Part shown: piece after piece, positions 1 through 64,000 of the stretch | How positions within the stretch are numbered: the first letter of the stretch is position 1 | Layout of the letters: every line of letters begins with the position of its first letter | DNA from: Polyangiaceae bacterium | Lineage (GTDB): Bacteria > Myxococcota_A > Polyangia > Polyangiales > Polyangiaceae | Length of the DNA stretch: 64,000 bases | NCBI GenBank assembly: GCA_015075635.1 | Contig: JABTUA010000001.1 | Location: forward strand, 2,542,001 to 2,606,000 | Direction of reading: 5' to 3' | Notes under the pieces: generated by a model | Told to the model about the DNA's origin: nothing | What the model saw: the letters and a program-made list of their open reading frames with translations, nothing else | Database searches by the model: none | Position numbers and translations under genes: made by a program

Positions 1-1125
1 TGTGCCGTGCAGAGAGCGGCCGTGCCTGCGGCGTCCGGCTCCCCGACGCCGGCTTCGAGCGCCGTCCCCGTTGCGGCCGTGGGCACGGCCGAGCCGACCC
101 ACGACGTCGCTTACGTGCCCCACGAGGACCACGACGAGGATCCGGAGGACGGGGAAGACCAGCCCGACGCCGAGGGGCCGGAGGTCGCGGCAGCGCCGAA
201 GCAGCCGCACCCGCTCGACGGCAAGACCCGAGCGGAGATCGCCCGAGCCTTCGCCCAAGACCCCGGGAGCATCGGCTCCGTGTCGCTCGGGCGCCCCAGC
301 GCCGGCGCTCTCTTCAACGGCGTGCAGATGCCGCGCGGCGAGGGCTGGCAGCTGATCGATCCGGGTCACGCCTATGGGACGCAGGAGACCGTGGACTACA
401 TCGCGCGAGCCATCGGCGTGGTGCGCGCCCGCTTTCCCGATACCCACGACGTGTACATCGGCCACATCAGCGCCCGTCACGGCGGCGCGCTCCGCCCGCA
501 CATGAGCCATCAGGCCGGTCGCGACGTCGATCTCAGCTATTTCTACAGCGATGACTCGGCGCGCTGGTACCGGCGCGCGACGGAGGCGAACCTCGATCGC
601 GAGCGCACCTGGGCGTTCGTGCGCGCGCTGATCACCGAGACGGACGTCGAGCTGATCCTGATCGACCGAGGGCTTCAGAAGCTCCTGCGCGAGCACGCCT
701 TGGAGGCCGGCGAAGATCCGACCTGGATCCAGAGCCTCTTCGACGGCGTGCGCGGCGTGCACCGGCCGCTGATCTTCCACGCCAAGGGGCACGCAACCCA
801 CCTCCACGTGCGCTTCTACAACCCCATCGCGCAAGAGACCGCGGTTCGCGCCCACGAGGTCATGGTCGCGCGGGGCCTCGCCAGCGCCGCGACGTCCTTC
901 GTGGCTCACCGCGCCAAGAACGGCGAGACGCTCGGCATGCTGGCCCGGAAATACGGCACGACGGTGCGCGAGATCCAGCGCGCGAACGGGCTCCGTAACG
1001 CCAAGATCCGCGCCAAGCAGGTGTACCGCATCCCCAAGCGCGGCGCCCTCGGCCGCCCCGCCGCGGTGGCCATCCCGCCGCGACGCCTACCCCCGAACGG
1101 CAGCGGCAAGAGCGCGCAGCGCTAG
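1..1125 (+). CDS. Penicillin-insensitive murein endopeptidase (MepA/M74) with LysM, 5' partial
   Basis: The frame is already open at base 1, so the true start is probably upstream; the first in-frame GTG is at base 7. Counting from it, residues 1-80 are an Ala/Pro/Asp-rich linker. Residues 88-275 match the M74 fold, with zinc ligands in the expected spacing: SHQAGRDVDL gives H168 and D175, and HLHVRF gives H267. Residues 299-343 form a LysM repeat for peptidoglycan binding. Family members cut D,D-crosslinks of peptidoglycan in the envelope; the export signal would lie in the missing N-terminus. The stop codon sits in one arm of an inverted repeat. The family call is firm, the substrate is inferred. 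Confidence 0.85.
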   Translation, partial: CAVQRAAVPAASGSPTPASSAVPVAAVGTAEPTHDVAYVPHEDHDEDPEDGEDQPDAEGPEVAAAPKQPHPLDGKTRAEIARAFAQDPGSIGSVSLGRPSAGALFNGVQMPRGEGWQLIDPGHAYGTQETVDYIARAIGVVRARFPDTHDVYIGHISARHGGALRPHMSHQAGRDVDLSYFYSDDSARWYRRATEANLDRERTWAFVRALITETDVELILIDRGLQKLLREHALEAGEDPTWIQSLFDGVRGVHRPLIFHAKGHATHLHVRFYNPIAQETAVRAHEVMVARGLASAATSFVAHRAKNGETLGMLARKYGTTVREIQRANGLRNAKIRAKQVYRIPKRGALGRPAAVAIPPRRLPPNGSGKSAQR

Positions 1126-1350
1126 GGGTGTCCCTGATTCGCGCTCCGCTGGCGGCCGCAAACGCCACGCGACGCTTCCGTGCGGTCGAAACGGCCGGCG
1201 CCGGTTCCGGCCGGTCTTCGCACTCGCCTCTCAGCGGCGGAACGTGATCTGATCATGGCAAGACCGCTCGAGCGATCCCGGGGCTCGGCTGACCGCCGAG
1301 CGGCTCGTATCGAGCCGCCTTGTCGCCCACTGAACTAGGGACACCCCTAG
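1122..1350. repeat. Inverted-repeat-bounded intergenic segment between convergent genes
   Basis: A 14-bp perfect inverted repeat bounds this segment: CTAGGGGTGTCCCT at 1122-1135 and its reverse complement at 1337-1350. Each arm contains the stop codon of the neighbouring convergent gene. The right arm can also fold on itself (CTAGGG-acac-CCCTAG). The enclosed ~200 bp has no convincing gene, but at 1245-1266 it carries a motif (GATCTGATCATGGCAAGAC) nearly identical to one at 2740-2761. It could be a terminator pair or a small non-autonomous insertion; the sequence does not decide. Confidence 0.5.
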
Positions 1351-2006
1351 TCCAGATTCCGGTGCAGAAACTCCGTCGCGCGCGACCAGGCGAGCTCCGC
1401 CGCGGTCGCGTCGTACGCCTGAGCGTCGCCCTTGCGCATGAACGCGTGCCCGGCGTCGTAGAAGTGCAGCTCGAATTTCGCACCCGCTGCGAGCGCTGCG
1501 ACGTGCGCCGCCGTCACGCGTTCGGGCGTCACGAAGCCGTCCTGCGTGGCAAAGTGTCCTTGAATGGGTGCCTTGGCACGCGACCAGTTGGCGTGTTCGG
1601 CGCGCGGCAGGCCGTAGAACGGCAGCACCGCCCCGAGCCCGTCGACGTTGCAGGCGGCCGCCAGCGCCATGGCGCCGCCCAAGCAGAACCCGGTGACGCC
1701 GACCTTGCCCGTGCCGCGGGGATGGGCCGCGAGGTAGTCGCAAGCTGCCTGCACCACCTTCATGGCGTCCGGCGTGCGGAGCTCGTTCGAGAGCACTGCC
1801 GCCTCGTTCTGATCGTCCGTCACCCGCCCGGCGTACAGATCGACCGCGAGCGAAAGGAACCCCTCGTCCGCGAAACGCTCGGCCATCGCGCGCATGTCGT
1901 CGTTGAGACCCCACCACTCGTGGCAGATGACCAGGCCCGGAGAGCGCTGCCGGTCGGGCACCGCGAGCGCGCCGGAGTACTTCGAGAAGCGGACTGCTTC
2001 GGTCAT
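1347..2006 (-). CDS. Dienelactone hydrolase family protein
   Basis: This 219-residue protein has the normal length and the alpha/beta-hydrolase layout of the dienelactone hydrolase family. The nucleophile is C108 in GFCLGG, with D156 and H187 (GHAF) completing the triad; E30 in the HEWWG motif is the conserved acid that positions the cysteine. No signal peptide is visible, so it should be cytoplasmic. Family members open lactone rings such as dienelactone in aromatic degradation, but no degradation genes sit nearby and many homologues have unknown substrates. A TATGAA hexamer lies 6 nt upstream of the ATG. Confidence 0.88.
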   Translation of the reverse strand: MTEAVRFSKYSGALAVPDRQRSPGLVICHEWWGLNDDMRAMAERFADEGFLSLAVDLYAGRVTDDQNEAAVLSNELRTPDAMKVVQAACDYLAAHPRGTGKVGVTGFCLGGAMALAAACNVDGLGAVLPFYGLPRAEHANWSRAKAPIQGHFATQDGFVTPERVTAAHVAALAAGAKFELHFYDAGHAFMRKGDAQAYDATAAELAWSRATEFLHRNLD

Positions 2007-2045
2007 CTGGCCTTCATAGGAGGGAGCCGCCCCGAGCGGAAGAGG

Positions 2046-2714
2046 TCAGGCGAAGACCTGGTGCATCGCCGCCACGATCGGCCGCACCACCAAGAGCCAG
2101 AACGCGAGGCTGGCCACGAACAAGAGCCCGAGCTGCGCCGCCCAGATCAACCACCAGCGCGGGTCCTTGACCCGCTCCTTGGGGAGCAACATCAAGCGCT
2201 CCGCCACGAAGCCGTTGCCGAGGCGCCGCACGGACACGAGCAGGGTCTGGCCCGCGTGGCTGGTGAGCGCGCGGCGCAGGCGCGCGTCCACGCGCACCGG
2301 CAGCGGCACGCTGCCCGTGTACAAGCGCGCGCTGCCGTCCTGGGAGAGCTGCACGCTCGCCGCCACCCAGCCTTCGGCCGTTCCGCCGCGCGCGAGCTCG
2401 TCGAAGCTCTGCGTCGGTGGCAGCTCGCGCGCCTCCCGGAGCCGCGGCACCAGCGGCAGAATGCCCCCGACGCCGCGCCCACCGACGCCCAGCATGCCGA
2501 TGGTGCCGACGAGCCCGCCCGAGAGCATGCCGAGCGAGACGATCCCGAACGCCGCTTGGCCGACCACGAAGAAGCCGCGGGCGACCTGGCCGATGGCGAT
2601 CACGCCGGTCGCCACCTGACCCAGCGCGAAGAAGCCCGTCGCGAACTGCCCGATGGCGATGAAGCCCGTGGCTTCCGGCCCGACGTCGATGATGCCGCCC
2701 ATCTCGACGGACAC
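2046..2714 (-). CDS. Membrane protein with glycine/alanine GQxAxG repeats
   Basis: The 222-residue product starts at a GTG preceded by AGGTGG four bases upstream; an alternative ATG is at 2702. The N-terminal third is built of near-repeats of the type IGQxATGxxxxGQ, about 18-20 residues apart, ending in a Gly-rich hydrophobic stretch. A soluble middle section follows, and the C-terminus has a strong membrane helix (WLIWAAQLGLLFVASLAF). I do not recognise a functional family. It is divergent from the zinc-ribbon gene at 2803, with an 88-bp shared promoter region. A longer frame reaching 3047 overlaps that gene and is not credible. Confidence 0.7.
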   Translation of the reverse strand: MSVEMGGIIDVGPEATGFIAIGQFATGFFALGQVATGVIAIGQVARGFFVVGQAAFGIVSLGMLSGGLVGTIGMLGVGGRGVGGILPLVPRLREARELPPTQSFDELARGGTAEGWVAASVQLSQDGSARLYTGSVPLPVRVDARLRRALTSHAGQTLLVSVRRLGNGFVAERLMLLPKERVKDPRWWLIWAAQLGLLFVASLAFWLLVVRPIVAAMHQVFA

Positions 2715-2802
2715 GTTACCACCTCGAGCCGGCGTGGAGCGCGATCTGATCGTGGCAAGACTGCCCGGGTCGAGGCTACCCTCCGTGGCCGTGTATTGGG
2801 TG

Positions 2803-3720
2803 ATGGTCAGCGTCGAGTTCCAGTGCCGCGCTTGCGGGCACGCCTCGCCGTTGAACCACCTGGATCTGGACGGCTCGGTGCGCTGCTTGCGCTGCGGGCT
2901 CGACCAAGCGTTCGCGGAGAGCTCCTGGCGACAGGCGCTGGAGCACGCCCACGCCACGGGGGATCTCGCCGGCTCGCCGGAGGGCAGGCACCCGAGCGCC
3001 TGGCTATCCATCGCCAACGAGAACCCGTTCAAGGACGTCACCAGCACCAGTCACCAGCAGTCGGGCTTCGTCACCGAGCGCGGGATGCAGGTGCCGACTT
3101 CTCTCCACATGGTCGCCACGGTCGATGACCCGAAGTGTGAGAAGTGCCAGGTGCCGCTCTCGTTTCAGCGCCAGGGACCGGAGCTCCGCTCGAGCTGCCT
3201 GCGCTGCGCTCAGACTCGGAGCTATCGCTTGCCGCTGAACGCTTCGCGCATCGCACCGGGTTTGATCGGCGTGATGACCGAGGAGCACCGCACCGACCAG
3301 CTCGAGACCCGGGTCGAGGAGCAGCCCGGCGCCATCGCGCTGCTCTGCCCGAGCTGCGGCGGTGGGCTGAAGGTGGGCTCGACGGAGCGAATCGTGACCT
3401 GCACCTACTGCCGTACCTCGTCGCGCATCCCCGAGAAGACGTTCTACCGGAGCGGCGATCCGAACGTGCGCCCAGAGCCCTGGTGGCTCGCGTTCGAAGG
3501 CCCGAGCAAGAAGCGCCGCCAGCTCGAGCGCGATCCGACCCTGCCGCGGGAGGCCAACGACGATCTCACCGACATCAAGGCGATCGAGGCGCCGAAGCGC
3601 AAGCGCTCGCCGCCGGCGGAGCTCTTGCTGGTGATCGCGCTGCCGCTGCTGTTCCTGCTCTTGGCGGGGATGCTGGATTTCCTGGTGTTTCAGCAGCTGG
3701 GGCTCGAGCTGGACCTCTGA
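2803..3720 (+). CDS. Zinc-ribbon protein with C-terminal membrane anchor
   Basis: This 305-residue protein contains three paired CxxC sites: CRACG with CLRCG near the N-terminus, CEKC with CLRC in the middle, and CPSC with CTYC around residue 180-210. They are consistent with three zinc ribbons. A basic segment (KRKRS) precedes a single C-terminal transmembrane helix rich in Leu. The ATG at 2803 is the first start after the divergent gene and gives a start just before the first ribbon. Zinc-ribbon tail-anchored proteins are common in myxobacteria, but no biochemical role can be assigned. Confidence 0.75.
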   Translation: MVSVEFQCRACGHASPLNHLDLDGSVRCLRCGLDQAFAESSWRQALEHAHATGDLAGSPEGRHPSAWLSIANENPFKDVTSTSHQQSGFVTERGMQVPTSLHMVATVDDPKCEKCQVPLSFQRQGPELRSSCLRCAQTRSYRLPLNASRIAPGLIGVMTEEHRTDQLETRVEEQPGAIALLCPSCGGGLKVGSTERIVTCTYCRTSSRIPEKTFYRSGDPNVRPEPWWLAFEGPSKKRRQLERDPTLPREANDDLTDIKAIEAPKRKRSPPAELLLVIALPLLFLLLAGMLDFLVFQQLGLELDL

Positions 3721-3750
3721 GGCTCGCGCGGCTAGGACGCTGCTCCAACC

Positions 3751-4578
3751 TTGGCACGCCCGCTCGAATACAAGCGCCGGGTCCGCATGCCGGATCTCGA
3801 GGAGCCGCCGCTGCCGCGACCCCGGCGCACCCCCGTGCTCGCGGTCGGGCTATCGGCGTGGCTCGCGTCGGTGGCGGTCGCCTGGGGCGTGAGCGCGGGC
3901 ACGATCCCGGTGGCGAGCTGGCTCGAGAGCTCGCACGAGCCGGCTCACCCTGCGCCGCCCCGCGCGCCGCGCACGCTGCCGCCGCCCTCGCCGGTGACCG
4001 AGCCGCGCCCGCGCGTCGCCGAGCCCCGCCCCGAGCCGGCGTTCGAACCGGTGCTCGTTCCCGAACCCGCGCCCGAGCCTCGGCCCGTAGCCCCGGCGCT
4101 CGCCGCGCGCGCGCCCGCGTTCGAGCCGGTGCCCACTCCCGAGCCCACGCCGGCCCCGACCCCCGCGCCACGGGTTGCGCCCGCCCCGGATCGGGCCGCC
4201 GCGCCCGTCCCGTCGCCGCCGGCGCCTGCCCTGGAGCCCGCGAGCGGCCCTGGCTCGAGCGACGGGCTTTCCTGTGAGGCGGCGGCTGCCGCGGCGAACG
4301 ACGAGCTGCGGATCGGCGGACCGCGCGGGCCGGCGGATCTCGGCGCCGCCGACTACGCGAAGGTCCTGAACGGAAGCGGCTACCTCGCGGGCTGCGGCGT
4401 CCCCGACTCTGCCCGCGTGGACGTGTGCGCCGCCGTGCAGAACGGGCGCGCGGTCGGGGTGACGGTGCGGCTCACTCCGCGCTCCCCGAGCGCCGAGCGC
4501 TGCGTCGCGCGCGCGGTGCGTCGCCTCTCCTTCCCCGCGCACCCGCGCCTGGACGTCGCCCGCACCCGCTTCGAGTGA
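3751..4578 (+). CDS. TonB-like proline-rich envelope-spanning protein
   Basis: The predicted start is TTG 3751, with an in-frame ATG at 3787 as the alternative. After a short basic cytoplasmic tail there is one membrane helix (residues ~28-50), then ~120 residues dominated by Pro, Glu, Arg and Ala in PEP and PRP steps, typical of periplasm-spanning linkers. The last ~95 residues form a small folded domain with four cysteines (SCE, GCG, VCAA, RCV) resembling the C-terminal domains of TonB/AgmX-type proteins. The partner is unknown; no ExbB or ExbD is adjacent. It ends 4 bp from the convergent hydrolase gene. Confidence 0.65.
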   Translation: MARPLEYKRRVRMPDLEEPPLPRPRRTPVLAVGLSAWLASVAVAWGVSAGTIPVASWLESSHEPAHPAPPRAPRTLPPPSPVTEPRPRVAEPRPEPAFEPVLVPEPAPEPRPVAPALAARAPAFEPVPTPEPTPAPTPAPRVAPAPDRAAAPVPSPPAPALEPASGPGSSDGLSCEAAAAAANDELRIGGPRGPADLGAADYAKVLNGSGYLAGCGVPDSARVDVCAAVQNGRAVGVTVRLTPRSPSAERCVARAVRRLSFPAHPRLDVARTRFE

Positions 4579-4582
4579 TGCC

Positions 4583-5269
4583 TCACGACTCCGGGCGGGC
4601 GGGCGGGAAGTAGGGGTTGGTCTGCCGCACCTCGCCGAGCCGCGCGTGCTCGCCGCCGTAGGCGTGCCCCGGGTAGAGCACCAAGTGATCCGGCAGCGTC
4701 GCCAGGCGCTGGGTCAACGTCCGACGCATCTCCTCCGGATCGCCGCCCGGCAGATCCACTCGGCCGCAACCCTGAAGGAACAGCGTGTCCCCGGCGATCA
4801 AGGCGTCCTTCACCCGAAAGCACGAGGAGCCCGGCGTGTGCCCCGGCGTGTGCAGCCACTCGATCTCGATCTCACCGACCCGGATCTTGTCGCCCGAGTC
4901 GTGGAGCGTCATGTCGCTCTTCGAGATGCCGGTGACCTTGCGCAATCCGTCGGCCTCCAGGCGGTGCGCGTGGACCGCGCAGGCCTGGAGCTCGAGCAGA
5001 TCCGGCAGGCCCTGCACGCCGAAGCCGAACAGCCCGCCGCCGACGTGGTCCGGGTGGTAGTGCGTGGCGAAGGCGCCGACCACCTTCATGCCGTCGGCCG
5101 CCGCGACGTCGAGCGCGCCCTTCACGTCCCAGGCCGGATCGACGGCGATGCACTCTCCCGCTTCCCGGTCGCCGACCAGGTAGACGAAGTTCTGCATCTG
5201 TCGCCCAACGCTGCTCTGCTTGCCCACGTCGCGTCCGACCAGCAGTTGTCGAAGATAGAAGTCTGCCAT
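4583..5269 (-). CDS. Metallo-beta-lactamase-fold hydrolase (glyoxalase II-like)
   Basis: The 228-residue protein carries the full MBL metal set: THYHPDHVGGG (HxHxDH), HTPGHTPGS, GDTLF with the bridging Asp, and a late GHAYGGE histidine. The order and length fit the glyoxalase II / persulfide dioxygenase group, which hydrolyse glutathione thioesters or oxidise glutathione persulfide. The start is the ATG at 5269, before the MADFYLRQ sequence; the frame continues far upstream through the antisense of the Gly/Ser repeats of the next gene, which is an artefact. Substrate is inferred only. Confidence 0.85.
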   Translation of the reverse strand: MADFYLRQLLVGRDVGKQSSVGRQMQNFVYLVGDREAGECIAVDPAWDVKGALDVAAADGMKVVGAFATHYHPDHVGGGLFGFGVQGLPDLLELQACAVHAHRLEADGLRKVTGISKSDMTLHDSGDKIRVGEIEIEWLHTPGHTPGSSCFRVKDALIAGDTLFLQGCGRVDLPGGDPEEMRRTLTQRLATLPDHLVLYPGHAYGGEHARLGEVRQTNPYFPPARPES

Positions 5270-5323
5270 CGGGGCGAAGCAAAGCACGGGGCGCCTGGCC
5301 GGGCCACGTGGTAGCTTCGCAGC

Positions 5324-6508
5324 ATGGAGCGGTTTTCTCTGGCGGGCGCGCTGCTCTGCGCAGGCGCGCTCGCGCTCGCGCTCGCGTGCGGCGCCGAGGA
5401 CGAAAGCGGCGGCTCCGGCAACGGCGGCGCGTCCGGCAGCGGCGGCGCGTCGGGCAGCGGCGGAAGCTCCGGCAGCGGCGGCAGCTCCGGCAACGGCGGC
5501 AGCTCCGGCAGCGGCGGCACGTCCGGCAACGCCGGCACGTCCGGCAGCGGCGGCACGTCCGGCAACGCCGGCAACGGCGGCACGTCCGGCAACGGCGGCA
5601 ACGGCGGCACGTCCGGCAACGCCGGCAGCGGCGGCACGTCCGGCAACGCCGGCAGCGGCGGCAGCGGCGGCAGCTCCGGCAGCGGCGGCAGCTCCGGCAG
5701 CGGCGGCAGCTCCGGCAGCGGCGGCGCCGGCTCGGGCTGGTCCTTGCGCTTCTACGGGACGGGACAGAACGACGTCGATCGCGTCAAGATCAAGATCGAC
5801 GCGCCCGAGGTCCCCGCCGACATCGGCAAGGGCGACTTCACTCTCGAGCTCTGGCTGAAGGTCGCGAGCGGCGAGAACCAGGCGGGCAATTGCGTGTCCG
5901 GCGGCGACGGCTGGATCAACGGCAACATCATCGTCGATCGCGACATCTACGGCCCCGGGGACCTGGGCGACTTCGGGCTCTCGCTCTTCGCCAACGGCCT
6001 GGCCATCGGCGTCAGCAAGGGCAACAACGGCACCACGCTCTGCGGCGCGACCAACGTGAAGGACGGCAGCTGGCACCACGTCGCCGCGACGCGCGCGAGC
6101 GGCAGCGGTCAGCTCCGACTCTGGGTGGACGGCAAGCTCGACGGGCAAGCGACCGGGCCGACCGGCGACGTGAGCTACCAGAACGGGCGCGCGACCTCCT
6201 GGCCGAATTCGGATCCTTACCTGGTGATCGGCGCCGAGAAGCACGACGCCGGCTCCGCCTACCCGTCCTTCTCCGGCTGGGTGGACGAGCTCCGGCTCTC
6301 GACCAGCGTACGCTACACGGCAGCCTTCACGCCCGCCAAGACGAAGCACGCGACCGACGCCCAAACCGCGGCGCTCTACCACTTCGACGAGGGCAGCAGC
6401 ACCACCCTGGGCGACAGCTCCGGCGCGAGCGGCGGACCTTCGCACGGGGTGATCAAGGTCGGTGGCCCGAAGAACGGGCCGATCTGGACCGCGGACACGC
6501 CGTTCTGA
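5324..6508 (+). CDS. Lipoprotein with long Gly/Ser repeat linker and LamG-like domain
   Basis: A type II signal peptide ends in the lipobox LALAC. Residues ~28-138 are a low-complexity linker of GGSSGSG, GNGGTSG and GNAGTSG units. The remainder is a concanavalin/LamG-type jelly-roll, recognisable from FTLELWLK, SWHHVAATR, LRLWVDGKLDG and WVDELRLS. Such domains bind carbohydrates or surface proteins, so this is likely an outer-membrane-anchored surface binding protein. A TAGCTT hexamer lies 6 nt before the ATG, suggesting a leaderless transcript. The gene ends one base from the convergent hydrolase. Confidence 0.82.
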   Translation: MERFSLAGALLCAGALALALACGAEDESGGSGNGGASGSGGASGSGGSSGSGGSSGNGGSSGSGGTSGNAGTSGSGGTSGNAGNGGTSGNGGNGGTSGNAGSGGTSGNAGSGGSGGSSGSGGSSGSGGSSGSGGAGSGWSLRFYGTGQNDVDRVKIKIDAPEVPADIGKGDFTLELWLKVASGENQAGNCVSGGDGWINGNIIVDRDIYGPGDLGDFGLSLFANGLAIGVSKGNNGTTLCGATNVKDGSWHHVAATRASGSGQLRLWVDGKLDGQATGPTGDVSYQNGRATSWPNSDPYLVIGAEKHDAGSAYPSFSGWVDELRLSTSVRYTAAFTPAKTKHATDAQTAALYHFDEGSSTTLGDSSGASGGPSHGVIKVGGPKNGPIWTADTPF

Positions 6509-6509
6509 A

Positions 6510-8816
6510 TCACGGCGAGGGCTGATTCGAGAGCTCGACGTAGGCGCGGCACTGCTGCCCGCGGAGCGACGGGCACGCGGGCAGCGTCGGCGGCACCGTC
6601 ACACCGGACACGACCGAGAGCACCAGGCTGCTCGGGCGATCCGCGGAGTGCGCCACGTCGTAGAGCGCGTCGCCGGAGAACTTCTTCAGGTTGAAGCGCC
6701 ATTCGGCGCGGCTGTCGCCGGGGGTGTCCACGGCGACACGCACTCGTGAGCCCTTGCGGAACACGTGGCTCATGCCGGCGATGCCCACGCGCACCTCGGT
6801 CCACTCGCCGGGCGTGAGCGGCTTCGCGTCCTTCTCGCGGAAGGCATGCTCGGGCCAGAGCTCCGTGGCCGAGGCCGCGAGCGCGCGGTGGCTGGCGCGG
6901 AGCCAGCCGCTCTGCACGTACATCTCCTGTCCGTCCGGCCGCACCTCGCTCAGGTTGACCTCCAGATCGGCGTCGTCGACGCTGCTCTTGACGAACAGGT
7001 CCACGCTCCCGGTCCCGACCACGGCCATGTCGTCCCCGAGCGGCGCGCTGATGAAGGCGACCGCCTTGCCGGTCTCGAGGGGCTTCCAGTCGTAGGCGGG
7101 CAAGAGGTCCCAGACGTTGCCCCCCGGCGCCAGGATGCCGCGCTGACCCGCCTCCGGATCCAGGGCGAAGCGCGACGCGCCGGTCGCGACCGCGGGCTTG
7201 TCGGTGCCGAGGCTGCCGTCGGGCTGGAAGTACAGGCGCCGCGCCTCCGTGCCGGGCACGGGCCAGGCCGCGAAGCTCGACTCGAAGGAGCCCTGGGGTG
7301 CGCCGAGCGGCGCCTCGCCGCCGGCCTCGAACAGCACGCGCAGGTTCGGCTCCTTCTGGTACGCCGAGAGGGCCTCGTCGTAGCTCGTGTACTGCGTGAA
7401 GCGATCCGGCGGCAGGTCCATCTTCACCTTGAAGATCTCCTGGAACAGGAGCGGCGACAGGCTGCGGACGGCGGCGTCGATGCTCGGGATGCGCTCGGCC
7501 ACGTAGAAATCGAGGAAGTTCTTCCACTCGATCAGCGTGTGCGGGCCGAAGGCGTCCGGGTGCACGCCGTTGTAGACCGTGAAGCGCGCGAGCGGCGCGC
7601 CCGCGAACTGGTCGAGCAGGGTGAAGAAGAACGGCCCTGTCTGCTCGTCTTGCCAGGCTCCAGCCAGGAACACCGGCACGTCGATCTCGCCGGCGAACGC
7701 GCTGGGGTTCACCGGACCAGCGACCTCGTCGGTGTAGTACGGGTTGTCGTAGGCCTTCTGGATGACGTCCACCTTCTGGCCGTGCAGGAGCTGGTTCTCC
7801 TCGCAGGTCTCGTCGCCGGCATCGACCCTGGCTTGCTCCCAACCCTGCCCGTAGGGGTCGGCCTTCTTCAGCACGTTCTCGATCCAGTTGATGGCGAAGC
7901 CGTCGTTCAAGATGCCGCCCGGCACGAGCGTGGTGACGGTGTTGCCGATCACCGAGAGCGGCGTGATGGCCGCGAGGCTCGGCGGGTGGGTCCTGGCCAC
8001 GAAGAGCTGCGAAATGCCGGGGTAAGACAGGCCCGTCATGCCGACCCGGTGACCAGCCACCCAGTCCTGCGCCGCCACCGTCTCGATCACGTCGTAACCG
8101 TCCAAGAGCTGAAGCGGCTCGAAGAAGTCGTAGGGCCCGCCGGAGCAGCCGGTGCCACGCATGTTCACGCCGACCGTGGCGTAGCCCATCAGCGCGGCGA
8201 TCAGCGCGCTCGGATCCGAGGGCGCGTCGCACAGGACCGGCAGCGCGCCGCACAGGTCCTTGTAGTCGCCGAGCGGCTCTCCCGGCTTCGACGGATCGTA
8301 GCCGGAGTAGTTGACGACGGTCGGGTATGGGCCCTTGTCGGCGGGCCCCGGCAACGTGACGTACACCGAGAGCTTGGTGCCGTCGCGCGTGGTGATGTAG
8401 CCGGAGCCGGCGGAGAGCTTCTGCGACGAGTAGAAGTCCTGGCTCGGGGTGCTCCCGCCGACCGAGAGCACCTCGACGGCGTCGCTCACCTCGTTTCCGG
8501 AGCGCACGCGATAGCCCTTTCCGGGCGTGAGCTTGCGCACCACCAGGCTGCCGAGCGCGTCGGCCTCGCCGCCTCCGACCACGGCGTCACTCGGATCGAG
8601 CACCTCGAGCGACGCGCCGGGCTTGGCGTGCGTCACGTAGATCTGCTCGACCGTGCCTCGGGTCTGAAAGCTCGCCGAGGTGCCGCCGCCGCTGCCGCCG
8701 CCTCCTCCCGTACCGCCGGCGCCGAGCCCGGAGATCGCAAAGCGTTCGTCCTCACCGCAGCCAACCAGCCCAACCAGGAAGGGTGCGAGGAGCACCCACA
8801 GAACCGCGCGCCGCAT
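6510..8816 (-). CDS. CocE/NonD-family (S15-like) hydrolase lipoprotein
   Basis: A signal peptide ends at a lipobox (LVGC, Cys20), followed by a Gly-rich linker. The catalytic domain starts near residue 138 (YITTRDGTKLSVYVTLP). The serine motif GLSYPG gives nucleophile S264, and NMRGTGCSGG upstream is the conserved oxyanion-region motif of CocE/X-Pro dipeptidyl-peptidases. The C-terminal third (from ~560) is the jelly-roll domain of the family, with RVAVDTPGD near the end. At 768 residues it is slightly longer than usual because of the N-terminal ~130 residues. It probably cleaves esters or N-acyl bonds in the periplasm or at the surface; the substrate is unknown. Confidence 0.85.
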   Translation of the reverse strand: MRRAVLWVLLAPFLVGLVGCGEDERFAISGLGAGGTGGGGGSGGGTSASFQTRGTVEQIYVTHAKPGASLEVLDPSDAVVGGGEADALGSLVVRKLTPGKGYRVRSGNEVSDAVEVLSVGGSTPSQDFYSSQKLSAGSGYITTRDGTKLSVYVTLPGPADKGPYPTVVNYSGYDPSKPGEPLGDYKDLCGALPVLCDAPSDPSALIAALMGYATVGVNMRGTGCSGGPYDFFEPLQLLDGYDVIETVAAQDWVAGHRVGMTGLSYPGISQLFVARTHPPSLAAITPLSVIGNTVTTLVPGGILNDGFAINWIENVLKKADPYGQGWEQARVDAGDETCEENQLLHGQKVDVIQKAYDNPYYTDEVAGPVNPSAFAGEIDVPVFLAGAWQDEQTGPFFFTLLDQFAGAPLARFTVYNGVHPDAFGPHTLIEWKNFLDFYVAERIPSIDAAVRSLSPLLFQEIFKVKMDLPPDRFTQYTSYDEALSAYQKEPNLRVLFEAGGEAPLGAPQGSFESSFAAWPVPGTEARRLYFQPDGSLGTDKPAVATGASRFALDPEAGQRGILAPGGNVWDLLPAYDWKPLETGKAVAFISAPLGDDMAVVGTGSVDLFVKSSVDDADLEVNLSEVRPDGQEMYVQSGWLRASHRALAASATELWPEHAFREKDAKPLTPGEWTEVRVGIAGMSHVFRKGSRVRVAVDTPGDSRAEWRFNLKKFSGDALYDVAHSADRPSSLVLSVVSGVTVPPTLPACPSLRGQQCRAYVELSNQPSP

Positions 8817-8900
8817 CGGACCGGCATTGTGCCGCCTCGACGCAAGCCGAGCAACGCCCGGTGCTTGCCCCTTCCGCGCTTTCGAGCAATTCTTCCGGCC

Positions 8901-9338
8901 ATGCTGCGACGACCCCTGATCTCTGCTGCGTTCCTTTTTGGCGCACTCGCGCTCTCTGCCACCTCCGCGAGCGCCGACGTCCCGCCCCCCGATCAGTGCA
9001 ACACCGCCGGTGATGCCTGCAACACGGCGCCGCCGGACTACAAGTCCCCGGGCACCTGCACCGCGAAGAAGTGCCAGAAGGCCCTGCCCGACGGTAGCGT
9101 CGAATACGACTGCAACCTGTGTGTCCCGAGCGGCAGCGCGGGCGCCGGCGGCGGCGCGGGCGCCGGCGGTGGCAGCGCGACCGGCGGCAGCACTGCGACC
9201 GGTGGCACCAAGTCCAGCAGCTCGAGCGACGACGGCGGCTGCTCCATCGGCGCCCCCTCCGCCGAGCGCACCTCGCTCCTGATCGCGCTCGGGCTCGGCC
9301 TCGCCGGGCTCGGCGCGCTTCGCCGCCGCCGGCCGTGA
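8901..9338 (+). CDS. Small secreted protein with MYXO-CTERM-like sorting tail
   Basis: The 145-residue product has an N-terminal Sec signal peptide (cleavage near SASADV). A Cys-rich middle follows (CNTAGDACNT, CTAKKC, CNLC), then a Gly/Ala/Thr/Ser linker. The tail has a single cysteine (GGCSIGAP), a hydrophobic helix and a terminal RRRR cluster. This Cys-helix-Arg layout is the MYXO-CTERM sorting signal, which is known to be processed by a rhomboid-like myxosortase in Myxococcota and surface-anchored via the cysteine. The stop overlaps the GTG start of the next gene (GTGA). Confidence 0.8.
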   Translation: MLRRPLISAAFLFGALALSATSASADVPPPDQCNTAGDACNTAPPDYKSPGTCTAKKCQKALPDGSVEYDCNLCVPSGSAGAGGGAGAGGGSATGGSTATGGTKSSSSSDDGGCSIGAPSAERTSLLIALGLGLAGLGALRRRRP

Positions 9339-10426
9339 CGACGCTCGTCGAGCGCGCGGTCTCTCCTCTCGACTGGGTGCGGAGCGCCCTGTACCGGGTC
9401 GCGCTCGGCATCCGCCCGCTGGCGGCGCTGATCACGCTGCGCGATCGGCGCGTGGCGCTGACCGCGAGCTTGCACGCCATCGTGGCTTTCGTGCTCACGG
9501 TGACGGTGCCGACCCTGCTCCTGGCGCTCGGCCCCATCTTCCTTGGCGTCGCTCACGTGGCGGCCGATCTGCGCTACCTCGTGCTCAGGCGCGGGCTCGG
9601 CAGGGTCTGGCTCGCGGTCATCGCCGTCGCCTGCGGCGTCATCGTGCTGCTCCGCAGCGCCCAAGAGCTGGGCGCCGATCCGGTGGGCGTGGCGCGCGTG
9701 GAGTTCGCCGTGGTCACGGTGTGGATGGGCGCAGCGCTCGTGGCGGGCGCGGCCCTGTCCCGGCGCTACGGCCGCGCCGCCGGCGGATTTCTGCTGGTGG
9801 GCGCCTTCGGTCTGTACGCGCAGGCCGAGCCCTACGCCGTGCGCATCGCCTTCACCCACCTCCACAACCTGGTCGCCCTCGGGCTCTGGCTCTACCTGTT
9901 CCGCGGGCGCCTGCGCTCGTCGTTGGTGCCGCTCGCGCTGATCGTCGGCCTCTCGCTGATCCTTCTCAGCGGGCGCACCTACTTCTGGACCGAGAAGCTC
10001 GGCACGGTGCAGCTCCTGGGCTTGCACGTGCTGGCGGCCTCCGACTGGCTGGCGCCCGGCTTGCCCTTCTACGAGGCCGCGGGCCTCACGCTGAGCTTCG
10101 CCTTCCTGCAGTCGGTGCACTACTCGACCTGGCTCCTGGTGGTGCCCCAAGAGGACGTACGCGGTCAGGGCACGGTGACCTGGCGCATGGCCGCGCGCTC
10201 CATGCTGCGCGAGTTCGGGCGGATCGGCTTCGCGCTGCTGCTGCTCTCCGCCTTGGGCGTGCTGGTCGCGGCTTGCTTCAACGTGCACAGGACGCGCAAC
10301 CTGTACCTGTCTCTCGCCATGTTCCACGGCTACCTGGAGCTGGCACTGGCCGCCTACTTCTTCGCCCGCGGCGGCATGAACCCTGCTGCCGCGCTCACGC
10401 CTTCAGCCGCCGTCGCGGCACGTTGA
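9335..10426 (+). CDS. Polytopic integral membrane protein of unknown function
   Basis: The GTG start at 9335 overlaps the previous stop in a GTGA tetranucleotide, implying translational coupling. The 363-residue protein has about eight to ten hydrophobic helices. It contains conserved-looking polar residues in membrane context: HVAADLRYLVLRR, FTHLHNLVALGLWLY and QSVHYSTWLLVVPQE. The histidine-containing helices suggest a membrane enzyme or heme/metal protein, but I do not recognise the family. The 3' end overlaps the convergent PDZ-protein gene by 32 bp. Confidence 0.75.
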   Translation: MTTLVERAVSPLDWVRSALYRVALGIRPLAALITLRDRRVALTASLHAIVAFVLTVTVPTLLLALGPIFLGVAHVAADLRYLVLRRGLGRVWLAVIAVACGVIVLLRSAQELGADPVGVARVEFAVVTVWMGAALVAGAALSRRYGRAAGGFLLVGAFGLYAQAEPYAVRIAFTHLHNLVALGLWLYLFRGRLRSSLVPLALIVGLSLILLSGRTYFWTEKLGTVQLLGLHVLAASDWLAPGLPFYEAAGLTLSFAFLQSVHYSTWLLVVPQEDVRGQGTVTWRMAARSMLREFGRIGFALLLLSALGVLVAACFNVHRTRNLYLSLAMFHGYLELALAAYFFARGGMNPAAALTPSAAVAAR

Positions 10427-12293
10427 TCAGCTCCAGCGCTCCGGCGTCGGCGCGCCGCACCAGGAGCGAGACGGTGCTGCCCTCCGGGCCGCGGATGGCG
10501 TTGATGGTGCCCTCGAAGCCCAGGCTCACCACGCTCTGCCCGTCCACGGCGAGGATGGCGTCGCCGCTCTTCAGGCCCACTTCGGCGGCGCCGCCGCCCT
10601 CGACCACCTTGCCGATCAACATGGCGTCGTCCTTGGCAGCCAAGATGGCGCCGATGCCCGTGAGCTCGATGCGCGGCTCTTCGCCCGGCTCGGTCGGGGT
10701 GAGCTCGATCTCCAGCGGGCCCAGCGCCTCGCTGGCCTTCACGACGATGCCACCGACGACCCGCGCGTGGTGCTTCGACGCGGCGGCGAACACCGAGCGC
10801 TGCCCGGGCGCGAGCCCTTCGAGCTCGAAGCGCCCGCTCGCGTCGGTCACCGCCACGGCGAAGAGCTGCACCGAGCCCTCCCCACCCCCTTGCCGCCCTT
10901 CGAGCGACACCTTGGCCGCCTCGAGCGCCTGCTTGCTCTTCGCATCGCGGACCACTCCGCGGAGCGTCGCGCCGCGGCTCAAGCTGGCGTCGGCCCGGGT
11001 GTCGCCGGCGACCTCGATCTCGCGCTCGGCGAGCGGCGCGTAGCCCTTTGCGGCGACCAGCATCAGGTACTTGCCGGGGCGCAGGTGCTCGATCGAGTAA
11101 CGGCCCTCCGCGTCGAACACCGTCACCGCGCGCGCGGTGTCCAGCGCCAGGGGTCCCCGCCGCTGCGACAAGATCACGCTGAACGCCGGCACCGCCGCGC
11201 CGCTGGCGGCGTCGCTGACCTTGCCGGAGAGCGTCGCCCCGCGGGTCAGGACCAACGTCACGTCGGCCGCGCCCGCGCTCACGCCCCGCAAGACGGCGGG
11301 CGCGCTCGTGCCGTCACTCGCCAAGAGTGAATAGGCACCAGGGGCGAGCCCGTCGAGCAGGAACTCTCCCCCCTCCCCGCTCCGCGTTCGCGCCGGCGGC
11401 GCCGCCACCTCGGCGGCGGGATTCGCGGCGTCGATGCGAGCGACGACGGGGACGTCCACCCGCGGCGTCCCTTCTTCGTCCACCACGCGCCCGCGGATCG
11501 CCTGACCCTGCTCGGCGCGCTTCTCCGTCAGCCGAATTCGTATTCGGTGGCTGATCTGGGCCGACGCATCCAGCCGCGCGCGCCCGGGCCCGAAGCCGTC
11601 GTGGCGCGCTTCGAGCAGCGCGCCGTCGGGCGCGCGAAATGAGAACGCACCCTGGGCGTCGGCGACGTGATCCGCCTGGAAGCTCTCGCCCCCGAGCTCG
11701 AGCTCGTCGCCGCCGACGACGCGGACCCGAGCGCCAGGAGCCGGCTGATCCTTGGGATCCACGACCAGCCCGCGGTACTCGACGGCCGGGTCGAGGCGCA
11801 GCGTGACGCCCGAGATCCCCGAGCCGGCCTTGGCCATCAGCGTGACCGGGCTCGTGCCGAGCTCCGCGGAGAGCGGGAAGAAGCCCTCGGCGGTGACCAG
11901 CGCGATCTCGTGGCCACCCTCCCGCTCGGGTTGAAACTCGAAGCCTCCGTCCGCGCCGCTCTTCACGGCGCGGGCTCCGTCGGGTCCGACGAAGGTGAGC
12001 TCCGCCCCAGCCACCGGCTGCTGGTTCCCCGAGGAGATGACCCGTCCCGAGAAGGCGCCGAGCCGCGAGTCCTCGCCGCTCTCGACCACGGCGTCACTCA
12101 GATGAATGCCGCGGAATCCGCCCCAGCTCCCGCGCGGCCTGGGCCGAGCCGGGCCAGCCGTTGCCGCGGGCGACGACGACACGCCCGGCTCGCTCCCGCT
12201 CGGCGCGCGCAGGCCGAAGCGCAGCGTCACCCAGAACGCGAGCGCGAGCACGGCGAGGGCCGCGACCACCCAGCGCGGGTTCGCTCTCGACAT
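10395..12293 (-). CDS. Carboxypeptidase-regulatory-repeat protein with C-terminal PDZ domain
   Basis: A single N-terminal membrane helix (residues ~9-27) anchors this 632-residue protein. It is followed by a Ser/Ala/Pro linker and about five carboxypeptidase-regulatory-like beta-sandwich repeats. Their hallmarks are visible repeatedly: GxVxDxxxxPxxGAxV, then SGxDGxFxFxxLxPGxYxLxA. The last ~90 residues form a PDZ domain (GIGAIL, GLKSGDAILAVDGQSV, IRGPEGSTVSLLVRR). PDZ domains of this kind act in peptide-tail recognition, for example in secretion or proteolysis assemblies. A TAGCGT hexamer lies 6 nt before the ATG. Confidence 0.82.
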   Translation of the reverse strand: MSRANPRWVVAALAVLALAFWVTLRFGLRAPSGSEPGVSSSPAATAGPARPRPRGSWGGFRGIHLSDAVVESGEDSRLGAFSGRVISSGNQQPVAGAELTFVGPDGARAVKSGADGGFEFQPEREGGHEIALVTAEGFFPLSAELGTSPVTLMAKAGSGISGVTLRLDPAVEYRGLVVDPKDQPAPGARVRVVGGDELELGGESFQADHVADAQGAFSFRAPDGALLEARHDGFGPGRARLDASAQISHRIRIRLTEKRAEQGQAIRGRVVDEEGTPRVDVPVVARIDAANPAAEVAAPPARTRSGEGGEFLLDGLAPGAYSLLASDGTSAPAVLRGVSAGAADVTLVLTRGATLSGKVSDAASGAAVPAFSVILSQRRGPLALDTARAVTVFDAEGRYSIEHLRPGKYLMLVAAKGYAPLAEREIEVAGDTRADASLSRGATLRGVVRDAKSKQALEAAKVSLEGRQGGGEGSVQLFAVAVTDASGRFELEGLAPGQRSVFAAASKHHARVVGGIVVKASEALGPLEIELTPTEPGEEPRIELTGIGAILAAKDDAMLIGKVVEGGGAAEVGLKSGDAILAVDGQSVVSLGFEGTINAIRGPEGSTVSLLVRRADAGALELINVPRRRLKA

Positions 12294-12325
12294 GGCGGCA
12301 CGCTACGTCGCCGCCGCGACCGTGG

Positions 12326-13228
12326 CTAGGGCTTGGCGGCGTCCTGACAGCAGCGGAACCCCACCTCGTAGCCGAGGTAGCTCTCGCCGTGGCTCATGGT
12401 GATGGCGCGGCACCGGTTGCGGACCGGCCCCCACCAACCGCCCTTGATGCCGGAGCGGCGCGGCGCGTCCTTCCAGGGCTGGCTGACCCACTCGTTGGCG
12501 TTGCCGTTCAGGTCGTAGACGCCGAACGGCGACACACACTCCGGGTGCGAGCCGATGGGCTCGCGCCCGTCCACCCGCTTGAACTCCGCGGCGCAGCTCG
12601 CGTTGGCCAGGCACTGCTCGTAGGGCAGAAGGTGCTTCTGCGGCGTCTGGTAAGGCTTGTCGATGTTGCACTTCTTCGCGTCACGCTCGTGGCCGTAGGT
12701 GTACGGCAGCATCGCCTCGCCCTCGCAGGCGAAGGTGAACTCGCTCTCCGTGCAGAGGCGCTTGCCGTGCGACTGGCAGATGCGCTCCGCGTCGGTCCAG
12801 CTCACCAGAGTCATCGGCAACTCGCCGACCTTGTTCGGGTACTCGTAGCGATCCATGCAGAAGCGCATCTTGCGCGGCTCCGGCGCGGTGCTCACGCACT
12901 TGGAGGCATCGAAGCGGGCGCAGCGGTTCTCGTCGGCGCCGCCGTCGTTCGCGCTCAGCTGCTCGAGGCAGGGCTGCGCCACGGCGCGGCAGTGATCGCC
13001 CGCGACCAGCGCCATGTCCTCCGGGCAGGCCGGCGCCTCGGGCTTCTTCTCGGGCGCCACCGCGGGCTTGGGCGCGGGCCGCTCGGTCGCGGGCTTCTTC
13101 ACCACCTTCTTGCGCGGCTTCGGCGCCACGGCCTGGGTCTTCGCGGCTGGCGGGGGGCTGCCGTCGTCGCTGGCGGCGCAGCCGGCGAGCAGACCCAGGG
13201 CGAGCGGCGGCATCAGGCGGCGAAGCAT
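12326..13228 (-). CDS. Formylglycine-generating-enzyme-like (SUMF1 fold) lipoprotein
   Basis: A 300-residue lipoprotein with signal peptide and lipobox LLAGC. A Lys/Pro/Ala linker is followed by the FGE-sulfatase fold from about residue 70: FCMDRYEYPN, VSWTDAERICQSHGKRLCTESEF, GVYDLNGNANEWVS and, at the end, GFRCC. Extra cysteines suggest disulfides. True formylglycine-generating enzymes need a specific active-site Cys pair near the C-terminus, which I cannot confirm here. Many myxobacterial members are non-enzymatic surface proteins linked to Ser/Thr kinases. The ATG at 13228 has TAGGGT 8 nt upstream. Confidence 0.82.
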   Translation of the reverse strand: MLRRLMPPLALGLLAGCAASDDGSPPPAAKTQAVAPKPRKKVVKKPATERPAPKPAVAPEKKPEAPACPEDMALVAGDHCRAVAQPCLEQLSANDGGADENRCARFDASKCVSTAPEPRKMRFCMDRYEYPNKVGELPMTLVSWTDAERICQSHGKRLCTESEFTFACEGEAMLPYTYGHERDAKKCNIDKPYQTPQKHLLPYEQCLANASCAAEFKRVDGREPIGSHPECVSPFGVYDLNGNANEWVSQPWKDAPRRSGIKGGWWGPVRNRCRAITMSHGESYLGYEVGFRCCQDAAKP

Positions 13229-13342
13229 CGCCGCCGACCCTACCCAGACCTGGGACTCCGGCCGAGTTTTTGGCCCTCCGCGTTCCAGCCCGCTAGACGC
13301 CGGAAATCGCGGCGGAGGTGCGCCCGCGCTAGGCTCGGCCGC

Positions 13343-14698
13343 GTGGCGCGCCGACCCTTCGCCTGGGCCCTGCTGATCGCGAGCTGCAACGCGCCGCCGC
13401 CGTCGCCGAGCGCGCCTCCGGCCCCCGCCCCGAGCGCTTCCGCGTCCGCGCCCAGCGCGAGCGCGAGCGCGACGCCGCCCAAAGCGCCGGTACCGGCGAA
13501 GCCCAAGCAACTCGACGAGGACGGCAACGACGAGGTCGCGGCCCCTGCTCTGACGCTGCCCGAGCGCCCCCGCTTGACCAAGGTCGGCCGTCACTGGTCC
13601 GCGCTCCAGCGCATCTGCGACTTCGCGGTCCGAGATGGCGTGTTGTTCATGGCGCACGCCACCTCGCCGCTCGGCTACACCGGCGCCACGATCACGCGTT
13701 ACGACCCGAAGCAGAAGGAGCCCTTCGCGCTGGTCTTCGACTGGAACCGTCCCGGCGAGCCGGAGCAGGGTGGAGCCGGCGGTCAGGGTTTCTTGCGCAT
13801 CCGCGACATCGAGGGGCGCTTCTACGTGCCCGACGCCGATCCGCCCTACCTGGGCCTGGGCGTCGCCTTCGGTGTCGAAGGCTACGTGTTCACCAGCAGC
13901 GCCAGCGGCCGCTTCGAGCCCGTCGGCCGGCCCGGTCATCGCCCGCCCCGCGCCCCGAGCGCCGAGCGCGGCGGCAGCATCCTCCTGCCCGGGGCCATCC
14001 ATGTGTTCGACGTGATCCGCTTCCGCGGCAAGCGCTACGCCTCGAGCGGCGCCGTCGTCCCCCCGAAGGCCACCGCGTCGCGCTCGCCCGGCGTGCTCTT
14101 CGTCGAAGGCGACAAGCCCGATCGCTGGGACGTCGCCTACAGTTACGACGGCGCTCGCGGCGAGGCGGCGGTGCGCCTCGGCTACATGACTCGGTTCAAG
14201 GATCGCCTCTACGTCGCGGTGAGCCCGCTCTACGGCATCGATCGCCACGACTACGTCGTGCTCTCGCCGCCGAAGGACGCCACCGCCCTCGCTCCGGAGC
14301 ACGCGCGCGCCGTTCAGGTCACCGACTCCGGCGGCGCTCACACCGTGCGCTGGTTCGCCGACCGCGAGCGCCTCTACTGGATCACCGTGGGAGGCGACGG
14401 CGGCGAGCTCCGCGTCACCGAGGACGGCGACCAGTGGACCCGCGTCGCATTGCCTGCGGATGCCGGTGCGCCGACGGACCTGCTCCGCGTCGGCGAGCGC
14501 CTGCTCGTCATGGCCGAGCGCGCGCTGCTCGAGCTGGGCGCGAACGGCCCGCTCGTTCTCGCCCGGGTCGAGGACAAAAAGTCCCCCTTCGCCCTGAACG
14601 ACGCCTACTGCGCGGCTCCCCTCACGGCCTTCGAAGGCCGCGTTTTCGTGGGCGATCAAAGGCGCGGCGCGCTCTGGACCCTGGAGGCGAGCCCTTGA
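13343..14698 (+). CDS. Lipoprotein with predicted beta-propeller-like repeats
   Basis: The GTG at 13343 starts a type II signal peptide (ALLIASC lipobox); TAGGCT lies 7 nt upstream. A Pro/Ala/Ser linker to about residue 55 precedes a 390-residue domain. That domain has recurrent blade-like elements: hydrophobic strand, Arg/Asp-rich turn, then repeats such as FRGKRYASSG, RFKDRLYVAVSPLYG, DRERLYWITVGGDG and GERLLVMAERALLELG. This resembles a six- or seven-bladed propeller, but no enzymatic motif is recognised. It is the last host gene before the tRNA insertion site. Confidence 0.75.
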   Translation: MARRPFAWALLIASCNAPPPSPSAPPAPAPSASASAPSASASATPPKAPVPAKPKQLDEDGNDEVAAPALTLPERPRLTKVGRHWSALQRICDFAVRDGVLFMAHATSPLGYTGATITRYDPKQKEPFALVFDWNRPGEPEQGGAGGQGFLRIRDIEGRFYVPDADPPYLGLGVAFGVEGYVFTSSASGRFEPVGRPGHRPPRAPSAERGGSILLPGAIHVFDVIRFRGKRYASSGAVVPPKATASRSPGVLFVEGDKPDRWDVAYSYDGARGEAAVRLGYMTRFKDRLYVAVSPLYGIDRHDYVVLSPPKDATALAPEHARAVQVTDSGGAHTVRWFADRERLYWITVGGDGGELRVTEDGDQWTRVALPADAGAPTDLLRVGERLLVMAERALLELGANGPLVLARVEDKKSPFALNDAYCAAPLTAFEGRVFVGDQRRGALWTLEASP

Positions 14699-14716
14699 GC
14701 AGCCCGAAGAGTTTTG

Positions 14717-16420
14717 CTAGATGAGGCGGCCCTGCCGGTCCCCATCGTCTAGCCCGGCCCAGGACACGGCCCTTTCAAGGCTGTAACACGGGTTCGAATC
14801 CCGTTGGGGACGCCATCCGTCAACTCCGCGCATTTTCGCAAGCACGTCGAAGGGCTTTCTGAAATCAAAACGCACGGTTGTCCCATCGAGGCGCGGGTTA
14901 CAAACCAGCCGTTCCAGAAAATCGCGCTGCTCCGCAGGCGAACGAGCTTCGAGCAACGATCTCGCACTCTTGGCGAGTTCCAAAACGCTCTCGGCCGTTT
15001 CGAGGTAGCTGGCGTCGATCTCGCCGTCCGCGTCACGGAGCTTCTCGAACCGATCCTGCTTGTCCGAGCGAAGGCGTGCGAGCTGCCGGTCGTAGGTGTC
15101 GCGGTCGATCTCGCCGCTGTCGAACCGATCGAAGAGCCGGTCTTCCCTCTCTTCGAGCGACCGGATCTCGGCACGGTAGACCTCCGCTGACTTCGCCTTC
15201 GCGGCCATCGCCGCTCTGTGCGTCTCGTTCAGCGCGCGCGCCACGGTCTCGGCAAACTCGGTCGTGACCTGGATGGCGTCCGCAGCGCTCACGAGCTGGT
15301 CGAGGATCTGCTGTTCGCGGACGTTCACCTGCGACTCGCCTCTGCCACGGTGCACGCGCCGGCCGTCCGCGCAGCGGTAGTAGGGATACACGACCCCATT
15401 CGGCTTGGACTTCGGCGCATACGTGATCTTGCAAGAGCACGCCGGCTCCGCGCATGTGAGCGAGAGCGGGCCCTGAGCGAAGAGCCCATCGTGCCGGAGC
15501 TTCCGGTACAGCGTGCGCTCCCCGAACGACGCCCTCAGGCGCTCCCACTCCTCGGCAGTGAAGATCGGCTCGTGCTTTGCTTCGTACCAATTGCCGCGCC
15601 AGACGAACTGGCTCCTGAAGCCGTCGTGCGGGTTCGGGATCGCAGCGTAGAAAGCGTTCTTGAGATGCGCGTCGATGATCGAGCAGTGGTACCTCGGGAT
15701 CAGGCGCGCCGGCACGAGCCCCTCTTCGAGACACATCTCCCGGATGCGGGTGAGGCTGAAGCCGCGAAGGTGCAGCTCCATCTCCCGGCGCAGGAGGCGG
15801 CGACCCTCGGGCGTGGGCCCCATCACGGTGCTGCCGCGCCGCTTGGGACGACCGTCCTCGTCCAGCACCGGCTGCTGCCAGTAGAACCACGGCGGCTTGC
15901 TCGGATACCAGCCGTTGCGACACCGCTGCTCCATCCCGTCGATCGTCTTTCGCCGCCGGAGCCGGTTGTCCTGCTTCGCCTGCGCGACGTTGATGTCGAA
16001 CATGAAGAACTCGGAGTCGTCGCTCTGCGAATGAAGCACGGTACGGCCGGCCGCGATGTGGAGCGTGATCTCGTCGTCGCGGATCATCTCCTCCAGCAGC
16101 TCTGCGTCGGTGAAGTTTCGCGTGATGCGATCCCAGAAGGAGAACACCAGGTGCTTGATGTTCTGCTTCCGAGCTTCGGCGATGGCCGCGTGGAACTCGG
16201 CCCTCAGCGCGGACTTCTTGGCGCTCTCCTGAAACGGCCTCGCCGCCACGACCTCCAAGCTGACATCCTGCGCGTAGTCAGTCGCCGCCTTCTCCTGCGC
16301 ATCGAGGGACACACCGTCCTTCTGCTTCTTGTCGCTGATGCGGCAGATGAGCATTGCGCGGCGGTTCTTGGTGTCCCACCAAGGCGGCTTCGACTCGTTG
16401 TGCCGGTGGCCCGTCATCAT
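14717..16420 (-). CDS. Large serine recombinase (site-specific integrase)
   Basis: This 567-residue protein has a resolvase N-terminal domain with CRISDKKQKDGVSLDAQ (catalytic S29) and the helix FSFWDRITRN (R98, R101). It continues with the recombinase DNA-binding domain, a zinc ribbon at about 320-355 (CAEPACSC with a late YYRC), and a Glu/Arg coiled coil (~400-460) typical of large serine integrases. Residues from W536 onward are encoded by the antisense of tRNA-Glu, so the present C-terminus exists only in the integrated form. The ATG lies in an ATGA overlap with the small gene upstream. It should catalyse integration and excision. Confidence 0.93.
   Translation of the reverse strand: MMTGHRHNESKPPWWDTKNRRAMLICRISDKKQKDGVSLDAQEKAATDYAQDVSLEVVAARPFQESAKKSALRAEFHAAIAEARKQNIKHLVFSFWDRITRNFTDAELLEEMIRDDEITLHIAAGRTVLHSQSDDSEFFMFDINVAQAKQDNRLRRRKTIDGMEQRCRNGWYPSKPPWFYWQQPVLDEDGRPKRRGSTVMGPTPEGRRLLRREMELHLRGFSLTRIREMCLEEGLVPARLIPRYHCSIIDAHLKNAFYAAIPNPHDGFRSQFVWRGNWYEAKHEPIFTAEEWERLRASFGERTLYRKLRHDGLFAQGPLSLTCAEPACSCKITYAPKSKPNGVVYPYYRCADGRRVHRGRGESQVNVREQQILDQLVSAADAIQVTTEFAETVARALNETHRAAMAAKAKSAEVYRAEIRSLEEREDRLFDRFDSGEIDRDTYDRQLARLRSDKQDRFEKLRDADGEIDASYLETAESVLELAKSARSLLEARSPAEQRDFLERLVCNPRLDGTTVRFDFRKPFDVLAKMRGVDGWRPQRDSNPCYSLERAVSWAGLDDGDRQGRLI
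14738..14815 (+). tRNA. tRNA-Glu (UUC), attachment site of the mobile element
   Basis: The cloverleaf can be read directly. The acceptor stem is GTCCCCA / TGGGGAC with encoded CCA. The anticodon stem is CGGCC / GGCTG around the loop CTTTCAA, giving anticodon TTC for Glu. The T stem is ACGGG / CCCGT around TTCGAAT. A serine recombinase gene abuts and overlaps it antisense, and sequence character changes immediately 3' of the CCA, so this is the likely left attachment site of the element. The tRNA sequence is intact, meaning integration restored the 3' end. Confidence 0.93.
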
Positions 16421-16602
16421 CGTCGCCCCTCGTCACGCCAGGCGCGGAGGATGCCGAAGACCTCCACGACGGCCTTCATGTCGTCGATGGACAAAGCGAC
16501 CCGCGATCCGTTGGTGTTGGCAGCGCGGTGCAGCTTCAGCCGGACGTGGCTGAAGCCGTACGGCGTCGGCCTCATCTCCAGCAGCGCCGCTCCACGTGGC
16601 AT
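16417..16602 (-). CDS. Small protein coupled to the integrase
   Basis: The 61-residue product (ATG at 16602; a longer start at 16695 is possible) ends in an ATGA overlap with the integrase start, so the two are probably translationally coupled. It is rich in Arg, Ala and aliphatic residues (FSHVRLKLHRAAN, SIDDMKAVVEVFGILRAW). The position and size would suit a recombination-direction or regulatory factor, but there is no recognised motif. The SD for this start is weak. Confidence 0.5.
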   Translation of the reverse strand: MPRGAALLEMRPTPYGFSHVRLKLHRAANTNGSRVALSIDDMKAVVEVFGILRAWRDEGRR

Positions 16603-17297
16603 CCGGGATCGTCTGCCCTCAGTGGGCGCACGTGTCAAGCAAACGCGAGCAGAAAATTCTCGTCGCCCGACCGTCGCGTCGCCCTGTGGTTCCATGACCG
16701 TTCCTGGTGGTCGCGCACGGGCGTCCGGAACGAAAACCGGAACCGATCATCACCGGCGACGGGGTTGGCGAGCATGACGCGGCGTTCCATGAAGAGCGTC
16801 GCCAAAGAGGCCGACGATCGCTGGAAGGGCATGTTTCGTCCCGGATTGGCCACCCATCCCTCCCAAACGCGAGTTCGAAACGTCGCTCTGAAAATGTCGC
16901 CGTTGCGATGAGCTTCGGCTCGATTCGGCAACGACGCGTGCGACAGGAAAGTCGATCGGACATCGAGAGCGACGGAGTAATAGCGGTTCGACGCGCGACA
17001 CGAAAAATGATCCTGGTGATCCAAAATCCGGAATTCGAAAGCGCGCGTTACGATGAGCCCGAGTAGCAACTCGGCGATCATTTCCTGGCGGCGCTAGCGC
17101 GAACGCGACGAGCGCTGACCGAGACGAGCGCGACGAAGATCTGCCGGCCAATGCGCCGAGCGACGTTGCACCGCTGCACTCGATGACTATCTTGATCCGA
17201 GCGGCGCGGGCATAGCAGTCCCGCGTCTGCCATCCGCCGGTAGATCAGCCCGGCGGGGAAAGAGAGGTCATGCAGGGGACAAGGAAGAGAGGCAATC
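16603..17297. other. Long intergenic region between integrase operon and first cargo gene
   Basis: About 700 bp without a convincing gene. Frames on both strands are open in parts but have no family signature and no consistent start or SD. The region holds a motif GGAACGAAAACCGGAACC at 16731-16748 that resembles sequences near 58.28 kb and 63.60 kb, and probably the promoters for the integrase pair and for the gene at 17298. Base composition is less G/C-rich than in the flanking host DNA. Confidence 0.4.
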
Positions 17298-18134
17298 GTG
17301 ACCATCAACACCAGCAAGAAGTACGACCGGGAAGCACACCAACCGAAGAGCGGTGCGTCAGCAACCAACCCGAGCGCGACCTGCAAGCCGCCGCGTGTCA
17401 TCGTGCCGCCGTCCAAGAGCGGCAAACTCGCAGCCGACGCCAGGAAGCGAGCCTCGCCGCCCGAGGTCGAACGAGACAGGTTCGGCGCGCTCAAGGCCGT
17501 TCCGGGTTGGCTGCGCGTCATCCTGGACGATCTCGACGGTACTGCGTGGAGTACAGGGATCGAGTCAGATCGACGTGGTCGGGGCAGCGCGATCAACGCG
17601 TCGGTGTACTCGTATTCCGACGGGGAAATGTTGGCCGTCGTCCAGGTACGCGAGGCCGTGTTCGATCCGCGTCGGTACACGCGCGTGCGGAAGGACTACT
17701 ACCTGATCGGCCGGAACGAGAATGGTCTAGCGTTCGCCCACCCGATTCCAGAGTTTCGTCGATCGGCGCGGGTCCAGCGTGAACTGACTGCTGGCGTGCG
17801 CATCGCGCTGGCCAAGATCTGGGGATGCGATGAGGACGACCTCAGCGACATTGTACGAAATGGCGACGTTGCGTTCGTCCCGGTGGACCGTCTGCCTTCC
17901 GGCGCGACGCTAGTCGAAAGCGGCGAAGGCATCGTGCGTGAGTCCCATCACCTGGGGGCACTCGGCAACGGCAAGCTCTACCGCGCGGGCGATGACCTGT
18001 ACGCCACCGGACGCGCAAGGCTCGATCACGCCAAGCACCAACATCCGACCGCTCGCGTGCGCGGTGGAGTGTGGCGTGTTGTGGCAGGTGGACGTGGACG
18101 CGTGTGGGGCTTCAGTCGGCCGACCGCTGATTGA
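17298..18134 (+). CDS. Phage/element-associated protein of unknown function
   Basis: The 278-residue protein starts at GTG behind the SD-like stretch AAGGAAGAGAGG. The N-terminal ~60 residues are basic and disordered. The middle has VYSYSDGEMLAVVQVREAVFDPRRY. The last ~95 residues (NGDVAFVPVDRLPSGATLV, then conserved His residues and GGVWRVVAG) resemble a small beta-rich domain found in many mobile-element proteins. No catalytic motif is evident. It precedes the DUF5131-like gene by 46 bp in the same direction and may be cotranscribed. Confidence 0.65.
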   Translation: MTINTSKKYDREAHQPKSGASATNPSATCKPPRVIVPPSKSGKLAADARKRASPPEVERDRFGALKAVPGWLRVILDDLDGTAWSTGIESDRRGRGSAINASVYSYSDGEMLAVVQVREAVFDPRRYTRVRKDYYLIGRNENGLAFAHPIPEFRRSARVQRELTAGVRIALAKIWGCDEDDLSDIVRNGDVAFVPVDRLPSGATLVESGEGIVRESHHLGALGNGKLYRAGDDLYATGRARLDHAKHQHPTARVRGGVWRVVAGGRGRVWGFSRPTAD

Positions 18135-18180
18135 GTGCGACGAATCGGCCACGCCAAGCTAATTCGAGAGGAGCAACGAC

Positions 18181-19068
18181 ATGGGAACAAATTCGTCAAT
18201 CGAATGGACACACCACACGTTCAACATGTGGTGGGGATGCACTCGCGTCTCGCCAGCGTGCGATCACTGCTACGCCGAAGCACAGGCACATCACCGGCTT
18301 CCGTTGAACTGGTTGATCATCGGCGAAGGTCGAGCCGAACCCAGGCGCACGCGCTTCACGGATCCGAAACGACCGGAGATCTGGGGAGCAGACGCACCGA
18401 GGGCCTTTCCTCCGGCTCACAGTGCGATCTTGAAGAGTCCGTACAAGTGGAACCGCGAGGCCGAGGCGGCAGGACAGCCTGCTCGCGTTTTCGTGGAGAG
18501 CATGGGTGACCTCTTCGACAAGCACCGACTCGACGAGGTCAACCGAATGATGGACGTGGCGCGAGCCAGGCTGTTCGATGAGTTCGTTCCCAAGTGCGCC
18601 TGGCTCAACTTCCAGTTCTTGAGCAAGCGTCCCCACTCGATCAAGCAGATGGTGCCCAAGAAGTGGTTGTCGAGCTGGCCGGCGAACGCGTGGGTCGGTG
18701 CGACGGTCGAAGACCAGCAGCGCGCCGCTCAACGTTTGCCGCATCTAGTCGAGATTCCTGCACCGGTGCGTTTCGTCAGCGTGGAGCCCCTGCTTGGGCC
18801 GCTCGATCTGTCGCCTTGGCTCGACAAGCTCGACTGGGTGATCGTCGGTGGCGAGTCGGGGACTCAAGCTCGGCCGGCAGAGATCGATTGGGTCAGGCGG
18901 CTCCGCGACCAAGTGACCGAGGCCGGCATCTGGTTCTTCTTCAAACAGTGGGGCAACTGGGCGCAGCGAGATGGCGCAAGTGACAAGCTCGTCAAGCTCG
19001 CCACCAAGAACTTCCGCGTACTCGACGGGCGCGAGTGGAGCGAGTTTCCGACGCCTCGGGCTCGATAG
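18181..19068 (+). CDS. Phage Gp37/Gp68 family protein (DUF5131)
   Basis: The product matches the Gp37/Gp68 family closely. It opens with IEWTHHTFNMWWGCTRVSP and has a C-x6-C-x2-C cluster (GCTRVSPACDHC), then VFVESMGDLFD, FLSKRP, WVGATVEDQ, RFVSVEPLLGP and WVIVGGESG near the end. Length (295 residues) is typical. The cysteine pattern and barrel-like motif order suggest a radical-SAM-related, metal-binding enzyme, but the reaction is not established. GAGAGGAGC before the ATG is a strong SD. Members are frequent in phages and integrated elements. Confidence 0.88.
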   Translation: MGTNSSIEWTHHTFNMWWGCTRVSPACDHCYAEAQAHHRLPLNWLIIGEGRAEPRRTRFTDPKRPEIWGADAPRAFPPAHSAILKSPYKWNREAEAAGQPARVFVESMGDLFDKHRLDEVNRMMDVARARLFDEFVPKCAWLNFQFLSKRPHSIKQMVPKKWLSSWPANAWVGATVEDQQRAAQRLPHLVEIPAPVRFVSVEPLLGPLDLSPWLDKLDWVIVGGESGTQARPAEIDWVRRLRDQVTEAGIWFFFKQWGNWAQRDGASDKLVKLATKNFRVLDGREWSEFPTPRAR

Positions 19069-19286
19069 AAGATCGACCGCTGGGAGCTTGCGCACGCGGC
19101 TCCGAATGGCTATCGAATGGACTATTCGTTGGCGGGGGCCAGAGCCGGAGCGGGCCGTTGGTGATCCAGTCGCCGTCTGTCGTGGAGCCTGGTCTTTCCT
19201 GAAAGGTTCGTCCTCGAATTCCACGACGGCCGAACAGCCACCGGGCCACCACACCTACACGCGCGCGACGCCGTCCGCTCCCGCGT

Positions 19287-19589
19287 TCAGCAGGTTTCGC
19301 AGGTGTCCGGCGTGATCCTGTACACGTAGACGAAGACGCTGCCGTCGTGTCCGCCGCCGGGCCCTCCCTGGTAGCCAGCGGCGAGTAGAAATCGTTCAGC
19401 TTCCCGTGCCACATCGGCGCTCGTGCACTGCACCCAGGCCCAAAGATCTCGGTGCTCATCGACACCATGCTCGTCGAAGAGGCGGGCAGGCGGGTGATCG
19501 GTGATGCCGGCGTACCACTTGGACGCGTGCCGGCCCTGCTCGTGCAACTTGCGCGCAGCCCAGATCGCAATGCTGTACGGTGAAGCCAT
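19287..19589 (-). CDS. Conserved small protein, function unknown
   Basis: A 100-residue protein beginning MASPYSIAIWAARKLHEQG. It contains KWYAGITDHPPARLFDEHGV and REAERFLLAAGYQGGPGGG, followed by a hydrophobic strand VFVYVYRI. The WYAGITD / GYQGGPGGG combination is reminiscent of GIY-YIG-like small folds, but the YIG catalytic motif is not clearly there, so no nuclease claim is made. It is on the opposite strand to its neighbours. Confidence 0.6.
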   Translation of the reverse strand: MASPYSIAIWAARKLHEQGRHASKWYAGITDHPPARLFDEHGVDEHRDLWAWVQCTSADVAREAERFLLAAGYQGGPGGGHDGSVFVYVYRITPDTCETC

Positions 19590-19656
19590 GGCGGTAGTTT
19601 GACTCGCGCGATGTCAAGACGCCAGGCACTCGCCGGGCCGTGTTACCGTCGCGCTC

Positions 19657-20073
19657 GTGGGATCGAAGCTCAAGCGCGTGAAGGGCCTCCACAAGATCGA
19701 CGCCAAGGGCAACGTCATTCCGGGCAAAGTGTCCGAACTGATGCTCGACTTCGCCGCGCCGCTCATCGAGGCGCTGGAACGGCCCCACAGCATGGACGAT
19801 CTCCGGCGCGTGTTCATGGCGGCGAGCGTCTGCTGGAACCTTCCGGTGCTAGAACGCACAGGTGACCCTGAGCAAGTAAAGCTGCGGAGCATGCTCGACG
19901 AGGCGATGGCGAAGATGCCGGCCGAGCTTCGCGTCCTGGTGAAGCAACTGCTCACCGACCGCGAAAAGAAGTACCGCCACATCCCGTTCTTGGTGAACCT
20001 CCGGGTGGAAGCGGACGGCTCTGGCTTTCGTCTTGTCGCCGAAGCGCGCGAAGCTCCGAAGGCTACGCCATGA
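19657..20073 (+). CDS. Conserved hypothetical protein of mobile elements
   Basis: Starts at GTG 19657 with TACCGT 7 nt upstream, suggesting a leaderless mRNA. The 138 residues are mostly helical (MLDFAAPLIEALERPHSM, RVFMAASVCWNLPVLE, LLTDREKKYRHIPFLV) and end in a beta hairpin. No motif is recognised. It overlaps the next gene by an ATGA, so the two form an operon and probably act together. Confidence 0.7.
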   Translation: MGSKLKRVKGLHKIDAKGNVIPGKVSELMLDFAAPLIEALERPHSMDDLRRVFMAASVCWNLPVLERTGDPEQVKLRSMLDEAMAKMPAELRVLVKQLLTDREKKYRHIPFLVNLRVEADGSGFRLVAEAREAPKATP

Positions 20074-20702
20074 GCGACAAGATCCCCTGGGCCGGCACCA
20101 TCACCGGCGTTCAGCCCCGCATCCGGCTCACTCGCTCCTTCGACCAGAGCAGCCACTCCTACCTCGGCTACGTATTGCGCGTGGACGGAACCATCGGGGG
20201 CGAGCAGCGCGAATTCGTTGTCGCCATCGGGAAGGCTGCTCAGGTCAAGCATGCCTTCCGAGCGGGCGACCAAGTCTCGGGCGAGTCGGAGCCGGTGGAG
20301 GACGCGCGCACCGAAGTGGCCGAGTTGTACAAGACCGCTCGGCTCAAGCTGGTGAACCGACCGGCGACGGACGCTTCATCGCCGCCGCCATGGCTCGGTG
20401 TTCCGCCGCCGGATCTCGAAGTCTACCGAGCGCGAGGCCATCGCCGCCTGGACCCAAAGACGTACGACTCCAAGTGCGGCTCCTGCATGTGGGGCGCGAA
20501 GATGGCGGTCGAGATCGTCATCGACCAATGGGATCAATCGAAGGTGAAGTGGCGGGTCGAGACCTTTTGCTATGGGCCGAAGTCTTGCTCGGTGTATCGG
20601 CCGGGGGCGAGACGACAAGTGCCTGGCAGGAAGGGCATGTCGTATCTGGAGGACGACTGGGTGGATGAGGAGGCGACGAGGCATCGGGGGCCGGACGAGT
20701 GA
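20070..20702 (+). CDS. Cysteine-containing mobile-element protein
   Basis: Translationally coupled to the previous gene. The N-terminal half is a beta-rich domain (GTITGVQPRIRLTRSFDQ, SYLGYVLRVDGTIGG, AFRAGDQVSGESEPV) that resembles a small OB-like barrel. The C-terminal half has two cysteine pairs (CGSCMWG and CYGPKSC), probably zinc-binding, and ends in VPGRKGMSYLEDDWVDEEATRHRGPDE. Such two-part proteins recur in element cargo, but no function is known. Role in nucleic-acid binding is inference. Confidence 0.72.
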   Translation: MSDKIPWAGTITGVQPRIRLTRSFDQSSHSYLGYVLRVDGTIGGEQREFVVAIGKAAQVKHAFRAGDQVSGESEPVEDARTEVAELYKTARLKLVNRPATDASSPPPWLGVPPPDLEVYRARGHRRLDPKTYDSKCGSCMWGAKMAVEIVIDQWDQSKVKWRVETFCYGPKSCSVYRPGARRQVPGRKGMSYLEDDWVDEEATRHRGPDE

Positions 20703-20852
20703 GACACCTACACACCAAGTGAGCTTGGTTACGAGCAACCGCCAGAGCGCGATCCACCTCCGTGTGCCAGCCTGGTCGTCCTCGCTGGTGATTGCCGGCA
20801 AGTCAGCCGTGGACTCTTGCGAGGCGCTGGGAATCACCGCTACCATGGCGGC

Positions 20853-21158
20853 GTGGGACGATTTTCGGGGCCGTTACTGGGGGCGCTGTTCGCGTCCGCA
20901 CTCGCCGCAAACTGTGGCGGCTCGACCTCATCGGCACATCGTTCCCCCGACGCCTCCGCGGGTGGCAGCAGTGGCTCCGGTTCGGGGAGCGGATCGGGGG
21001 CCCACCCAGACGCTGGCGACGCTGGCGGCGCAGGTGGAGTGCCCGACGGGGGCTGCAACCCTTCAGCATGCGACGCGGCCTGCGCGGCAACTTGCAGCCC
21101 AGATCCAGGGCTTGGAATGTGCACCGACGGCAAGTGCAAGTGTGAGTGCTTCGTGTAG
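20853..21158 (+). CDS. Small Cys-rich lipoprotein
   Basis: GTG 20853 begins a 101-residue protein with a type II signal peptide (ALAANCGG). A Ser/Gly/Asp linker is followed by a compact domain with about eight cysteines (CNPSACDAACAATC, CTDGKCKCEC), likely disulfide-bonded. A TTGCGA-N18-TACCAT promoter ends 6 nt upstream of the GTG. It is 15 bp before the next lipoprotein gene and probably cotranscribed. Function unknown. Confidence 0.7.
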   Translation: MGRFSGPLLGALFASALAANCGGSTSSAHRSPDASAGGSSGSGSGSGSGAHPDAGDAGGAGGVPDGGCNPSACDAACAATCSPDPGLGMCTDGKCKCECFV

Positions 21159-21173
21159 CGCTGGAGGGAGCCC

Positions 21174-22673
21174 ATGGAACGCATCCGATCCGGATTGGTC
21201 TCGACAGTTGCCCTCCTGGCAGCTCTCACGGCCTGCAATCCCACTCGCCCGACCCTCGATCAACAAATAGTCGAAACCGAGCTTCAAGACGCCGAGGTTC
21301 AGGTTGCAGCCACCGACCCGAGCGAAGAGTTCCCCGACGGGCGGGTGTACATGAGCGCCAACAGACATCTCTATGCGAGCCTCGACGGCGCGGGATCGTT
21401 TGTTGCCACGCGGTGGGACGACCTGGAAGGGATCAACGCGGATTGTCCCCCCGCGATCGGCTTCCGTGGGGACACCGACGTCGTTGTGCCGCGCGCGGTG
21501 CTCGCGCCAGGAGGGTTTCAGCACGCATACGCGGTGGCGCTCTACGGGTTCATACAACCCGGCGCGCTTGCCGTGGTTCGCACCGGTCCTTCGGGCCGGT
21601 TCGACGAGCCCGGCATTCAGTGCAAGTTGGTGCTCGCTCCGGCAGACGTCGGCTTCGCCGACAAGACTTCGGCCGCGCTCGACAACTTCCTCCAAGACGC
21701 CCTCTACGTCACCTACCAGGATGGCAGAAAGCGCGTTCCGCCCAACCCACCGGCGGCGGTGGGTCACATCTGGCTTCAGAAGGTGAACCTCTCCCCGTCC
21801 GATGGATCGCTTGGCTTCGCGGCGTCGCCGCAGATGCTTCAAGCACCAGGCGAGGATGGCCCCGCGGAGATGATCTGGGGTAACTGCACGCCCCAGCCAG
21901 TGGAGGACATGGGACGCGGCAACCTGTACGCGACCCCAACCGGAACGTTGTATCTGGCGTTCAGCAACAACTTGGCCGCAGATCCGGAATGCGGACCAGA
22001 GTGGCGTCGCATCTATGTTTCGAAGCTCAACGGCCCCAATCGCTTCATCTCGTGTGTCGATCAGTACCTGACCAGCGACTGCGCGTCGCAGGGCCACATC
22101 GAGGAGAGCGACCCCGAAATTGTCGTCGATCCGCAGAGCCAAAAGATCGCGGTCGTCTACTCCAAAGGCCCGCTCATCTCGTTCGACCCACCGCTGGTCG
22201 TGCCACGGCGGATCTCGTTGGCAACAGCGCCGCTCAGCGGTCAGGGTTGGAATCTGCAAAATGTCTTCGATGGGCAGCTCTCGGACGCGGATCAAACCCA
22301 ACCCGCGATTGCGCTTTCCACGTTCACCGACTCGATTGATCGAGTGTTCTCGGGAACGATCTTCGTGACTTGGTACCAAGCGACCGCCGGCGGCAGGGTC
22401 GAGCGGCGAACCCGAGGGTTCTTCAGTTCAGGCGCTGGGTGGCAGTCCAACACCGCGGCCTTCGAGATCTCGGGTTCGAGCTTTTTCCCCATCAACCCCC
22501 TCGCACCGTATCCAGAAAGCCGCGGCGTCTACGAGTACCAAGGCGTTGCACATCACCCAGGGTTGCTCGGCCAGACCGGCGGGTGGATTGGTGCGTGGAC
22601 GCAGCCCTCACCGGGCACGCTTGTTGAGCCACAAGACGGCGACTTCAGGATCGCGTTCGCGACCTGGTTGTGA
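21174..22673 (+). CDS. Lipoprotein with sialidase/propeller-like repeats
   Basis: The 499-residue protein has a signal peptide with lipobox LTAC, behind a GGAGGGAG SD. The body has Asp/Gly-rich strand repeats such as GRVYMSANRHLYASLDGAG, QDALYVTYQDGRKR, GTLYLAFSNNL and GTIFVTWYQATAGG. These look like blades of a sialidase-type propeller that lacks the catalytic Arg/Tyr/Asp set. It is likely an outer-membrane-exposed binding protein. Upstream and downstream neighbours are also secreted Cys-rich proteins in the same direction. Confidence 0.75.
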   Translation: MERIRSGLVSTVALLAALTACNPTRPTLDQQIVETELQDAEVQVAATDPSEEFPDGRVYMSANRHLYASLDGAGSFVATRWDDLEGINADCPPAIGFRGDTDVVVPRAVLAPGGFQHAYAVALYGFIQPGALAVVRTGPSGRFDEPGIQCKLVLAPADVGFADKTSAALDNFLQDALYVTYQDGRKRVPPNPPAAVGHIWLQKVNLSPSDGSLGFAASPQMLQAPGEDGPAEMIWGNCTPQPVEDMGRGNLYATPTGTLYLAFSNNLAADPECGPEWRRIYVSKLNGPNRFISCVDQYLTSDCASQGHIEESDPEIVVDPQSQKIAVVYSKGPLISFDPPLVVPRRISLATAPLSGQGWNLQNVFDGQLSDADQTQPAIALSTFTDSIDRVFSGTIFVTWYQATAGGRVERRTRGFFSSGAGWQSNTAAFEISGSSFFPINPLAPYPESRGVYEYQGVAHHPGLLGQTGGWIGAWTQPSPGTLVEPQDGDFRIAFATWL

Positions 22674-22683
22674 GGCGGCGACC

Positions 22684-23220
22684 GTGGCTCGTTTCCCGAG
22701 CTGGCTGCGAGTCGGGTTCGGCTCAGTCGCCGTCGTGTTGGGAATTGCGGCCATGCTCGCGTGGAGGCGACCTGAATCCCCACCGCGGGCACGGCCAACA
22801 ATCACCGCGACCACGGCAAGTCCCCCGGAAGCCGTCGCGCTGCGGGCCCTGCCTTCGGTCGCACTTCGATTCGAGGACTCCCACGAACGCGCTGTTTCTG
22901 ACCCAGGCACGATGACGTGCGGAACCGACCCGTGCAATCTAGCGACGTCTTCTTGTTGCATGTCCCCTACCCAGGCGGCGTGCGTCGCGCGAACTCAGGG
23001 ATGCCCAGCGGACTTGCTCCAATTCGAATGTGATGAGGCCGCGGATTGCCCAAAGGGACACGTGTGCTGCGTGCTTGGCTCTTCGGTGCGCTGTGCCCCA
23101 ACCTGCGACGCCGAAGCGCGGTCGCCGTTCCGCCAACTCTGCAAGCACGATGGTGAATGTGCATCGGGTGCTTGTGTCAGGAAGCGAGCAGGTCAAACGG
23201 AGTTCTGGAGTTGCCGGTGA
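22684..23220 (+). CDS. Membrane-anchored Cys-rich protein
   Basis: GTG 22684 starts a 178-residue protein with one membrane helix at residues ~10-25 (GSVAVVLGIAAMLAW). The exported part has at least fourteen cysteines in patterns such as CGTDPCN, SCCMSPTQAAC, CDEAADCPKGHVCC and CKHDGECASGACV, resembling small EGF- or trypsin-inhibitor-like disulfide modules found in myxobacterial surface proteins. Its stop overlaps the next start (GTGA), indicating coupling. Confidence 0.7.
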   Translation: MARFPSWLRVGFGSVAVVLGIAAMLAWRRPESPPRARPTITATTASPPEAVALRALPSVALRFEDSHERAVSDPGTMTCGTDPCNLATSSCCMSPTQAACVARTQGCPADLLQFECDEAADCPKGHVCCVLGSSVRCAPTCDAEARSPFRQLCKHDGECASGACVRKRAGQTEFWSCR

Positions 23221-23960
23221 ATCAGATGATGCGTACAGCTCTACTTGCGGCCGTTTGGACCGTGTCGTGTGGGGGAGAGACCACGCACACCGACCGGCCG
23301 CCCGCCTCGGGCTGCCCAGAGTCGGCGGTCGAGGTTGATTCGAAGCTCGGCACCTTCTGCATTGATCGAACCGAGGTCACCGGTGCCAGGTACTCTGAGT
23401 TCCTGAAGGAGCCGCCACAGTCCCAGCCGGCGTTCTGCAAGTGGAACGAGTCCTACGTGCCGACAGCCAAGTGGCCAACCGCGAGTCCAGAGACACCGGT
23501 CACCTTCGTCGATTGGTGCGACGCACGCGCCTACTGCGAGTGGGCTGGAGGCGATCTTTGCGGCGGCGCAGAAGGGAGCACTCTCGACTACTCAGACGGC
23601 AGCGACCCGAACGCAAGCCGTTGGATGGCGGCCTGCTCGCACGACGGTGAACGCGCCTACCCCTACGGGGACAAGTACCAACCGACCGCGTGTCGTGGAG
23701 AGGGCCAGCTTGCACCAGTCGTCGCTGGGTCACTCCCGATCTGCGAGGGGGGATTCACGGGGATGTTCGATCTGAGCGGCAACGTGGGCGAATGGGAGAA
23801 CGCATGCGATCAGTTCGTCGATCGCTGGGACACGTGCAACGTCCGCGGCGGTGCCTTCTCAAGCAGTGGCGCAGAGCTGTCGTGCGGCGCGTGGGCATAC
23901 GACAATCGGTTCGCGAAGACCGAGGCTGTCGGGATTCGCTGCTGCTACGAATTGCCGTAG
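23217..23960 (+). CDS. Formylglycine-generating-enzyme-like lipoprotein
   Basis: GTG 23217 overlaps the upstream stop; in-frame ATGs follow at 23226 and 23229. The signal peptide ends at a lipobox (TVSC). The mature part is the SUMF1/FGE fold: FCIDRTEVTGARYSEFL, PVTFVDWCDARAYCEWAGGDLC, ERAYPYGDKYQPTACRG, MFDLSGNVGEWENACD, VRGGAF and VGIRCCYE. At about 247 residues it is a minimal FGE domain. One cysteine (LSCG) falls where active enzymes have theirs, but the second is not obvious, so activity is uncertain. It is a paralogue, in fold, of the host gene at 12326. Confidence 0.82.
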   Translation: MNQMMRTALLAAVWTVSCGGETTHTDRPPASGCPESAVEVDSKLGTFCIDRTEVTGARYSEFLKEPPQSQPAFCKWNESYVPTAKWPTASPETPVTFVDWCDARAYCEWAGGDLCGGAEGSTLDYSDGSDPNASRWMAACSHDGERAYPYGDKYQPTACRGEGQLAPVVAGSLPICEGGFTGMFDLSGNVGEWENACDQFVDRWDTCNVRGGAFSSSGAELSCGAWAYDNRFAKTEAVGIRCCYELP

Positions 23961-24017
23961 GGCGACAGCCAGCCACCGCATCAACGATCTTCTCAACACC
24001 CGCTGGCCCTCAGAAGA

Positions 24018-25178
<1,161 letters not shown>

Positions 25179-25240
25179 CGCCTTGGAGATCAACGATGCG
25201 CCGCCGACGGCGATTCCGCCATGACCGGCACCGGCTGCGC

Positions 25241-25550
25241 GTGAAGGGGCGTGAAGGGGTGTGAAGGGGTTCCGGGCGGCCACCCCTTCACGCGATTGCG
25301 CCTGGATTCCAGGGGGTTACGGCGGAGGTGAATAGGGTGACGGGTATTACCCCGTTAGAGATTGAGAAAAGGGGAGAGGAAGAGGGAGAGCACATGGCCG
25401 CCCGATGAGAGCGCGGTGTACTTCGCGCCCAATAGCGTCCGACCCCCTTCACACCCCTTCACGCTCCAGAAGGCCGCGAAAACAAAGACGAAGTCCGTGA
25501 ACCCGAGCCCCTTCACGGGCCTTCACCGCTTCACCAACCCCTTCACGCTC
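25241..25550. repeat. Iteron-like repeats (GTGAAGGGG), putative replication origin
   Basis: Three exact tandem 10-bp units GTGAAGGGGY occupy 25241-25270, followed by an inverted copy (25282-25291). Two tandem inverted copies are at 25443-25462 and further copies at 25508-25517 and 25537-25546, with degenerate ones between. The spacer (25340-25380) is A/T-richer and holds GGGTATTACCC, a near-perfect dyad at 25342-25352. Iteron clusters beside a Rep-type gene and an A/T-rich stretch are the standard anatomy of plasmid and satellite origins. They lie 290 bp upstream of the VapE gene. Confidence 0.65.
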
Positions 25551-25679
25551 GAAAAAGATGTCGAGCGGAACGGGCATTGCGCCGCATTCATGTAGGGCCT
25601 CGAAAAAAAGGTTCGCTCTGTTTTGGCTCGCGAGTCGTGACGCGGGCCAAAACTTTGTCGAGAGCGTCTATGCATATTC

Positions 25680-25892
25680 ATGCAGATAGACATGAGCGAA
25701 TTAAAACGCATCACGATTTGTCTGCCGCGTGATCTGGTCGAGGACGCCAAGGAGATCGCCAACGCTGCTCCTGGCATCTGCTACCAGACACTGCTTCGAG
25801 ATCTGCTCGTGCGTGCGTTCAGAGACTACGCGAGGCACGAATGCAGAAACTCAATCACGATGACGATAGATCAACACAGAAACGATGGCTGA
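25680..25892 (+). CDS. Ribbon-helix-helix DNA-binding protein
   Basis: A 70-residue protein with ELKRITICLPRDLVEDAKEIA, the strand-helix start of a CopG/Arc-type ribbon-helix-helix domain, then a second helix (TLLRDLLVRAFRDYARHE). The ATG at 25680 or 25692 starts it. Its 3' end overlaps the next gene by 52 bp. Placed between the iteron array and VapE, it is a plausible autoregulator or copy-control repressor of the replication module (inference). Confidence 0.7.
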   Translation: MQIDMSELKRITICLPRDLVEDAKEIANAAPGICYQTLLRDLLVRAFRDYARHECRNSITMTIDQHRNDG

Positions 25893-27388
25893 CCCCGCTC
25901 GCGCTCCAGCTCCTGGACGCCGAGAACCTCGACGCTGAAGTAAAGAAGCTCGTCGAGGAAAACCCCGAAGCCAACTACAAGCTCCAGGTGCAGGAGGTCT
26001 TCGTCGCGCGGGGCATGGAAGTGCTCGACGCCAATGAGAAGGCCGACGAGCTGCTCCGCCGCGTCTCGACTCCACCGCCCGCGGAAGCCGATTCCGCGCC
26101 GCCGCCCAAAGCCGAAGCGGCGAACGACAATTCCGCCGGTCTGGCACTGATCGATGGGCTCGATGCAGCAGCCAAGGAGCCGGCCAAAAAGAAGTCGCGC
26201 AAGCCGAAGGCCGCTACTCTGGCGACGCTCGAAAAGCTCCTGACCGACCGGACTTACGTCTACGACGGACTCTTTCGCTTGAACGAGATGACCGGCGAGA
26301 TCGAGCTGACCAAGCGACCGCCATGGCACAGCAACGGCAAGACGCTTGAGGAAGCTGACGTGTCCGAGTTCCGAGCGCGGGTCGAGAAGCAACAGCAGCT
26401 GATCGCGTCGTCGAACCTTGCCTGGGAAGCCATCGCCATGGTCGCGGCCCGCAAGGCGTACAACCCCCTGCGGGAGTACGTGCAGGGCCTGGAGTGGGAT
26501 GGCGTGAAGAGAATCGATACCTGGCTGATCGAGCATGCGGGGGCCGATGACACTCCGCTCGTCCGTGCCATCTCGGCGAAGTTCCTCATCGCCATGGTCG
26601 CGCGAGCCATCGTCCCTGGAGCGAAGGTCGATACTATGCTCGTCCTCCAAGGCGAACAAGGCGTGCTCAAGTCGTCGCTGCTGAGGGCGCTTGCCGGCGA
26701 CGACTGGTTCAGCGACGCCGACATCGACTTCCACAACAAGGACTCGTTCGAGCTGCTGCGCTACTGCTGGCTGGTCGAGATGGGCGAGCTGGCCGCGCTG
26801 AACCGCCGCGACGCCGAGACGGCCAAAGCATTCATCTCACGGAAGGAGGACATGTTCCGACTCTCCTACGGGCGAAAGAACCAACGCTTTCCGCGCCACT
26901 GCGTCTTCGCCGGCACGACCAACCACGACGAATTCTTGCGCGACCAGACCGGCAACCGTCGTTACTGGGTCGTGCCGGTCAAGCAGTGCGACCCAGATGG
27001 CGTGAGCAAAGTGCGCGACCAGTTCTTCGCCGAGGCGCGCGTCCGTTACGAACAAGGGGAAGCCTGGTATCTCCCGCCCGAGCTTGAGCGCGAGCTGACG
27101 AGGGCACAGGAGTCGGTCATGCGCGAGCCGATGTACGCGCCGCTCATCGCCGCCGAGATCGAGCGCCTCGGCATGTTCCGCACCGTTCAGCCCGTGCACG
27201 CGCTCATGGACAGCCTGAAGGTCCCGCACACGCCGCAGAACGAGCAACTGTTCACGGCGGCGCTTCGGCATCTCGGGTACAGGAGGAAGCACACGCGGAA
27301 GGGCAACATGTGGGAGCCGAGCGAGGAACTGCTCGCGAAGCACTCGCCCCTGAGCGCACCAGACCCCGAGACCGCCGAAGAGCGTTGA
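25841..27388 (+). CDS. VapE-type AAA+ helicase/primase-helper of satellite elements
   Basis: The 515-residue protein has an N-terminal low-complexity third and a VapE (virulence-associated E) AAA+ domain from about residue 210. The Walker A is LQGEQGVLKSSL (K277), Walker B is CWLVEMGEL (E313) and the arginine finger lies in QTGNRRYWVV (R373/R374). Conserved surrounding text (VQGLEWDGVKRIDTWL, AGTTNHDEFLRDQ) is characteristic. VapE proteins drive replication in phage satellites such as SaPIs and P4-like elements. GCGAGG before the ATG is the SD. Confidence 0.9.
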   Translation: MQKLNHDDDRSTQKRWLTPLALQLLDAENLDAEVKKLVEENPEANYKLQVQEVFVARGMEVLDANEKADELLRRVSTPPPAEADSAPPPKAEAANDNSAGLALIDGLDAAAKEPAKKKSRKPKAATLATLEKLLTDRTYVYDGLFRLNEMTGEIELTKRPPWHSNGKTLEEADVSEFRARVEKQQQLIASSNLAWEAIAMVAARKAYNPLREYVQGLEWDGVKRIDTWLIEHAGADDTPLVRAISAKFLIAMVARAIVPGAKVDTMLVLQGEQGVLKSSLLRALAGDDWFSDADIDFHNKDSFELLRYCWLVEMGELAALNRRDAETAKAFISRKEDMFRLSYGRKNQRFPRHCVFAGTTNHDEFLRDQTGNRRYWVVPVKQCDPDGVSKVRDQFFAEARVRYEQGEAWYLPPELERELTRAQESVMREPMYAPLIAAEIERLGMFRTVQPVHALMDSLKVPHTPQNEQLFTAALRHLGYRRKHTRKGNMWEPSEELLAKHSPLSAPDPETAEER

Positions 27389-27400
27389 CCGCCAGAGAGA

Positions 27401-27634
27401 GCGCGCGAAAAAGACAAACGATGTCGGGCGTGTCCCACTGTCACGGGTGTCACGCCTGTTTTCTCAGAGGCGCGCGAAAAAGAGAAAAGTGGCGCGGCCC
27501 AATCCCCTTTTTTCCTCTTCTTTCAAACAATCACTGAAAACTGCCGTTACAGGTGTGACGGCTCCGAATCCGGCGGAAAACATGCTGGATTGGCCGCACC
27601 ACTGCCCGTGACAGAGGCCGTGACAGGCGTGACA
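27401..27634. repeat. Second cluster of short repeats (TGTCACG / CGTGACA) downstream of VapE
   Basis: Exact 7-mers TGTCACG occur at 27439 and 27448, and CGTGACA at 27607, 27619 and 27628; a degenerate pair is at 27546-27561. A 17/18-bp direct repeat (GCGCGCGAAAAAGA) occurs at 27401 and 27470. Between them is a pyrimidine/A-rich segment (27500-27545). This resembles a second iteron set or a regulator binding region in front of the HSDR_N gene. The gap 27389-27656 contains no gene. Confidence 0.5.
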
Positions 27635-27656
27635 GCTTCGGTACCCTGCTCATGCC

Positions 27657-29717
27657 GTGCGCCGTCTGCGCTCGTACAACCACCGCGTCTTTCAGACCCC
27701 CGATGGGCCGCGCCTGATGGATGTGGCCCGCTCGCAGCTCGTCCGCAACCTGCCCGAGGAGTACGTCCGGCAAGATGTGCTTCGCTCGCTCATGTTGGAG
27801 TACGGCTACCCGCGACTGGCGCTGCTGTCCGAAGAGCCGGTTGCGCGCGGCACCAGCAACCGCCAGCGGGCCGACGTTCTCGTGGAGCTGCCCGCCGAGG
27901 TAAGGGACGTCCACGAGGTCATCGTTCGAGACGGGCTAACTGCCAACGATGAGCCAGACCCCTCCTACGCCAGCATCGTCGGCGAGCTGAATGCTCGGCT
28001 CGGCGATCAAGAGGCCGTCCGCTTCGTGGAAGTGCCGGAGGCCCTCGACGTGACGGTGAGCGGCAAGCCCGTCGTCTGCCGAGTATTGGGCTTCAAAGAG
28101 GAGGGGCAAGCTCTCGGCCTGTGGCTCCGTCTGGCCGAACCCATCGACGGGCTGCCTCCGGAGCTGTGCCTGCACGTCTTGGGCTACGGCATGACGCGCC
28201 AGGAGCGGGAGGTCGCTCGCTCCCTTGGACTTCCCGCCGCAGCGCCGAATGCCACCGTGAGCGAAGAATTCGACGCCGAATTTTCGGAACTCTTCTTGAT
28301 GGACGAGGGACTGAATATCTCTCCGGGAGGAAGCGTTGCCGAGACCAATGTTCGCGGGTGGGCCATCCTGCGCACCGATTGGCGACACTGGTACGGAGCG
28401 TTGTGCCTCATCGACACCAGTTCGCGCGCCTGGGAGCAGCTGTTGGGCGCGCGGGTGAACCAGCTGCGCCGAGTGCCGCTTCACGACGGCAGCGGACGCA
28501 TGGCACACCGAGACAACCTAGATGCTCTCCGCTCCGGGGAGCGAGTGTTCATCCTGCCGTGCGATGATGGTCTACCCGTTGAAGGCGTGGTTCAGGAGAT
28601 TACCGAGCATTCAGTACTCGTTGATCGCGGCGAGCAGGGCACGGTCGAAGCGACCCTCACGCTGCAAGCCAACCACCCATGGGTGATGGGGCGCGTCCCC
28701 ACCGCGGAAGAATCGGTTACCTCGACAGCAGTTCACCGGAGGGATGATCGCGAGCGGACGTTCATTGTGGTCGAGTGCAAGGCTCCGCACGTCTCCTTCT
28801 CCGAGGAGGTCAAGAACCAGGGACTTGGTTACGCAAGGACGCGAGGCGCAAAGTTTCTGGTGCTAACGAACGGTGATTGGCGTTCCGCCTTCTTTCTGGA
28901 CGGCCGAGAAGCAGTCGAGGTCGAGGACATACCGACCTACATTGAGGCCCTCTCTAATCGCCGCTACGAGGTCACGGCATTGAAGGATGAGCGGAACTAC
29001 GAACCGCTACCCACAGTCGCCGTCATGGATCCCGACTTCGTACGATTCCACGCACGGAACCGTACCGTGATCGGCGCGGACGTACCCGAGCACATCTGGC
29101 GGCCAATCCTTGTGCTCGACGACATCCTGCTCCGGAACGCTCCGCTCTTCCGCGAGCCGCAAGCAGGTTTCGGCGTCACTCTTGCCGAAGATCTCGGCCT
29201 CAAGTGGCACGAGCCAGGCGACGCGGGGGGCGGAACGTTCCCTGGCGAGTACCGCGATTTCCTCGTTCGTGATGCTAAAGGCCGCGAGGTTGTGTTCGGT
29301 CTTCGAGTCTCCAGTTCGCAGAAGACGGTTGGCCATCCGACATGGGGCAATCGCACTGGTTCCAGCATGCTGGTCTGCTGCCTATCGTTCGGCTCCGTCT
29401 ACCACCCCGTCATGGTGTATCGCCTCGATCGCTTCCTGGAGGTTCGCGGTGAACGCATGCACTTCCGGCACTCGGGCGTGGCCACCGTCGGCAAGGGGGC
29501 GGCCAAGGCTGACGAGCTGTTGGCGTTCGTCAGCCACCGGGAGCCCGAGCTGGTCAGCGCCGGCCGTATCGTTCTTGGTAGCCTGCCGCTTCGCTCCGAC
29601 GCTGCCTGGGACGAGATGAGCGACTGGGCCCTGCGCCTGGCCAGATACGTGGTCCTCCGGCATGCGTTCAAGGAGGGTGTTCGGAAGCAGCGTCGGAGTG
29701 GCTCGCGGCCTCGGTGA
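27657..29717 (+). CDS. HSDR_N-type nuclease-like protein with ~290-residue insertion
   Basis: GTG 27657 (no SD; TACCCT 9 nt upstream) starts a 686-residue protein. Residues 36-77 (YVRQDVLRSLMLEYGYPRLA, then RADVLVE with D73) are the start of a type I restriction HSDR_N domain. The expected second half (VVECKAPHV, E373-x-K375, Q388, TNG at 404-406) appears only after ~290 inserted residues. The PD-(D/E)XK core is therefore probably complete but split by an insert of unknown fold. The C-terminal ~270 residues are also unrecognised. No HsdM or HsdS is adjacent, so it may act alone or with the DUF2130 neighbour in a defence role. Confidence 0.75.
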   Translation: MRRLRSYNHRVFQTPDGPRLMDVARSQLVRNLPEEYVRQDVLRSLMLEYGYPRLALLSEEPVARGTSNRQRADVLVELPAEVRDVHEVIVRDGLTANDEPDPSYASIVGELNARLGDQEAVRFVEVPEALDVTVSGKPVVCRVLGFKEEGQALGLWLRLAEPIDGLPPELCLHVLGYGMTRQEREVARSLGLPAAAPNATVSEEFDAEFSELFLMDEGLNISPGGSVAETNVRGWAILRTDWRHWYGALCLIDTSSRAWEQLLGARVNQLRRVPLHDGSGRMAHRDNLDALRSGERVFILPCDDGLPVEGVVQEITEHSVLVDRGEQGTVEATLTLQANHPWVMGRVPTAEESVTSTAVHRRDDRERTFIVVECKAPHVSFSEEVKNQGLGYARTRGAKFLVLTNGDWRSAFFLDGREAVEVEDIPTYIEALSNRRYEVTALKDERNYEPLPTVAVMDPDFVRFHARNRTVIGADVPEHIWRPILVLDDILLRNAPLFREPQAGFGVTLAEDLGLKWHEPGDAGGGTFPGEYRDFLVRDAKGREVVFGLRVSSSQKTVGHPTWGNRTGSSMLVCCLSFGSVYHPVMVYRLDRFLEVRGERMHFRHSGVATVGKGAAKADELLAFVSHREPELVSAGRIVLGSLPLRSDAAWDEMSDWALRLARYVVLRHAFKEGVRKQRRSGSRPR

Positions 29718-29725
29718 CCCGGCGG

Positions 29726-30718
29726 CTACCCGGCCGCCGTCTCGTCCGCATCCTCGTCATCCTTCACCAGCGACAGCGGCACGCCCGACACGATCTGCGC
29801 GACGCGAGAGTCCACGGCCGCGTGACCCTGCTCGACCGCGCGGTACAGGTCGGACTGCGCAGCCCATGTACGGTCGTGTTGCTGCCTTTCCTTGCCCTGA
29901 AGACGAATGAGATCCGCGATGCTTTCGGCCACGGCCTTCATGCCCCGGCGGTATTCGTCGCTCTTGACGAATTGCAGGAGCTTGTCCGCCTTCCGCGAAC
30001 GCTCGGCGTGGGTGCCGGCCGTCGCTGCACCTCGAACGACGATCACCTGCCGAAGCGCGCGGACAACGCTGGCCACGATCGTTGGGTGCACCACGGCGAC
30101 GTCCTTCTCGAACGTTAGGTACTTCTTGCCGGCGGGGAAGGCGGTCGAGACGAGCACTGCTTGCGCCCCATGGTGAAGCGCCAGCGACTTGCGAGCCTGC
30201 TTCAAGTAGTCGGTTGACCACTTCGCGACGTTCTTGACCTCGTAGATGATCACGCCGCACGTCCTGCCTTGCTCGCGGACTTCGTGCCGGATGTCTGCGG
30301 AGCCGCGGCTCTTGCCGATGCGCTCGATGATGTCCGTAGGGAAGGCTTCCTGGAGCGCGCGTCGGATGTCGGCTTCGCCAATCTCCCCCTTCTCGTCCGC
30401 CGTCAGCCGCTCCAGCTTTCGGCGCAGCTCATCGTTCTGACGCATCAACTGGTCTTGCAGCCGATCTTGCCGGCGACGCTCCTCAGTTCTGGCCTTGGTC
30501 GCGGCGGCTTCCTCGACGCTCTTGAGCTTCGCCTCGTACTGCTTGCGTGCCTTTGCTTCCGCCGTCCGTTCAGCCCGCCGCAGCTCGGTTTCGAGCTGTC
30601 GCTGAAACTCGGCCTCGCGCTTTGCCGAGAGCTTCTCCAGGTTTTTCTCCGCGCGAGCCACGGCGGACGGATCGGGCAGCGGCTGCTCGCAAACCGGGCA
30701 CTTCCTGTTCTTCGTCAT
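29726..30718 (-). CDS. DUF2130 family protein (PD-(D/E)XK-like core)
   Basis: The 330-residue protein begins with a CPVCEQ half-zinc-ribbon, followed by a long charged coiled coil (residues ~20-110). After that comes the DUF2130 core: GEIGEADIRRALQEAFP, IGKSRGSADIRHEV, VIIYEVKNVAKW (E-x-K), LVSTAFP. The D...ExK arrangement resembles a PD-(D/E)XK nuclease, which is the proposed fold for this family. It is convergent with the HSDR_N-like gene, 8 bp apart. Defence association is inference. Confidence 0.8.
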   Translation of the reverse strand: MTKNRKCPVCEQPLPDPSAVARAEKNLEKLSAKREAEFQRQLETELRRAERTAEAKARKQYEAKLKSVEEAAATKARTEERRRQDRLQDQLMRQNDELRRKLERLTADEKGEIGEADIRRALQEAFPTDIIERIGKSRGSADIRHEVREQGRTCGVIIYEVKNVAKWSTDYLKQARKSLALHHGAQAVLVSTAFPAGKKYLTFEKDVAVVHPTIVASVVRALRQVIVVRGAATAGTHAERSRKADKLLQFVKSDEYRRGMKAVAESIADLIRLQGKERQQHDRTWAAQSDLYRAVEQGHAAVDSRVAQIVSGVPLSLVKDDEDADETAAG

Positions 30719-30778
30719 TGGTGGCTCCCGAGCAGGGGCAGGCTCGCCACCCCGCGTTCGAGAAGGATACCACCGGCG

Positions 30779-31219
30779 CTACATGTGGGCCCGCATGCGT
30801 CGCACAGCCTCCACCGCCAGCTCCTCTGTCGGCACCGTTCCGTCCTCATGCATCACCCCAACGGCTGGCTCCCCGAGCTTGCCCACCGAGATCATCACCA
30901 TCGGCCGCGCCCTGGTGGTGAGCTTCCCGGCGGCGTCATGCTCCGACATCGTCACGCGGGCGGCAGACCATCGATACTTTTCGCCGTCCACCTCGATCTC
31001 GGCCCATGGCGTCAGCGGCAGGTAGAGCTTGTCGTATCGTGCCTCGGGCCGCGTGACGACCGTCGGCGGTGATGGCGGACGGATGATGTTCGCGCAGAGG
31101 TCGATGCACTCGTTGCAGATGAACACCACGGGCAGCTCGCCGGCCGGCTGTTTCCCACCGCCCTGGATCAAGCGCTCGACCTCACCCTTGCTTTTGCCGC
31201 AGAACGAGCAGCGCTCCAT
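30779..31219 (-). CDS. ClpX-type C4 zinc-finger protein
   Basis: A 146-residue protein with [18 protein letters not shown] and [14 protein letters not shown], matching the N-terminal C4 zinc-binding domain of ClpX, but with no AAA+ domain after it. The remaining ~95 residues are beta-rich ([31 protein letters not shown]) and unrecognised. The zinc domain of ClpX recruits adaptors and substrates, so this could be a decoy or adaptor (inference). Its start is only 25 bp from the start of the divergent lipoprotein gene. Confidence 0.75.
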
Positions 31220-31244
31220 CGCCATCGAGCGTATCATGTTGGGC

Positions 31245-31643
31245 ATGGTGCGTTCGGCACGGCTCCGGGTGATTACGCTCGCCGCCGCGCTCACCATCGC
31301 CTGCGGGAACACTGCTTCGGAGTCGATCGGCACGGACGCCGCCAGCGACGCTCCCAACGCCACCGACGCAAAGAGTGAGCCCGCGCCTGTCGATCCCAAC
31401 TGCCACGACGGCGACATCCTGTGGGACCTGCCGACGGCCTCGTGTGTCGAAGGGGCTTCTTGCGAGATCCAGCGCAAGAGCACGTGTCCAGACGGTACAA
31501 TATTGGTCTACCCGGCTATCTGGGCCTGTAAGTGCCCGAGTGGATCATGGAGCTGCGAGAACATCGGAGGCGGCTTGCACCTGCCGATGTGTCCTGATGC
31601 TGGAACCGATGCTGGAGTGGACGCCGGTGATGCGACCGACTGA
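31245..31643 (+). CDS. Cys-rich lipoprotein
   Basis: ATG 31245 (alternative 31236) starts a 132-residue lipoprotein with lipobox TIAC. An Asp/Ala/Ser linker precedes a domain with about eight cysteines ([36 protein letters not shown]) and a C-terminal Asp/Gly tail. TATCAT at 31232-31237 lies 7 nt upstream, consistent with a leaderless transcript. The frame overlaps the next gene by 14 bp. Function unknown. Confidence 0.72.
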
Positions 31644-32154
31644 ACGGGAACGGCAGGTTCACGCGACTGCGGAACTGCTCGGCATCGTCGGCGTCGTGCT
31701 TTGCGCCGGCTGTTCCTCGGACGCATCGGAATCCAAGGAGCCCCACTGCGAGCCCATGAGTCAGAACGGCATCACGGCGATCATCGAAGGCCAACCCTTC
31801 GACCTGAAGTGCGGCATCGTCGTGGCGGGCGGTGACCACGACGGAGAGCAACTCTGGGCCGATGCTCCGGAGGGGATGACGATGCGCTTCTCCAGCTCGC
31901 CGATGGATTGCGCGATGAGCACTTGGGGAAAGTTCGTCGAAGCCTCTATCTGGGCGCGAGAGCCGGGAACCTACGACTGGGCTCAAGCTCTCATCTGGGA
32001 CGCAAAGCGAGAGAAAGTGATTGGCTATCCCGACTTGTCAGCCACCATCGTAATCGACGAAGTCACCGACACGAGCGTGAAGGGAAGCATCGACGTTCAT
32101 TACTACCTGGAGACGAGCGCGGTCGGCTCGTTCGAGGTGAAGAAGTGCTTCTGA
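31630..32154 (+). CDS. Lipoprotein, beta-sandwich-like
   Basis: The ATG lies inside the previous gene's 3' end. The 174-residue product has a signal peptide with lipobox LCAGC. The mature part is a beta-rich domain (GITAIIEGQPFDLKCGIVVA, MRFSSSPMDCAM, SATIVIDEVTDTSVKGSIDV) with two to three cysteines, similar in layout to other small extracellular domains of the element. No enzymatic motif was seen. Confidence 0.68.
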   Translation: MRPTERERQVHATAELLGIVGVVLCAGCSSDASESKEPHCEPMSQNGITAIIEGQPFDLKCGIVVAGGDHDGEQLWADAPEGMTMRFSSSPMDCAMSTWGKFVEASIWAREPGTYDWAQALIWDAKREKVIGYPDLSATIVIDEVTDTSVKGSIDVHYYLETSAVGSFEVKKCF

Positions 32155-32400
32155 GGGGCGGCGCTGCATAACCCTATCCACTCCGGTCGCCCTGTTGTCG
32201 CCTACCATCACGCCGCAGCCACTTTCGGCGCTCGTCGCGCACTCTGACGACCGAGAACGACGCGATGTTCGTCGCCTTGGCCTCCGGCTACCATCGCGAG
32301 AAGCACGGCGATGCTGTCTTTGGTCGTTCAAACACGTTCGGCGGGGAGGGTTGTTCGCTGGGATGACTTCAGGCGAGGAGACTTGCGCGACGGCACGGGC

Positions 32401-32760
32401 ATGATGACCACGATGCTGACCGACGTCGTCTGCGACGCTATCGAGCACTGCCGCAACCATGACCCTTTGCTTCGGTTCCACGTGTTGCGCGCGAACGGTT
32501 TCTGGTCTGCGAAGTTCGACGTAATGCTCGAAGGCGCAATGTTCCGCGTCTGCTGTGGACGCCGGCTGGTCAGAGGTGGCTTCCCCTTCAATCCCGCCGC
32601 CGCAGAGGAGCCGAAGAATTACGACGTCCTCGTGAGTGCAACTTCGACCGTGGATGGTTTCGAATCCTCGCTGACTGAGCTACTCCAGTCTCGCTACGTT
32701 TGTCGGCCCGTGGTGCTTCCTCCGGAGCACGCCAGGCACCTCGGATCGCAACGGCCGTAG
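32401..32760 (+). CDS. Hypothetical protein
   Basis: A 119-residue frame starting MMTTMLTDVVCDAIEHC, with a beta-rich middle (LRFHVLRANGFWSAKFDVML) and three cysteines. The region has good coding appearance but no recognisable family and no SD. The bases between 32155 and 32400 show no gene. Moderate-to-low confidence. Confidence 0.45.
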   Translation: MMTTMLTDVVCDAIEHCRNHDPLLRFHVLRANGFWSAKFDVMLEGAMFRVCCGRRLVRGGFPFNPAAAEEPKNYDVLVSATSTVDGFESSLTELLQSRYVCRPVVLPPEHARHLGSQRP

Positions 32761-32886
32761 CACCAGAGTTTTCTGAAAGGTTTTCGACCAAGAACCATCG
32801 ATCGCTGACATGCCCAGGGGTACGACACCGCTCCTACGCCACCCGACTTGCCGTCATCCAGGTTCGCGCTACTTGTTGGCGCGCCA

Positions 32887-33582
32887 ATGGACGAGCCGAC
32901 CGCGACCGAGATCCTGGAGCACCTGCCATACGCCCTCACGCACATCGACGGTGCCATCTGGGCCTGCGAGTTCATCGCGGCCAATCCACGCACGTCCATG
33001 AAGATCAAAGTCGGAGGGACTCCGGTCGCCGAGCACGCAGGCTTCTTCCCCTTGACGAATGCGCTCGCCGAGACCGGCCTGGTGTGCAACCGCAAGGTGG
33101 TGGAGTTCCTGGGCATCAAGCTCAGGCGAAACGAAGACGTTCTCTACGCCGTGGACGGTGACCGTTCAGGCGACGACGCGGGCATCGAGCAGATCGGTGG
33201 AACGCGGCTCAACGTCGAGGAGTACCTGACGTTCGGCCAGGGCGCTCCCGATGTCGTTCGCGCTGCATGCGTCCACGCTCTTCGCTCAGCATCCAAAGGT
33301 GTCGCCCACTTCACGAATACGCCCAATTTCAAGGCGCACATGAAGCCAACGGTGCTCTGCCTGACAACCACCCTCGAAGCTGTCGAAGAATGCGCCTACC
33401 GACGCACCGGCCGAGAGGTGCCCGACTACCGGGTGTGGTCGCGATGGCCTACCGAACCCCGAGCACGCGAACAGGCGTCCACTTGCCCGTGGCCCTGGAC
33501 TCATGTGCGCAAGTTCTTGAAGCGGCAAGGCTTCAATCCGGCGCGACCATTAGGTAGCTGCTCATGGCGAGGGACGCGATGA
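32887..33582 (+). CDS. Hypothetical protein
   Basis: The ATG at 32887 (an in-frame one is at 32848) gives a 231-residue protein. Segments such as EILEHLPYALTHIDGAIWACEFI, KVGGTPVAEHAGFFPLTNAL, YAVDGDRSGDDAGIEQIGG and PTVLCLTTTLEAVEECAYR suggest a mixed alpha/beta fold. I do not recognise a family. It overlaps the next gene by 19 bp, so the two are likely cotranscribed. Confidence 0.55.
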   Translation: MDEPTATEILEHLPYALTHIDGAIWACEFIAANPRTSMKIKVGGTPVAEHAGFFPLTNALAETGLVCNRKVVEFLGIKLRRNEDVLYAVDGDRSGDDAGIEQIGGTRLNVEEYLTFGQGAPDVVRAACVHALRSASKGVAHFTNTPNFKAHMKPTVLCLTTTLEAVEECAYRRTGREVPDYRVWSRWPTEPRAREQASTCPWPWTHVRKFLKRQGFNPARPLGSCSWRGTR

Positions 33583-33839
33583 AGGCCGCGTGGAGTCTTT
33601 CCGGTCGTTCCCTGACTTGGGCCCAGCGCGAGCTTCTGGGAGAGCTTCGCCTCGGCCCGCATCACATCACGAGATTGCAGTTCCGCACCGCGCTTGCCCT
33701 TGAGCACCGCGGCCTGATCGAGCGTCACTCAGGCGCAGCTGTCTGGCAGCTCACGACGGAGGGCAAACTCGTGGTGCTCGGGATGGGACTGGTCGCGCCG
33801 AAGTGGAATCCGAGCTGGAACCGGTCGGCGCTGATGTGA
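33564..33839 (+). CDS. Small winged-helix-like protein
   Basis: A 91-residue protein with LTWAQRELLGELRLGPHHITRLQFRTALALEHRGLIERHSG followed by AVWQLTTEGKLVV, a pattern of helix-turn-helix and wing typical of small regulators or of the wHTH module in element proteins. It overlaps the upstream gene. DNA binding is inferred. Confidence 0.6.
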   Translation: MARDAMKAAWSLSGRSLTWAQRELLGELRLGPHHITRLQFRTALALEHRGLIERHSGAAVWQLTTEGKLVVLGMGLVAPKWNPSWNRSALM

Positions 33840-33880
33840 GCTACTGCCGGCGCAGACCGCAACACGACACGACTGCACGT

Positions 33881-35080
33881 TCAGAATTCGACTTCAACCC
33901 GCTCCCAAAGCTCGGAGGTCTCGCGATCCGTCACGATCCGGAATGCCTCGGAGAAGTCACGGGCAGCAAGAACCACCGAGCGGTGCGGATGACGTCGCGC
34001 CTTCTTCGTCGTCCTTGCCGGTGCGGTGACGACAGTCACGCTCGGCCGGAAGTGCTCGATTAGCATTGGGTTGAAGTTAGCGATCGATCCGTGGTGCGGG
34101 AGCATCAAGGTGCCTACGTGCTCGGCCACGTCTGCAAAGTGCTGGCAGAAAGCGTTACAGCGGTCTTCGTCCGCCAGCTCAGCATCCCCCGCGGCAAGCC
34201 ACCCAGGTGCCGATGTCCACGGCCCTGCGTTGCTCCGCGCATTGACGTTCCGGCAACGGCCAGTGGGCCCGCTGTACGCGCAGAGCGACGCGTAGTTGAG
34301 CCCGCGGCCCAACGACCGGTAGGCGCGTGCAAGCTTCGCACGCCAGCTGCGATTCTTCAGACCATTCCGCAGCCACGCCTGGTCGCGCAGCAGGTTGCGA
34401 TGGCGCGCATCAAGCTCGAACTCTCTGAGCGCGGCCTGCTCAAAAACCTGGAGGTTGGTGGCCTCGTCAGAAACGAAGAACCTGAGCCGCCAGCGTGCGC
34501 CCCCGAGGAAAGCATGCGCTTCGGTATCGTCGCGCATGTAGGAGACACCCACGGGTGCGCCGCGAGGCCGTGGGCTCCGTTGGAACTTCAAAGGGGGACG
34601 GTCATCAACGTGCTCGGGCGGTGGTTCATCGAGCTGCCGCGGGGGCCCTGCCTCTCCCTCCCGGTTGCCTCGAACGACCAACACCACCTCGCCTGCGCCT
34701 CGATCGATGAACCAGGCGGCGGGATCGACGGACATCGCCAGGGCAACCGGTGATGCTCCGTCAAGCGCCGCGGCGACGTGCAGTAGATGCTCAACAGGAC
34801 GGAGGTATGGCAGGAAGACATACCTGGGGGTCAGACTTGCTAGCAGCACGTCAAGGCCGGAAACATGATCCGAGTGAAGGTGGGAAACGATGAGCGCGTC
34901 AATCTCGTTCGTGGGCAGGGAGTCGGCGTAGACCTGGGCAAGCCGATCGCAGCGTGACCGCCGCACCGCACCGCAGTCGTACACGTAGCGAATACTGTTC
35001 GCTCCGTCACTCACGACGCCATCATGAAAGCAGCCGTGGCCGACTGGGTGCTGCGTGCGGCAATGATGGATTGTGGGCAT
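33881..35080 (-). CDS. Metallo-beta-lactamase-fold protein (ComEC-like) in a three-gene operon
   Basis: The ATG at 35080 (another at 35098) gives 399 residues. The MBL motifs are SHLHSDHVSGLDVL (H67, H69, D71, H72) and, much later, LMLPHHGSIANFNP. The second matches the ComEC/RNase-J-like MLPHHG motif. A ~200-residue low-complexity and Arg-rich insertion separates the two halves. No membrane helices are present, so it is not ComEC itself. Stand-alone MBL proteins of this type are common in defence islands as predicted nucleases. It is the last gene of an operon with the 384-residue protein and an HTH regulator. Confidence 0.8.
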   Translation of the reverse strand: MPTIHHCRTQHPVGHGCFHDGVVSDGANSIRYVYDCGAVRRSRCDRLAQVYADSLPTNEIDALIVSHLHSDHVSGLDVLLASLTPRYVFLPYLRPVEHLLHVAAALDGASPVALAMSVDPAAWFIDRGAGEVVLVVRGNREGEAGPPRQLDEPPPEHVDDRPPLKFQRSPRPRGAPVGVSYMRDDTEAHAFLGGARWRLRFFVSDEATNLQVFEQAALREFELDARHRNLLRDQAWLRNGLKNRSWRAKLARAYRSLGRGLNYASLCAYSGPTGRCRNVNARSNAGPWTSAPGWLAAGDAELADEDRCNAFCQHFADVAEHVGTLMLPHHGSIANFNPMLIEHFRPSVTVVTAPARTTKKARRHPHRSVVLAARDFSEAFRIVTDRETSELWERVEVEF

Positions 35081-35217
35081 GGTGAAGCCGCTGTGCATTC
35101 TACCGATCAACGTGGGATGGGCCCCGCGCGAGTTTCCCGAAAGGTTTTGGTCGCGTTTTCGGCCGGGGCAAACAGGGGGTGCCCTCCCCCATACCTCTTC
35201 GCGCGAGGCCGATCTCG

Positions 35218-36372
35218 TCAATCGTCGTGGTAGTCATCGTCGTCACTCGCGCGAGCAGCCTCTTCGGCCCGCCGCCGACCAACGCTGCGCAACACGCTGC
35301 CTTCGAGGTTCTGTTCGAAGAGCGGCCTGAGCGTGAACCGGACGTTGCCTCCGTCAAACGTGCCGCGCCCATCGTAGCTCTCGACGACCTTGACCGGCGC
35401 AGGCTCTTCACCCGCGAACGTGGTCGTTTCGAAACGAATGAGTCGGCCTGCGCCAACATTCGCGACGGCCGAGAGTTCCCCCAAGGCAGCGACCTGGATC
35501 AGCGGTGAGTTGCGGATAGCCTGGAGCACGAAGACACTAGGCAGATGCTTCTCGGGGAGAATGAATTCGCGACCCAGAATGTCGTCGAGCAGAGCACGTA
35601 CCCTGCCATCGGCTTCAGCTGACATGCGGATGGATTCCCCCTTCGCGAATTCCGTCTTGTTGCGCGGGGCCAGCAGCGCTCGAACGTCGCTCATCTGGAT
35701 GTCGAGCGTGATGCCGCTCTCGGCTTCGAAAGCCTCCAGCTCACGCGAGAGGTCGAGCGTCCCGCCATCGCCGTCCGGGTTCAGCGTGGGCATCACCTTG
35801 GCCAACGCATTGACGATGGGCGCGAAGCTCTCGACCTGGTGGAGCTGGTGATGCTCCGCGATGGCATTCACCGCGTCACTCGCCGGCCCGAGGACGAGCA
35901 CATCGCTGCCCTTGGCCCAGACCCACGGCTCCTCTTGGCGCTTCTCGTGCGAGCGGTAGCTGCGCCGCTCTTTCGCCTTCTCGGGGAACACACGCTCAAA
36001 GGCGTCTTGGAGCGCCCGGATCTTGAGCTGCTCCGGAGAAGGCCAGTCCCCCACGTTTTCGAGTCGAAATGTGACGACCCGTCCTTCGGCGTCGGCCTGG
36101 CGAATCGCACGAACGCACGGGTCGTTTTCGTCGAGGGGATGGCGGTGGGGATCTCGCCTGGGATCGACGCTCATCCGTTCCCTATACGAGCGCTCGGTGG
36201 CCTCGTCCGGCACCAGTGGCATGCCGTCGTCGTCGTGGAGCTTGGGCGGCAGCTGCGGGATCAAGTCTGGTAGGGCCACGAGCCGGTACCCTGGCTTTGC
36301 TGGCTCGACCTGGGTGGTGTGCACGTCGGCCCCTTTGAAGAAGTCGTGGTCGCGATCGTTGGGCACGACCAC
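35218..36372 (-). CDS. 384-residue protein of unknown function in XRE/MBL operon
   Basis: GTG 36372 starts 9 bp after the stop of the HTH gene. The N-terminal ~60 residues include YRLVALPDLIPQLP; the middle is charged and helical (LKIRALQDAFERVFPEKAKER). A C-terminal part has GVGAGRLIRFETTTFAG-like strands (VANVGAGRLIRFETTTF, VKVVESYDGRGTFDGGNVRF) and an acidic tail (DDDDYHDD). No known domain is recognised. Conserved position between a regulator and an MBL protein suggests it is a sensor or partner of the MBL enzyme (inference). Confidence 0.65.
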   Translation of the reverse strand: MVVPNDRDHDFFKGADVHTTQVEPAKPGYRLVALPDLIPQLPPKLHDDDGMPLVPDEATERSYRERMSVDPRRDPHRHPLDENDPCVRAIRQADAEGRVVTFRLENVGDWPSPEQLKIRALQDAFERVFPEKAKERRSYRSHEKRQEEPWVWAKGSDVLVLGPASDAVNAIAEHHQLHQVESFAPIVNALAKVMPTLNPDGDGGTLDLSRELEAFEAESGITLDIQMSDVRALLAPRNKTEFAKGESIRMSAEADGRVRALLDDILGREFILPEKHLPSVFVLQAIRNSPLIQVAALGELSAVANVGAGRLIRFETTTFAGEEPAPVKVVESYDGRGTFDGGNVRFTLRPLFEQNLEGSVLRSVGRRRAEEAARASDDDDYHDD

Positions 36373-36381
36373 GAACGCGTT

Positions 36382-36801
36382 TCAAGCGCTCTTCGCCGCG
36401 TCCCTGAGCGCCTCTCGGACGCCACCATTGCTGTCGGCCCCGTCTACCTGAGTGCACTTGTACGCGCCCGACTCTTGGCGCTTGAGCAAGAATGCCGCGA
36501 CCGGTTCGGCCAGTTGGGGGTGGAGTACGAGCGCCGGGCGGGCCAAAGCGGCGTCGATCAGCGCGCGAAGCTTCTCAGGCGTCCAGCCCAGCGGCTCGGC
36601 CAAGCCGGAGAGTCGATCCTCCTTCTCCTCCAGGAGGAAGTCGTACCCGTCCTGTTCGTCGTGCATGAGCTTCGATAGTCGGGTCACGTACGTGCTCGGG
36701 CTGCCGTTCCCGACCCGCTGGCACCACTCGTGTGCCAACGTCTTCTGCTGCCACCCCAGTTCTCCCAGCCGCGCCTGAATCGCCCTTGCCAAAGCCGTCA
36801 T
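36382..36801 (-). CDS. XRE-like helix-turn-helix protein
   Basis: The ATG at 36801 with AAGGGAG eight bases upstream gives 139 residues. ALARAIQARLGELGWQQKTLAHEW followed by GNGSPSTYVTRLSKLM is a helix-turn-helix of the XRE type. A second helical region (FLLEEKEDRLSGLAEPLGWTPEKLRALI) follows. It heads the operon with the 384-residue and MBL proteins, so it is the probable regulator. A longer frame to 36900 is not favoured. Confidence 0.7.
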   Translation of the reverse strand: MTALARAIQARLGELGWQQKTLAHEWCQRVGNGSPSTYVTRLSKLMHDEQDGYDFLLEEKEDRLSGLAEPLGWTPEKLRALIDAALARPALVLHPQLAEPVAAFLLKRQESGAYKCTQVDGADSNGGVREALRDAAKSA

Positions 36802-37099
36802 TGAAAGTCTCCCTTCCCCGAGCAATCTGGGTTGCCCGCAAGCCGAGCGCGAGCCGAAACTCTTGCTCGCAACTTGAACGCGGTCGGCTCTCTCGGGCAT
36901 TCCGGAAGGCCCAGTTGCTCGCTACGGCATGCGGCGTGACGCGTCGCGTGCAGGCGGGCTGGCGGTCACCGTTGACCCTGGGGGCGCTGTGGTTAGGTTG
37001 TCGCCCGCACTGCCAGGTTGGGCCGTGTGTTTCGTCGATGGTGCCAGGCGATCCGCCTTCGTGGCCGTAGCCAGCAGCCCCGTCGAGGAGGGTATTCAA

Positions 37100-37573
37100 G
37101 TGAGCATGGTTCTGAAGATAGGCGACAAGATTCGAGTTCGTGGCCCCTATGCGACTTGGCATTACGGCATGTACATCGGCCGGTACTTCGATGACCGACG
37201 TGGCTTGATCGAGCACGCCGTCGTCCACAATTCGAAAGTGCAGCACGGCGTGGTGATCGACAGCCTTGCGCGCTTCTCCGGCGGGAAGCAGGTCTTCATC
37301 GAGGGCCGCGCGGCTCCAGGGTATGAGAACGTCGTCGCGCAGCGTGCTCTCGCGCTGGTCGGCACCAAGTACGACCTGCTGGGCTTCAACTGCGAGCATC
37401 TTGTGAACCTTGCCCAGACGGGCGAGCACAAGAGCCAGCAGCTACGCAACGCCGTCGGCGTCGCGGCCGTGGCGGCCATCGCGGCCGCGCTCGTTTCGTC
37501 GGGCGAGCGGCCCCGATACGATCGCAAGACCAAGCGCTGGCGCAATGCTCAGGGCCAGTTCGTGGCTCATTGA
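37100..37573 (+). CDS. LRAT-like (permuted papain-fold) protein
   Basis: GTG 37100 sits 8 bp after AGGAGGG. The 157 residues show the LRAT/NlpC-like layout: WHYGMYIGR with the catalytic-type His, then LIEHAVVHN, and FNCEHLVNLAQTG with the Cys nucleophile. Known LRAT proteins transfer acyl groups or cleave lipids; in prokaryotes they often occur as toxins or effectors. The C-terminus has an Ala-rich possible membrane helix (VGVAAVAAIAAALVSS) and a basic tail. It is 7 bp upstream of the next gene. Confidence 0.78.
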   Translation: MSMVLKIGDKIRVRGPYATWHYGMYIGRYFDDRRGLIEHAVVHNSKVQHGVVIDSLARFSGGKQVFIEGRAAPGYENVVAQRALALVGTKYDLLGFNCEHLVNLAQTGEHKSQQLRNAVGVAAVAAIAAALVSSGERPRYDRKTKRWRNAQGQFVAH

Positions 37574-37580
37574 CCTCTCG

Positions 37581-38012
37581 ATGGAGTCTCACCGCACGCG
37601 GGTGTACAGATCGCACGTGCGGCTTTTCCGCGGCCTGAAAGAACCGCATCTACCCGAGAGGGTTGGCGACGGGCAGTCTGGCCCCTGGATCGGCACCGAC
37701 TTCACGGACTGTCCCTTCACCGCCCTGCTGTACGCGCAGGGCCGCCGCGGAGTCCTTCTCGTCGTTGACGTTCCCGAGCAGGGCCTTCGGGTGAGCGAAG
37801 AGTATTGGCGCGGCGTCGGCGCGAAGCGGCTGATGGTGTGGGGCAAGTTCGAGCGCTTCATCGTGGCCATGATCCCCGCCAAGGAGCTGCGCGCGCACGT
37901 CAGGAAGAAGGGCGTCGTCACCACGAGCGAGAGCTTCAAGTCGGAGCTGCTGAAACGCGCCATCGACGAGTGGGTCGCGGGCCACCACACAGAGTCGTCG
38001 GTCACGCGCTGA
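37581..38012 (+). CDS. Possible ADP-ribosyltransferase-like small protein
   Basis: The 143-residue product starts at ATG 37581, 7 bp after the LRAT-like gene. RSHVRLFRGL supplies an arginine on a first strand, GPWIGTDFTDCPFTALLYA a Thr/Ser-containing strand, then RGVLLVVDVPEQGLRVSEEYW with a late Glu, and MVWGKFERFIVAMIPAKELRAHV. This R / (S/T) / E order is suggestive of an ART fold but is not diagnostic. Coupling with the LRAT-like gene suggests a two-protein toxin or defence module. Confidence 0.55.
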   Translation: MESHRTRVYRSHVRLFRGLKEPHLPERVGDGQSGPWIGTDFTDCPFTALLYAQGRRGVLLVVDVPEQGLRVSEEYWRGVGAKRLMVWGKFERFIVAMIPAKELRAHVRKKGVVTTSESFKSELLKRAIDEWVAGHHTESSVTR

Positions 38013-38724
38013 ACAGGTTGCGCAAGCCCTTCTGGGATGCCGACTGCTCCAGGAGGCCCGCCATCGCTTTCACATCGATCGTTTCGAGAATGCGGCGTTG
38101 GGCGTCTTTCGCCAGCGCAACCTTCTTGGCTTTAGCTCGTTCGATCACGATGCATGTCAGCTCGTACTGGCCGAGGTCGCGGACTTTTCGCAGCGCCCAC
38201 TCGGCAACCTTCAAGTCCTTGATGTAGCGCGGCGACGACTTGAATCCGGCGATGATCTGCGGGCTGTCGTGCTCGACCACACGGGCCAGTAGATCGATGT
38301 GGGACAAGGAACCGGGATGAAAGACGGCGTTCCGAAGGGCCAGAAGGGGTGATTGCTTCCGGTGTCGGTCAGGATCGTCTTTCTTGGCCACCGGCTTGAA
38401 TGTGTCACCCTGGCCATGGGCGTGCGCAGTGGCCAGCATCTCGGCGACGAGGGCACAAGCGCAGGTCAGATCGAACGCCGCCTCGTCGCCCTTCTCCAAA
38501 CGCTCGACGTGTGATTCGGCCAACGCCACGATCCCGCTCACGCCCCACGGCCCCGGATCGTCGCGCCACCCCTTGGTCTTCTTGGTCGGGCGGGTGCCGC
38601 CGAGGAGCAACTCGTTCTGGCGTTGCACCACCGCGTCGTCGAGAGCCTGGACGCACTTCGGCGATGCCAGCCAGGACTTCTCGAACAGACCGAGAACCTG
38701 CTCAACGTCCGTTCGGGCGTACAC
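38002..38724 (-). CDS. Unknown protein downstream of DNA methyltransferase
   Basis: GTG 38724 gives a 240-residue, mostly helical protein. It contains a Lys-rich part (GTRPTKKTKGWRDDPG), a hydrophobic helix (LTCACALVAEMLATAHA), LLALRNAVFHPGSL, and a C-terminal charged tail. No family is recognised. The start overlaps the previous gene by 23 bp and the 3' end overlaps the convergent gene at 37581 by 11 bp. Confidence 0.6.
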   Translation of the reverse strand: MYARTDVEQVLGLFEKSWLASPKCVQALDDAVVQRQNELLLGGTRPTKKTKGWRDDPGPWGVSGIVALAESHVERLEKGDEAAFDLTCACALVAEMLATAHAHGQGDTFKPVAKKDDPDRHRKQSPLLALRNAVFHPGSLSHIDLLARVVEHDSPQIIAGFKSSPRYIKDLKVAEWALRKVRDLGQYELTCIVIERAKAKKVALAKDAQRRILETIDVKAMAGLLEQSASQKGLRNLFSA

Positions 38725-39163
38725 CGTTCGCCGCGGCCAGCTTCACCAGGATCGTTGATCGGTCATCTCGGGCTCGCGCGGCCGCCTCTGCGCCGAACCG
38801 TGCCCGGACTCGTGCATGGGCCAGCTCGCCAAGCTTCGGCTCGGCCCGATACACATGGCGGCCGTCCTTGGCGAAGTAGACAAAGTAATACGGTTGCCGA
38901 TCCGCGAGGGCCGTCGTGTGGATGTACGTGAGGGCGGCGGCGAGAGACAGCGGCCGCCACTTTCCTTCCAGGTACATCAAGGTGAGCGCTTCGAGCTTGC
39001 CCCCAGGCTTCGCGTGCGGGTCGAGGAGAATGGCTCCGGTCGGCTCGTAGTTGGGTTGCCGCTTCAGCTCACTCGGATCACGCACCCAGTAGCCCGTAAT
39101 CTGGTCGGGCAGCTCGCGTTCGCGGCTGCTGGATGTCAAGCGCGTGGTCGGGGCGTGCAGCAT
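38702..39163 (-). CDS. Unknown protein in methyltransferase operon
   Basis: The ATG at 39163 gives 153 residues: RELPDQITGYWVRDPSELKR, GAILLDPHAKPGGKLEALTLMYLEGKWRP, YIHTTALADRQPYYFVYFAKDGRHVYRAEPKLG. The pattern looks like a small alpha/beta domain. It follows the methyltransferase gene by 68 bp and overlaps the next gene. Its role in the modification system is unknown. Confidence 0.6.
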   Translation of the reverse strand: MLHAPTTRLTSSSRERELPDQITGYWVRDPSELKRQPNYEPTGAILLDPHAKPGGKLEALTLMYLEGKWRPLSLAAALTYIHTTALADRQPYYFVYFAKDGRHVYRAEPKLGELAHARVRARFGAEAAARARDDRSTILVKLAAANGVRPNGR

Positions 39164-39231
39164 CGGTACGCAGGAACTGTAGCACGAAGACGCCACGCCG
39201 ATCCTGGCCGCGGTCAAGCCCGCGCAGCGCC

Positions 39232-40788
39232 CTATCTCCGACCAGGCACACGCTTCTTGCGCGGAACCACTCGCTCTGCCGCCTTGACGATCGGGGCTGC
39301 CGGGAACGGAAACGCGGCCTGCGTCGGGCGCTTCGACTTCGCCAGCGGTGCGCGAGGGAACGTCACATTGACCTGCTCTGCCGGCGGATAGTCGATGCCC
39401 GTTCCCTCCAAGAGCTGCTCCACGGTGACGACCTGCAAGCGCGGGTAGCTCTTGTTCCAACCCGGCGACTGGTAGAAGCCTCCGCTGGCCGCTTCTCGTC
39501 GCATGGGCTGGGTCGGCTCTCGCAAGGTAATGAAAACGCCGAGCGCCGCTTGCTCGCGGTCGATCACACCCCGTAGGTCGCGCACGTCCGCGACCGAGGT
39601 GCCGCCGCTCTTCACCGAAAAGATGATCTGCTTCGTCCGCGCGTTTGGCCCAACCTCGTCGTGGAAGTAGAGCCGGCCGTCAACGCCGCGGTCTGCCCCT
39701 TTCTGTTCGACGACCGGCCGGGCCCCGACGAGCCCAAGCGCCCACCACTGGAATTGGTACGGGTTCAGCTCGGCCAGGGCCTCCGCGTCCGGCAGCGATA
39801 CAGGCTCGCCCACTGCTTCGCCGACATCGACGCCCAGAGAGTCTTTCATCCGGCGCTTGATCAGGTTGATCGCGAGGTGCGTGATGTCGATGCCGACCCA
39901 CTGTCGCCCAAGGCGGTGCGCGACGGCGACTGCTGTCCCGCAGCCGCAGAACGGGTCGAGCACGACATCGTCTGGGCTGCTGCTTGCAAGGATCACCCGT
40001 TCCAGCAGCTTCTCGGGTTTCTGTGTTGGGTAGCCGAGTCGCTCCTTGCCGCTTGGTGGGATGATGCCAACCTCCCAGACGTCGGAGAGCGGCGGGCCAA
40101 GCGACTCCTCTTCTTCCGTACTTGGCTTTCGATGCCCGCTCGAAAAGTCCGCCTTCTGCTTCTTCGTGCCGTACGTCTTGATCGTCGATTCGGCCAGGGG
40201 CTCGTAGCCGTAGAGCACGTGGAACGTTCGCTCCGGGGCCGCCGACTTGCTGTAGAAGAGCAGCACGTCGTGCATCTTCTGGAACTGCCGCGCCTTCGCC
40301 GGCCAGCGGCGGTAGCGCCAGATCACCTCGTTCCGAAAGTTCGCCGGCCGGAAGATCGCGTCCATCAGGACTTTCAGGTAGTGGCTCGCGACGGGATCAC
40401 AGTGCAGATAGATGCTCGCGCTTTCCTTCATCACGCGATGTAACTCGACCAAGCGCGGAGCCATCATGGCCAAGTACGCGAGCATGTCGGACTCGCCGAA
40501 CACGAGCCGAAAGGCTTGCAACGCCTCCGAGACCTTGCCGCCGCCCTCGACGAGTTCGTGATACGCGCGCGCGGCAGCCTCGTCCCATTCCCAGGTGTCC
40601 TTGAATGCCTTTACCTGCGCGGCTGACCGCGTCCCGTCGTGCTCGCGGAAGAGCACGTTGTAGTCCTTGGCCGAATTGAACGGCGGGTCGAGGTAGACGA
40701 GATCGACGCTTTCGTCAGCGAGGTAGCGCCGCAAGACGTCCAAGTTGTCCCCGTAGTAGAGCCTCCCCTTCGAGCCTTTCGCCACCAC
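39232..40788 (-). CDS. DNA methyltransferase fused to nuclease-like (Mrr-like) domain
   Basis: GTG 40788 starts a 518-residue protein of beta-class N4/N6 layout: catalytic motif IV DPPF at residue 34 precedes the SAM motif LDPFCGCGTAVAVA at 278-290. The target-recognition region lies between. The C-terminal domain (from ~340) has QFQWWALGLVGA, GADRGVDG, IIFSVKSGG and a GVFITLREPT strand, resembling restriction-type PD-(D/E)XK folds, but the expected ExK is SVK. Such fusions occur in stand-alone modification or in restriction-modification-like systems. Two short unknown genes follow it on the same strand. Confidence 0.85.
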   Translation of the reverse strand: MVAKGSKGRLYYGDNLDVLRRYLADESVDLVYLDPPFNSAKDYNVLFREHDGTRSAAQVKAFKDTWEWDEAAARAYHELVEGGGKVSEALQAFRLVFGESDMLAYLAMMAPRLVELHRVMKESASIYLHCDPVASHYLKVLMDAIFRPANFRNEVIWRYRRWPAKARQFQKMHDVLLFYSKSAAPERTFHVLYGYEPLAESTIKTYGTKKQKADFSSGHRKPSTEEEESLGPPLSDVWEVGIIPPSGKERLGYPTQKPEKLLERVILASSSPDDVVLDPFCGCGTAVAVAHRLGRQWVGIDITHLAINLIKRRMKDSLGVDVGEAVGEPVSLPDAEALAELNPYQFQWWALGLVGARPVVEQKGADRGVDGRLYFHDEVGPNARTKQIIFSVKSGGTSVADVRDLRGVIDREQAALGVFITLREPTQPMRREAASGGFYQSPGWNKSYPRLQVVTVEQLLEGTGIDYPPAEQVNVTFPRAPLAKSKRPTQAAFPFPAAPIVKAAERVVPRKKRVPGRR

Positions 40789-41002
40789 GCGAGGATCGTA
40801 CGGAGGCCCGGCTGGAGATGGCCAAGTTCATGGGGGGAAGGGGCCGCTCGCTTGCCGTATGCTCCAGGAGGGGCCTCCTGCGATGGTCGCCGGAAAGCGC
40901 GACCATGCGCGCGTCGGCAGCGCGCCCCGTCCTTCCTTGTCCGACCCCATCTTGACGCGCGTCGGCATGGAGCGAGCCTGCGGGAAAGCGAAGGCGGGAC
41001 GC

Positions 41003-41764
41003 ATGCAGTTTCCAGCAGAACTTGTCGAGATCGAACAGGCTCTACTCCGCCAGGAGGTCACCGCGGCGCGCGCAGCGGATCTGATCCACGCCTTCAGGTC
41101 GAAGCGCGGCGCGCCGTGGACTTGGAAGGAATGGAAAAAGGAGCGCGCAGCACTGATCGGGAGCGAGTGCCGGCAGTGCAGCTCCACCGACGGTCCATTC
41201 GTGCTTCAGCATCTCGTGCAGTTGGGCGGCCTCGGTCATTACGTGTACGCACTCTGGGTCAAGGAGCCGGAGTTCCAGGCCGAGCGCGCAGCGCGGGCGG
41301 CAATTGGCAAGACGGAGAAGCCGATTCGCCGCGAGGCATGCCCGAGCTGCGAAAGAACGACCATCTACTTCCGCAGTCGCAGCCGGACGTGGAAGTGTAG
41401 CGCGTGCAAGCACGAGTTCACCACACCGACCAAGGTGATGGCTCTATCGCCCGAACAGAAGCGACGGATCGCTGCGCGAAAGCAAGCCGCGTTCGAGGAA
41501 TCCAAGCTGGACTACCAGAGCAGGGCATGGGACGCAGTCGGTCATGAGGCGGTGCTGAAGTGGCTGGCGCACTACCGCGAGTACCTTGCGTTCACCCATG
41601 CCACGACATTCTGCAAGCGGTGCGCCTTCCTCTGGGACGAGATCGGTAGTCGCGTGTGTCGTAGCTGCGGGTACAGATTCTTTACGGGATTCCACTTCTG
41701 CCCCAAGTGCGAGACCGCCGCGCCGACGCGCGAAGAGTTGCTCGCCCGTCAGGCCGGCGCATAG
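41003..41764 (+). CDS. Zinc-ribbon / HNH-like protein
   Basis: The ATG at 41003 follows a GGCGGG SD and gives 253 residues. CRQCSSTDGPFVLQHLVQLGG is reminiscent of a small HNH-like finger. Then come CPSC and CSACKHEFTTPTKV, which resemble a transposase-like zinc ribbon, and later CKRC, CRSCGYRF and CPKC. At least six CxxC pairs make this a multi-zinc protein. Upstream in-frame starts at 40883 and 40859 are possible. Probably nucleic-acid-binding. Confidence 0.7.
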   Translation: MQFPAELVEIEQALLRQEVTAARAADLIHAFRSKRGAPWTWKEWKKERAALIGSECRQCSSTDGPFVLQHLVQLGGLGHYVYALWVKEPEFQAERAARAAIGKTEKPIRREACPSCERTTIYFRSRSRTWKCSACKHEFTTPTKVMALSPEQKRRIAARKQAAFEESKLDYQSRAWDAVGHEAVLKWLAHYREYLAFTHATTFCKRCAFLWDEIGSRVCRSCGYRFFTGFHFCPKCETAAPTREELLARQAGA

Positions 41765-41766
41765 TG

Positions 41767-42948
41767 ATGTCCGTAGTGGCCCCCAGAAGCCCAGCGCTCC
41801 GCGACCCCGAGCCCTGGAAGACCATCCACAACACCCCATTCTCCCATTGGGATCTCTGGCTCCTCGTCTGCTCCCTCATCGGCGAAGCGACCGGCCTCGA
41901 CGGCATCGAACGAAAGCTCCGCGATCGCATCAACGCTCCCGGCGGCCATCTCCGCGACGACTCCGAGGCCAAGCTCTCGCACCTCGACGATCTCCGCGCC
42001 CGTCTGGCCATGCTCGGCATGCAGCCCGAGGACATCGCGCTCGAAGAAGCCCGCGACAAGAAGATCGTCAGGAAGGCCCGCACCAAGATCTTCGAGGGCA
42101 CGGCCAGCTTGAAGGACTTCTCCGAGCCGATGCGAAACACGCCTCGCGCTCGGCTTTCGGCGCGGGCCATGAGCGGCCGGTGGGACAAGTTCCCCGTCTC
42201 GCCGGCGTCGTTCGCGTCGTCGCTGTTCGAGATCGTCCACGCTCGCGATCATCACAGCGTCGGCCAGAGCTTCACCCTTGCCAAACGGCTCGCGAAGGCG
42301 TGGCGATCAGCCGCGGAGAAAGCCGACCAGAATCCAGAGCAATCGCTCGCCCTCCACCGCGCGATGCTCGCCGTCTGTCACGCGGCTCAAGAGCGAACGA
42401 ACGACTCATGCGGTGCCGTGGGCGAGGTGTTCACCGCCGCCATTCGTGCGTACAGAAGCGTCCCCTGGGAGCAAACCGGCATCGCGCCCGAGATCTACCT
42501 GCGCGACATCATCGAGTTCGCCGTCTGGGAGCAGTACGGCCAAGGCGACGAGCTGGAGGAGCTGTTCAAGGCCGTCGATCCCAAGCACGGGGATCTGGCC
42601 GTGCGGATCTTCGCCGGGACGGTGGACGAGCTGGAGAGCTTCGGGCTGTTCGAGTACCAGGTGCAGTCGGCTCGGGCTCATTGGACTGCCCTCTTGGTCG
42701 GGCTTGGGCGGTTCGACGAGTTCGTTGCCTTGGCGAACATGATCGGCTCGTCCCAGTGGAGGCCCATCGTGACCATGGCCGAGGCCGCGATGAAGGCGAA
42801 GAAGGTCGAGCTGACGATGGCGATCTTCGGTGCGGCGAACAAGCGGGGGATGCACCGAGCGGTTTTGGCCGAGGAGTGCGAGCGGGTGACCGGTGAGAAG
42901 ATGCCGAGCGTCGGTCTGCTCGTTGCTTCCAGCAAGGCACCACCGTAG
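41767..42948 (+). CDS. Hypothetical helical protein
   Basis: The ATG at 41767 gives 393 residues beginning MSVVAPRSPALRDPEPWKTIHN. The protein is almost entirely helical with Ala/Arg/Glu repeats (SSLFEIVHARDHHSVGQSF, EQYGQGDELEELFK, TMAIFGAANKRGMHRAVL). It follows the multi-zinc gene by 2 bp and is probably cotranscribed. No recognisable domain or motif. Confidence 0.6.
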   Translation: MSVVAPRSPALRDPEPWKTIHNTPFSHWDLWLLVCSLIGEATGLDGIERKLRDRINAPGGHLRDDSEAKLSHLDDLRARLAMLGMQPEDIALEEARDKKIVRKARTKIFEGTASLKDFSEPMRNTPRARLSARAMSGRWDKFPVSPASFASSLFEIVHARDHHSVGQSFTLAKRLAKAWRSAAEKADQNPEQSLALHRAMLAVCHAAQERTNDSCGAVGEVFTAAIRAYRSVPWEQTGIAPEIYLRDIIEFAVWEQYGQGDELEELFKAVDPKHGDLAVRIFAGTVDELESFGLFEYQVQSARAHWTALLVGLGRFDEFVALANMIGSSQWRPIVTMAEAAMKAKKVELTMAIFGAANKRGMHRAVLAEECERVTGEKMPSVGLLVASSKAPP

Positions 42949-42957
42949 CCTCACCCG

Positions 42958-43344
42958 ATGCCGATCACTTTGACCTTCGACATGAAGAAGTCGGTCAGGG
43001 ACACCAACGAGCACCTTTACCTCCGCAGCGCGTTCGAGCGGTTCGGGTGGAGGCGAGTCGGCGGCAGTGCCTTCGTCTACGAGGGAAAAGACTGGCTGAA
43101 CGAAGCTATCCCGGCACTGATGTTCTTCCGGTCGTTCGTTGCAGCGAGGCAGAACGAGCTGACGAGTTTCACGATTCAGTCATCGAGTTTCTCGACGAAG
43201 AGCGAGGTTCGAGCGGCCGAGGATCTGGTACTGAAGAAGCCGACCAATGCGCAGTGCCATGCAGCCGATCTTCGTGAGTTCGTAAGCGCATGCAGCAAGG
43301 CAATTCGACGTCCAGGGCTGAAGCGAGGGCCACGATCTGGGTAG
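42958..43344 (+). CDS. Small protein, possible VapD/Cas2-like fold
   Basis: The 128-residue product begins MPITLTFDMKKSVRDTNEHLYLRSAF and contains EGKDWLNEAIPALMFFRSFV and LTSFTIQSSSFSTK. The order (strand with Asp, helix, then a TIQ-type strand) is reminiscent of VapD/Cas2-like ferredoxin folds, but no catalytic set is secure. Unknown neighbours on both sides. Confidence 0.5.
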   Translation: MPITLTFDMKKSVRDTNEHLYLRSAFERFGWRRVGGSAFVYEGKDWLNEAIPALMFFRSFVAARQNELTSFTIQSSSFSTKSEVRAAEDLVLKKPTNAQCHAADLREFVSACSKAIRRPGLKRGPRSG

Positions 43345-43382
43345 GTGATCGCTGGCGAGCGCACCTGCTACGCTCCGTCCCA

Positions 43383-43799
43383 GTGGCCCGCCGACCTCCC
43401 GACGAGCAAGCGCTTCACGACCGAGTGATCAGCGCCATCTTCCAGCAGCTTCAGGACGCCGGACGACTCGCCGAAACCAATCCCGGCCCGCTGCGGATGG
43501 TGTCGGTCTGCGGCCACTACCCCGACGTGATGGCCGCCCTCGTTCACGAGCGAACGGACATCGTGCAGGCCATCTACGAAGTCGAGACGTGGAGCACGGT
43601 CGAAGAGCGCCACGCCGAGCACCAGTGGGTCGCGTTCGCCAGCCTCGCGTTGCCGTTCTTCTTGGTCGTGCCCGAAGATTGCCTCGACGACGCGCGACGC
43701 ATTGCTCGGGAGCTGGAGGTCGAAGCGACGCTGGTCGGTTTCACCGAGCGCGAGGACGGGATCATCTCGTTCGACTCCGAGATCGTCCCGCCGCTGTAG
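43383..43799 (+). CDS. Possible PD-(D/E)XK-like small protein
   Basis: GTG 43383 with TACGCT 8 nt upstream starts 138 residues. RMVSVCGHYPDVMAALV followed by AIYEVETWSTVEERH resembles the PD...ExE core of a restriction-endonuclease-like fold. The C-terminus (EGVAFASLALPFFLVVPED-like region) adds strands and helices. The nuclease assignment is tentative because the lysine is missing (E-V-E). Confidence 0.55.
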   Translation: MARRPPDEQALHDRVISAIFQQLQDAGRLAETNPGPLRMVSVCGHYPDVMAALVHERTDIVQAIYEVETWSTVEERHAEHQWVAFASLALPFFLVVPEDCLDDARRIARELEVEATLVGFTEREDGIISFDSEIVPPL

Positions 43800-43959
43800 G
43801 CTCAGCGCTTCTTCAGGTGATCGAGAGCGCCTCAACCTGTCTGACGACCGTTCCTGTCGCAGGTGTGGAGTTGACTTTCGTCAAGGGCGGGACCTCAGTG
43901 ACCACGACTGCCCTCTCCCGCACGAGAAGATCGGTTAGCATGGGCGTCGGGAGGCGAAG

Positions 43960-46185
43960 ATGTCGCGAGCGCTGGCCGTTGGCCTGATGGTCGGGGGAGT
44001 TCTTCTTTGCACAGTGCAGTGCGGCGGGGAACGGGCCGACGAAGAGCGGTCGCAGGCGCGTTCGGGAGCGCCGCTCGTCTCGGACGCTATTCTCGCTCGT
44101 GAGCGAAAGTTCGATGCAAGCGGCACGCTGCTGAGCGAGTCGTTCATCGACACACCGAGGTCTGAGAAGTTCTGGAGCGGCCTGGAGAATGGCTTTGCGC
44201 CGGACGGCCGAAGGTACGTCTCTATGGCCGGCGCGAGCTGGGACGGCAAGGTCGAGACCCGCTATCAGCAGTTGTACTTGTCCGGCGACCCCCCATCTCA
44301 AGACTGGGTGGTGCTGGCGGGGAAGCCGAGCGGTGTTCCTGCGGGCCCCGCCAAAGGGAAAGTCCTGAGCCCGGAACTGTTGAGCGTTGTTGCCGGTGGC
44401 ACCAAAGAGTTGATCCCCGTGTTCATCGGCTTCGCGCACAAGCCGACAACGCCGCTTGGTCCACACCCCTCGCTCCAGTTCTCGTGGCTACCCGAAACGG
44501 AGAAGTTGCAGCTGCACGAGCAACGCATCAGCGCGCGGCAGGCAGAGGTGGAGCAGATGCACAAATCGCTGCGCGCGTATCTGCTGGAAAAGAGCGCGGT
44601 CGAGGTGGAGAGTGTCTGGCTCACGGGCAACATGTTCGCGCGCGTTCCAGCGGCGGCCCTTTCCGACCTGTTGGCCCGCAACGACGTGGTGGCGGTCGAG
44701 ATGATCCGACCCGTGCCACCCACGTCAGAAGGCAAGTGGGATGGGAAAGACATGAAACACGCGACCGGACTGAACACCGGCAAGTACATGGACAACAACT
44801 ACCACGGGGGATACGTCAACCCCGCAACGGGCAACAAGCTCCGAATCGCAATAATTGACAGCAACTTCGACTACAACCACCCCGGGTTCCTGACGGCGGC
44901 GGGTGGCGCAACGCGAGTGGTCAGCACCTGGAACTGCGCCGTGAATCCGTGCGTGCCAGGACTTCCCCCGCCAAGCGGTGCAAATCATGGTTCGGCGGTG
45001 GCGGGACTGGCGGCGGGGGATCTGCGGGACGGACAGATGGGTGGCACTTCTGACTGGCAACTCGATCGGACGGGTATTGCCGAAGAAGCGGACCTCGTCC
45101 TGATTGACATCTCGCCCTCCAACGCGTGGTTTGCGCGAGGATTGCAGAAAGCCGTCGAGTTGTCCGCGGACGTGGCCGTCGGGACGATCGGCGGGGACGC
45201 ATCGCCGTGCGATGGCGACGCTGGGGACTGGGATGACGCGATCTACTCGGCCTACACGGCGAACACGCTGGTCGTGGCCTCGGCAGGGAACGCCGGCAAC
45301 GTGAATCCATGGTGCACTTTGGGGAACGTTGCCGACAATCTTTCTGGCTTCACGGTAGGGGCGCTCGGCAACTTCACGAGCGATATCACCTACCAGAACT
45401 ACAGCACATCGGACTTGTGGTCCGTGTCGTCTACAGACGGGACAAGCCGGGGTGGAATCAATGTCACCATCAACGGTGGGAGCTTTCCCGGCGTCGTGAG
45501 CGCGGTCTCCGCGATGGCACCCGGATGCCCGCAGTATATGTTCGTCTATGACGACTCGATCGTAGAGCCAGAAATCTGTGGCACGAGCTTCTCCACACCC
45601 CAAGTGGCGGGAGCCGCGGTTCTGGTGAAACACTGGAACCTCGCGACGCAGGGTAACTTCATCGTTGGCGGTCGCGGGCGGCTCTTCGCGGCCTTGCTCC
45701 CGATGACGGATCGTGCCAATGGCGCTGCTTCGTACCGCACGTGGGGCTTCGACCCTGTTTGGGGCGGCGGTCGCTTCCAGGCTCGAATGTACACTCCCGC
45801 CGATCATCCCTCGGGCGTGTACGCTTGGGGTACCACTGCCTTCAGACTCCGAACGGGCCAGATTCAGGACATCCTTGTGAACGGAGCCGGGAACGAGCCC
45901 TCGTCGTTGAACCAGTTCAAGGTCTACGCGGTGTTCTTCGAGAGCGATGGGCAAGACATCGCTGACATCGATGTATACGTCGGCGACAAGGACTGCGGCT
46001 CCGGAAGCGTGCAACTTGGCTCCGACATCAGTCGGGACACGAAGTCAATGGTGCGATTGTCGGGCGCACAGGCAGCGGGAAAGGCACTCTGCGTCAGGGT
46101 CTACGGGTACTACGTGCCCGCCGCGGATGTGGCGCGCGAAGTAAACGTGTTCTGGTACTACTCGGCCGACACGGCGATGCGGTGA
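43960..46185 (+). CDS. Subtilase (S8) lipoprotein
   Basis: SD GGGAGGCGAAG precedes the ATG. The 741-residue protein has a type II signal peptide (VQC, Cys21), an N-terminal pro-like region to ~250, and a subtilisin domain. The catalytic triad is D300 (AIIDSNFDYNHPGF), H343 (NHGSAVAG) and S543 (GTSFSTPQVAG), with oxyanion N444 (SAGN). The C-terminal ~150 residues (from ~595) are a beta-sandwich with paired cysteines. It is probably an outer-membrane-anchored, active protease. It overlaps the next lipoprotein (GTGA). Confidence 0.9.
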   Translation: MSRALAVGLMVGGVLLCTVQCGGERADEERSQARSGAPLVSDAILARERKFDASGTLLSESFIDTPRSEKFWSGLENGFAPDGRRYVSMAGASWDGKVETRYQQLYLSGDPPSQDWVVLAGKPSGVPAGPAKGKVLSPELLSVVAGGTKELIPVFIGFAHKPTTPLGPHPSLQFSWLPETEKLQLHEQRISARQAEVEQMHKSLRAYLLEKSAVEVESVWLTGNMFARVPAAALSDLLARNDVVAVEMIRPVPPTSEGKWDGKDMKHATGLNTGKYMDNNYHGGYVNPATGNKLRIAIIDSNFDYNHPGFLTAAGGATRVVSTWNCAVNPCVPGLPPPSGANHGSAVAGLAAGDLRDGQMGGTSDWQLDRTGIAEEADLVLIDISPSNAWFARGLQKAVELSADVAVGTIGGDASPCDGDAGDWDDAIYSAYTANTLVVASAGNAGNVNPWCTLGNVADNLSGFTVGALGNFTSDITYQNYSTSDLWSVSSTDGTSRGGINVTINGGSFPGVVSAVSAMAPGCPQYMFVYDDSIVEPEICGTSFSTPQVAGAAVLVKHWNLATQGNFIVGGRGRLFAALLPMTDRANGAASYRTWGFDPVWGGGRFQARMYTPADHPSGVYAWGTTAFRLRTGQIQDILVNGAGNEPSSLNQFKVYAVFFESDGQDIADIDVYVGDKDCGSGSVQLGSDISRDTKSMVRLSGAQAAGKALCVRVYGYYVPAADVAREVNVFWYYSADTAMR

Positions 46186-46682
46186 GCAACATGAAGACCG
46201 CGATCTGCGCGATAATCTTGGTCCTGTCCACCGCCTGTTCAACGTCCGACGACGCATCGACACCCCGCGATGCGTCCTCTGATGACGGCGTCTCCGAGGT
46301 CTCGACGACGGATGGCTCCGACGCGGAAGGCGACGCGAGTGGTGGCAGTTCGGGGGATGCCGGGGTAGAGGACGCCAGCGATGCGGGCCAGGACGTCGAT
46401 TCAGGCGAGCCAAACCCAATTTGCGAAGGACTCGACGAGCCAACGTGCAAGAACACGCCAGGGTGCATCGCCCTGAAGGGCCAGCAGTACTCGACCGGAA
46501 AGTACGGCTTCGCCGGCTGTGCCCACTGGTGCGCAGGCTCCACGTCTCCTACGTGCGGAATCGCTCCCGACAAGTCCTGTTGGCACTTCGTCGATGCCTG
46601 CGTGCCGGACGGGTGGAAGCTGATCGAATTCTGCTCGTCCCCGGCACAATGCACGACTAGCTCGGACGCCGCGGCGGATTAG
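46182..46682 (+). CDS. Cys-rich lipoprotein coupled to the subtilase
   Basis: GTG 46182 overlaps the subtilase stop; an ATG follows at 46191. The 166-residue product has lipobox LSTAC, an acidic Ser/Asp/Gly linker and a C-terminal domain with ten or so cysteines (CEGLDEPTCKNTPGC, GCAHWCAGSTSPTCG, CWHFVDACV, FCSSPAQC). Coupling suggests it is a partner, for example an inhibitor, substrate or localisation factor of the protease (inference). Confidence 0.7.
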   Translation: MSNMKTAICAIILVLSTACSTSDDASTPRDASSDDGVSEVSTTDGSDAEGDASGGSSGDAGVEDASDAGQDVDSGEPNPICEGLDEPTCKNTPGCIALKGQQYSTGKYGFAGCAHWCAGSTSPTCGIAPDKSCWHFVDACVPDGWKLIEFCSSPAQCTTSSDAAAD

Positions 46683-46691
46683 GACGCCTGC

Positions 46692-46937
46692 CTACTCGCC
46701 CTTCGTTTTCAACTTCGAATCGTTCTCCCGGATGAACGCCCGGATCTCGTCGGCCATGTCCAAGAGCTTCGCCCACTGCTCCTTGTAGAGCGTGACCGGG
46801 AAGCGACCGAGGCCGTACACGGAGACGCCGCCCTTGTCGGACACCTTGAGCGAAACGGTGCGGGTCTTCGATTGCTTGAGCCGCTCGTTCTCGGCGCGGA
46901 GGCGTTCCAGCTCGGCCTTGAGATCTTCGTCGGTCAT
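46692..46937 (-). CDS. Small conserved protein with N-terminal coiled coil
   Basis: The 81-residue protein starts MTDEDLKAELERLRAENERL, a coiled coil, then VSLKVSDKGGVSVYGLGRFPVTLYKEQW and an acidic helix. The pattern resembles short conserved element proteins with the VSVYGLGRFPVTLY motif. Function unknown. It is downstream of the 59-residue zinc protein on the same strand. Confidence 0.65.
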   Translation of the reverse strand: MTDEDLKAELERLRAENERLKQSKTRTVSLKVSDKGGVSVYGLGRFPVTLYKEQWAKLLDMADEIRAFIRENDSKLKTKGE

Positions 46938-46952
46938 GGCGGTTTCTCTCCT

Positions 46953-47132
46953 CTACCGGAAATTCTCCTTCTGCCCGAGCGCCCCGCACTTGCGACACTT
47001 CCCGCTTCGGAACGCCTGGTTGGTGCACTCGCCGTCGCCGCCACGATCACACCCAACGTTCCCGCACTTCTTGCAGCGATAGAGCAACCCGCTGCAAGTG
47101 CTCTTCCCGCGCTTCCCCGGACAAGCTGCCAT
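46953..47132 (-). CDS. 59-residue zinc-ribbon protein
   Basis: Too short for most ORF filters but clearly structured. It has a CSGLLYRCKKCGNVGCDRGG pattern and FRSGKCRKCGALG, with about seven cysteines in CxxC pairs that fit two zinc ribbons. The ATG at 47132 and the 15-bp spacing to the downstream small gene support an operon. Function unknown. Confidence 0.6.
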   Translation of the reverse strand: MAACPGKRGKSTCSGLLYRCKKCGNVGCDRGGDGECTNQAFRSGKCRKCGALGQKENFR

Positions 47133-47207
47133 GACGTCCCTCCTAGTGGTGTCGCATCGTATCGGAACGCGTTCTGGAAGCACAGGTGAAGGGGCCGCGG
47201 TCGGAAC

Positions 47208-48344
47208 TTGAACGACAGGCCGTCGGTGGACTGTGCCAGGTTCGACCAGTATCGTGACTACGTGGCCGATGTCGCTCGCGACCCAAGCTTCCTCGCCGCC
47301 GCGATCACTGCGGGCGGCGGGGAAGAATCCATCACGCAGTTCTTGGCCGGCCTGCTGCACGACAAGGAGCTGCTCGCGGCCTACTTGAGCGCCGTGCTGC
47401 CCGAGGCCAACGCCTTGCCGCTCGACGCGGTCGTCCGCGCGGAGGACGAGGACGGCAGCGAAAAGGGCGTTCCCGACATCTCCATCACCGTGGACTCTCG
47501 GCTGCGCCTATTGGTCGAGAACAAGCTTGGCGCGCCGTTCACTGACAACCAGCCGCACGAGTACGTCAAGACACTCGCCACATGGAAGCGCGAGAATCCA
47601 GCTGGCGTCGCTGCGCTGGTCTTGCACGCACCGGAAGGCAGACTGCCCCACTTACTGGGCGAGACGAGCGCCCGAATGGGGAGTCGCGCGGCAGCACTGC
47701 CGCAGGAAGGAGAGTCCTACGGCGGCGTTCTGGTCAGGGCCATGGGCTGGTCTGCAATGGAACGCTTGCTCGCGTCCCACTTGGCCACGGTGACCGACCC
47801 AGTCTTCGAGTTTCTTCTCCGGTCGTTCTTGTACCTGTTGCGACCGTCTGCTCAAGCAGTCGCGAAACCGCTCACCAAAGACCACATCATGCACCTCACC
47901 AATCGTGCCGTCCTCGAAGCGATCACCGCGGCCGAAGACCTGCTCCGGGACGTTCGAGCCCTGCTGAACAGGAGCCACAAGAGCGAGATCAAGTGCGAGA
48001 TGGACGGGCAAGGAGTCGCTGTCTGGCCGAAGAACGCAGACGGCAAGCCCGACAAGGCGAAGGAGTTCTACGTGGGCCTGTACGCTCGCGTCGCGGCGCG
48101 CTTCGGCACCAGTCCGTTCATTGTCCAGCTCACCGGCGATGACTACGTCAACATCGAGGCAGTTCGTGCGAGCGGCCGGCGCGTCGTGGAAGGGGCCGAG
48201 CTTCAGGTCTTCGACTGGGTGGAGCGACCCATTGTCCCGATTGACTTGCTCGCCGACCTCGACCCTCCAGAGCAGGCGAAGAGAGTGGCCAATGAGATCG
48301 AGGCTGTACGGACAATCGCCCTCGGGAAGACCCACCGGCCGTAG
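47208..48344 (+). CDS. PD-(D/E)XK nuclease superfamily protein
   Basis: A TTG at 47208 is the best start found. The nuclease core is VPDISITVD (D90), LLVENKLGAPF (E104-x-K106), and a trailing Q115 and Y119, which is the PDDEXK_4 arrangement. The rest of the 378 residues is helical with a C-terminal beta region. Members of this group are often defence-associated or of unknown function. The catalytic residues appear intact. Confidence 0.8.
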   Translation: MNDRPSVDCARFDQYRDYVADVARDPSFLAAAITAGGGEESITQFLAGLLHDKELLAAYLSAVLPEANALPLDAVVRAEDEDGSEKGVPDISITVDSRLRLLVENKLGAPFTDNQPHEYVKTLATWKRENPAGVAALVLHAPEGRLPHLLGETSARMGSRAAALPQEGESYGGVLVRAMGWSAMERLLASHLATVTDPVFEFLLRSFLYLLRPSAQAVAKPLTKDHIMHLTNRAVLEAITAAEDLLRDVRALLNRSHKSEIKCEMDGQGVAVWPKNADGKPDKAKEFYVGLYARVAARFGTSPFIVQLTGDDYVNIEAVRASGRRVVEGAELQVFDWVERPIVPIDLLADLDPPEQAKRVANEIEAVRTIALGKTHRP

Positions 48345-48419
48345 CTCGATCGCCAAGACTGAAGTGGCCGGTCTCAGCCACACGTGCAGCCGGCGAAGAG
48401 CAACAATTGCATCCGTGTC

Positions 48420-48905
48420 TCAAGGGGGAGCGACGCCGAACGTGGCGCGCTTGCACTCCGGCCCGCATTCCGGCCCGTTCGGATAATAGTTGTCGTATTG
48501 CACTTCAGCGTCCCCACTGCCGAGCAGCGCGCCGGTCTGCTGGTCCTTCACCCTGAGGCGGTAGCGGTCACCCTGGTGGGGCTTAGGTGTCCCGAGGCTC
48601 GCGTCGCCCGAAACGACCCATGTCCCGGCAGGAGTCTTGTACTGGAAGCAGCAGATCACGTCCGCAGGCTCGGTGGTTCCAAAGTTGGCGCAGTTGTTAG
48701 GGCCCAGGTACCCGCTGCCGCTCTCGCACTGGTCGTTGAAACAGAACTCGATGACGACGGGGCCCAGCGCGTCCGTAACCTCTCCTGCGAACGATGCCCC
48801 ATGGAGGCAGCCCATCGCGTGGCACTCCGTGTACTCTTCGCTGCATCCGACCGCCCCCGTGACGACGACGGCAAGCGAGCATGAGAAGCACAACCGGCCC
48901 AACAT
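48420..48905 (-). CDS. Lipoprotein
   Basis: The 161-residue protein has a signal peptide (VVVTGAVGC lipobox) and a Cys-containing beta-rich domain: CHAMGCLHG, IEFCFNDQCESGSGYLG, NNCANFGT, VICCFQYKT, CGPECK. The pattern of disulfide-bonded beta strands matches other lipoproteins in the element. Function unknown. Confidence 0.72.
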   Translation of the reverse strand: MLGRLCFSCSLAVVVTGAVGCSEEYTECHAMGCLHGASFAGEVTDALGPVVIEFCFNDQCESGSGYLGPNNCANFGTTEPADVICCFQYKTPAGTWVVSGDASLGTPKPHQGDRYRLRVKDQQTGALLGSGDAEVQYDNYYPNGPECGPECKRATFGVAPP

Positions 48906-48971
48906 GCCCGAAGTGTACCACTCAGCGAAACGCCAGCTGACGGACTCCGGCCAAGAGGTATAATTCCCAGC

Positions 48972-49199
48972 GTGAGCGACGGCCCTTACCGCACCGCAGC
49001 CGAAGTCGTCGAAGACGTTGTCTCCGAGATGGCCGAGCCAGAGATCGACGACGAGATCGTGCCCGTCGTGGTCGCAGGTTCCGGCGCAACGGCCTGGGAC
49101 CTATCCGAACCAACTGGGCTTGGCATCGTGGTGCGCGCCATGGCCGGACTGCTGAGCATGCTCGCGCTCCTCGTAGCTACTTTGGTTGCGCTGCGCTGA
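48972..49199 (+). CDS. Small membrane protein
   Basis: GTG 48972 has a consensus TATAAT at 48959-48964 and CTGACG 16 bp further upstream, so transcription probably begins at the start codon. The 75 residues are acidic at the N-terminus, with one C-terminal membrane helix (GIVVRAMAGLLSMLALLVATL). No motif is recognised. Confidence 0.65.
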   Translation: MSDGPYRTAAEVVEDVVSEMAEPEIDDEIVPVVVAGSGATAWDLSEPTGLGIVVRAMAGLLSMLALLVATLVALR

Positions 49200-49260
49200 A
49201 ACGCACCAGCCAAGGGCCAAGCCGCGGAGCTTCAAGAACAGTCGTTACATTGGGTGGAAC

Positions 49261-49527
49261 ATGAAACCCCCCGCAATCGCGCTGCTCAACCCGATCATCG
49301 CCGACAAACAGTACGAGGGCATGTTCGACGGGGATCCGCGGATCGGGGAACTTGCGGAGGCCCTCGTCGGTCGGATGGACTCGTCTCTCTTCGACGAAGA
49401 GGTGATCCACGCGGTCAGGACGGCGGGGCAATCGCTCTCGTTCTCCGCGATGACCCAGGCTCTCGAACAACTGTACGACTACGCTGACCGGAAACAGATC
49501 TGGCTCGGAGATCCGCATCCATCGTGA
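49261..49527 (+). CDS. Small hypothetical protein
   Basis: The ATG at 49261 (SD GGTGG nearby) gives 88 residues that look like a small helical domain: GMFDGDPRIGELAEALVGRM, DEEVIHAVRTAGQSLSFSAM, LYDYADRKQIWLGDPH. No known family. It lies before a convergent trypsin-like protease gene. Confidence 0.6.
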   Translation: MKPPAIALLNPIIADKQYEGMFDGDPRIGELAEALVGRMDSSLFDEEVIHAVRTAGQSLSFSAMTQALEQLYDYADRKQIWLGDPHPS

Positions 49528-49603
49528 AGGGGCGTGCAGACCCGGAGTCCCCCGAAGGCGCTCAACAGAAGCGGGGGGATGTTCGCAGACTGCGCCGCTG
49601 AGG

Positions 49604-50464
49604 TCAGGAGCCCGACGTTGGGTCGGCTGGCGGGAGCAACGGCTTCAGTGGCTCTTCGAAGTCGAGTATCCGCTGGGCTTTGATCACGAACCCGAGGTTG
49701 CTGGGAATGCTGGTCTTGGAGATCGCGCGCTGCTGCGTCGGCACATCGACGACTTGAATCGTGCCGTCGGCCATGTACTGCGGCCCGGCGTAGAGAACAC
49801 CCAGCAGTTTGAACCGCGTGCCGATCACCGTACCCCCATCCTTCTTGCAGTACATGCCCTCGTTGAGCAAGAGGATCGGGGAGCCGCTTGAACCGGGAAA
49901 GCACGCGGCATCCACAACGAACTCACTGCGTCCGTTGTAGTCGAGTCTCGGGTGGGTCGCGCTGATACCCCTTCGGAAGATGGGCATGTTGTTCAGCGGA
50001 TCCCAGATCCCCGCCGGGTAGCCGACCATGATGATGTCCTCTACCGTCGCCAAGTCATCGAGATCGGCGAGGGTGGGGATGAGCGATCGATCAAGAGGAA
50101 TGATCCATATCTTCTTCCCCTTGGCTTCGGCTTCACGGTGAAGTGGGGCCGTCGGCATTATCGCCAGGTCAATTCCCTTGTCAGGGTGCCGAATCCACCG
50201 GGTCGCGAAGTCCGGCAACTCGACCGTGACGTGCTGGCCCGACGGGCCACCGGTACCGTCGTCCAAGTGCACTTGGAAGCGACCGACCTGCGCACCTTCG
50301 ACGACATGCCAGTTTGTCACGATCGCTGGAATGTGGGTGGAGCCCCTCTCCAGAAACCGGAAGAAGAACCCGGTGCCGGTTCCGCGGCCCCCATCCTTGT
50401 AGTCGCACTCGATCCGCACCGTGCTGTAGCTGAGCTTCTCGGTAATCGAAACCGGCAAGGCCAT
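49604..50464 (-). CDS. Trypsin-like serine protease (cytosolic type)
   Basis: A 286-residue protein with complete trypsin-fold catalytic triad: H53 (VTNWHVVEG), D99 (GIDLAIM) and S193 (FPGSSGSPIL). There is no signal peptide. Strand-like segments (GRGTGTGFFFRF, IIMVGYPAG) fit the chymotrypsin beta-barrel. Cytosolic trypsin-like domains often occur as effectors or sensors in prokaryotic immunity and conflict systems. It has no obvious operon partner. Confidence 0.85.
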   Translation of the reverse strand: MALPVSITEKLSYSTVRIECDYKDGGRGTGTGFFFRFLERGSTHIPAIVTNWHVVEGAQVGRFQVHLDDGTGGPSGQHVTVELPDFATRWIRHPDKGIDLAIMPTAPLHREAEAKGKKIWIIPLDRSLIPTLADLDDLATVEDIIMVGYPAGIWDPLNNMPIFRRGISATHPRLDYNGRSEFVVDAACFPGSSGSPILLLNEGMYCKKDGGTVIGTRFKLLGVLYAGPQYMADGTIQVVDVPTQQRAISKTSIPSNLGFVIKAQRILDFEEPLKPLLPPADPTSGS

Positions 50465-50761
50465 CTTCCTGTGGGGAGACTAGCACGCCGCAGCGCTCCG
50501 CTCGGTCGGTTGCCGCCATTCTCTGAAAGGTTTCGGCCTCGATCTCGGCAACTCCGATCAGGCACCGGGGCAGTGGACCTCTCGCGCGCGGTCCGTCTTG
50601 CAGAGCTGCGACGCTCTGCGAGCAGTGCTCGGTTGTCGCTGCGCTCCAGACAGTCGCACGCGAGGCCGGTGATCAGGAGCGCGGGGAGATGGATATATTC
50701 CTTTGGCGAGGGAGGTGATGGTGGCCCAGGCCAAGGCCAAGCCTTGGCCTGAGAGGGAGGG

Positions 50762-51136
50762 ATGCGACTCAAGTTCGAAACTCCCGAAGTCGAAATCACC
50801 GAACCGCTCGCGTCCCAACAGATGGGCATCCGCGAGCAAGACATGCACATCGTTTTGGATCTCTTGCGCAACAAGTTGTACAAGGATCCAATCAGGGCCT
50901 GCGTTCGTGAGTATCTCTGCAACGCACGAGATGCTCACCGTGAAGTTGGTACGCCGGAGAAACCTGTCAGGGTTACGTTGCCGACCGAGCTGGCGCGACA
51001 GATCGAGTTCAAGGACGAAGGGCCTGGCATCTCTCCGCGACGAATGGGCGACATCTTCCTGAACTATGTCGCTGCGCTCCGAGCCAAGGCTCCTGGCGCG
51101 TCTACCAAGCGTCGCTTCATCGAGGTCACGCCATGA
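50762..51136 (+). CDS. Truncated GHKL ATPase (phage rIIA-like)
   Basis: A strong SD (GAGAGGGAGGG) precedes the ATG. The 124 residues contain the N-box helix CVREYLCNARDAH and the G1-type motif DEGPGIS of GHKL ATPases, as in phage rIIA-like proteins. The sequence then ends at GASTKRRFIEVTP, where the full-length family continues with GGFGLG, so the ATP lid and remaining domain are missing. It could be a decayed gene or a functional single-domain fragment. Confidence 0.7.
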   Translation: MRLKFETPEVEITEPLASQQMGIREQDMHIVLDLLRNKLYKDPIRACVREYLCNARDAHREVGTPEKPVRVTLPTELARQIEFKDEGPGISPRRMGDIFLNYVAALRAKAPGASTKRRFIEVTP

Positions 51137-51360
51137 ACGACGACACCGAAGGCGCGGTCGTTTCCCTACTCGTGCTGCTCGATCTGATGAAGTGTCCGGG
51201 CCGCATTCGGATTGGCCACTCCCGTCAAGGCTACATGGCCGACGTGATCCTTGAAGAGAACGGCGAACTCACGGTCAGCATGGAAACCGGGAACGGAACC
51301 ACGGTCGGCGACGCTCTGCACGGGCTGCTGGGGGCAATGCAATGCGACGACGACCCGTAA
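51133..51360 (+). CDS. Small acidic protein, paralogue-like to the next gene
   Basis: Starts in an ATGA overlap with the truncated ATPase. The 75 residues end with ILEENGELTVSMETGNGTTVGDALHGLLGAM. The next gene has a very similar ending (GEGKTVGQALRVVLWRL), suggesting duplication. No function known. Confidence 0.6.
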   Translation: MNDDTEGAVVSLLVLLDLMKCPGRIRIGHSRQGYMADVILEENGELTVSMETGNGTTVGDALHGLLGAMQCDDDP

Positions 51361-51596
51361 CCGACGTCGAGGAGCTGCTGGTGCTGGCGCTCATGGTGCT
51401 CTCAAGATCAAGCAACAGGAGCTGCCTCTGCCTCGCTCACGAAGATGGCCAGTATGTCGTTGATGTGCTCGTCTTCTCCGGGGATGGCCAGAAGATCGAG
51501 CTTGTCCAGCGCGGCGAAGGCAAAACGGTGGGGCAAGCGTTGAGAGTCGTGCTTTGGCGGCTGTCGAAGGCGCGCGTCGGAGACAGCCCGAGTTGA
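51342..51596 (+). CDS. Small protein, paralogue-like to the previous gene
   Basis: 84 residues overlapping the previous gene by 19 bp. YVVDVLVFSGDGQKIELVQRGEGKTVGQAL parallels the preceding protein's ADVILEENGELTVSMETGNGTTVGDAL. The core (aDV...G....G.G.TVG.AL) is the shared feature. They probably form paired subunits (inference). Confidence 0.55.
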   Translation: MRRRPVTDVEELLVLALMVLSRSSNRSCLCLAHEDGQYVVDVLVFSGDGQKIELVQRGEGKTVGQALRVVLWRLSKARVGDSPS

Positions 51597-51610
51597 GGCT
51601 GGCCCGTCGC

Positions 51611-51895
51611 TCAGGGCTCGCGACGACGAACTCGACGCTTCTTCGGTCGGCCTCGCTTGGGCGGCTCAAGCTTGGCGTCTCGAAGGAGGCGACCCACCGG
51701 CACATCCAGCGCGTCGGCCAGAGCCAGCAGCACGCCGACGGAGATGTTCCTCGTGCCGCGCTCGATCGATTGCACGTAGGTCAGGTGAAGGTCGGTCTCC
51801 TCGGCGAGCTTCTCCTGAGTGATGCCCTTCGCTGTGCGGATCCGGCGCACGTTGGCCGCGATGCTTTCGAGAGCCTTTGCAGTGCGGTCGGGCAC
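51611..51895 (-). CDS. XRE-family helix-turn-helix regulator
   Basis: GTG 51895 gives 94 residues with a canonical XRE helix-turn-helix: NVRRIRTAKGITQEKLAEETDLHLTYVQSIERGTRNIS, then a helix and a basic C-terminus (KRGRPKKRRVRRR) like an AT-hook extension. It is divergent from the lipoprotein at 52020; the 124 bp between probably carry its operator. Autoregulation is likely but unproven. Confidence 0.88.
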   Translation of the reverse strand: MPDRTAKALESIAANVRRIRTAKGITQEKLAEETDLHLTYVQSIERGTRNISVGVLLALADALDVPVGRLLRDAKLEPPKRGRPKKRRVRRREP

Positions 51896-51951
51896 ATGGC
51901 TCGACTACTCGCGAGGGCAATTCTGAATAACAGCCGATAGTCTGGTTTTGC

Positions 51952-51981
51952 TTGACGGCCTGATTTTCGGGCCGTTACGCT
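51952..51981 (+). promoter_or_regulatory. Sigma-70-like promoter for the lipoprotein at 52020
   Basis: TTGACG (51952-51957) and TACGCT (51976-51981) are separated by 18 bp. A start at about 51989 would leave a ~30-nt leader with GGGAGAG as SD before the ATG at 52020. The intervening GGCCTGATTTTCGGGCC can form a short hairpin. Confidence 0.5.
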
Positions 51982-52019
51982 TTGATTGGGCGGGGTGCGC
52001 CCGCTCGGGAGAGACGAAG

Positions 52020-53243
52020 ATGTCCATGATCAGAATGGCTGCCGCGCTGGCGGTCGGGGCGACGATGCTTCAGGTGTCCGTGCTCGGCTGCGGGTCGGAC
52101 GACAGCGGCGGCGGCGGGAGCGGCAACACCGGCGGCGCACAGACGGGAGGCACGGGCGGTGCCGCCACGTGCACAGCGGGGGACACTCGGTCATGTACTG
52201 GCCCAGGTGCATGCCAAGGCGGCCAGACGTGCGAGCCAAGCGGGACTTGGGGAACGTGCGACTGCGGGAGCGGCGGCGGCGGGGGAGCCGGGGGAACAGC
52301 TGGTTCCACGAGCGGCGGCGCGGCCGGCACCGGAGGTGGCGCTGGCGCTGGTGGTACTGGTGGCTCTGGCCCAGCACCGACCAAACTGGCAGACGTCAAC
52401 GGTACGCCAGGCAACCTTGCCGTTCGCGGGTCAGTCGCCTTCTTCACAAGCGAATCTTCGGGCGCGTGGGACATCAAGAAGTGCGACCTGAGCAAAGCCT
52501 GCGCCGGTGGGCCGACCTCTCCCGAGACCGGCGTTGCCGAGCCCAAAGCCCTCGGCAATGACGGAAGCGGCAATCAATACGGCCGGAGCAGCGCGTCTGG
52601 CGTCCATCTGAGCCTCGTAAGCAACGGCCTCGTTCAGGTGAGCGCGGCTTCGAGCTTCGGTCTCGCCTTCGGCGGTCAAGCCCCTAATCAGGCGATCGTT
52701 TGGGGTGAGGCTGCGACGGTGTATGCGTGCCAAGGCGATCTGAGCAAGTGCGCCTCAAGCAAGGTCACTCTCGTCCAGGCGATGGCGCGTGCGGTGGCGC
52801 TTGACGACACGTCGGCGTACTGGGCTGGCTACGACACCGGGGCCATCGGGCAATGTCCAATTGCAGGCTGCGCAGGGAACCCGACCATCATCGCCTCCGG
52901 CCAGACGCAGCCTGACGCGCTCTCGGTCAATGGCATCCACGTGGTCTGGCGCACGAACAACTCGATCCTGACCAAGTGCACTTCGACGGGCTGCTCAGCA
53001 ACGCCCACGGTGCTGGCCTCCTCCCAGGACGACGCGACGGTTCCGTCCAGCGTGGTCGCGCAGGGCGGCGACGTGTTTTGGACGAACCCAACTGCGGGAA
53101 CGGTGATGAAGTGCCCGGTCGCCGGATGCTCAGGCAAGCCCGTCGTAATCGCCACTGGCCAAACCAGCGCGGCCGGCATCGGAGCAACTACGACAGCCGT
53201 GTACTGGCTATCGACGTCGGGCCTGATGTCCCTCCCTCGGTGA
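52020..53243 (+). CDS. Lipoprotein with Gly-rich linker and propeller-like repeats
   Basis: The ATG at 52020 (SD GGAGAG) gives 407 residues with lipobox LGC. A Gly/Ser/Ala linker with a Cys module (CTAGDTRSCTGPGACQGGQTC) leads into repeating blades: strand, then Cys-containing turns like KCDLSKAC, CPIAGC, KCTSTGC and KCPVAGCSG, about 45-50 residues apart. This gives an extracellular propeller with disulfide-stabilised blades, a style common in myxobacteria. No catalytic residues seen. Confidence 0.78.
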   Translation: MSMIRMAAALAVGATMLQVSVLGCGSDDSGGGGSGNTGGAQTGGTGGAATCTAGDTRSCTGPGACQGGQTCEPSGTWGTCDCGSGGGGGAGGTAGSTSGGAAGTGGGAGAGGTGGSGPAPTKLADVNGTPGNLAVRGSVAFFTSESSGAWDIKKCDLSKACAGGPTSPETGVAEPKALGNDGSGNQYGRSSASGVHLSLVSNGLVQVSAASSFGLAFGGQAPNQAIVWGEAATVYACQGDLSKCASSKVTLVQAMARAVALDDTSAYWAGYDTGAIGQCPIAGCAGNPTIIASGQTQPDALSVNGIHVVWRTNNSILTKCTSTGCSATPTVLASSQDDATVPSSVVAQGGDVFWTNPTAGTVMKCPVAGCSGKPVVIATGQTSAAGIGATTTAVYWLSTSGLMSLPR

Positions 53244-53292
53244 GCGTGGAAGAAACCCCGCTGCCGAAAGCCGGTAGGAGCACGCCCATCCC

Positions 53293-53784
53293 GTGGCCAC
53301 CCTGCGCATCGAGCGCCACTGCGACTGCGACGACATCGACCAAGCAAAGCGCGCCGTCGAAAACTACCTCGCGGCCATCGGATACGAGCTGACGGACGAG
53401 GACGACAAGCGCCTCACGTTCAAGTTCACCGGCGGCAAGTGGTACGCGACGAAGCTCAGCAACGCGACCCACAAGCTCAAGGTGCTCTTCACGGGATCGT
53501 CGGTGCGCGTCGAGTTTGGTCACTGGCTGAGCGGGGAAGCTGACCTGGAGAAGTGCCGCGAGGACTTCAACCGCACCGCCAAGGGGATCGCCCGTGCCAT
53601 CGACGCGAAAGCGGAGCGAAGGGCAAAGAAGCGTGCCGCCAAGAAAACCAAGAAGAAGCCGACCGGAGTGCGGCGGCACACGATCGAACGGCAGGTCGTC
53701 GTCGTGCGGTGCAAGTTCTGCCAGAAGCTCACGCCCGTGGATCTCGAAAAGTGCAAGAACTGCGGCGCTCCAAAGTTCTGCTGA
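53293..53784 (+). CDS. Small protein with C-terminal zinc ribbon
   Basis: The 163-residue protein starts at GTG and has an N-terminal alpha/beta domain (LRIERHCDCDDIDQAKRAVE, KRLTFKFTGGKWYATKL). A highly basic region follows (KAERRAKKRAAKKTKKKP), then CKFCQK and CKNCGAPKFC, a zinc ribbon. The basic segment suggests nucleic-acid binding. Followed by a terminator-like hairpin. Confidence 0.68.
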   Translation: MATLRIERHCDCDDIDQAKRAVENYLAAIGYELTDEDDKRLTFKFTGGKWYATKLSNATHKLKVLFTGSSVRVEFGHWLSGEADLEKCREDFNRTAKGIARAIDAKAERRAKKRAAKKTKKKPTGVRRHTIERQVVVVRCKFCQKLTPVDLEKCKNCGAPKFC

Positions 53785-53835
53785 GCGTCCTACTGGTTCG
53801 GTGATTGAATAGGAAGAGGTGGGGATGATTGGATT

Positions 53836-53863
53836 GCGCGCCCGGCCGAGGCCGGAGCGCGTT
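53836..53863. terminator. Intrinsic-terminator-like hairpin between convergent genes
   Basis: CGCGC-CCGGC and GCCGG-a-GCGCG pair with a CGAG loop and one bulged A, followed by TTTCCCTTCTTCCCC on the + strand. It sits in the 104-bp gap between the + gene ending at 53784 and the - gene ending at 53889, so it could serve both directions. Confidence 0.55.
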
Positions 53864-53888
53864 TCCCTTCTTCCCCTCGCCGTCCGCT

Positions 53889-55040
53889 TCACCTCGCGTT
53901 CGCCGCTCGCCGCTGGTTCTTCGCCCACTTGCCGAACCTGGCGTGAAGCGGCTTGCCGATCTTGCCGTACCGGCCTTTACCCCTGATCGCGTTCTGCACA
54001 ACGGACTTGCTCACCTGGAACTTCTTGGCGAGGTTCTCGTACGTGTACTTGCCCGTGGAGTAGAGCTGGCGCGCCTCGTCCACGTTCTCCTCGGGCAATG
54101 ATGCCGAGATCTTGGACGCAGCAATCGGCGGCTCCACTTGGACACGATCGTACGGAGCGCACCCTCGGATTGCCCTGGAGATCAAGTTGATGCTGACGCC
54201 TCGCTCTTTGGCGAACGTCGTCAAGTCCTCGCCGTTTCGATGGCGGCGACGAAAGCCCGCAACTTCGTCATCGGTGAGCAGCCGAGGTGTGGGCCGCGTC
54301 GCTTTGATCCATCCGTTTTCTCGGCGCGGTAGTTGTCGCCCGACCTTGGCGTACGCCCCGAGCCCGCAGATTGCTTTCTCTGCGACGTAGGGAGTGACGT
54401 CAAACCTCTCGGCGAGCTGGGCGTACGTGTACTCGCTGGTCGCGTACAGTTGCCGCGCTTCCTCGACTTGCTCAACGGAGAGGTAGCACTGCTTGTCGTG
54501 GTGGTTCTCGGCCATCCTCGCCCGCGACTCCTTGGAGTGACGCCGGCCGTGGAAGGGGTTGCGCCGGCCCGTTCGCTTGGCGGCCTTCCCGCTAAGGAGC
54601 TTCCGAACGCGATCCGAGTGACGCTTTCCCCAGAAGGGGTTCTTGTTGCCAACGTACTTACCCTTTCGGCGCTCGCTCATTCGACGACGTACAGCAGGGC
54701 TCGCCTTCCAGCCGGGCACGCCATCACCGCCATCGGTCAGGTTGTACCCATGGTCTCGCTCGTTGCTCCGGTACTTCTTGATGTAGTCCTTCTCGGCCTG
54801 CATCCAAGCATCGACTTCGTTGTCGTCGAACGTGTGGATGATGTCGAAGGAGAAGTTGTCGCGGCCATGTTTTCGGATCGCGCGGTGGAAGTACGGCTGG
54901 AACCGCTTGTTGTCCTTCGGGCCTTTCTTCGCGGCCGCGAGGTGCTGATTCCACCTGTGCGTCGGCGGGTCGAACTTCGTCTTCCCGATGTAGCGTTTGC
55001 CGTTGATCTTGTTGGTTGCGGAGTAGATGTAGAGTGCCAT
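53889..55040 (-). CDS. GIY-YIG homing endonuclease with NUMOD3 and HTH repeats
   Basis: The ATG at 55040 gives 383 residues. The GIY-YIG core is LYIYSATNKINGKRYIGKT, with Arg and Glu residues further on (RWNQHL, AEKDYIKKY). Two or three NUMOD3-like DNA-binding repeats follow (GNKNPFWGKRHSDRVRKLLS, RRNPFHGRRHSKESRARM). The C-terminal half carries three helix-turn-helix units (LYATSEYTYAQLAERFDVT, FAKERGVSINLISRAIRG, LYSTGKYTYENLAKKFQVS). This is a free-standing homing-type nuclease. Confidence 0.9.
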   Translation of the reverse strand: MALYIYSATNKINGKRYIGKTKFDPPTHRWNQHLAAAKKGPKDNKRFQPYFHRAIRKHGRDNFSFDIIHTFDDNEVDAWMQAEKDYIKKYRSNERDHGYNLTDGGDGVPGWKASPAVRRRMSERRKGKYVGNKNPFWGKRHSDRVRKLLSGKAAKRTGRRNPFHGRRHSKESRARMAENHHDKQCYLSVEQVEEARQLYATSEYTYAQLAERFDVTPYVAEKAICGLGAYAKVGRQLPRRENGWIKATRPTPRLLTDDEVAGFRRRHRNGEDLTTFAKERGVSINLISRAIRGCAPYDRVQVEPPIAASKISASLPEENVDEARQLYSTGKYTYENLAKKFQVSKSVVQNAIRGKGRYGKIGKPLHARFGKWAKNQRRAANAR

Positions 55041-55112
55041 ACGGGCATGCAGGGAAATGCCCAGCATGGCCACCGCGGACTTTCGGCCTACAACGAGGGG
55101 TCTCAGGGAAGG

Positions 55113-56015
55113 TTACGGCCCGTTCACCATGACGCGCTCGATGAACCACGCCTCGACCTCTGCGAACTCCGACTTCGCCACCATCTCCGCCACCGACGCC
55201 GTCCACAAGTGGGAGTGGCGGGCGAAGTAGATGCCGATGGTCTTCAGCTCCGGCAGCTTCGCACCGGAGCGGCGAGCCGCGCGAGCGAGCAGCAGGTACC
55301 CAACGACCTGGCGGATGTCGGCCTTGTCGATGATGGCGTCCTGCTTGACCTTGATGTCGAGCAGCATGTCGCCGGTGATCACGTCAGCATCGGCTCCGCC
55401 CACTGCCTGCGAGAATTCGCCGAACGTCGGGTTCAGGCAAGTTCGTCGCTTCTTGAAGCTTGCCCAAGGCACGGCATCAAGCATGGTCACGATCTCTTCG
55501 AGGTCGCTGGCCTTTGGCTTCACGAAGAGCTTGTCGTGGCGGCCGGCTCGGTAGATAGCGTCCAGACGAGCGAGACGGAACGCGTGAGCCGCGAGCTTGA
55601 GCTTCGTCGGCGATCGAGGTGATGGGTTTCGGACGTACCTCTTGGTGAACGCCCGTGCATCGCGAATTGCCGCCTCGACTTTGCGAATCGTCGGGCCAAG
55701 CCTTCGAGTGCGCCTGTACGGAAGACCGGCCGCTCGAAGTATGCGAGCGAGCGTAGGCGAGACCCTTGCTCTGCGCTTCAGGTTTGCCAAGCCAGCCTCG
55801 GCGACCCACGACTTCTGCTGGACTCGGCCAATGCGGCGCTCCAGCTCGATCCGAAACGCGTAGTCAAAAGCGGTACCAATCGTGCGCCGAATACCACCGT
55901 CATCATTGCGTGGTTCGACGATGCGGACGACTCGCTGGTTACGCTGATAGTCGGGCAGTATGCGGTTCAGCTCCTGCTTCACGTCGGGAAGATTGACGAA
56001 GTCGAGCAGGCTCAT
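55113..56015 (-). CDS. PD-(D/E)XK-like protein, last gene of a four-gene operon
   Basis: The 300-residue protein has RRTIGTAFDYAFRIELERR and a nuclease-like core GADADVITGDMLLDIKVKQD (D211, D220-x-K222), then QVVGYLLLA (Q236, Y240). This D...DxK...Q..GY arrangement is typical of PD-(D/E)XK enzymes. It starts 5 bp after the DUF4238 gene. Candidate effector of the operon (inference). Confidence 0.75.
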   Translation of the reverse strand: MSLLDFVNLPDVKQELNRILPDYQRNQRVVRIVEPRNDDGGIRRTIGTAFDYAFRIELERRIGRVQQKSWVAEAGLANLKRRARVSPTLARILRAAGLPYRRTRRLGPTIRKVEAAIRDARAFTKRYVRNPSPRSPTKLKLAAHAFRLARLDAIYRAGRHDKLFVKPKASDLEEIVTMLDAVPWASFKKRRTCLNPTFGEFSQAVGGADADVITGDMLLDIKVKQDAIIDKADIRQVVGYLLLARAARRSGAKLPELKTIGIYFARHSHLWTASVAEMVAKSEFAEVEAWFIERVMVNGP

Positions 56016-56020
56016 GGTCG

Positions 56021-56875
56021 TCAGGGACGCGCCGGCAGGCCAGTTATCTCGTGCGCTCGCTCCAGGAGCAGGTGTAGCTCTTGGATGTCCTGCATCATTG
56101 CGACGACCCTCACCCGTTCGGTGTTCATCGTCGCGATCAAATCCTGCTTGCCGACGTGAGCGACGTAGTCGGGCGGGATGATCACTTGGCGAGCACGTTC
56201 AGCACCGATCGACATCTGCGCGACATGGGTGACGCCTTGGGTGGCATTGGCCAGCACCGTGGTCGGCGTGAGCGCCACCAGGACGCTGGGCGTCAGCGGC
56301 ATTCCAATGCACATGCTGAACCGCGTCGGCGCTCGCTCATCAGGGAGCGGCAAGCCGAAGATGCCTGTTGACGGAAAGAAGAGTCGGTCGGGGTCGCCAA
56401 CGGGGATGAGCATGAGCTGGAACCGCTGCACCGAGAGTTGCACCATGTGGTCGAGGGCTGCTTCGCCAAGCTCGAACAGGTCGGCGTTGGACAGGCTAGG
56501 AACGGGCCCGTCGAAGGCTTCCGAAGCTCGCGCGCCCTGGATCAGCACGAGGAGGTACAGAGCGCGATACGCCGCCCAATCATCGATGTTGACCGAGCGC
56601 GTGCCCACCGGCGTGCTCAAGAGCCGTTCGCGCAACCGGGACACGGGAGTCTCGATGTACCTGTTGAAAGCCTTCTCCGCCCCGTCCGTGTTCAGGCCGG
56701 GAAGACAGAACACCTCGCCCGTCCCGCGGTGATGAAGGCGGCCGTTGTCGAAGTCGTAGTATTTGACTTTGCCGCTCTTGAGTCGCCACGGCTGGAGCAA
56801 GAACTCGCTGACGTAGTGATGCTGATCGGAGCCGGCCACGCCACGAGTAGTAGCGCGTCCGCGGGAGTCGGCCAC
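56021..56875 (-). CDS. DUF4238 family protein
   Basis: 284 residues opening with SDQHHYVSEFLLQPW and VKYYDFDNGRLHHRG, the hallmark of DUF4238. It is followed by helical text (YRALYLLVLIQGARASEAF) and a beta-rich C-terminus (RFSMCIGMPLTPSVLVALTP). The HH motif suggests a metal-dependent or nuclease-like activity, which is unproven. The start is 5 bp after the previous gene in the operon. Confidence 0.8.
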   Translation of the reverse strand: MADSRGRATTRGVAGSDQHHYVSEFLLQPWRLKSGKVKYYDFDNGRLHHRGTGEVFCLPGLNTDGAEKAFNRYIETPVSRLRERLLSTPVGTRSVNIDDWAAYRALYLLVLIQGARASEAFDGPVPSLSNADLFELGEAALDHMVQLSVQRFQLMLIPVGDPDRLFFPSTGIFGLPLPDERAPTRFSMCIGMPLTPSVLVALTPTTVLANATQGVTHVAQMSIGAERARQVIIPPDYVAHVGKQDLIATMNTERVRVVAMMQDIQELHLLLERAHEITGLPARP

Positions 56876-56880
56876 GTCGC

Positions 56881-57390
56881 TTAGGGCCCGGCCTGCTCAT
56901 GAGTCGCATCGAGCATCTGTCCCTTCGCAGCCTGATAGCAGTCGTCGGCAAGCGCCAGCGCCGCCCGAAGCGCCAGTGCCGGATTCTCGGTCCCTACTTC
57001 CCGGAGAGCGCCCAGCAAGAATTCAATCCGGCCTTCCACTGTGAGCATGGAGAGAAAATCTCTGACGAACGCCGCACTCTCGGAGGGCAAGTTCGCAGAG
57101 ACCTTGAGGATACTCGCCTTGTCGGTGAATCTCTCGGGCAGGTGGGTGGGCGACTCAAAGCGCATTCCGCCGCACATGCTGCGCAACGCGACTACGACAG
57201 TGCCGGTGGAGGTGGACTCGATCGACGCCGAGTACACGGGCTCCTCGACGTTGCGTTCGGCAAGGATTGCGACGATTTCCTTCCCGAGCGCCAAAGGGTC
57301 GAACGGCACGCCCGACTTTGGGACAGTAACAGTGACGGCCCGAACGTGGGTTCTTTTGGATCGGTTATCTTGGGAGTTATTCTTGCTCAT
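56881..57390 (-). CDS. Unknown protein in four-gene operon
   Basis: The ATG at 57390 follows an AGGAAG SD. The 169-residue protein has beta strands (VRAVTVTVPKSGVPFDPLAL, EEPVYSASIESTSTGTVVVAL) and a helical C-terminus (EFLLGALREVG, RAALALADDCYQAA). No recognisable motif. It lies between the transglutaminase-like gene and DUF4238. Confidence 0.6.
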   Translation of the reverse strand: MSKNNSQDNRSKRTHVRAVTVTVPKSGVPFDPLALGKEIVAILAERNVEEPVYSASIESTSTGTVVVALRSMCGGMRFESPTHLPERFTDKASILKVSANLPSESAAFVRDFLSMLTVEGRIEFLLGALREVGTENPALALRAALALADDCYQAAKGQMLDATHEQAGP

Positions 57391-57454
57391 GATGTCTTCT
57401 TCCTGGGCCGCTTGGTTTTCTCGGCCTCGTTGAAGAAAGGCGCTTGGCTTCGGG

Positions 57455-57488
57455 CTCTCGACGAATCGTTTTCGGCTTCGAATTGGTC
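57455..57488 (-). repeat. Copy B of 34-bp direct repeat (partner at 58174-58207)
   Basis: On the minus strand it reads GACCAATTCGAAGC.. AAAACGAT..GTCGAGAG and begins inside the stop codon of the transglutaminase-like gene. It matches the copy upstream of that gene at 29 of 34 positions. The copy precedes the next gene by ~65 bp, so it may carry a promoter. Confidence 0.6.
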
Positions 57489-58134
57489 AAGGCTGATCGT
57501 CCGCGAAGACAAGCAGCACAGGTGCATCCGGATCTCGGTTCGACTGAACGCGCGAGAGATGCTCTTCGAATTGCCTGTCGCCGGGCCGGAACACGTAGAG
57601 GAGCGTCGTCTCTCCGTGCTTGTATCGGAGCTTCGTCGGATTCTCGTCCTCACAGTGAAGCACCAAGGGCTCAGGGAAGGTCGGGTCGAACTGGCTCGCG
57701 GTGAGATCCACGTAGTAGTGCTGACCCACGCGAAGCAGCATGTGGGCGTTGAGCTGATCGGGACGGTCTGGCGGCCCATCCACGGAAATGTGGTTTGCAG
57801 CCAGATACGAATCGGGGCCCAAGAACTTCGGCAGGCAGCGCGCGAAGTCGTAGCAGTGCACGTATGCGACGACCTTGGCTCCATTCACGGACGCGAAAAT
57901 CTGCTGACCGAGTTCACTTGCAGCGGCGCAGTGTCGATTGCCATACCCGACGGAGCGAAGAAACTTGAACGCGAATGCGGCGCGTCTTCTGATTCCTTCC
58001 GACTCGGCGGTAACCGGAAACTGGTCTTGCGCGATTGAGCTGCCCCGCGCGTGCTTGGCCAGGTGCTCGCTCATCTTCTTTCGCAGATTCTTCTGCACCT
58101 TCTTCTCTGCTGCTCGTAGTTGTCTTGGGGTCAT
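57487..58134 (-). CDS. Transglutaminase/papain-fold-like protein
   Basis: The ATG at 58134 follows CCAAGGAGGCAAACG, a strong SD. The 215-residue protein has GNRHCAAASELG (C69), LNAHMLLRVGQHYYVDLTASQFD (H131, D143). The Cys/His/Asp order and spacing match small transglutaminase-like cysteine proteases or amidases. The gene is bracketed by two 34-bp imperfect direct repeats. It is the first gene of an operon that ends at 55113. Confidence 0.7.
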   Translation of the reverse strand: MTPRQLRAAEKKVQKNLRKKMSEHLAKHARGSSIAQDQFPVTAESEGIRRRAAFAFKFLRSVGYGNRHCAAASELGQQIFASVNGAKVVAYVHCYDFARCLPKFLGPDSYLAANHISVDGPPDRPDQLNAHMLLRVGQHYYVDLTASQFDPTFPEPLVLHCEDENPTKLRYKHGETTLLYVFRPGDRQFEEHLSRVQSNRDPDAPVLLVFADDQP

Positions 58135-58173
58135 CGTTTGCCTCCTTGGAATTCGGAGGCAGTTCGCCGAGGA

Positions 58174-58207
58174 CTCTCGACAGATCGTTTTGCGCTTCTA
58201 ATTGGTC
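58174..58207 (-). repeat. Copy A of 34-bp direct repeat (partner at 57455-57488)
   Basis: On the minus strand it reads GACCAATTAGAAGC.. AAAACGAT..GTCGAGAG and lies ~40 bp upstream of the transglutaminase-like start. The two copies thus bracket that single gene. It could be a duplicated promoter/operator or the scar of a cassette insertion. Confidence 0.6.
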
Positions 58208-58301
58208 GTCGTTTTGGGTTGCCCATGCGTCGCGCGACAATTCGACGAAATCGCAAGATGTTCCGGTTTCAAAGCGAACAGAAAACCGAACGAAAACCCT
58301 T

Positions 58302-59366
58302 TCACGCGGCGGTCGGCACGTCGCCCGTTGCCGCGGCGTCCTCCGGCAAGCTGTAGAGCTTCGTGCGACCCTGCTTCTGCTCGACGATCTTGCCGCCCTT
58401 CACCAGCTCGTCGATGGCCTGACGAGTGGTCTCAGCCTTCCGTCCCGCATTCTCGACCAGCTCGGTCTTGGCGACTGGAATGGGGGAGGAGCGGAGCACG
58501 TCCAGAATGATCTCGGCGGTGCCCTTCTCCTCGACGACGCTCTGCTGAGCCACCGGCACGAACCGAACGCCCTCGTAGCCCACCCCGTCGCCCAAGTAGC
58601 GGCCGGCGTTTTCCATGCGATAGGAGAGGGGCTTCATCCGCTGCGAAGCTCGGCTCTTGTCTTGGTGCAGCGTCAGGATCTCGTTCTTGTTGCGGGAGAT
58701 GCGATAGACGCAGTCGGCCACATCAGCGAATGCGATCGAACCGCGCATGGCGAACTCCCCATCGCCGCCGCCGTTCCTTCCAGGCTTGCGATGATGGTGG
58801 ATAAGGATGATGGCGCAGCCGGTTCGAGCGCTGATGCCGCCGAGCTTGATCAAGATGTCGGCGCTCTCGCTCGCGTTCTCGTCGCCTGTGTAGAAACGGC
58901 GCAGGCAGTCGATAATGCAGAGCTGTCGGCCGTCCATCAGCTCAGCCACGCGCTCAAGGTCTTTGGGGTGTCCGAGGTCGGGAATGCTGTCGTCGCCGAA
59001 GTAGGAAAGGGCGCGGAATTGACCTGGCTCGGGCAGAAGCTCGGGCGCGCCAGAAATGACCTTGCGGCAGTAGTTGTCTCGGTACTTCTTGAGCCCAAGC
59101 TCGCCGTCGATCCAGAGTACCTTCGACTTCTTGGTCTGGAGCTGGCCGAGGATGGGCAGGCCGGTCGCGACGCAGAGCCCGACGTGCGTGAGCAGCAGGG
59201 ACTTGCCTCGGTTCGTGAGCGCCGAGAGCAGCGTCACTGGGCCGGGCTCGATGGCCATGCCGGGGATGGTGTAGGCCGGGGGCTCGGGCGGGGTCTGCAT
59301 GATGGAAGCGGCATCGAAGTCTTGCGGCGGGAAGTAGAAATCGTCTCGATCAACGATCAAGCGCAT
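58302..59366 (-). CDS. RepA/AAA_25-type ATPase with C-terminal winged helix
   Basis: 354 residues, start ATG 59366. A RecA-type ATPase core with ALTNRGKSLLL as P-loop (G54, K55, S56; the first Gly of GxxxxGK is replaced by Ala49) and LCIIDCLRRF as Walker B. Further motifs are VLWIDGE, IILIHHHRKPGRNG and RGSIAFADVADCVYRI, typical of RepA-like helicases/DnaB-related loaders of plasmids and elements. The C-terminus (LRSSPIPVAKTELVENAG, RKAETTRQAIDELV) is a winged helix. It probably acts in element replication. Confidence 0.85.
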   Translation of the reverse strand: MRLIVDRDDFYFPPQDFDAASIMQTPPEPPAYTIPGMAIEPGPVTLLSALTNRGKSLLLTHVGLCVATGLPILGQLQTKKSKVLWIDGELGLKKYRDNYCRKVISGAPELLPEPGQFRALSYFGDDSIPDLGHPKDLERVAELMDGRQLCIIDCLRRFYTGDENASESADILIKLGGISARTGCAIILIHHHRKPGRNGGGDGEFAMRGSIAFADVADCVYRISRNKNEILTLHQDKSRASQRMKPLSYRMENAGRYLGDGVGYEGVRFVPVAQQSVVEEKGTAEIILDVLRSSPIPVAKTELVENAGRKAETTRQAIDELVKGGKIVEQKQGRTKLYSLPEDAAATGDVPTAA

Positions 59367-59623
59367 GGGGATTCTCTTGGTGTTTGCGGTTTGGGCTCGA
59401 CCCCATGTGGCAAAACCGCTCCCGCCCCGGCTTGCACCGAGACGGGAACACCACGAAGAATCTCGCTTGATCTGATGCAGCGAATTGCCCAGGAGTTCTC
59501 GACAAGCTTCTGCGCTGCCAAAAGGCGGGCGGTGCTAATACGGGATGCTTTTTCGGCGCATGTCACCGGCGCATTGAAAGTCCAGCTGGAGTTATCCCGG
59601 CCGGAGAAACTGCCCGGCGGCCA

Positions 59624-59670
59624 ATCGTCCCGCTCATCGTCCCCTGTAGAGTTGGACGATGGGACGATGA
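59624..59670. repeat. Inverted and direct ATCGTCCC/GGGACGAT repeats upstream of RepA-like gene
   Basis: TCATCGTCCC (59634-59643) pairs with GGGACGATGA (59661-59670), and an outer pair AATCGTCCC (59623-59631) and GGACGAT (59654-59660) is also present, giving four copies of an 8-mer around a 17-bp centre. It lies about 260-305 bp upstream of the RepA-like start. It is a plausible iteron or Rep autoregulation site. Confidence 0.55.
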
Positions 59671-59681
59671 CGAAAAACCGG

Positions 59682-60065
59682 TCAGAAACTGATCCCCCCT
59701 ACGGACGGGGGAGAGCTTCGCTCTCTCCCTCTCGCCCGCCCTGACGGTCGGTCTCGCCGTGCCCCCCATGGCTCCGCAGACGGAGCCATATTGTGAAAAG
59801 AGCCGGCAAGGTTCTCTCCCTCTTTTTTCAATCCCACCCCCTTATCCACTCTGGGGCATGAACAACGAGCGCGCGGGCCGAGGACAGGGACGACAGCGAG
59901 CACCACCGCGAGTACCAGCGCGAGCGTCAGCGCGATCACCAGCGCCACCGCCAACATCACAGCGCTGACCTCGGCGGCCAGCAGCTCCAACCGCATCGCC
60001 AGATCCACGAGCTGTCGCGCACTTGCGCTGCCACTGCGGGCAATATCCCCTTCGCGCGAGCACAC
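59682..60065 (-). CDS. Possible small membrane protein
   Basis: A 127-residue frame with a hydrophobic stretch (VSAVMLAVALVIALTLALVL) flanked by charged residues. The region may be coding for a small one- or two-helix membrane protein, but the codon bias is not distinctive and there is no SD. It overlaps a hairpin at 59768-59789 (ATGGCTCCG-caga-CGGAGCCAT). Low confidence. The rest of 59367-60351 holds no other gene I can support. Confidence 0.3.
   Translation of the reverse strand: MCSREGDIARSGSASARQLVDLAMRLELLAAEVSAVMLAVALVIALTLALVLAVVLAVVPVLGPRARCSCPRVDKGVGLKKEGENLAGSFHNMAPSAEPWGARRDRPSGRARGRERSSPPSVGGISF
59768..59789. other. Strong hairpin (ATGGCTCCG / CGGAGCCAT)
   Basis: A 9-bp perfect stem with loop CAGA. 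There is no T-tract on either side, so it is not a typical terminator. It may be a regulatory or single-strand-origin-type hairpin of the RepA module. Confidence 0.45.
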
Positions 60066-60351
60066 ATACCCGCCGCAACCCCTTGGCCTTCCATCACTTT
60101 CCGGACGGACGCGATATGAGCGCGTTTGCCTCCGGGATGGGCTCCGGGTCGTCCTGGGTAATCCGGCGATATCAGCGTGTCACTGGTGAGGCCGGCGATC
60201 TCGGCCGGCCCCACCACCAGCCGCAACGACCACATCGAAGCGGCAACTTCGAATTGCTCCGGTTTCGAATGCCGTTCGACTTTCCGGTGTTCGTGCAGAG
60301 CGCAGAAAAAGATCGTCGAGGGGAAAGCCCCACGCGGCCCTTCAACTCGGC

Positions 60352-60627
60352 GTGCACATCGAGACCTTCGTAATCGTAACTGGCCTCGCCGATGACCAAG
60401 ACCTCGTCCGCGAAACTCTCACGGCCAGCGCCAAGCGCCTGCTGGGCCCCGCCGCTGCGGTGATGCAGCCCATCCAGCCGCCGGCCATCGGCTTCGCGCT
60501 GGTGGTGGCCACGCCCGAGCCGGTGACCGCCGCCGACCTGGAGAAGCTCCGCCACGCCCTCGAACTCGAACTTCAGCGCCGCGAGGTCATGCACTCCGAG
60601 CTTGCCGTGGAGCTGCTCGCCGAATAA
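60352..60627 (+). CDS. Small hypothetical protein
   Basis: A 91-residue protein starting at GTG: MHIETFVIVTGLADDQDLVR, then an Ala/Leu/Pro middle (IQPPAIGFALVVATPEPV) and an amphipathic helix (EKLRHALELELQRREVM). No family. Same strand as the 63-residue gene that follows. Confidence 0.55.
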   Translation: MHIETFVIVTGLADDQDLVRETLTASAKRLLGPAAAVMQPIQPPAIGFALVVATPEPVTAADLEKLRHALELELQRREVMHSELAVELLAE

Positions 60628-60681
60628 CTCGCTGCCCAAAGAAGCAACCGGTCCCCGGAGTCGGAGCACCTGGAGGAACGC

Positions 60682-60873
60682 ATGCCCGCCATCACGATGA
60701 TTATCTGGCTCGGTACGACTCCCGCCCAGGTGCAGGCCGTCCAAGCAGGACAGGCCACGCCGGCCATCAAGTACGACATGATCAGGGTCGAGCAGCAGCG
60801 CGCCGTCACGGCCGAGCGCACCAGCGAGCCGAGAGCCAAGGCGCGGGCCGAGCTTCCGTCCAGCATGCGTTAA
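60682..60873 (+). CDS. Small 63-residue protein
   Basis: CTGGAGGAACGC is a strong SD before ATG 60682. The product is MPAITMIIWLGTTPAQVQ, then AGQATPAIKYDMIRVEQQR and a basic tail. Too small to classify. Followed at once by a 20-bp palindrome. Confidence 0.55.
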   Translation: MPAITMIIWLGTTPAQVQAVQAGQATPAIKYDMIRVEQQRAVTAERTSEPRAKARAELPSSMR

Positions 60874-60876
60874 CGG

Positions 60877-60896
60877 ACGTGTAACGCGTTACACGT
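60877..60896. promoter_or_regulatory. 20-bp perfect palindrome
   Basis: ACGTGTAACGCGTTACACGT is a perfect 20-bp inverted repeat placed in the gap between the 63-residue gene's stop (60871-60873) and the lipoprotein at 60940. Such palindromes are usual for dimeric repressor operators. No T-tract follows, so a terminator is unlikely. Confidence 0.55.
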
Positions 60897-60939
60897 GCTG
60901 GGTTGCGCCGGTCGCTCCCGTCCCTCAAGCTCCAACGAA

Positions 60940-61359
60940 GTGACTCGCTCCCGCGCGGCCTGGGCCTTCTTGGCGATCGTCAGCGCATGCGGCAACACGA
61001 ACGAGGCCGGAACCCCATCGGACGCCGGCAAGGACTCGGGCGGCGGTGGCAGCTCCGGCACCGGCAGCTATCCGGGGTTCGGCGGTTCGACCTGCAACAT
61101 TGCCCCCTGTCCCGCCTCGCCACCACCGGACGGCTTTGGCTGCACCGGATACCGGACGTGCGAGTGGGAGATGAGCTGCGGCAAGGTCACCTGCGACTGC
61201 CACTCGTTCGAATGCGGGATGCCCGATGGCTGGATGTGCTCCGTGCCGGCGGCATGCGCCGATGCGAGCGCGAACGATGCCGGCGATGGCGCTCCCGCGG
61301 ATTCGAGCGGCGATGTTGCGGACGTCGTGTCCGACGTTTCAGACGCTGCTTCCGATTGA
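60940..61359 (+). CDS. Cys-rich lipoprotein
   Basis: GTG 60940 begins a signal peptide (WAFLAIVSAC lipobox). The 139-residue protein has a Ser/Gly linker, then CNIAPCPASPPPDGFGCTGYRTCEW, CGKVTCDCHSFECGM, and an acidic Asp/Ser/Ala tail. About eight cysteines in the mature part. The palindrome at 60877-60896 is 43 bp upstream. Confidence 0.7.
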   Translation: MTRSRAAWAFLAIVSACGNTNEAGTPSDAGKDSGGGGSSGTGSYPGFGGSTCNIAPCPASPPPDGFGCTGYRTCEWEMSCGKVTCDCHSFECGMPDGWMCSVPAACADASANDAGDGAPADSSGDVADVVSDVSDAASD

Positions 61360-61386
61360 GGCCCGCCAGCCTTTCACGAGACGGCG

Positions 61387-61701
61387 TCAAAGCTCTCGAA
61401 CCTCGTGCTCGGCAGACGCTGGCTCGATTGCCGCAGCCTTCACGATGAAGCTTCGGAGCGCGTCCAAGTCCGGCTGGCCAACAGGAACAAGCCGGTAGCG
61501 CCCGCTTCCGACGACCTTGATGGGGCCGGCGATCTCTACCTCGCTGTTCGGTTGCAGCCACTCGACCACGTACCGCTGGCCGCGCTCATCGAACACCTCG
61601 CGCAGCACTTCTTCGGCGTCCAGTGCTTCGACGTCCATGACAACAGCCTCAAGGGACCCGTAGACACGAAGCACAGTGTCGTCCTGAAGGGTGAGAATCA
61701 T
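61387..61701 (-). CDS. Hypothetical protein
   Basis: 104 residues, beta-rich (MILTLQDDTVLRVYGSLEAVV, VEIAGPIKVVGSGRYRLVPV). It overlaps the upstream gene by an ATGA. No recognisable family. Confidence 0.6.
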   Translation of the reverse strand: MILTLQDDTVLRVYGSLEAVVMDVEALDAEEVLREVFDERGQRYVVEWLQPNSEVEIAGPIKVVGSGRYRLVPVGQPDLDALRSFIVKAAAIEPASAEHEVREL

Positions 61702-61994
61702 CGTCGTTCCCGGCCCAAGCGAAGCCTCTGGTCGTCCTCCGATTGCCCGCGCGCCTTCTCGCTCGCCTTGAACGCATCCTCCACGACGGCCTTCACGCGC
61801 CGGTAGAGCTTTCGGTCGGCGGTCGATGGATTTAACCCCTCGGCCAAGAACACCTGGACGGTGAACTCGTCCGCGTCGGCAGGCGGCTCCTTAGCGAGAC
61901 GCTCTTGAGCCTCCGGCGACAAGCAGAAGCCGAACTGTACGCAGATGTTGACCGCGAGAGATTGGACTTCTTCGAGGGAGAGCATCGAGGTCAC
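61698..61994 (-). CDS. Hypothetical protein
   Basis: 98 residues, LSLEEVQSLAVNICVQFGFC, then an amphipathic helical C-terminus ending in a basic cluster (RLRLGRERR). Coupled to the previous gene by an ATGA overlap. Function unknown. Confidence 0.6.
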   Translation of the reverse strand: MTSMLSLEEVQSLAVNICVQFGFCLSPEAQERLAKEPPADADEFTVQVFLAEGLNPSTADRKLYRRVKAVVEDAFKASEKARGQSEDDQRLRLGRERR

Positions 61995-62006
61995 TCCAGC
62001 CGCCGC

Positions 62007-62360
62007 TCAGTTCACGCTTCGATCCACCGGCACTTCCACCGGCACCGGCTCCATCGGCCCGTCCGCCCATTCCGTCGTCTCCCAGTCGTGGACGTAGATC
62101 TCCTCCTGCTTGCAGACGGGACAGTGCGCGGCGATGGCGTTGTTGGGCATCTTCTCGACCCACAGCAGGCCGGGGCACTGCTTTCGCTTCGGCTTGCGCG
62201 AGCACTCGATCAAGGTCTCCAGCATCGTGTCCGGCTTCAGCGGGCCGCCATATTCGATGATCCGCGCGATGCGAAGCATGTTGCGCCGCAGGCGAGCCGG
62301 CTCCAGCGGGATGTTGCCGTGTTCGTCAAGCCAGTGGCGGGGATCGACGACGAGCTTCAT
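62007..62360 (-). CDS. Small protein with C-terminal zinc-binding motif
   Basis: The ATG at 62360 gives 117 residues: MKLVVDPRHWLDEHGNIPLE, MLRIARIIEYGGPL, RKQCPGLLWVEKM, HCPVCKQEEIYVHDWETTEW. The last part is a CPVC-type half-ribbon followed by a DWETTEWADG segment. This looks like a conserved element protein of unknown function. Confidence 0.65.
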   Translation of the reverse strand: MKLVVDPRHWLDEHGNIPLEPARLRRNMLRIARIIEYGGPLKPDTMLETLIECSRKPKRKQCPGLLWVEKMPNNAIAAHCPVCKQEEIYVHDWETTEWADGPMEPVPVEVPVDRSVN

Positions 62361-62408
62361 GTCGGGTGTCCTCGGCGACAGAGAGTACCGCACCGAGACG
62401 ACCTGAGA

Positions 62409-62807
62409 TCACCTCTTGTAGACGCAGTCGTTGCAGCCGCCCTTGCAGCAGTGGTTGCTGAACTGCGCGCAGCCACCATCGATCCCGAAGCAGCTGCACT
62501 GCCACTTCCCGTTGAGCAGGAGGCAATGCCCTTCGCATGGGACGCCTTCGCAGCATGAGACGACGGCCCCGAACGATCCGGCTGCGTCTGGAGCGCATGA
62601 CTGGTCGCCGTCGTACTCGGGGCCGTCATAGAGTTGGACGTCGCCGAGGTTCAGGTGCGGAGTGTCGGCGTCCGCGTCGATGGAGCCATCAGCGCCGCCG
62701 TCCGTGCCTGCGCCGGCCATTCCTCCGGTTCCGCCGGGCTCGCTCGACATCTCGCTGCATTGCCACACGGCGACGGCGAAGAGCGCCAGTGTCAGCCGAG
62801 CCTGCAT
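62409..62807 (-). CDS. Cys-rich lipoprotein
   Basis: 132 residues with lipobox AVWQC, a Gly/Asp linker (GGTGGMAGAGTDGGADG) and a C-terminal cluster of about twelve cysteines (SCCEGVPCEGHC, CSCFGIDGGC, HCCKGGCNDC). Similar in style to the other Cys-rich lipoproteins in the element. Confidence 0.72.
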   Translation of the reverse strand: MQARLTLALFAVAVWQCSEMSSEPGGTGGMAGAGTDGGADGSIDADADTPHLNLGDVQLYDGPEYDGDQSCAPDAAGSFGAVVSCCEGVPCEGHCLLLNGKWQCSCFGIDGGCAQFSNHCCKGGCNDCVYKR

Positions 62808-62892
62808 CACCAGGAGATGATCGCTCGGGAACCTCTCGGGCTCAACGGTCAGCGCAGCGACGACAGCGACGGCACGCAGCCAAGTCTCCGTC

Positions 62893-63522
62893 TCACTCGG
62901 TGGCCTCTTCGTCGTCTTCCGCGCCCACGATGCCTTCCGCCCGCAGACTGATCCACCCGCTGTCCCTCGCCCCGATGACGACTACGTCGCTCAATAGGAT
63001 CCCGACCGCTTCGCCCGCCGCATCCAGTCGTTCTGCAAAGTGGATCAGGTCGGGCATCGTTCTGGGCTGGCCGGTTGGCATGTTCAAGACGACCAGGAAG
63101 GCTTCAGCCCCACACTTGATCATGCTGCGAAGAACGGTCGCTGCTTCGAGTCCGTAGCCTCCCGCAGTGTTCTTGCCGACTTCGACCTCGCTCCTCAGGT
63201 AGCCATCACCATCGAGCGCAACGGCGACGACAATCTCGTCCAGCTCGCCGGCAAGTCGAGGCGTGTACACCCGTGCAACTTCTTCGGCGTCGATCAGCTT
63301 GTGTCGCGGCATTGAAGGCCATGTCCGCAGCACCAGGATCTGCATGGCCGTAATCGCGCGCACCTGGCTTTCCTGAAGTTCCAGAGCGCGTAGCTCATCG
63401 CCATCGAGCGACCGCCAACCACCCGGCGCAGTTGCGAGTGCGAGCGCTGCGGTGACGTCGCCTTCGAGCACGTCGCTGAGCAGTTGCAGTTCGGGCGCGC
63501 CCAATTCGTCGGCGATGGTCAT
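62893..63522 (-). CDS. Degenerate RadC/JAB-domain protein
   Basis: ATG 63522 (TACGGT 7 nt upstream) gives 209 residues. The order of RadC-like motifs is kept: LRTWPSMPRHKLIDAEEV, AEAFLVVLNMPTGQP, LIHFAERLDAAGEAVGILLSDVVVIG. The metal-binding HxHx7Sx2D of active JAB proteins is replaced by LNM...MxxL, with the NMPTGQP backbone of NHPSGDP still visible. It is therefore predicted to be a non-catalytic RadC homologue. Divergent from the second RepA-like gene. Confidence 0.75.
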   Translation of the reverse strand: MTIADELGAPELQLLSDVLEGDVTAALALATAPGGWRSLDGDELRALELQESQVRAITAMQILVLRTWPSMPRHKLIDAEEVARVYTPRLAGELDEIVVAVALDGDGYLRSEVEVGKNTAGGYGLEAATVLRSMIKCGAEAFLVVLNMPTGQPRTMPDLIHFAERLDAAGEAVGILLSDVVVIGARDSGWISLRAEGIVGAEDDEEATE

Positions 63523-63663
63523 GAGCTGAACCGTACCGACGACACGCGCGCGAGCAATCCATCTTTCGCGGTTTCCATCCACGGGAACCGCTCTTTCTTG
63601 AGAACAAAACCGGAAACCAAAAAGCGACGCATCCCGAGCGATGTCGTCGAGCAGGAGGAGTCC

Positions 63664-64000
63664 ATGCAGGCCATGAACGAACTCATCGAGCAAACCGAGA
63701 ACAACATCGAAACGAAGGAGAACGAGAATGAGACGACCGAAGCGAATACGCAGGAACAAGACACCAACCAGACCGAGAAGAACCCGTTCACGTCAGGAGC
63801 GATCTGTCTGGCCGATCTGGCGCACGAGCCGCTTCCCAGGGTGGAATACGTGGCGGAACGACTCGCGATTGCGCCTGGACGGCCGACGGTGATCTTCGGT
63901 CAATCAGGTCGAGGTAAGACGTTGTTTACCTCGTACATCGCCAGCTGCGTCGCGCTGAACCTGCCCCTCTTCAGCAAGTACGACGTTCGAGCCGGAGAAG
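63664..64000 (+). CDS. Second RepA/AAA_25-like ATPase, 3' partial
   Basis: A perfect SD (GGAGGAGTCC) precedes ATG 63664. The first ~40 residues are Glu/Thr/Asn-rich and low complexity. Then CLADLAHEPLPRVEYVAERLAI and FGQSGRGKTLF (canonical P-loop GxxxxGKT) identify an AAA_25/RepA-like ATPase core. The reading frame runs off the window, so length and C-terminal domains are unknown. It is a second replication-type ATPase in the element. Confidence 0.8.
   Translation, partial: MQAMNELIEQTENNIETKENENETTEANTQEQDTNQTEKNPFTSGAICLADLAHEPLPRVEYVAERLAIAPGRPTVIFGQSGRGKTLFTSYIASCVALNLPLFSKYDVRAGE

Follow-up and report, generated by a model that had tools for sequence, protein, structure and literature searches.

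The gene at positions 27657-29717 of the window (the whole stretch of 64,000 nucleotides analysed here) encodes two separated pieces of a restriction-type nuclease domain. This raises the question whether the pieces still form one active site and, if they do, what the long stretch of residues between them is and what such a protein could do. The sequence-only reading had described a Type I restriction HSDR_N domain split by an insertion of ~290 residues and possibly acting as a stand-alone defence protein.

Gene and organization of the protein

The reading frame 27657-29717 has high GC3 and the codon bias of real genes, and the start of the 686-residue product is backed by the co-linear N-termini of its homologues (MRRLRSYNHRVFQT / MKRLKSYRHRTFQT). 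The sole Pfam domain of the product is HSDR_N_2 (PF13588, 62.3 bits at a cut-off of 25), matched in two stretches; the scan with Pfam and NCBIfam models gave no other domain, and so no SF2 helicase/translocase. On the genomic DNA the same model is matched by its positions 1-43 and 46-110, in the same frame and with ~0.9 kb between them. This two-piece pattern was clear only for the window protein and for a protein of genome G206 among ~60 placements in 339 genomes of the phylum. The parts of the gene are:

27657-29717, + strand: coding sequence of the split HSDR_N_2 nuclease, 686 amino acids, GTG start
27657-27893, + strand: N-terminal half of the nuclease core, residues 1-79 (HSDR_N_2 positions 1-43, invariant residues, model strand 71-79), with the PEExVRQ helix, E59 and the catalytic D73 (27873-27875)
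27894-28748, + strand: insert, residues 80-364, following the D73 strand and preceding the E373 strand, present in 4 carriers and in 0 of 23 insert-free relatives
28017-28226, + strand: first subdomain of the insert, residues about 121-190, β-rich, pLDDT about 90
28521-28706, + strand: predicted Tudor/SH3-like barrel, residues 289-350, from the VIA alignment of the AlphaFold2 model
28749-28952, + strand: C-terminal half of the nuclease core, residues 365-432 (HSDR_N_2 positions 46-110, invariant residues), with ECK containing E373 (28773-28775) and K375 (28779-28781), then QxxxY (Q388 and Y392)
28989-29705, + strand: conserved C-terminal domain, residues about 445-683, without a Pfam name, kept in 16 of 16 two-domain relatives

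Structure of the nuclease core

An alignment of 27 sequences, comprising the four insert carriers (at only about 37–40% identity) and 23 insert-free relatives, shows R25, P33-E35, R38, Q39, E59, R71, D73, E373, C374, K375, Q388 and Y392 to be invariant. D73, E373 and K375 are thereby found at the positions proposed for them earlier. The AlphaFold2 model calculated on this alignment has a mean pLDDT of 85.5 and a pTM of 0.80. When it is aligned by VIA, both separated pieces (residues 6-433) superpose jointly on single nuclease domains: those of BsaXI (8w2p, Z 10.9, 138 residues, 3.2 Å), the type I subunit HsdR 3h1t (Z 10.0), BpuSI (3s1s, Z 9.6), the solitary protein of Spirosoma linguale (3ijm, Z 7.9) and EcoR124I HsdR (Z 7.1). 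BsaXI and HsdR 3h1t are also matched independently by sequence-profile searches of the PDB. The first AlphaFold run, made with four sequences, was poor (pLDDT 53) and still gave BsaXI with Z 8.6. Foldseek comparison of the whole protein with the PDB and with viral structures yielded no match below E 1e-3, and the fold match of the core is that of the VIA alignment and the sequence profiles. The structure prediction which the sequence-only reading had put forward as its check thus gives one joint core from the residues of the two pieces, and we are highly confident that an intact split nuclease core is real. It is predicted to cleave DNA.

In the model the C-terminal half of the core contains a strand (residues 365-374) followed by a helix (residues 383-395). 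The limits of this strand and of strand 71-79, together with the known fold, place D73 and E373/K375 at the base of the catalytic β-hairpin, while the insert is predicted to leave from its tip. Such an attachment would allow the insert to be added without breaking the active site, because the catalytic residues are at the opposite end of the hairpin.

The insert

D73 and E373 are 299 residues apart in the window protein, and the corresponding gap is 287-299 in all four carriers. In the 23 insert-free relatives it is 14-22, below the 25-40 residues that had been taken as usual. The proposed insertion of ~290 residues is real; the shorter usual spacing leaves that conclusion unaffected and puts the net size at about 280. 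Three further genomes of the same order (L003 in G206, L016 in G431 and L017 in G403; the L003 gene is apparently the same as that of the public Sandaracinus MAG record L018) encode homologues that are full-length, free of stop codons and interrupted by the insert at the identical site. These homologues share 37–40% identity with the window protein overall and about 27–30% within the insert. In the tree, which was built on shared columns after an occupancy cut had taken the insert out, a branch supported at 100/99 sets the four carriers apart, so that one gain of the insert is the simplest account of this clade. The insert is a discrete extra module, neither an assembly artefact nor a product of gene decay.

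The known carriers are four only, all in one order. Genome contigs yielded no relative when the window protein was the only query; with A2 they yielded the copy in Sandaracinus together with numerous short proteins of the HSDR_N_2 type. The insert alone had no accepted match among plasmids and phages, and the window's insert had none in Pfam; in a sample of 377 genomes of the phylum it was found nowhere beyond G000 and G206. Several candidates were discarded: a viral match to the insert (L156) was rejected as chance, an origin of the insert as a duplicated nuclease was dropped after hhalign of the insert against the family profile gave no relation, and an apparent N-terminal half in G115 (L118) turned out to be a 141-residue frame without trace of the insert.

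Residues 289-350 of the model align best with the Tudor domain of PHF19 (6wau) with Z 7.5 and 1.6 Å over 54 residues (of 57 in 6wau), many further Tudor domains matching below it, though according to the tool's own note a VIA Z near 7-8 may reflect merely a common arrangement. Weak sequence matches of the insert to LSm4 and to the Pcl Tudor domain (E of 0.1-1.5) agree with this fold type. The model assigns these residues an SH3-like barrel fold; the claim concerns the type of fold and not homology. The preceding subdomain (residues about 121-190) is possibly a second SH3-like barrel, a weak assignment since its matches to SH3/Tudor barrels (Z about 3.5-4.6) appeared only with the first, poorer model.

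No conserved aromatic cage was found in residues 286-352, which hold 1-2 aromatics in three carriers and 5 in the fourth. Reading of methyl-lysine or methyl-arginine by the barrel is therefore unlikely, and contact with nucleic acid or protein is more likely. Tudor domains in BREX-type defence helicases have been proposed as modules for nucleic-acid or protein contacts (PMC12839542), and bacterial chromo-like domains have been described in secreted proteins (PMC5906684). BrxHII and BREX-related systems resemble the window protein in carrying a Tudor/SH3-like barrel on a defence-type enzyme, but theirs is the N-terminal domain of a helicase, whereas here the barrel is nested within the nuclease core (PMC12839542).

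The C-terminal domain and the two-domain family

The further residues behind the core, previously noted as ~270 unrecognised ones and here put at ~250, indeed have no Pfam name, but they make up a domain that every two-domain relative retains. Its motifs (ED.G, GNAGGG, YR, H605 and Y664..R668) are all present in the window protein, and E511, G514, G521, A523, G525, G526, Y532, R533, H605, G641, Y664 and R668 are invariant or nearly so. The AlphaFold2 model has pLDDT of 81-97 across most of residues 480-680. Neither Pfam nor NCBIfam nor PADLOC gave a model for this domain. The VIA lists are dominated by the core and the barrel and barely cover residues beyond about 440, so the C-terminal fold is not to be called new on their basis.

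Insert-free two-domain relatives of ~400 residues consist of the core and the same C-terminal domain, and members of the family occur in prophages, on a plasmid and in chromosomes of several phyla. Proteins of this size annotated as “type I restriction enzyme HsdR N-terminal domain-containing protein” (Hymenobacter WP_269562310.1; viral contigs L011, L012 and L101-L105) are likewise solitary on mobile elements but lack the 280-residue insert. Stand-alone PF13588 proteins of ~150 residues (Bacteroidota; Spirosoma linguale 3ijm) share the core with its motifs PEExVRQ, D, ExK and QxxxY, but their D-to-E gap is 14 residues and they have neither the insert nor the C-terminal domain. The similar nuclease domains of BsaXI (type IIB) and BpuSI (type IIG) are fused to methyltransferase and specificity parts, both absent from the window protein. 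As compared with the type I HsdR subunits (3h1t and EcoR124I), which have a similar core, the window protein is without the helicase/translocase and without HsdM/HsdS. The earlier label “Type I restriction” is the name of a Pfam domain only, and for these reasons the protein does not belong to a type I system.

HSDR_N_2 nucleases are already known, their solitary forms being annotated by name only. PADLOC has no family-specific model and gives only partial MTase_I/MTase_II matches via the nuclease domain; literature searches returned no paper naming PF13588 and none on this family among solitary HsdR-type defence nucleases. As far as the tools used show, the HSDR_N_2 family has not been described with a domain nested within its catalytic hairpin, an arrangement found here in one order only. 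What comes to light is an unnamed family of solitary cargo proteins with an HSDR_N_2 core and a conserved C-terminal domain, covered by no Pfam C-terminal model and no PADLOC model.

Genomic surroundings

The gene lies in an integrative island of ~55 kb, which begins at 14.7 kb and ends near 69.5 kb on the coordinate scale of the window and stands out because GC3 falls there from about 0.9 to 0.7-0.8. The following features of the island and its boundary are relevant here:

14717-16420, − strand: large serine integrase (phrog_95), left island boundary, its 3' end covering tRNA-Glu
14738-14815: tRNA-Glu, overlapped by the 3' end of the integrase gene
25841-27388, + strand: VapE-like gene, adjacent upstream of the nuclease gene and on the same strand
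29726-30718, − strand: DUF2130 protein, directly downstream and convergent
39232-40788, − strand: single protein that joins an N4/N6 DNA methyltransferase to an Mrr-type/NA-iREase1 domain at its C-terminus
49604-50464, − strand: trypsin-like protein, PADLOC phage-defence candidate PDC-S45 (4e-112)
53889-55073, − strand: GIY-YIG/NUMOD3 homing-endonuclease-like gene
55113-56015, − strand: weaker match to PDC-S61

No convincing duplicated att site at tRNA-Glu was found within about 104 kb, which is no surprise with a serine integrase. Defence-like genes of the island include the PDC-S45 gene and the methyltransferase gene with the Mrr-like domain (possibly a fused restriction-modification enzyme).

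As had been stated from the sequence, no modification or specificity subunit is adjacent: the nearest recognised methyltransferase is the one listed above, 9.5 kb off, and no HsdM or HsdS was found in the neighbouring island genes scanned, nor recognised in the scanned subset of neighbours of the other carriers and the insert-free relatives. In other carriers the gene has a DUF932 protein or a protein kinase beside it, and the carriers share no conserved neighbours, so the nuclease probably acts alone, in line with the stand-alone gene suggested before. Insert-free homologues are the commoner form, but they are single cargo genes, and none was recognised at an HsdM/HsdS locus in the scanned subset of neighbours. 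They lie amid tail genes (L103), adjoining serine recombinases (L101 and L012), beside GmrSD, a type IV restriction system (L009), next to an IS5 transposase on a Hymenobacter plasmid, and in a viral contig (L011, 6297-10489) with the terminase large subunit gene on one side and the portal gene on the other. The terminase/portal interval is an unusual place for cargo. The two outcomes that the sequence-only reading had named as refuting it, unrelated domains without a joint core and insert-free homologues far commoner at loci with HsdM/HsdS, did not appear.

Possible function

The explanation we favour, to which as a whole and with defence included we give about even chances, is that of a solitary PD-(D/E)XK DNA endonuclease carried as island cargo, which most likely attacks incoming phage or plasmid DNA and contains a nested recognition or regulatory module. 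In the model the two halves of the core fold together and keep E59, D73, E373, K375, Q388 and Y392, with the insert hanging from the hairpin tip, and the core would cleave DNA. The C-terminal domain may supply the function common to the family, that is, binding of a trigger or substrate, or oligomerisation. The nested insert would be a clade-specific module that binds DNA or protein and either sets the choice of target or turns on the nuclease. Defence or competition between elements would be the biological role. Occurrence as solitary cargo supports a protein that works autonomously. Its place in prophages and an island, a restriction gene as neighbour and the other defence-like genes of the island make defence or inter-element competition the probable role.

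The nuclease might instead serve the DNA metabolism of the mobile element itself (replication, recombination or resolution) together with the VapE-like helicase/primase, whose gene lies directly upstream on the same strand with a cluster of repeats in between. Replication or maintenance of the element is a role that prophage or island cargo could have. The first model, made from four sequences, does align to archaeal Holliday-junction resolvases (Z 6.5-6.8, a fold in common), but restriction nucleases are matched more strongly, no other carrier has the neighbours of the window gene, and the insert-free relatives lie in structural-gene regions of prophages rather than in replication modules; we consider this role unlikely. 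Somewhat less probable still is a modification-dependent (type IV-like) restriction enzyme whose nested barrel reads a mark on phage DNA. The GmrSD family is known to restrict modified DNA, and one relative adjoins a GmrSD homologue. The nesting of the barrel in a nuclease also fits such an enzyme, as does the proposal of Tudor-like domains as sensors in BREX-related helicase-nucleases (PMC12839542). Against it stand the lack of a conserved aromatic cage (with the few aromatics of three of the four carriers), the existence of insert-free relatives, which means that the insert is not essential to the family, and the Pfam scans of the protein and of the insert, in which no SRA/EVE/YTH-type reader was recognised.

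That the protein is the R component of a restriction-modification pair, with its methyltransferase elsewhere in the island (39232-40788) or in the genome, seems improbable to us. BsaXI-like enzymes and the PADLOC MTase_I models do show HSDR_N_2 in fusion with methyltransferases, and the N4/N6 methyltransferase is within the same island, but the latter is distant, on the other strand and equipped with an Mrr-like domain of its own; moreover, the subset of neighbours scanned around the other carriers and the insert-free relatives included no recognised methyltransferase. Least credible, and in our opinion very improbable, is a degenerate or non-catalytic remnant broken by the insertion. A large insertion in a catalytic core would look disruptive at first sight, but the frame is open, all active-site residues are kept, the model shows a joint core, and four diverged species retain the same insert.

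The usual way for restriction-type nucleases to acquire specificity is the addition of domains at their ends. In the solitary endonuclease proposed here the catalytic hairpin houses an entire module, which four species differing over 60% of the protein have retained, so the core tolerates and presumably uses it. A bolder form of the proposal, which we regard as doubtful, is a single-protein immune nuclease in which the module nested in the hairpin is a sensor with SH3/Tudor-like barrels, and binding of a phage protein or DNA feature would directly open or close the active site. If this were true, an allosteric switch would be built into the core and not appended to it. As a single-gene family, these proteins are easy to assay for phage defence.

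Repeats upstream of the nuclease gene

The region between the VapE-like gene and the nuclease start contains a cluster of GTGACA/TGTCAC repeats (27438-27635) with three copies of CGTGACAG and with inverted arms of 17 nt at 27438-27454 and 27619-27635 (88%), as well as an 18-nt AAAAAGA-type direct repeat at 27401-27487. It is possible that the repeats at 27401-27635 are a replication origin or an operator.
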